Source: Pseudomonadota bacterium (lineage in GTDB: Bacteria; Pseudomonadota; Alphaproteobacteria; Sphingomonadales; Sphingomonadaceae). From it: a DNA stretch of 13,534 nt. The DNA is taken from assembly GCA_963205285.1 (NCBI GenBank), contig CAUJJQ010000131.1, forward strand, positions 1-13,534, read 5' to 3'. Of this stretch, positions 1 through 13,534 are shown one piece after another. The stretch's first letter is position 1. Each line of letters opens with the position of its first letter. A program made the position numbers and the translations under genes. The notes below the pieces were generated by a model. That model was not told the DNA's origin and ran no database searches. It saw only the letters and a program-made list of their open reading frames with translations.

Positions 1-733
1 GGCCAATCGGTTCAACAATGGCATCGCGGGTAATGGGGGCCAGAAATTCGTCCATCGCCACATGGCTACGCGGGCGATAGCTGCCGGTATCACCCATCGG
101 CATCGATTCGATGAGCGCAAGGTCGAAGCCGCCATCTTCACAAAAATCGAGCATTTCCGCGAGCATATGGTCGTTGAACCCTGCCATCGCCACCATATTG
201 ATCCGGATGGATAGTCCCGCATCGCGCGCCGTCGATATGCCGCGCAGCACGGCATCCATGCTGCCGCCGCGCGTGATATAGGTAAAATCTATCGGGTCGA
301 GCGTATCGAGGCTGATGTTGACGCGTCGAACACCTGCCTTGGCAAGGGCATGTGCATGTTGGTCGAGCAAGGTCGCATTGGTGGTGAGGTTGAGCGCGTT
401 GAGGCCATGGCCCAGCCGTTCGCCGATGCGCGCTGTCACATCGTCAATATCCTTGCGGGTCAGCGGTTCGCCGCCGGTCAGCCGGATCGTATCGATCCCC
501 CGGTCGATGAAATGATGCGCTATGCCGACCAATTCGTCGGTCGTCAGCAGATTGCGGCGCGGCATGAAGACCATGTCTTCGGCCATACAATATCGGCAGC
601 GCAGGTCGCAGCGGTCGGTAACCGAAATGCGTAAATAGCTGATTACACGGCCAAAAGCATCGCGCATCCGCGCGCGGGGGGTGGCGTTTTCGACATCCGA
701 CGGCGGGGGGGAGGGGGCGGTTTGCTGTTCCAC
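1..733 (-). CDS. moaA: GTP 3',8-cyclase MoaA, 3' end cut by window edge
   Basis: Radical-SAM enzyme that converts GTP to 3',8-cyclo-GTP, the first step of molybdenum cofactor synthesis, in the cytosol. About 244 codons are visible and the frame is open to the edge. Numbered from the GTG at 733, the N-terminus reads FGRVISYLRISVTDRCDLRC. The SAM-cluster cysteines C42, C46 and C49 fit CxxxCxxC, and TGGEP at 86-90 is the SAM-binding loop. Further on come the TTNATLL and NISLDTL strands and the ESMPMGDTGSYR segment typical of MoaA. The family is about 330 residues, so roughly 90 are missing, including the region of the second Fe-S cluster. The start is uncertain: GTG at 733 follows an in-frame TAA closely, while ATG at 667 would give the usual short N-terminus. 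Neither has a strong ribosome binding site. It is divergent from the EAL gene. Identity is very secure; the start is not. Confidence 0.95.
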   Translation of the reverse strand, partial: MEQQTAPSPPPSDVENATPRARMRDAFGRVISYLRISVTDRCDLRCRYCMAEDMVFMPRRNLLTTDELVGIAHHFIDRGIDTIRLTGGEPLTRKDIDDVTARIGERLGHGLNALNLTTNATLLDQHAHALAKAGVRRVNISLDTLDPIDFTYITRGGSMDAVLRGISTARDAGLSIRINMVAMAGFNDHMLAEMLDFCEDGGFDLALIESMPMGDTGSYRPRSHVAMDEFLAPITRDAIVEPIG

Positions 734-786
734 GCTCGCGGGTTAAACCCCCGACGAACGCAAAGCAAGCAATGGGCAAGGAAATT

Positions 787-798
787 GCGCTATAGCGC
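787..798. repeat. 12-bp perfect palindrome GCGCTATAGCGC
   Basis: A perfect 12-base palindrome lies between moaA and the EAL gene, ending six bases before the EAL start codon. It sits where a ribosome binding site would be expected and contains a TATAGC that could act as a -10 element for a very short leader. It may be an operator or chance. No paired -35 is evident. Confidence 0.3.
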
Positions 799-804
799 CT
801 GGCA

Positions 805-2703
805 ATGCCGCATTCCGACCTTCCTGCGCGCCGCGCCTTGCTATTGTCCTTTGTCCACCGCGATGCGCTGGCGGGCCAATTGGGTGCGCTCGGCTATCGC
901 GTGCTGGCCGGGCGGCAGAGCGACAATTTGCGCCGCCGCCTTGCCGAAAGCGCGGTGCCGTTGCTGATTATCGACGCGCGCGATGCCATGAACGATGCGC
1001 TGGCGGCGGTGCGGGCGCTGGGCGATACATGGGACAGCATGCAGACCGGGGTCTTGCTCCTCTATGACCGGGTGGACAGCGCCATATTGCCGCAGTTTGC
1101 CGCGCTCGGCGTCACCGCTATGCTGCCGCACCCGTGGAGTGATGCGCAGCTGCTGCTGGCGCTCGGCCTCGCTGCGCGGGGGGAGGGCGGGGCACCCGTC
1201 AATGCGCGGCTGTTCTGGTGGCGACTCAAGGGCCGCAATTTACTGCGGGAGGAAGCTGCGGACGGGGCTGGCGATGGGGCCATGGCCCGCCTGTTCGCCG
1301 ATGCGCGTTATGGCGATATTCGCGGCTTTGCCCGCACGATGCACCCCACGGATCGTCGGCGCGCCTTTGCGGCGTGGCGGTTGCTACGTTCGGGCCAGCA
1401 ATATGTCGCCTTTGTGCAAGCACAGCCGCCAGAGCCGGTCACCGGCCAATTGGTGCACCATATTATCGCCGATGGGGCACGCGCTGCGGGGCAGGTCGAA
1501 TGGTTGCCCGCTGTGCCGCGTCGCCTGCAATCTGGGCCGCGGATCACCCGGATGATCGACCCGGTACTGAGCCTCGCGGTCGCGCGCGCGGGGGAGGGCG
1601 CATTGCTGATGCTGCTCGAAATATCGCCGCTGCAGCCCGTTTCACGGCGCAGCGATGGCGAAATAGCGATCACCATTTTCGAACGTGACCTGACAGAGCG
1701 TTTGCGCGGCGATGGCGTTGCCAGCCATTGGCGCATCGGCCCGCAGCACTGGCTGTTCAGTCTGGGCAAGGCGGCGGTTGCGGGGCAATCGGCGCAGCAA
1801 ATGACCGTCGCGCTCAACATTGCGGACGCGCATCGGGCGCATTTGGCGCGCCATATGGGGGCCGATGCGCTGCGCATCGGCTTTGCACGTGCGCGCGATG
1901 GGGAGGCGCCCAATGCCCTACTGACCCGGTTACAGCGGCAATGCCGGCCGCTTGCAACATGGCTCGGCGGCATCGACATGGATGCAGCACCCGAACAGCT
2001 CAGCATCGTCTTCCAGCCGCAATTTGCGCTCGATAGCTATGCCATAGTGGGTGCAGAGGCATTGGCGCGCTGGCAGCACCCCAAATATGGGCGGCTTGGC
2101 CCCGCAGCGCTGTTCGCCGCCGCGCGGCTTGTCGGGGCAGAGGCGGCGCTTAATCGGGCGATACGGAAAAAGATACTGGCGCAGATGGCTGCGTGGCCCG
2201 CATCGGCTGCGGAACTGCGCATCGGCATCAACCTCGACGCAAAAATTCTGGCGGATGATGATTTGGCCACACAGATGCAGGACGAAGCGGCGCTGGCCGG
2301 GGTTGCGATGCACCGGCTCACCATCGAACTGCTGGAAAGCGCGATGCTCACCGACCCGGAAGCCGTCGCCAAGAACCTGAGCAAGCTGCGTCAGGCGGGG
2401 GCAAAAGTCGCGCTCGATGATTTTGGCAGCGGCTATTCGGGACTGGCATGGCTCGACGCGCTGCCGGTCGATTACCTCAAAATGGATGCCGCGCGCACGG
2501 CCAGCGTGGCGACATCGGGCGGGGTGGTCGTGCGCGATCTCTTGGCACTCGCCGCGCGCCATGACCTGCCGATGCTGGCCGAAGGGGTAGAGAACCATGC
2601 AGAAGCGGCCTTGCTGCGCGATATGGGTGTCACCATCGCGCAGGGGCATGGATTATCCCCGCCGCTGGAGGAGGGAGATTTGATCAAATTATTGGCGGGC
2701 TAA
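805..2703 (+). CDS. EAL-domain c-di-GMP phosphodiesterase with degenerate REC and GGDEF-like regions
   Basis: Probably hydrolyses the second messenger c-di-GMP to pGpG. The C-terminal EAL domain (about residues 400-630) keeps the expected metal and catalytic residues: E418 in the EAL motif, N476, E508 in IELLES, D538 and D539 in DDFGSGYS, K559 in DYLKMD, E593 in AEGVE and Q613 in AQGHG. Residues about 10-125 look like a receiver fold, but the acidic pair of strand 1 is absent and the usual Lys-Pro of strand 5 is His-Pro (LPHPWS), so it is probably not phosphorylated. Residues about 140-250 may be PAS-like. Residues 310-316, RIGPQHW, align with the RxGGDEF signature of cyclases but have lost it. 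No signal peptide or membrane helix is evident. The ATG at 805 lacks a clear ribosome binding site. The end overlaps convergent mfd by 15 bases. EAL assignment is strong; the N-terminal domains are inference. Confidence 0.9.
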   Translation: MPHSDLPARRALLLSFVHRDALAGQLGALGYRVLAGRQSDNLRRRLAESAVPLLIIDARDAMNDALAAVRALGDTWDSMQTGVLLLYDRVDSAILPQFAALGVTAMLPHPWSDAQLLLALGLAARGEGGAPVNARLFWWRLKGRNLLREEAADGAGDGAMARLFADARYGDIRGFARTMHPTDRRRAFAAWRLLRSGQQYVAFVQAQPPEPVTGQLVHHIIADGARAAGQVEWLPAVPRRLQSGPRITRMIDPVLSLAVARAGEGALLMLLEISPLQPVSRRSDGEIAITIFERDLTERLRGDGVASHWRIGPQHWLFSLGKAAVAGQSAQQMTVALNIADAHRAHLARHMGADALRIGFARARDGEAPNALLTRLQRQCRPLATWLGGIDMDAAPEQLSIVFQPQFALDSYAIVGAEALARWQHPKYGRLGPAALFAAARLVGAEAALNRAIRKKILAQMAAWPASAAELRIGINLDAKILADDDLATQMQDEAALAGVAMHRLTIELLESAMLTDPEAVAKNLSKLRQAGAKVALDDFGSGYSGLAWLDALPVDYLKMDAARTASVATSGGVVVRDLLALAARHDLPMLAEGVENHAEAALLRDMGVTIAQGHGLSPPLEEGDLIKLLAG

Positions 2704-5700
2704 TTTCGCCAACCCTTTGGACAATTGCAGCGCACCGTTCAAACGCGCCGCCGCATGGGGCCAGCTTCGCGCGATGTTCAGCCGCCCGTCGGGACGCAAT
2801 TTGGCGGTGCCCGACAATCGTTCGACATAGGCGATAAGGCCCCCGACATTGGGCGGCGCGTCGCCCGCGAATGCCACCAACGCCCCTTTTGCCGAAATAT
2901 CGAGCCGGGAAATGCCCGCCTGCATCGCGTACAATTTTATTTCCATCAACTGCATCAAATTGGCGGTTGGTTCGGGCAATGGCCCGAAACGGTCGATCAT
3001 TTCGGCGGCAAATGCGTCAATGTCTGCGCGCGATTCCAAATCATTGAGCCGACGATAGAGCGCCATGCGCAGCGACAGGTCGGGCACATAATCATCGGGC
3101 AGCAAAATCGGCGCGTCGAGCGTGATGAGGGGCGACACACGTTCCTTGGGCGAAGCCAACCCCGCCCCTTCGGCACGGGCGAGCAAAATCGCATCCTCCA
3201 GCATCGACTGGTACAGTTCAAACCCGACTTCGCGGATGTGGCCCGATTGTTCATCGCCGACCAGATTGCCCGCCCCGCGCATGTCGAGGTCATGGCTCGC
3301 CAATTGGAACCCGGCCCCCAATGAATCGAGGTCGAGCAGCAATTTCAGCCGTTTTTCGGCCGTTTCGGTGATAATCCGATCCGCTGGCGTGGTGAAATAG
3401 GCGTAAGCGCGGGTCTTCGCGCGGCCAACGCGTCCGCGCAGCTGGTACAGTTGCGACAGGCCGAAACGGTCGGCCCGGTGGATGATCAGCGTGTTGGCGT
3501 TGGGAATGTCCAGCCCGCTTTCGACGATGGTGGTGGAGAGGAGGACATCATAGCGCCCCTCGTAAAAGGCGCTCATCCGGTCTTCGACCTCGCTCGGCGC
3601 CATTTGCCCATGCGCCACGACATAGCGCACTTCACCCACCGATTTGCGCAGGAAATCCTCTATATCGGGGATGTCGGAAATGCGCGGGACAACGATGAAA
3701 CTCTGCCCGCCGCGATGATGTTCGCGGAGCAATGCCTCGCGCATCACCACCGCATCCCACGCCGAAACATAAGTGCGCACCGCCAGCCGGTCGACCGGCG
3801 GGGTTTTTATGACGCTAAGGTCGCGCAGACCGGACATCGCCATCTGGAGCGTGCGGGGGATGGGAGTCGCGGTCAGCGTCAACACATGCGCGTCGGACCG
3901 CAGCGCCTTTAACCGTTCCTTGTGCACCACACCGAAATGCTGTTCTTCATCGACGATGATCAGGCCGAGCCGCTTAAACTCGATGCTTTTGGCCAGCACC
4001 GCATGGGTGCCGATGACGATGTCGATCTGCCCGGCGGTCAGCCCATCGCGCACCGATTTGGCTTCATTGGTTGGAACCAACCGCGACAGGCGACCAATGT
4101 TGATCGGAAAGCCGCGAAACCGCTCGACAAAATTGGCGTGGTGCTGGCGGGCGAGCAAGGTTGTCGGGGCGACGATGGCCACCTGTAACCCCGCCATCGC
4201 GGCGACAAAGGCGGCGCGCAACGCGACCTCTGTCTTGCCGAAACCGACATCGCCGCACACCAGCCGGTCCATCGGTTTGCCCGCCGCCAGATCGGCCAAA
4301 ACATCTCCAATCGCGGCTTCCTGATCATCTGTCTCGGTATAGGGAAAGCGGTTGAGGAACTCTGGGAAACCGGCATCCGCATCGGCACGCGGCGCAATGG
4401 CAAGCGCGCGCTGCGCCGCTGTCGCCAGCAAAACACCCGCAATTTCGCGGATGCGTTCCTTCATCTTGGCGCGGCGACGTTGCCATGCATCCCCGCCCAA
4501 ACGGTCGAGTGCCACCGCTTCGCCATCGCCGCCGTAGCGGGTCAAAACGTCGAGATTCTCGACCGGCACATATAATTTGTCGCCGCCAGCATAGGTAAGC
4601 CAGACGCAGTCATGCGGCGATTGTCCGACGGGGATGGAGGTCAGCCCCTGATAACGCCCGATGCCATGGTCACGGTGAACGACCAGATCGCCGGTTGACA
4701 GGCTGGCCATTTCGGCGAGGAAAGCGTCGGCGCTTTTCCTTTTTTTGGCGCGGCGCACCAGCCGGTCACCCAACATATCCTGTTCGGTGAGGATGCTGAT
4801 GTCGCCCAGCGTAAATCCATGATCGAGCGGCAGGCAGAGGGCAGCGCAGTTATGCGCGCCTGAAAGCGCCAGCGCGCCCGCCCAATCATCGACAGGGACA
4901 AGTCCGCGCGCACCATGTTCTTCGAGCAGTTGCAGCAAGCGTGCGCGTGACCCCGGCGAGTAACAGGCGAGGATGATTTTGCGCCCTGCGCGCCGTTCAG
5001 CGGCGATATGCGCCGCGATTTCTGTATAAATCGGCCCATTTTGCGCACGAATATCAGCAAAATCGCGTGCGGCATGACTGGCGAGGTCGATGATGTTGGG
5101 CGCGGGCGGCTCGGCAAAGCCCGTAACGCCATGGATGGGCACTGCTCCCGCCAGCGTGCGCCATTCATCCTCCAATATATAGCGCGCTTCGGGGGGGAGG
5201 GGGCGATAAGCGCCGGGTGTCCGCCCCTCCGCCTCCAGCCGGTTGGCGTGATAATCGGCAATGGCTTCCCAACGATGGGCGCGGGCGCTGGCGGCGCCAT
5301 CCTCCTCCACCCACAGGCAATCATCGCCCAGATGGTCGATGAGCGGCACCAGCCGTTCCTCCATCAACGGCAGCCAATGTTCCATGCCTGCACTGCGCCG
5401 CCCGTCGCTGATCGCCTGATAGAGCGTGTCGCCGGTCGCACTGACGCCAAAAAACTCACGATATTGGGTGCGGAAACGGCGGATATTTTCTTCGCTGAGT
5501 TGCACCTCGCTCGCCGGGCGCATTGAAAATCCATCGGCCTTGGCACTGCTGCGCTGATCAGCGGGGTCAAAGCGGCGAATATCCTCCACCTCGTCGCCAA
5601 AGAAATCGAGCCGATAACCCAGCGTCTCGCCCGCCGGGAAGAAATCAATTATCCCGCCGCGCACCGCATATTCGCCATGGTCGGCGACATTATCCACGCG

Positions 5701-6162
5701 CACATAGCCCAAATCACCCAGCCGGCTGGCGAGCGCATCGCGTTCAAAGCGGCTGCCCACGCGAACATCGAGGCTGAGCGCGCGGATGCGAAAGGGGGTG
5801 AGCGTGCGCTGCAAAACCGCATTGGCGCTGGTGAGGATTATTTGGGGGCCGTGGCGCGGCCCCTGCAAGCGTGCCAGCGTGGCGAGCCGCGCCGAACCGG
5901 CGGCAAGGCTGGGGCCGGAACGGTCGTAGGGCAGGCAATCCCACGCGGGAAAGGTCAATATCTCCACATCGGGGGCGAAAAACTGCGCCGCATCGGCGAT
6001 CGCCTGCATCGCGGCCGCATCGCTGGTTACCCATGCGAGGCGCTGGCCCTGCGCGTGGGCGAGGCGCGCCAATTCGCCCGCCAGCATCGGCGCATATCCC
6101 GGCGCAACGCGGGTGAGGCGCAGCGTACCCGCTGCGTCAAAAAGGCGCGTGGGCAGCGTCAT
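2689..6162 (-). CDS. mfd: Transcription-repair coupling factor Mfd
   Basis: DNA translocase that removes RNA polymerase stalled at lesions and recruits UvrA. The 1157 residues match the family's usual length. The N-terminal UvrB-like module shows FPAWDCLPYDRSGPS. The RNA polymerase-interacting domain is marked by GDLVVHRDHGIGRYQGL from residue 491. The RecG-type motor has Walker A GDVGFGKT at 637-644, DEEQ at 738-741, TATPIPRT at 764-771 and QLRGRVGR at 907-914. A C-terminal TRCF domain (UvrA-binding region) lies around residue 1050 (DRFGPLPEP). The ATG overlaps the sdhE stop in an ATGA, which fixes the start and suggests translational coupling. The 3' end overlaps the convergent EAL gene. 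All motor motifs are intact and no frame break is seen. Confidence 0.98.
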   Translation of the reverse strand: MTLPTRLFDAAGTLRLTRVAPGYAPMLAGELARLAHAQGQRLAWVTSDAAAMQAIADAAQFFAPDVEILTFPAWDCLPYDRSGPSLAAGSARLATLARLQGPRHGPQIILTSANAVLQRTLTPFRIRALSLDVRVGSRFERDALASRLGDLGYVRVDNVADHGEYAVRGGIIDFFPAGETLGYRLDFFGDEVEDIRRFDPADQRSSAKADGFSMRPASEVQLSEENIRRFRTQYREFFGVSATGDTLYQAISDGRRSAGMEHWLPLMEERLVPLIDHLGDDCLWVEEDGAASARAHRWEAIADYHANRLEAEGRTPGAYRPLPPEARYILEDEWRTLAGAVPIHGVTGFAEPPAPNIIDLASHAARDFADIRAQNGPIYTEIAAHIAAERRAGRKIILACYSPGSRARLLQLLEEHGARGLVPVDDWAGALALSGAHNCAALCLPLDHGFTLGDISILTEQDMLGDRLVRRAKKRKSADAFLAEMASLSTGDLVVHRDHGIGRYQGLTSIPVGQSPHDCVWLTYAGGDKLYVPVENLDVLTRYGGDGEAVALDRLGGDAWQRRRAKMKERIREIAGVLLATAAQRALAIAPRADADAGFPEFLNRFPYTETDDQEAAIGDVLADLAAGKPMDRLVCGDVGFGKTEVALRAAFVAAMAGLQVAIVAPTTLLARQHHANFVERFRGFPINIGRLSRLVPTNEAKSVRDGLTAGQIDIVIGTHAVLAKSIEFKRLGLIIVDEEQHFGVVHKERLKALRSDAHVLTLTATPIPRTLQMAMSGLRDLSVIKTPPVDRLAVRTYVSAWDAVVMREALLREHHRGGQSFIVVPRISDIPDIEDFLRKSVGEVRYVVAHGQMAPSEVEDRMSAFYEGRYDVLLSTTIVESGLDIPNANTLIIHRADRFGLSQLYQLRGRVGRAKTRAYAYFTTPADRIITETAEKRLKLLLDLDSLGAGFQLASHDLDMRGAGNLVGDEQSGHIREVGFELYQSMLEDAILLARAEGAGLASPKERVSPLITLDAPILLPDDYVPDLSLRMALYRRLNDLESRADIDAFAAEMIDRFGPLPEPTANLMQLMEIKLYAMQAGISRLDISAKGALVAFAGDAPPNVGGLIAYVERLSGTAKLRPDGRLNIARSWPHAAARLNGALQLSKGLAKLARQ

Positions 6163-6422
6163 ATGATGCGGATATAATCCAGCCGCCGCAGCGCGTCGAA
6201 CATCGGCCCGTGCAGGCGTTCAGGCGCTTCAGCCACCCCCATCGCCCACGCCAATATGTCGACATCCTGTTCGTCGATCAGCGCCTCGAACCACGTAATT
6301 TCTTGTGCATCCCACCCTTGATGGTGCGCATCAAAAAAACCGCCGACCAGATAATCCGCTTCGCGCGTGCCGCGATGCCATGCGCGGTAACGCAGCGCGC
6401 GAAGATGGGCAGGGTCGGACAT
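6159..6422 (-). CDS. sdhE: SdhE-type succinate dehydrogenase FAD assembly factor
   Basis: Small cytosolic protein (87 residues) of the SdhE/YgfY/CptB family (formerly DUF339), which promotes covalent attachment of FAD to the succinate dehydrogenase flavoprotein. The diagnostic RGxxE motif is present in RYRAWHRGTREADYLVG near the N-terminus, followed by the usual small helical bundle with acidic stretches (WFEALIDEQDVDILAW). Length is normal for the family. AGGAAA at 6426-6431 lies just before the ATG and supports the start. The stop overlaps the mfd ATG by four bases, so the two are probably co-transcribed and mfd translation may depend on sdhE. It is divergent from recG. Confidence 0.93.
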   Translation of the reverse strand: MSDPAHLRALRYRAWHRGTREADYLVGGFFDAHHQGWDAQEITWFEALIDEQDVDILAWAMGVAEAPERLHGPMFDALRRLDYIRII

Positions 6423-6488
6423 GGGTTTCCTCTATACCGGCGGGGCTGGCGCAGTGGCCGCGCAATGCCTATGCTGCGCGCCATAGTC

Positions 6489-8567
6489 ATGCGGCCCGCC
6501 ATACTCAATCCTCTCTTTACCGAAATGGCGGCCAGAAAGGGCGTCGGCCCAGGGCTTGTCCGCCTGCTCGAACGGCTGGAAATCCGGCGGGTGCGTGACC
6601 TCCTCTTTCACTTGCCGAGCGGCTTTGTTGAGCGGCGCGCCATCGCCGATTTGGATGCGGCGCGCATCGGCGAACAGGCACTGGTCGAACTGTGCGCGCA
6701 GGAATATCGCGCGGGGCGTTCGGCGCGCGCGCCGATGCGTATTTCCGCCTTCGATCGTGCCGGAAACCATGTCGCCATCGTCTATTTCGGGCGCGCGGCG
6801 CATATCGGCAAACGCGCCTTTCCGCTGGGTGAATGGCGGCTGGTGGCGGGGCGGATCGACCGTTTTGGTGATGATTTGCAGATCGTCCACCCCGACCATG
6901 TCGGCGCGGTAACGGGGGACGGCGCACCGCCTGCCAAGGCGCATGAAAATATCTATCCGTTGACAGAGGGGCTGACCAATCCGCGCATCGCCGCGCTGAT
7001 GACGGATGCGCTGGGCGATGCGCCAAATTTGCCCGAATGGGCGGATGCGTCGTTGCTGACCAACCGTCACTGGCCCGACTGGCGAAGCGCGCTCACCCAC
7101 GTCCATGGCGATGCGCGGGGGGAGGCGGACACAGCGGCGCGCGACCGGCTGGCCTATGATGAATTATTGGCCGGGCAATTGGCCTTTTTGCTCGTCCGCG
7201 CGGCGGGGCGGCAGCGACCGGGGCGTATATTGACACCCAACGGACGGCTGCGCGATGCGGTGCCGCTGCCCTTTGCGCTGACGGGTGCGCAGGTGCGCGC
7301 GATTAAGGAAATCGACCGCGATTTGATTAGCGGCGCGCCGATGCTGCGCCTGCTGCAAGGCGATGTTGGCTCCGGCAAGACGCTGGTGGCGCTGATGGCG
7401 ATGCTGGCAGCGGCGGAAAATGGCGCACAGGCCGCGATGCTCGCCCCCACGGAGATTTTGGCGCGCCAGCATTTTGCCAATCTGTCGGCGTTGCTGCGCG
7501 ATGTGCCGGTGCGTGTCGCGCTCCTAACGGGACGCGAAAAGGGCAAGGCGCGCAGCGAAATTGTCGATGCGCTGGCGCGCGGTGCCATCGACATACTTAT
7601 CGGCACCCACGCGATTTTTCAGGATGCGGTTGTTTATGATGATCTGGCGCTGATCATCGTCGATGAACAGCATAAGTTCGGTGTGGCGCAGCGCATGGCA
7701 TTGGCGCGCAAGGGGCGGCAGGTGCCGCATGTGCTGGCGATGACTGCGACCCCCATTCCGCGCACTTTGGTGCTCGCCGCTTATGGGGAGCTAGACGAAA
7801 GCCGTCTCGATGAATTGCCGCCGGGGCGCAGCCCGGTGGATACGCGCGTCGTCACGCAGGAACGCATCGGCGATATGACCGATGCCATGGCGCGTCATTT
7901 GGACGGGGGTGGCCGCGCCTATTGGGTGTGCCCGCTGGTCAATGACAGTGACAAGAGCGACGCAACGGCGGTGGAGGCGCGCTTTGCCGCGCTACAAACG
8001 CGATTTGGCGCAGCGGTCGCGATGGTGCATGGGCAAATGGCAGCGGCGGATCGCGATGCAGCGATGCAGGCATTTATCAGCGGAACGGTCAGCCTGTTGG
8101 TGGCGACGACGGTTATCGAAGTCGGGGTCGATGTGCCCGAAGCCAGCCTGATGATCATCGAAAATGCGGAACGTTTCGGGTTGGCACAGCTCCACCAATT
8201 GCGCGGGCGGGTCGGGCGCGGCAGCGCTGCATCGCGCTGCATATTGCTGCGCGCCAATGCGGTCAGCGAAACGGCGCGCGCGCGCCTTACACTCATGCGT
8301 GAAACACAGGATGGGTTCCGCATAGCGGAAGAGGATTTGCGCCTGCGCGGCGGCGGTGAGTTGATGGGCACGCGCCAGTCTGGCGAAGGGCAATTTCATC
8401 TGGCGAACGGCGAACAAATTGACCGGCTGATCGGCGTGGCGCGCGATGATGCGCACCTGCTCCTTGAACGCGATGGCGCCCTGGATGGTGCGCGCGGGGA
8501 TGCGGCGCGCATCCTCCTCTATTTATTTGAACGTGATGTCGGGGTGCAATTGCTCAGGGGTGGTTAA
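6489..8567 (+). CDS. recG: ATP-dependent DNA helicase RecG
   Basis: SF2 branch-migration helicase that remodels stalled replication forks and recombination intermediates. From ATG 6489 it is 692 residues, the usual RecG size. The N-terminus (NPLFTEMAARKGVGPGLVRL, then LLFHLPSGFVERR) leads into the OB-fold wedge domain. Motor motifs are Walker A GDVGSGKT at 291-298, DEQH at 392-395, TATPIPRT from 419 and QLRGRVGRG at 570-578. The C-terminus has LRLRGGGELMGTRQSG. The open frame runs upstream as far as 6210, but that would cover sdhE. ATGs at 6465 and 6471 are in frame and possible. None of the starts has a strong ribosome binding site, and 6489 was chosen by protein homology. It shares a short divergent spacer with sdhE, and its stop overlaps that of the PilZ gene. 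Confidence 0.95.
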   Translation: MRPAILNPLFTEMAARKGVGPGLVRLLERLEIRRVRDLLFHLPSGFVERRAIADLDAARIGEQALVELCAQEYRAGRSARAPMRISAFDRAGNHVAIVYFGRAAHIGKRAFPLGEWRLVAGRIDRFGDDLQIVHPDHVGAVTGDGAPPAKAHENIYPLTEGLTNPRIAALMTDALGDAPNLPEWADASLLTNRHWPDWRSALTHVHGDARGEADTAARDRLAYDELLAGQLAFLLVRAAGRQRPGRILTPNGRLRDAVPLPFALTGAQVRAIKEIDRDLISGAPMLRLLQGDVGSGKTLVALMAMLAAAENGAQAAMLAPTEILARQHFANLSALLRDVPVRVALLTGREKGKARSEIVDALARGAIDILIGTHAIFQDAVVYDDLALIIVDEQHKFGVAQRMALARKGRQVPHVLAMTATPIPRTLVLAAYGELDESRLDELPPGRSPVDTRVVTQERIGDMTDAMARHLDGGGRAYWVCPLVNDSDKSDATAVEARFAALQTRFGAAVAMVHGQMAAADRDAAMQAFISGTVSLLVATTVIEVGVDVPEASLMIIENAERFGLAQLHQLRGRVGRGSAASRCILLRANAVSETARARLTLMRETQDGFRIAEEDLRLRGGGELMGTRQSGEGQFHLANGEQIDRLIGVARDDAHLLLERDGALDGARGDAARILLYLFERDVGVQLLRGG

Positions 8568-8890
8568 ACATTCGCGCTCAACGCGCGCAGCAAGGGTGCA
8601 TAATCGCTGAGCGGCATGCCCTGCAGGAATTGGATGCCGCTGCGCCCGCCCAGCGACCAGATGCAACGCCCAGCAACCTTGCCTAAAATCGGCATCGAAA
8701 AATGGACTATGCCATTGTCGGTAATCGTCTGTTCGTGGCGTATGAGCGCGCCATCGGCAGAGATATTGACGATGGTCACCATCGCTGGCTGCCCGTCGGG
8801 CAGGTTCAACGGTACGCGCGCATATACATCGGTGCGCGGGCACAAACGCTGATCTACGCCTTGATAAGAGGCATTGGTTATAGGCTTCAT
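8564..8890 (-). CDS. Single-domain PilZ protein, probable c-di-GMP receptor
   Basis: A 108-residue protein made essentially of one PilZ domain, the c-di-GMP-binding fold. Both ligand motifs are visible: RxxxR as R15-L-C-P-R19 and (D/N)xSxxG as N42-I-S-A-D-G47. The strand CIWSLGGRSGIQF that follows is typical of small alphaproteobacterial PilZ proteins. With no output domain it would act as an adaptor on an unknown partner. No signal peptide or membrane helix is seen. AAAGGCG upstream of the ATG is a reasonable ribosome binding site. It lies downstream of tyrS on the same strand, 92 bases away, and may have its own promoter, since TTGACA reads on the minus strand at 8940-8935, although no good -10 is apparent. 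Its stop shares TTAA with the convergent recG stop. Confidence 0.88.
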   Translation of the reverse strand: MKPITNASYQGVDQRLCPRTDVYARVPLNLPDGQPAMVTIVNISADGALIRHEQTITDNGIVHFSMPILGKVAGRCIWSLGGRSGIQFLQGMPLSDYAPLLRALSANV

Positions 8891-8982
8891 CGCATCGCCT
8901 TTGCGCTAGAGACGCGCGATATTGCGCCCAACATTGTCAACAAGCAGTAAACGTAGCGGCGAATGGATGCGCGGCGCTGCGA
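8891..8982 (-). promoter_or_regulatory. Spacer between tyrS and PilZ gene with a consensus -35 hexamer
   Basis: The 92-base gap holds TTGACA on the minus strand (8940 to 8935), a perfect sigma-70-type -35 placed 45 bases before the PilZ start. At 16-18 base spacing the -10 position is GC-rich and does not match the consensus, so the promoter is tentative. I see no clear stem-loop with a T-run to end tyrS transcription. Confidence 0.3.
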
Positions 8983-10224
8983 TTATTTTGCGGCGATCTG
9001 CCCATGTTTTTTCGCGCCCAGCTGGACAGCAATCGACGTGTCGCCGGGTAGGATGCGGGCCATTGCGTCACTGACCACAACGCCATCGATGCGCACCGCC
9101 CCTTCGGTGATTTTGCGCTTCGCTTCATTATTGGAGGCGACAAAACCCAAGGCTTTCAAAATATTGGCGACGCTATCGCCTTCGGCCGATATGGCAACGC
9201 TGGCGATGCCCCCCGCCATTGCGCCTTGTTCAAATATCTTTGCCGCGCTGTCTGCCGCATCTGCCGCAGCTTCCGCCCCGCGGCACATGGCGGTTGCGAG
9301 GTTGGCGAGGGTTTTTTTCGCCTCGTTGATGTCGCTGCCACCCAATTGGCTGAGGCGGCGGACTTCATCCATCGGCAGGTCGGTGAAAAGCGCCAGAAAA
9401 CGCCCGACATCGCGGTCATCGCAATTGCGCCACTATTGCCAATAATCATGCGCCGACAATTGGTCGGGGTTGAGCCAGACCGCGCCCGATGCCGTCTTGC
9501 CCATTTTCGCACCATTGGCGGTGGTGAGCAGCGGGGTTGTAACACCGAACAATTCCGTCCCATCCATGCGGCGGGCCAGTTCGATCCCGTTGACAATATT
9601 GCCCCATTGGTCCGAACCGCCCATTTGCAGCCGCGCGCCATGGCTGCGCGACAATTCCCGGAAATCATAGGCTTGCAGGATCATATAGTTGAATTCGAGG
9701 AAGGTGAGCGGCTGTTCACGGTCGAGCCGTAATTTTACCGAATCAAAGGTCAGCATGCGATTGATGGTGAAATGCGGACCGACGGTGCGCAACACCTCCA
9801 CATAGCCCAATTGGTCGAGCCAATCGGCATTATTGACCATGACGGCATCGCTCGGCCCATCGCCAAAGGTCAGAAATGGTTCAAAAATCCGCCGGATGGA
9901 GGCGATGTTGGCCGCAATGTCGGCATCGCTCAGCATTTGACGCGACGCATCGCGCCCCGACGGGTCGCCAATCTTGGTGGTGCCGCCGCCCATCAGGACA
10001 ATCGGCTTATGTCCTGCCTGCTGCATCCGCCGCAGCAGCATGATCTGCACCAAAGAACCGACGTGCAGCGAGGGAGCGGTTGCGTCAAAACCGATATATC
10101 CGGGGATGATTTGCTTGGCCGCCAGCGCGTCGAGTGCACCTGCGTTCGTCATCTGGTGGATATAGCCGCGTTCGTCGAGTAAGCGGACAAGATCGGATGT
10201 GAAGGCGCTGTTATCTGTCGTCAT
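8983..10224 (-). pseudogene. tyrS: Tyrosyl-tRNA synthetase interrupted by one in-frame amber codon
   Basis: Class I synthetase that charges tRNA-Tyr with tyrosine. Read through, it is 413 codons, the normal TyrS length. The catalytic half has the HIGH-type motif HVGS at 54-57, the GGSDQWGN segment and the KMSKS-type loop KMGKT at 240-244. Codon 264 is TAG (9435-9433), between DYWQ and WRNCDDRDVGRF. The frame continues unchanged to a C-terminal S4 RNA-binding domain (about residues 345-410, KALGFVASNNEAKRKI) and a TAA at 8983. Homologs carry an aromatic residue at that spot, so a single Tyr-to-amber base change explains it, with no indel. Translation stopping there gives a 263-residue protein lacking the anticodon-recognition and S4 regions. 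The possibilities are a real nonsense mutation with a second TyrRS elsewhere, suppression, or a base-call error. Identity is certain; functional status is open. Confidence 0.9.
9433..9435 (-). other. In-frame TAG codon within tyrS
   Basis: The codons read GAT TAT TGG CAA TAG TGG CGC AAT. Protein similarity to TyrS is continuous on both sides in the same frame. TAT or TAC to TAG needs one substitution. Confidence 0.95.
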
Positions 10225-10243
10225 GGCGCGGCGCGCCTAGCAT

Positions 10244-10250
10244 GGGGAGG
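10244..10250 (+). promoter_or_regulatory. Ribosome binding site GGGGAGG that supports a TTG start
   Basis: GGGGAGG lies five bases before TTG at 10256. There is no ATG or GTG in the proper frame nearby that has such a site, so this decides the start of the DOMON-like gene. Confidence 0.6.
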
Positions 10251-10255
10251 GGCTG

Positions 10256-10813
10256 TTGGCCAATATATTGCGCGAAAATTGCGCGGATCTGGTTGCGCAT
10301 GATGGCGTGCATGCAGGCGGGGTCGATGCGATCCATGTTGCATGGCAATGTCTGGATGACGATTTGCTCGACCTTCGCTTTGTGGCGGCGGGCGTTGGTG
10401 ATCAATTGGCTCTGCCGTCGCCCAACACTGTGCCCACCCGGCGCGATGGTCTGTGGCAGACGAGCTGTTTTGAAATGTTCGCCGCGACCGATGCGGGCTA
10501 TGCCGAATATAATTTTTCGCCCTCGGGTGATTGGGCCGCATACCATTTTACCGGCTATCGGTGCGGGATGGCGCTGCTCGATGTGCCCGCGCCGCATATC
10601 AGGCTGACGCACAGAGACCATGGCCTGACGCTCAACATTACGCTCACCCTGCCGCCCAAACTCGCCCAGGATGCGCGCGTCGGTTTCAGCTCGATTATTG
10701 CTGATGCGGCGGGTGGCAAAGCCTATTGGGCGCTGTGCCACCCACAGGGGCCACCCGATTTTCACCATGATGATTGCTTTGCCGCACGGCTTGGGGCACC
10801 GCAGCGGCCATGA
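10256..10813 (+). CDS. DOMON-like domain protein
   Basis: A 185-residue, beta-rich protein resembling the DOMON-like proteins that some databases associate with MurB annotations. The family signatures I recognise are DGLWQTSCFEMF at 64-75 and YAEYNFSPSGDWAAY at 82-96, followed by a GYR motif. DOMON domains generally bind heme or sugars, but no specific ligand can be read here and no catalytic residue is evident. No signal peptide is seen, so it is probably cytosolic. TTG at 10256 is chosen as start because of a strong GGGGAGG upstream; it lies 31 bases from the divergent tyrS start. Its TGA overlaps the ATG of the NamZ gene by four bases, so it is the first gene of a likely operon devoted to cell-wall sugars. 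The biochemical role is unknown. Confidence 0.8.
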   Translation: MANILRENCADLVAHDGVHAGGVDAIHVAWQCLDDDLLDLRFVAAGVGDQLALPSPNTVPTRRDGLWQTSCFEMFAATDAGYAEYNFSPSGDWAAYHFTGYRCGMALLDVPAPHIRLTHRDHGLTLNITLTLPPKLAQDARVGFSSIIADAAGGKAYWALCHPQGPPDFHHDDCFAARLGAPQRP

Positions 10814-12012
10814 ATGTCCAATTTGGTATCGACCGCCTGCTCGCCGACCCGCAAACGCTGGGCGAATTGGCGGGCCGCCGTGTTGCGCTGCTCGCCCATC
10901 CGGCATCGCTCACTGCCGATCTGCACCACAGCCTTGATGCGCTGGTCGCGGCGGGGGTCAAAATAACCGCCGTGTTCGGGCCGCAGCATGGCGTGCGCGG
11001 CGATTTGCAGGATAATATGATGGAAAGCCCGGATTATACCGATCCGGTCTATGGCATCCCCGTGTTCAGCCTTTATGGCGAAGTGCGCCGCCCCAGCGGG
11101 CAGATGCTTTCAACCTTTGATGTGATTTTGGTCGATGTGCAGGATTTGGGCTGCCGCATCTACACCTTCATCACCAGCCTTCTTTATATCCTCCAAGCCG
11201 CCGCTGCGAACGGCAAGAGCGTCTGGGTGCTCGACAGGCCCAATCCGGCGGGCCGCCCGGTGGAAGGGCTGGCGCTGCGTGCGGGCTGGGAAAGCTTTGT
11301 CGGCGCTGCCCCCATCCCGATGCGCCACGGCCTCACCATGGGCGAATTGGGCCATTATTTCATCGACCATTATGCGCTCGACGTCGATTATCGCGTCATT
11401 GGCATGACGGGCTATGCCCCCGACGATGCACCCGGTTTTGGCTGGCCGGTCGAACGTATCTGGATCAACCCCAGCCCCAACGCCCCCAATTTGAATATGG
11501 CGCGCGCCTATGCGGGAACGGTGATGCTGGAGGGAACGAACCTTAGCGAAGGGCGCGGCACCACCCGTCCGCTCGAACTGTTCGGCGCGCCGGATTTGGA
11601 TGCAGACGCAATTGCCCGCACGATGGCGGATTTGGCGCCTCAGTGGCTGGCGGGCTGCAAATTGCGCCCCGTCCATTTTGAGCCGACCTTTCACAAGCAT
11701 GTCGGGCAATTGTGCAATGGCCTGCACATCCATGCCGAAGGGCCATGGTATGACCATGCCAGCTTTCGCCCGTGGCGGGTGCAGGCGCTGGCGTTCAAGG
11801 CAATTCGCCAGCTATATGGCGATTATCCGCTGTGGCGCGATTTTCCTTATGAATATGTGTTCGACCGGCTGGCAATCGACGTCATCAATGGCGGTGAAGA
11901 TTTGCGCCGCTGGGTCGATGATGATGCGGCGCGCCCGGCGGATCTCGACGCCATAACGCTGGCCGATGAACGCGCATGGCTTGAGCAACGCACCCCTTTC
12001 ATGCTTTACTGA
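10810..12012 (+). CDS. NamZ-type exo-beta-N-acetylmuramidase (DUF1343, GH171)
   Basis: Family known from NamZ, which removes MurNAc from non-reducing ends of peptidoglycan fragments. The 400 residues cover the whole domain: FGIDRLL start, RRVALLAHPAS, FGPQHGVRGD at 56-65, VDVQDLGCRIYTFI, LDRPNPAGR, RHGLTMGELG, NPSPNAPNL and EGTNLSEGRGTTRP. The common GPEHG signature reads GPQHG here (Q59), so a conserved Glu is replaced, perhaps typical of a subgroup. No signal peptide is visible, unlike secreted members, which suggests cytosolic cleavage of imported muropeptides. The frame is open upstream to 10774, but ATG 10810 forms an ATGA overlap with the preceding stop and begins where homologs begin. 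Family is secure; substrate is inferred. Confidence 0.9.
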   Translation: MNVQFGIDRLLADPQTLGELAGRRVALLAHPASLTADLHHSLDALVAAGVKITAVFGPQHGVRGDLQDNMMESPDYTDPVYGIPVFSLYGEVRRPSGQMLSTFDVILVDVQDLGCRIYTFITSLLYILQAAAANGKSVWVLDRPNPAGRPVEGLALRAGWESFVGAAPIPMRHGLTMGELGHYFIDHYALDVDYRVIGMTGYAPDDAPGFGWPVERIWINPSPNAPNLNMARAYAGTVMLEGTNLSEGRGTTRPLELFGAPDLDADAIARTMADLAPQWLAGCKLRPVHFEPTFHKHVGQLCNGLHIHAEGPWYDHASFRPWRVQALAFKAIRQLYGDYPLWRDFPYEYVFDRLAIDVINGGEDLRRWVDDDAARPADLDAITLADERAWLEQRTPFMLY

Positions 12013-12042
12013 ACGCATCGACCGCTACCAAAGGGGGGCGTC

Positions 12043-12351
12043 ATGATATTGGTTACCGGAGAAATTTTGGCCAAGCCAGAACGTGTGGCCGATGTGGAGG
12101 GGCTGTCGCTCGCGCATGTCAAACGCTCCCGGACGGAGGATGGCTGCCTTAGCCATGACGTCCATCGCCATGTGGAGGGCGCCAATCGTTTCGTCTTTGT
12201 CGAAACGTGGAGCGATATGATCAAGCTAAAGGCGCATTTCGCATTGCCGGATTCGCAGAAATTTGCGCGACAAGTGGCGCTGATGGCGCAGGAACCCGTG
12301 AAGATAGAGATTTTTCACGCGGTGCCGATAGCCGCCAACCTGTCGCTGTAA
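12043..12351 (+). CDS. Small ABM-domain protein, putative quinol monooxygenase
   Basis: A 102-residue protein of the antibiotic biosynthesis monooxygenase (ABM) fold, a dimeric ferredoxin-like barrel. The pattern is typical: VTGEILAKPE at the start, EDGCLSHDVHRHVE, then FVFVETWSDMIKLKAHF and a final strand ending near IEIFHAV. Relatives such as YgiN oxidise quinols without a cofactor, but many members are uncharacterised and substrate cannot be read from sequence. AAAGGGGGG before the ATG is a strong ribosome binding site. It sits 30 bases after the NamZ gene and 10 bases before the GH84 gene, so it is probably co-transcribed with both, although its link to sugar metabolism is unclear. Confidence 0.82.
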   Translation: MILVTGEILAKPERVADVEGLSLAHVKRSRTEDGCLSHDVHRHVEGANRFVFVETWSDMIKLKAHFALPDSQKFARQVALMAQEPVKIEIFHAVPIAANLSL

Positions 12352-12361
12352 CCTGCCGACC

Positions 12362-13438
12362 ATGCCGGAAAATGCGCCGCCGCTGGGGCTGATAGAGGGG
12401 TTTTTCGGCCCCCTATGGTCATGGGCCGAACGGCGCAGCGTCGCCCAAATCCTCAGCGCCCATGGCTATCGCTTCTATCATTATGCGCCCAAGGGCGACG
12501 CTTTGCTGCGCGAAAAATGGCAGATGCCCTATGCCCCGGCGGATGTCGCGACGCTTGGGGCATTTGCCGACGATGTGCGGGGGCAGGGGATGCGCTTTGG
12601 CGTTGGCCTGTCGCCCTTTGGTGCGCAACATGGTTTTGATGCATCCGCGCGCACCACGATGCGCGCCAAGTTGGCGCAGCTTGACGATGCGGGCATCGAT
12701 GACCTCGCCATCCTGTTCGATGATATGGATGGGGCGATTGGCGACCTTGCCACGCGACAGGCCGAAATCATCGATTTTGTGACCCAGCATAGTCGGGCGC
12801 AGCAATTTTACACCTGCCCCAGCTATTATAGTGATGATGCGGTGCTCGACAGGGTGTTTGGGGCGCGGCCAGCATATTATCTCGAAGATTTTGGTCGGCT
12901 GACGCACCGGGACATTGCTGTCTATTGGACGGGGGAGGAGGTGTGCGCGCGCGCCATTTCGTCCGGCCATATCGCCGATGTCGCCCGCCGCCTCGGCCGT
13001 GCGCCCGCCATTTGGGACAATTGGCCGGTGAATGACGGGGCGCGGATGCGGGGCCACCTGCATTTGCGGGGGTTTACCGGGCGCGACCCGGCGATTGCAC
13101 CGGCCATCCACAGCCATGCGGTCAACCCCTGCCTGCAACCGATTTTGAGTTGCATCGCCGCAATCACCCTGCCGCAGCTTTACCGCGAAGGCGCGGATTA
13201 CGCCTATATGAACGCCTTTCTGACGGCGGCAGAAACGGTGTGCGGGGCGCAATTGGCCGATATGCTGCATGGTGATTTGTTGCGGCTGGAGGATGGGGGA
13301 CTGTTGCGCCTCGATGCTGCGGCGCTGGCGAAGCTGACCGCGCGTTACAAAGCCATCGACCACCCGGCGGCGCGCGAAGTGGTGCGCTGGCTGGCGGGCG
13401 ATTATGCCAAGGATGCGGACGGGGTGCAGACGCAATAA
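12362..13438 (+). CDS. GH84-type beta-N-acetylglucosaminidase
   Basis: Glycoside hydrolase of the NAGidase/O-GlcNAcase family (GH84), which removes beta-linked GlcNAc by substrate-assisted catalysis. Signatures in order: GLIEGFFGPLWSW at 9-21, YAPKGD at 41-46 with K44 matching the conserved active-site Lys, FGVGLSPF, the adjacent catalytic Asp pair D120-D121 in LFDDMDG, and WDNWPVND at 218-225. At 358 residues it is little more than the catalytic domain plus a short helical C-terminus. Many bacterial GH84 enzymes are secreted and multidomain, but no signal peptide is seen here. It follows the ABM gene by 10 bases and shares the operon with NamZ. Candidate substrates are cell-wall or chitin-derived GlcNAc, or O-GlcNAc on proteins. 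The ribosome binding site is weak. Family call is firm; substrate is open. Confidence 0.9.
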   Translation: MPENAPPLGLIEGFFGPLWSWAERRSVAQILSAHGYRFYHYAPKGDALLREKWQMPYAPADVATLGAFADDVRGQGMRFGVGLSPFGAQHGFDASARTTMRAKLAQLDDAGIDDLAILFDDMDGAIGDLATRQAEIIDFVTQHSRAQQFYTCPSYYSDDAVLDRVFGARPAYYLEDFGRLTHRDIAVYWTGEEVCARAISSGHIADVARRLGRAPAIWDNWPVNDGARMRGHLHLRGFTGRDPAIAPAIHSHAVNPCLQPILSCIAAITLPQLYREGADYAYMNAFLTAAETVCGAQLADMLHGDLLRLEDGGLLRLDAAALAKLTARYKAIDHPAAREVVRWLAGDYAKDADGVQTQ

Positions 13439-13534
13439 AATTACCCAAAAATCGCAGCTTAGCCATGATTGATTGGTTGACGCTTACGTGAACGTGAAAC
13501 ATGATGCGCCAAGGATAGAGATTCGGGGGATCGC
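13439..13534. other. Non-coding right edge
   Basis: After the GH84 stop no gene is visible up to the window end. The sequence drops in GC and contains a dyad promoter-like element. No stem-loop with a T-run ends the operon in view. A plus-strand gene probably starts just beyond the edge. Confidence 0.5.
13477..13505 (+). promoter_or_regulatory. Dyad-symmetric promoter element, LiuR-like (MerR family) operator candidate
   Basis: TTGACG (13477-13482) could be a -35 and CATGAT (13500-13505), 17 bases on, a fair -10. Bases 13477-13498 form an imperfect 22-base inverted repeat (8 of 11 pairs), with the core TTACGT-GA-ACGTGA. This ACGT-rich dyad over a -35 recalls operators of MerR-type regulators of branched-chain amino acid or fatty acid catabolism. 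The controlled gene would lie past the window. Similarity is from memory. Confidence 0.4.

Follow-up and report, generated by a model that had tools for sequence, protein, structure and literature searches.

An in-frame amber codon in tyrS of a fragmentary Sphingopyxis-like genome, most simply read as a wrong base

The gene for tyrosyl-tRNA synthetase (TyrRS), tyrS, is normally essential, and the copy described here carries a TAG codon inside its reading frame. Is this codon a wrong base in the assembly, a genuinely broken allele, or a codon that the cell translates? A first-pass annotation of this DNA listed five options without choosing among them: an error, a second TyrRS elsewhere, an amber suppressor, regulated readthrough, or a split enzyme with reinitiation. 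Error emerges from our analysis as the best supported of these, short of proof; readthrough, a split enzyme and a suppressor found no support.

The window (the whole stretch of DNA analysed, 13,534 bases) is contig C131 of a genome assembled into 303 contigs that total 1,909,247 bases, with an estimated completeness of 76.45%. Most named proteins among the best TyrS matches are from Sphingopyxis, and the genome is Sphingopyxis-like. The features of the locus are as follows.

10224-8983, minus strand: tyrS, 413 codons plus TAA in one frame, with a single internal stop
9436-10224, minus strand: tyrS codons 1-263, the catalytic part, from the open reading frame, the alignment and the Pfam tRNA-synt_1b match (residues 43-332)
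9433-9435, minus strand: the in-frame TAG, tyrS codon 264, read directly in the sequence; Tyr or Phe at 109 of 109 related loci
8983-9432, minus strand: tyrS codons 265-413 plus TAA, the rest of the helical region and the S4 domain (residues 354-396), beyond the TAG; dN/dS 0.073 against the nearest relative
9370-9372, minus strand: ATG, the family Met codon 285, suggested earlier as a restart site; same residue in P0002 and G091

The initial claim that TyrS similarity runs in a single frame over 413 codons, broken only by TAG at codon 264, is borne out by the direct sequence and by the match to the NCBIfam tyrS model (TIGR00234), which scores 340.1 bits against a cut-off of 113.8 and spans model positions 5-404 of 406 when the frame is read across the stop. 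With X placed at the stop, the translation matches Pfam tRNA-synt_1b (PF00579) and S4 (PF01479) over the residues given above. The frame of the helical and S4 domains is not uninterrupted, since the TAG lies in it in the context CAT GAT TAT TGG CAA TAG TGG CGC AAT TGC GAT. Homology continues unbroken on both sides, which places the stop well beyond the expectation for a chance frame. We take HVGS (residues 54-57) to be a HIGH-like motif and KMGKT (residues 240-244) a KMSKS-like motif. In the extent of the model match and the presence of all expected domains the gene is like other bacterial tyrS; it is unlike them in the one in-frame TAG. The domain order of bacterial-type TyrRS is given in a passage of PMC4275181.

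A chain ending at the TAG would have 263 residues, lacking S4 and the remainder of the tRNA-synt_1b match. Among TyrRS chains of solved structure, short ones (319-322 residues; e.g. 1tyd, 4ts1, 1x8x) align up to residues 319-323 of P0002. Compared with these, the terminated chain would fall short by about 56-60 residues, and it would probably be inactive.

The TAG occupies a position that is aromatic in every related locus read. The assertion that homologs have F or Y there holds in 109 of 109 loci (Tyr 59, Phe 50), none of which has a stop, and the alignment of close relatives proposed as a check gives a sense codon throughout. In the genus, 58 of 60 genomes match, our own among them; the 29 loci returned from the other 57 all have a sense codon: TAT in 17, TAC in 1 and TTC in 11 (18 Tyr, 11 Phe). 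So do the 80 loci from the genome-contig collection, which are the best of 592 candidates and may overlap in species with the 29 (TTC 38, TAC 28, TAT 13, TTT 1; 41 Tyr, 39 Phe). P0002, a full-length protein 96% identical to the window's TyrS, has Tyr at residue 264. The nearest relative whose region was read, G091, is colinear with window positions 2194-13531 (11.3 kb) at 85.1% identity, and its tyrS is intact, encoding 413 residues with TAT at codon 264 in an otherwise near-identical context. As had been pointed out, a single base change separates Tyr from TAG; one change from the TAT of this relative is enough.

Wider surveys gave the same picture. Among 80 genomes of the genus, including our own, tyrS scores over the cut-off in 76, and only the window's copy has an internal stop. 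At order level 157 genomes were surveyed; a tyrS match at E <= 1e-40 occurs in 145, and internal stops are reported for our genome and G165. The G165 gene is split over two contigs (C6:3300-4232 and C288:3629-4075), and one piece has two TAA codons inside the match. Two genus genomes, G088 (100% complete) and G090 (91%), have no tyrS over the cut-off, just a weak hit resembling that of tryptophanyl-tRNA synthetase (TrpRS); missing sequence, masked sequence or a different TyrRS are all conceivable there.

The break also appears without an independent record. In the protein collection, the 129-residue C-terminal fragment that it yields matches one record, which is the window itself. A search with the N-terminal piece found no separate shortened copy among the 120 best of 8000 scored; the window's own shortened copy is likewise absent from those 120, so clusters may hide such copies. 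We saw no independent assembly with the break in the protein collection, a weak result because few assemblies of the same species may exist. Among the papers listed by literature searches, none deals with a stop codon inside a natural bacterial tyrS, to judge from titles and opening abstract lines.

A consensus, assembly or mixed-strain error is the probable source of the TAG, and we infer that the cells themselves have a different base here. By this account an ordinary bacterial tyrS in a fragmentary assembly would carry one wrong base: a codon for an aromatic residue (Tyr in both of the nearest relatives) would be displayed as TAG through a consensus or assembly error or because a minor strain's base entered the consensus, and the population most likely makes a normal TyrRS of 413 residues. 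The TAG is unique in all sets read (none of the 109 loci, and among the 76 genus genomes only our own), and it sits in the sole tyrS found in an otherwise ordinary genome, between intact neighbours. If the consensus error rate is taken as 1e-5, a genome of this size should contain about 0.4 nonsense codons, so that such cases must appear in any scan of large numbers of genomes. The TAG is most simply read as an assembly or sequencing error, or as a stray broken copy, rather than as a new mechanism. Premature stops caused by assembly errors are alike in that the break is found in one assembly and relatives are intact; truncated proteins are used as a sign of such errors in a passage of PMC6785717, which is about indels in long-read assemblies, whereas the change here is a substitution.

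The contig itself argues against error. The window is free of N and its genes are long and intact. Alignments of mfd and recG with G091 contain few one-base gaps, and these fall in compensating pairs; together with the clean window, this gives no general sign of a poor contig. Elsewhere in the assembly N do occur: the window together with 60 of the remaining 302 contigs, a sample of 61 sequences, holds 15,957 N in 386,594 bases, which may be scaffold gaps or masking.

A search for further premature stops gave no pointer to a high error rate, because no second one was accepted. We compared 84 sequences of this genome (449,636 bases) with relatives' open reading frames, covering 84 places and 24,791 aligned residues. 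The comparison reported 24 in-frame stops and only that of tyrS was accepted; the other 23 were discounted on visual inspection, as upstream extensions, as antisense or shadow frames, or as stretches that are probably non-coding. Fourteen of the 24 sites were checked for an alternative open frame of at least 120 codons, and 13 have one, the tyrS site included, so the open-frame check alone does not separate the sites. The one site without such a frame, L045:679, is near a tRNA gene. The reverse comparison, with the genome's own open reading frames set against G017, reported 9 stops over 20,350 residues. A previous form of the comparison covered 19,010 residues and yielded 12 stops plus one frameshift-like pair, and its reverse control yielded 13 stops.

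Because the codon's surroundings are clean, a real allele remains a serious contender, and we hold as a tentative second possibility that tyrS is genuinely broken, by a recent nonsense mutation, in the strain that was sampled. The one-base distance from the relative's TAT fits this. Such a strain would live on a TyrRS encoded in the missing quarter of the genome or on slight natural readthrough, or the DNA would represent a minor or declining subpopulation. The suggestion of a second TyrRS elsewhere was followed with the tyrS model, and in the assembled part (76.45% of the genome) nothing but this gene scores over the cut-off. The one weaker hit, on contig C268 (42.1 bits, below the cut-off), was rejected as a second TyrRS, its 334-residue open reading frame appearing to encode TrpRS; it was flagged with one TAA, yet that frame is open, and many such weak hits in relatives bear the same flag. 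A second synthetase could still lie in the missing quarter. Against a null allele stand the essentiality of the gene, the absence of an independent record of the break, and the fact that the genus genomes listed with tyrS over the cut-off have one such match each.

Selection behind the stop also speaks against a genuinely broken gene and in favour of error. The dN/dS ratio against G091 (Nei-Gojobori) is 0.037 before the stop and rises to the value tabulated above behind it. A roughly twofold rise points towards relaxed selection, but this explanation was dropped: in a three-way comparison the private residues before and behind the stop number 3 and 6 in the window, 1 and 5 in P0002, and 8 and 14 in G091, so that the intact G091 has more behind the stop than the window does (14 vs 6), and the rise is common to intact genes. 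Behind the stop the window and P0002 differ at 12 of 149 residues, where outgroups agree with the window at 4 and with P0002 at 6, with 2 ties. There is no clear sign of decay, and purifying selection continues behind the TAG, implying that the change is either very recent or not real.

That the cell translates the TAG in any functional way is, taken over all such readings, very unlikely. The first of them, in which UAG is read as tyrosine through a code change or an amber-suppressor tRNA and tyrS is translated in full, is highly improbable, even though the TAG sits at a Tyr position and neither release factor 1 (RF1) nor a tRNA-Tyr is found in the assembly. Searches for this reading covered tRNA genes, RF1, RF2, PrmC and one PylC-like model. 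The sole prfA-model match (259.3 bits against a cut-off of 423.25) was rejected as RF1, since the prfB model scores 495.4 bits at the same place, identifying RF2; neither RF1 nor PrmC was found over the cut-off in the assembly. RF1 loss was attractive at first, and was dropped once prfA and prmC had been placed in a gap between two contigs. When 14 kb of G017 around prfA were used as query, contig C149 matched up to query base 4007, and contig C158 matched from its own base 38, which corresponds to query base 7709. C149 seems to end 7 bases past its match, judging from the 2,931-base locus L266 and assuming the usual 1,500-base left flank. The G017 stretch between the two matches holds prfA, placed by model search, and what appear from their sequences to be prmC and the 3' end of hisS. 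This position explains why RF1 seems to be lacking; the gene most likely lies in the assembly gap. C149 and C158 (L266 and L269) look adjacent in the window's genome. Over the genus, RF1 scores above the cut-off in 76 of 80 genomes, the misses being our own, G083 (68% complete), G031 (73%) and G101 (92%).

The proposed amber suppressor found no backing among the 23 tRNA genes in the assembly, none of which has a CUA anticodon, though several tRNAs are missing from it: no gene is labelled Tyr, Ala, Asn, Ile, Lys or Phe, a pattern that fits its incompleteness. In the 1.2 Mb of G017 that were read there is one tRNA-Tyr (GTA). The Pfam model PylC-like_N has no match in the genome, a weak test in that the model also matches controls such as Bacillus subtilis.

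Stop codon usage provides a further argument. At 64 conserved frame ends from the comparison with relatives, which were not individually curated, TGA occurs 33 times, TAA 19 and TAG 12, and TAG therefore seems to be in use as a terminator in this organism. Little follows from the nine genes checked in the window (7 ending in TAA, 2 in TGA, none in TAG). A strict reference-free scan of the 61-sequence sample found 6 candidate stops inside coding-like stretches. Five have a start 0-7 codons behind the stop and resemble neighbouring genes; tyrS alone has none close by, with no start for 20 codons. Applied to 1.2 Mb of G017, the same scan gave 29 candidates. A looser scan gave 30 (12 TAA, 9 TGA, 9 TAG), many resembling shadow frames, and was for that reason left unused; further in-frame TAG codons may exist. 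Known UAG reassignment and amber suppression are alike in the TAG at a Tyr position and the RF1 missing from the assembly, and unlike in that here TAG ends other genes, RF1 falls in a contig gap and no CUA tRNA was found. One doubtful base together with an assembly gap that removes RF1 and PrmC can mimic codon reassignment in a fragmentary genome.

Readthrough programmed to sense the charging of tRNA-Tyr, like a split enzyme restarting at 9372, is scarcely credible, although constraint persists in the downstream piece and an in-frame ATG is present there. Programmed readthrough would be expected to leave the stop conserved in relatives, and it occurs in none of the 109 loci and none of the 75 other genus genomes over the cut-off. 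RNA folding of the 101 bases that begin with the stop is no better than that of shuffled sequences (z -0.23), and no Rfam family exceeds threshold in the window. As for reinitiation, the ATG is present as claimed; it is an ordinary internal codon of the family, and both P0002 and the nearest relative read LPMDEV here as well. A restart at this codon would omit the conserved block WRNCDDRDVGRFLALFTDLP, 20 conserved residues. No ribosome-binding sequence was seen by eye ahead of the Met285 codon, the sole start considered. A real stop with readthrough would place an essential synthetase under self-sensing control; we give almost no weight to the version in which low-level decoding of the TAG as tyrosine makes TyrRS output depend, in one lineage, on its own product Tyr-tRNA.

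Beside tyrS, window positions 10774-13438 encode three proteins that may form a cell-wall recycling cluster: a NamZ-type exo-N-acetylmuramidase, an ABM-domain protein and a NAGidase-family protein. G091 keeps the order of at least the NamZ-type and NAGidase-family genes. The window also encodes an EAL-domain protein (805-2703) and a PilZ-domain protein (8564-8890), both possible parts of cyclic-di-GMP signalling, which flank mfd, an Sdh5-domain gene and recG on the two sides.
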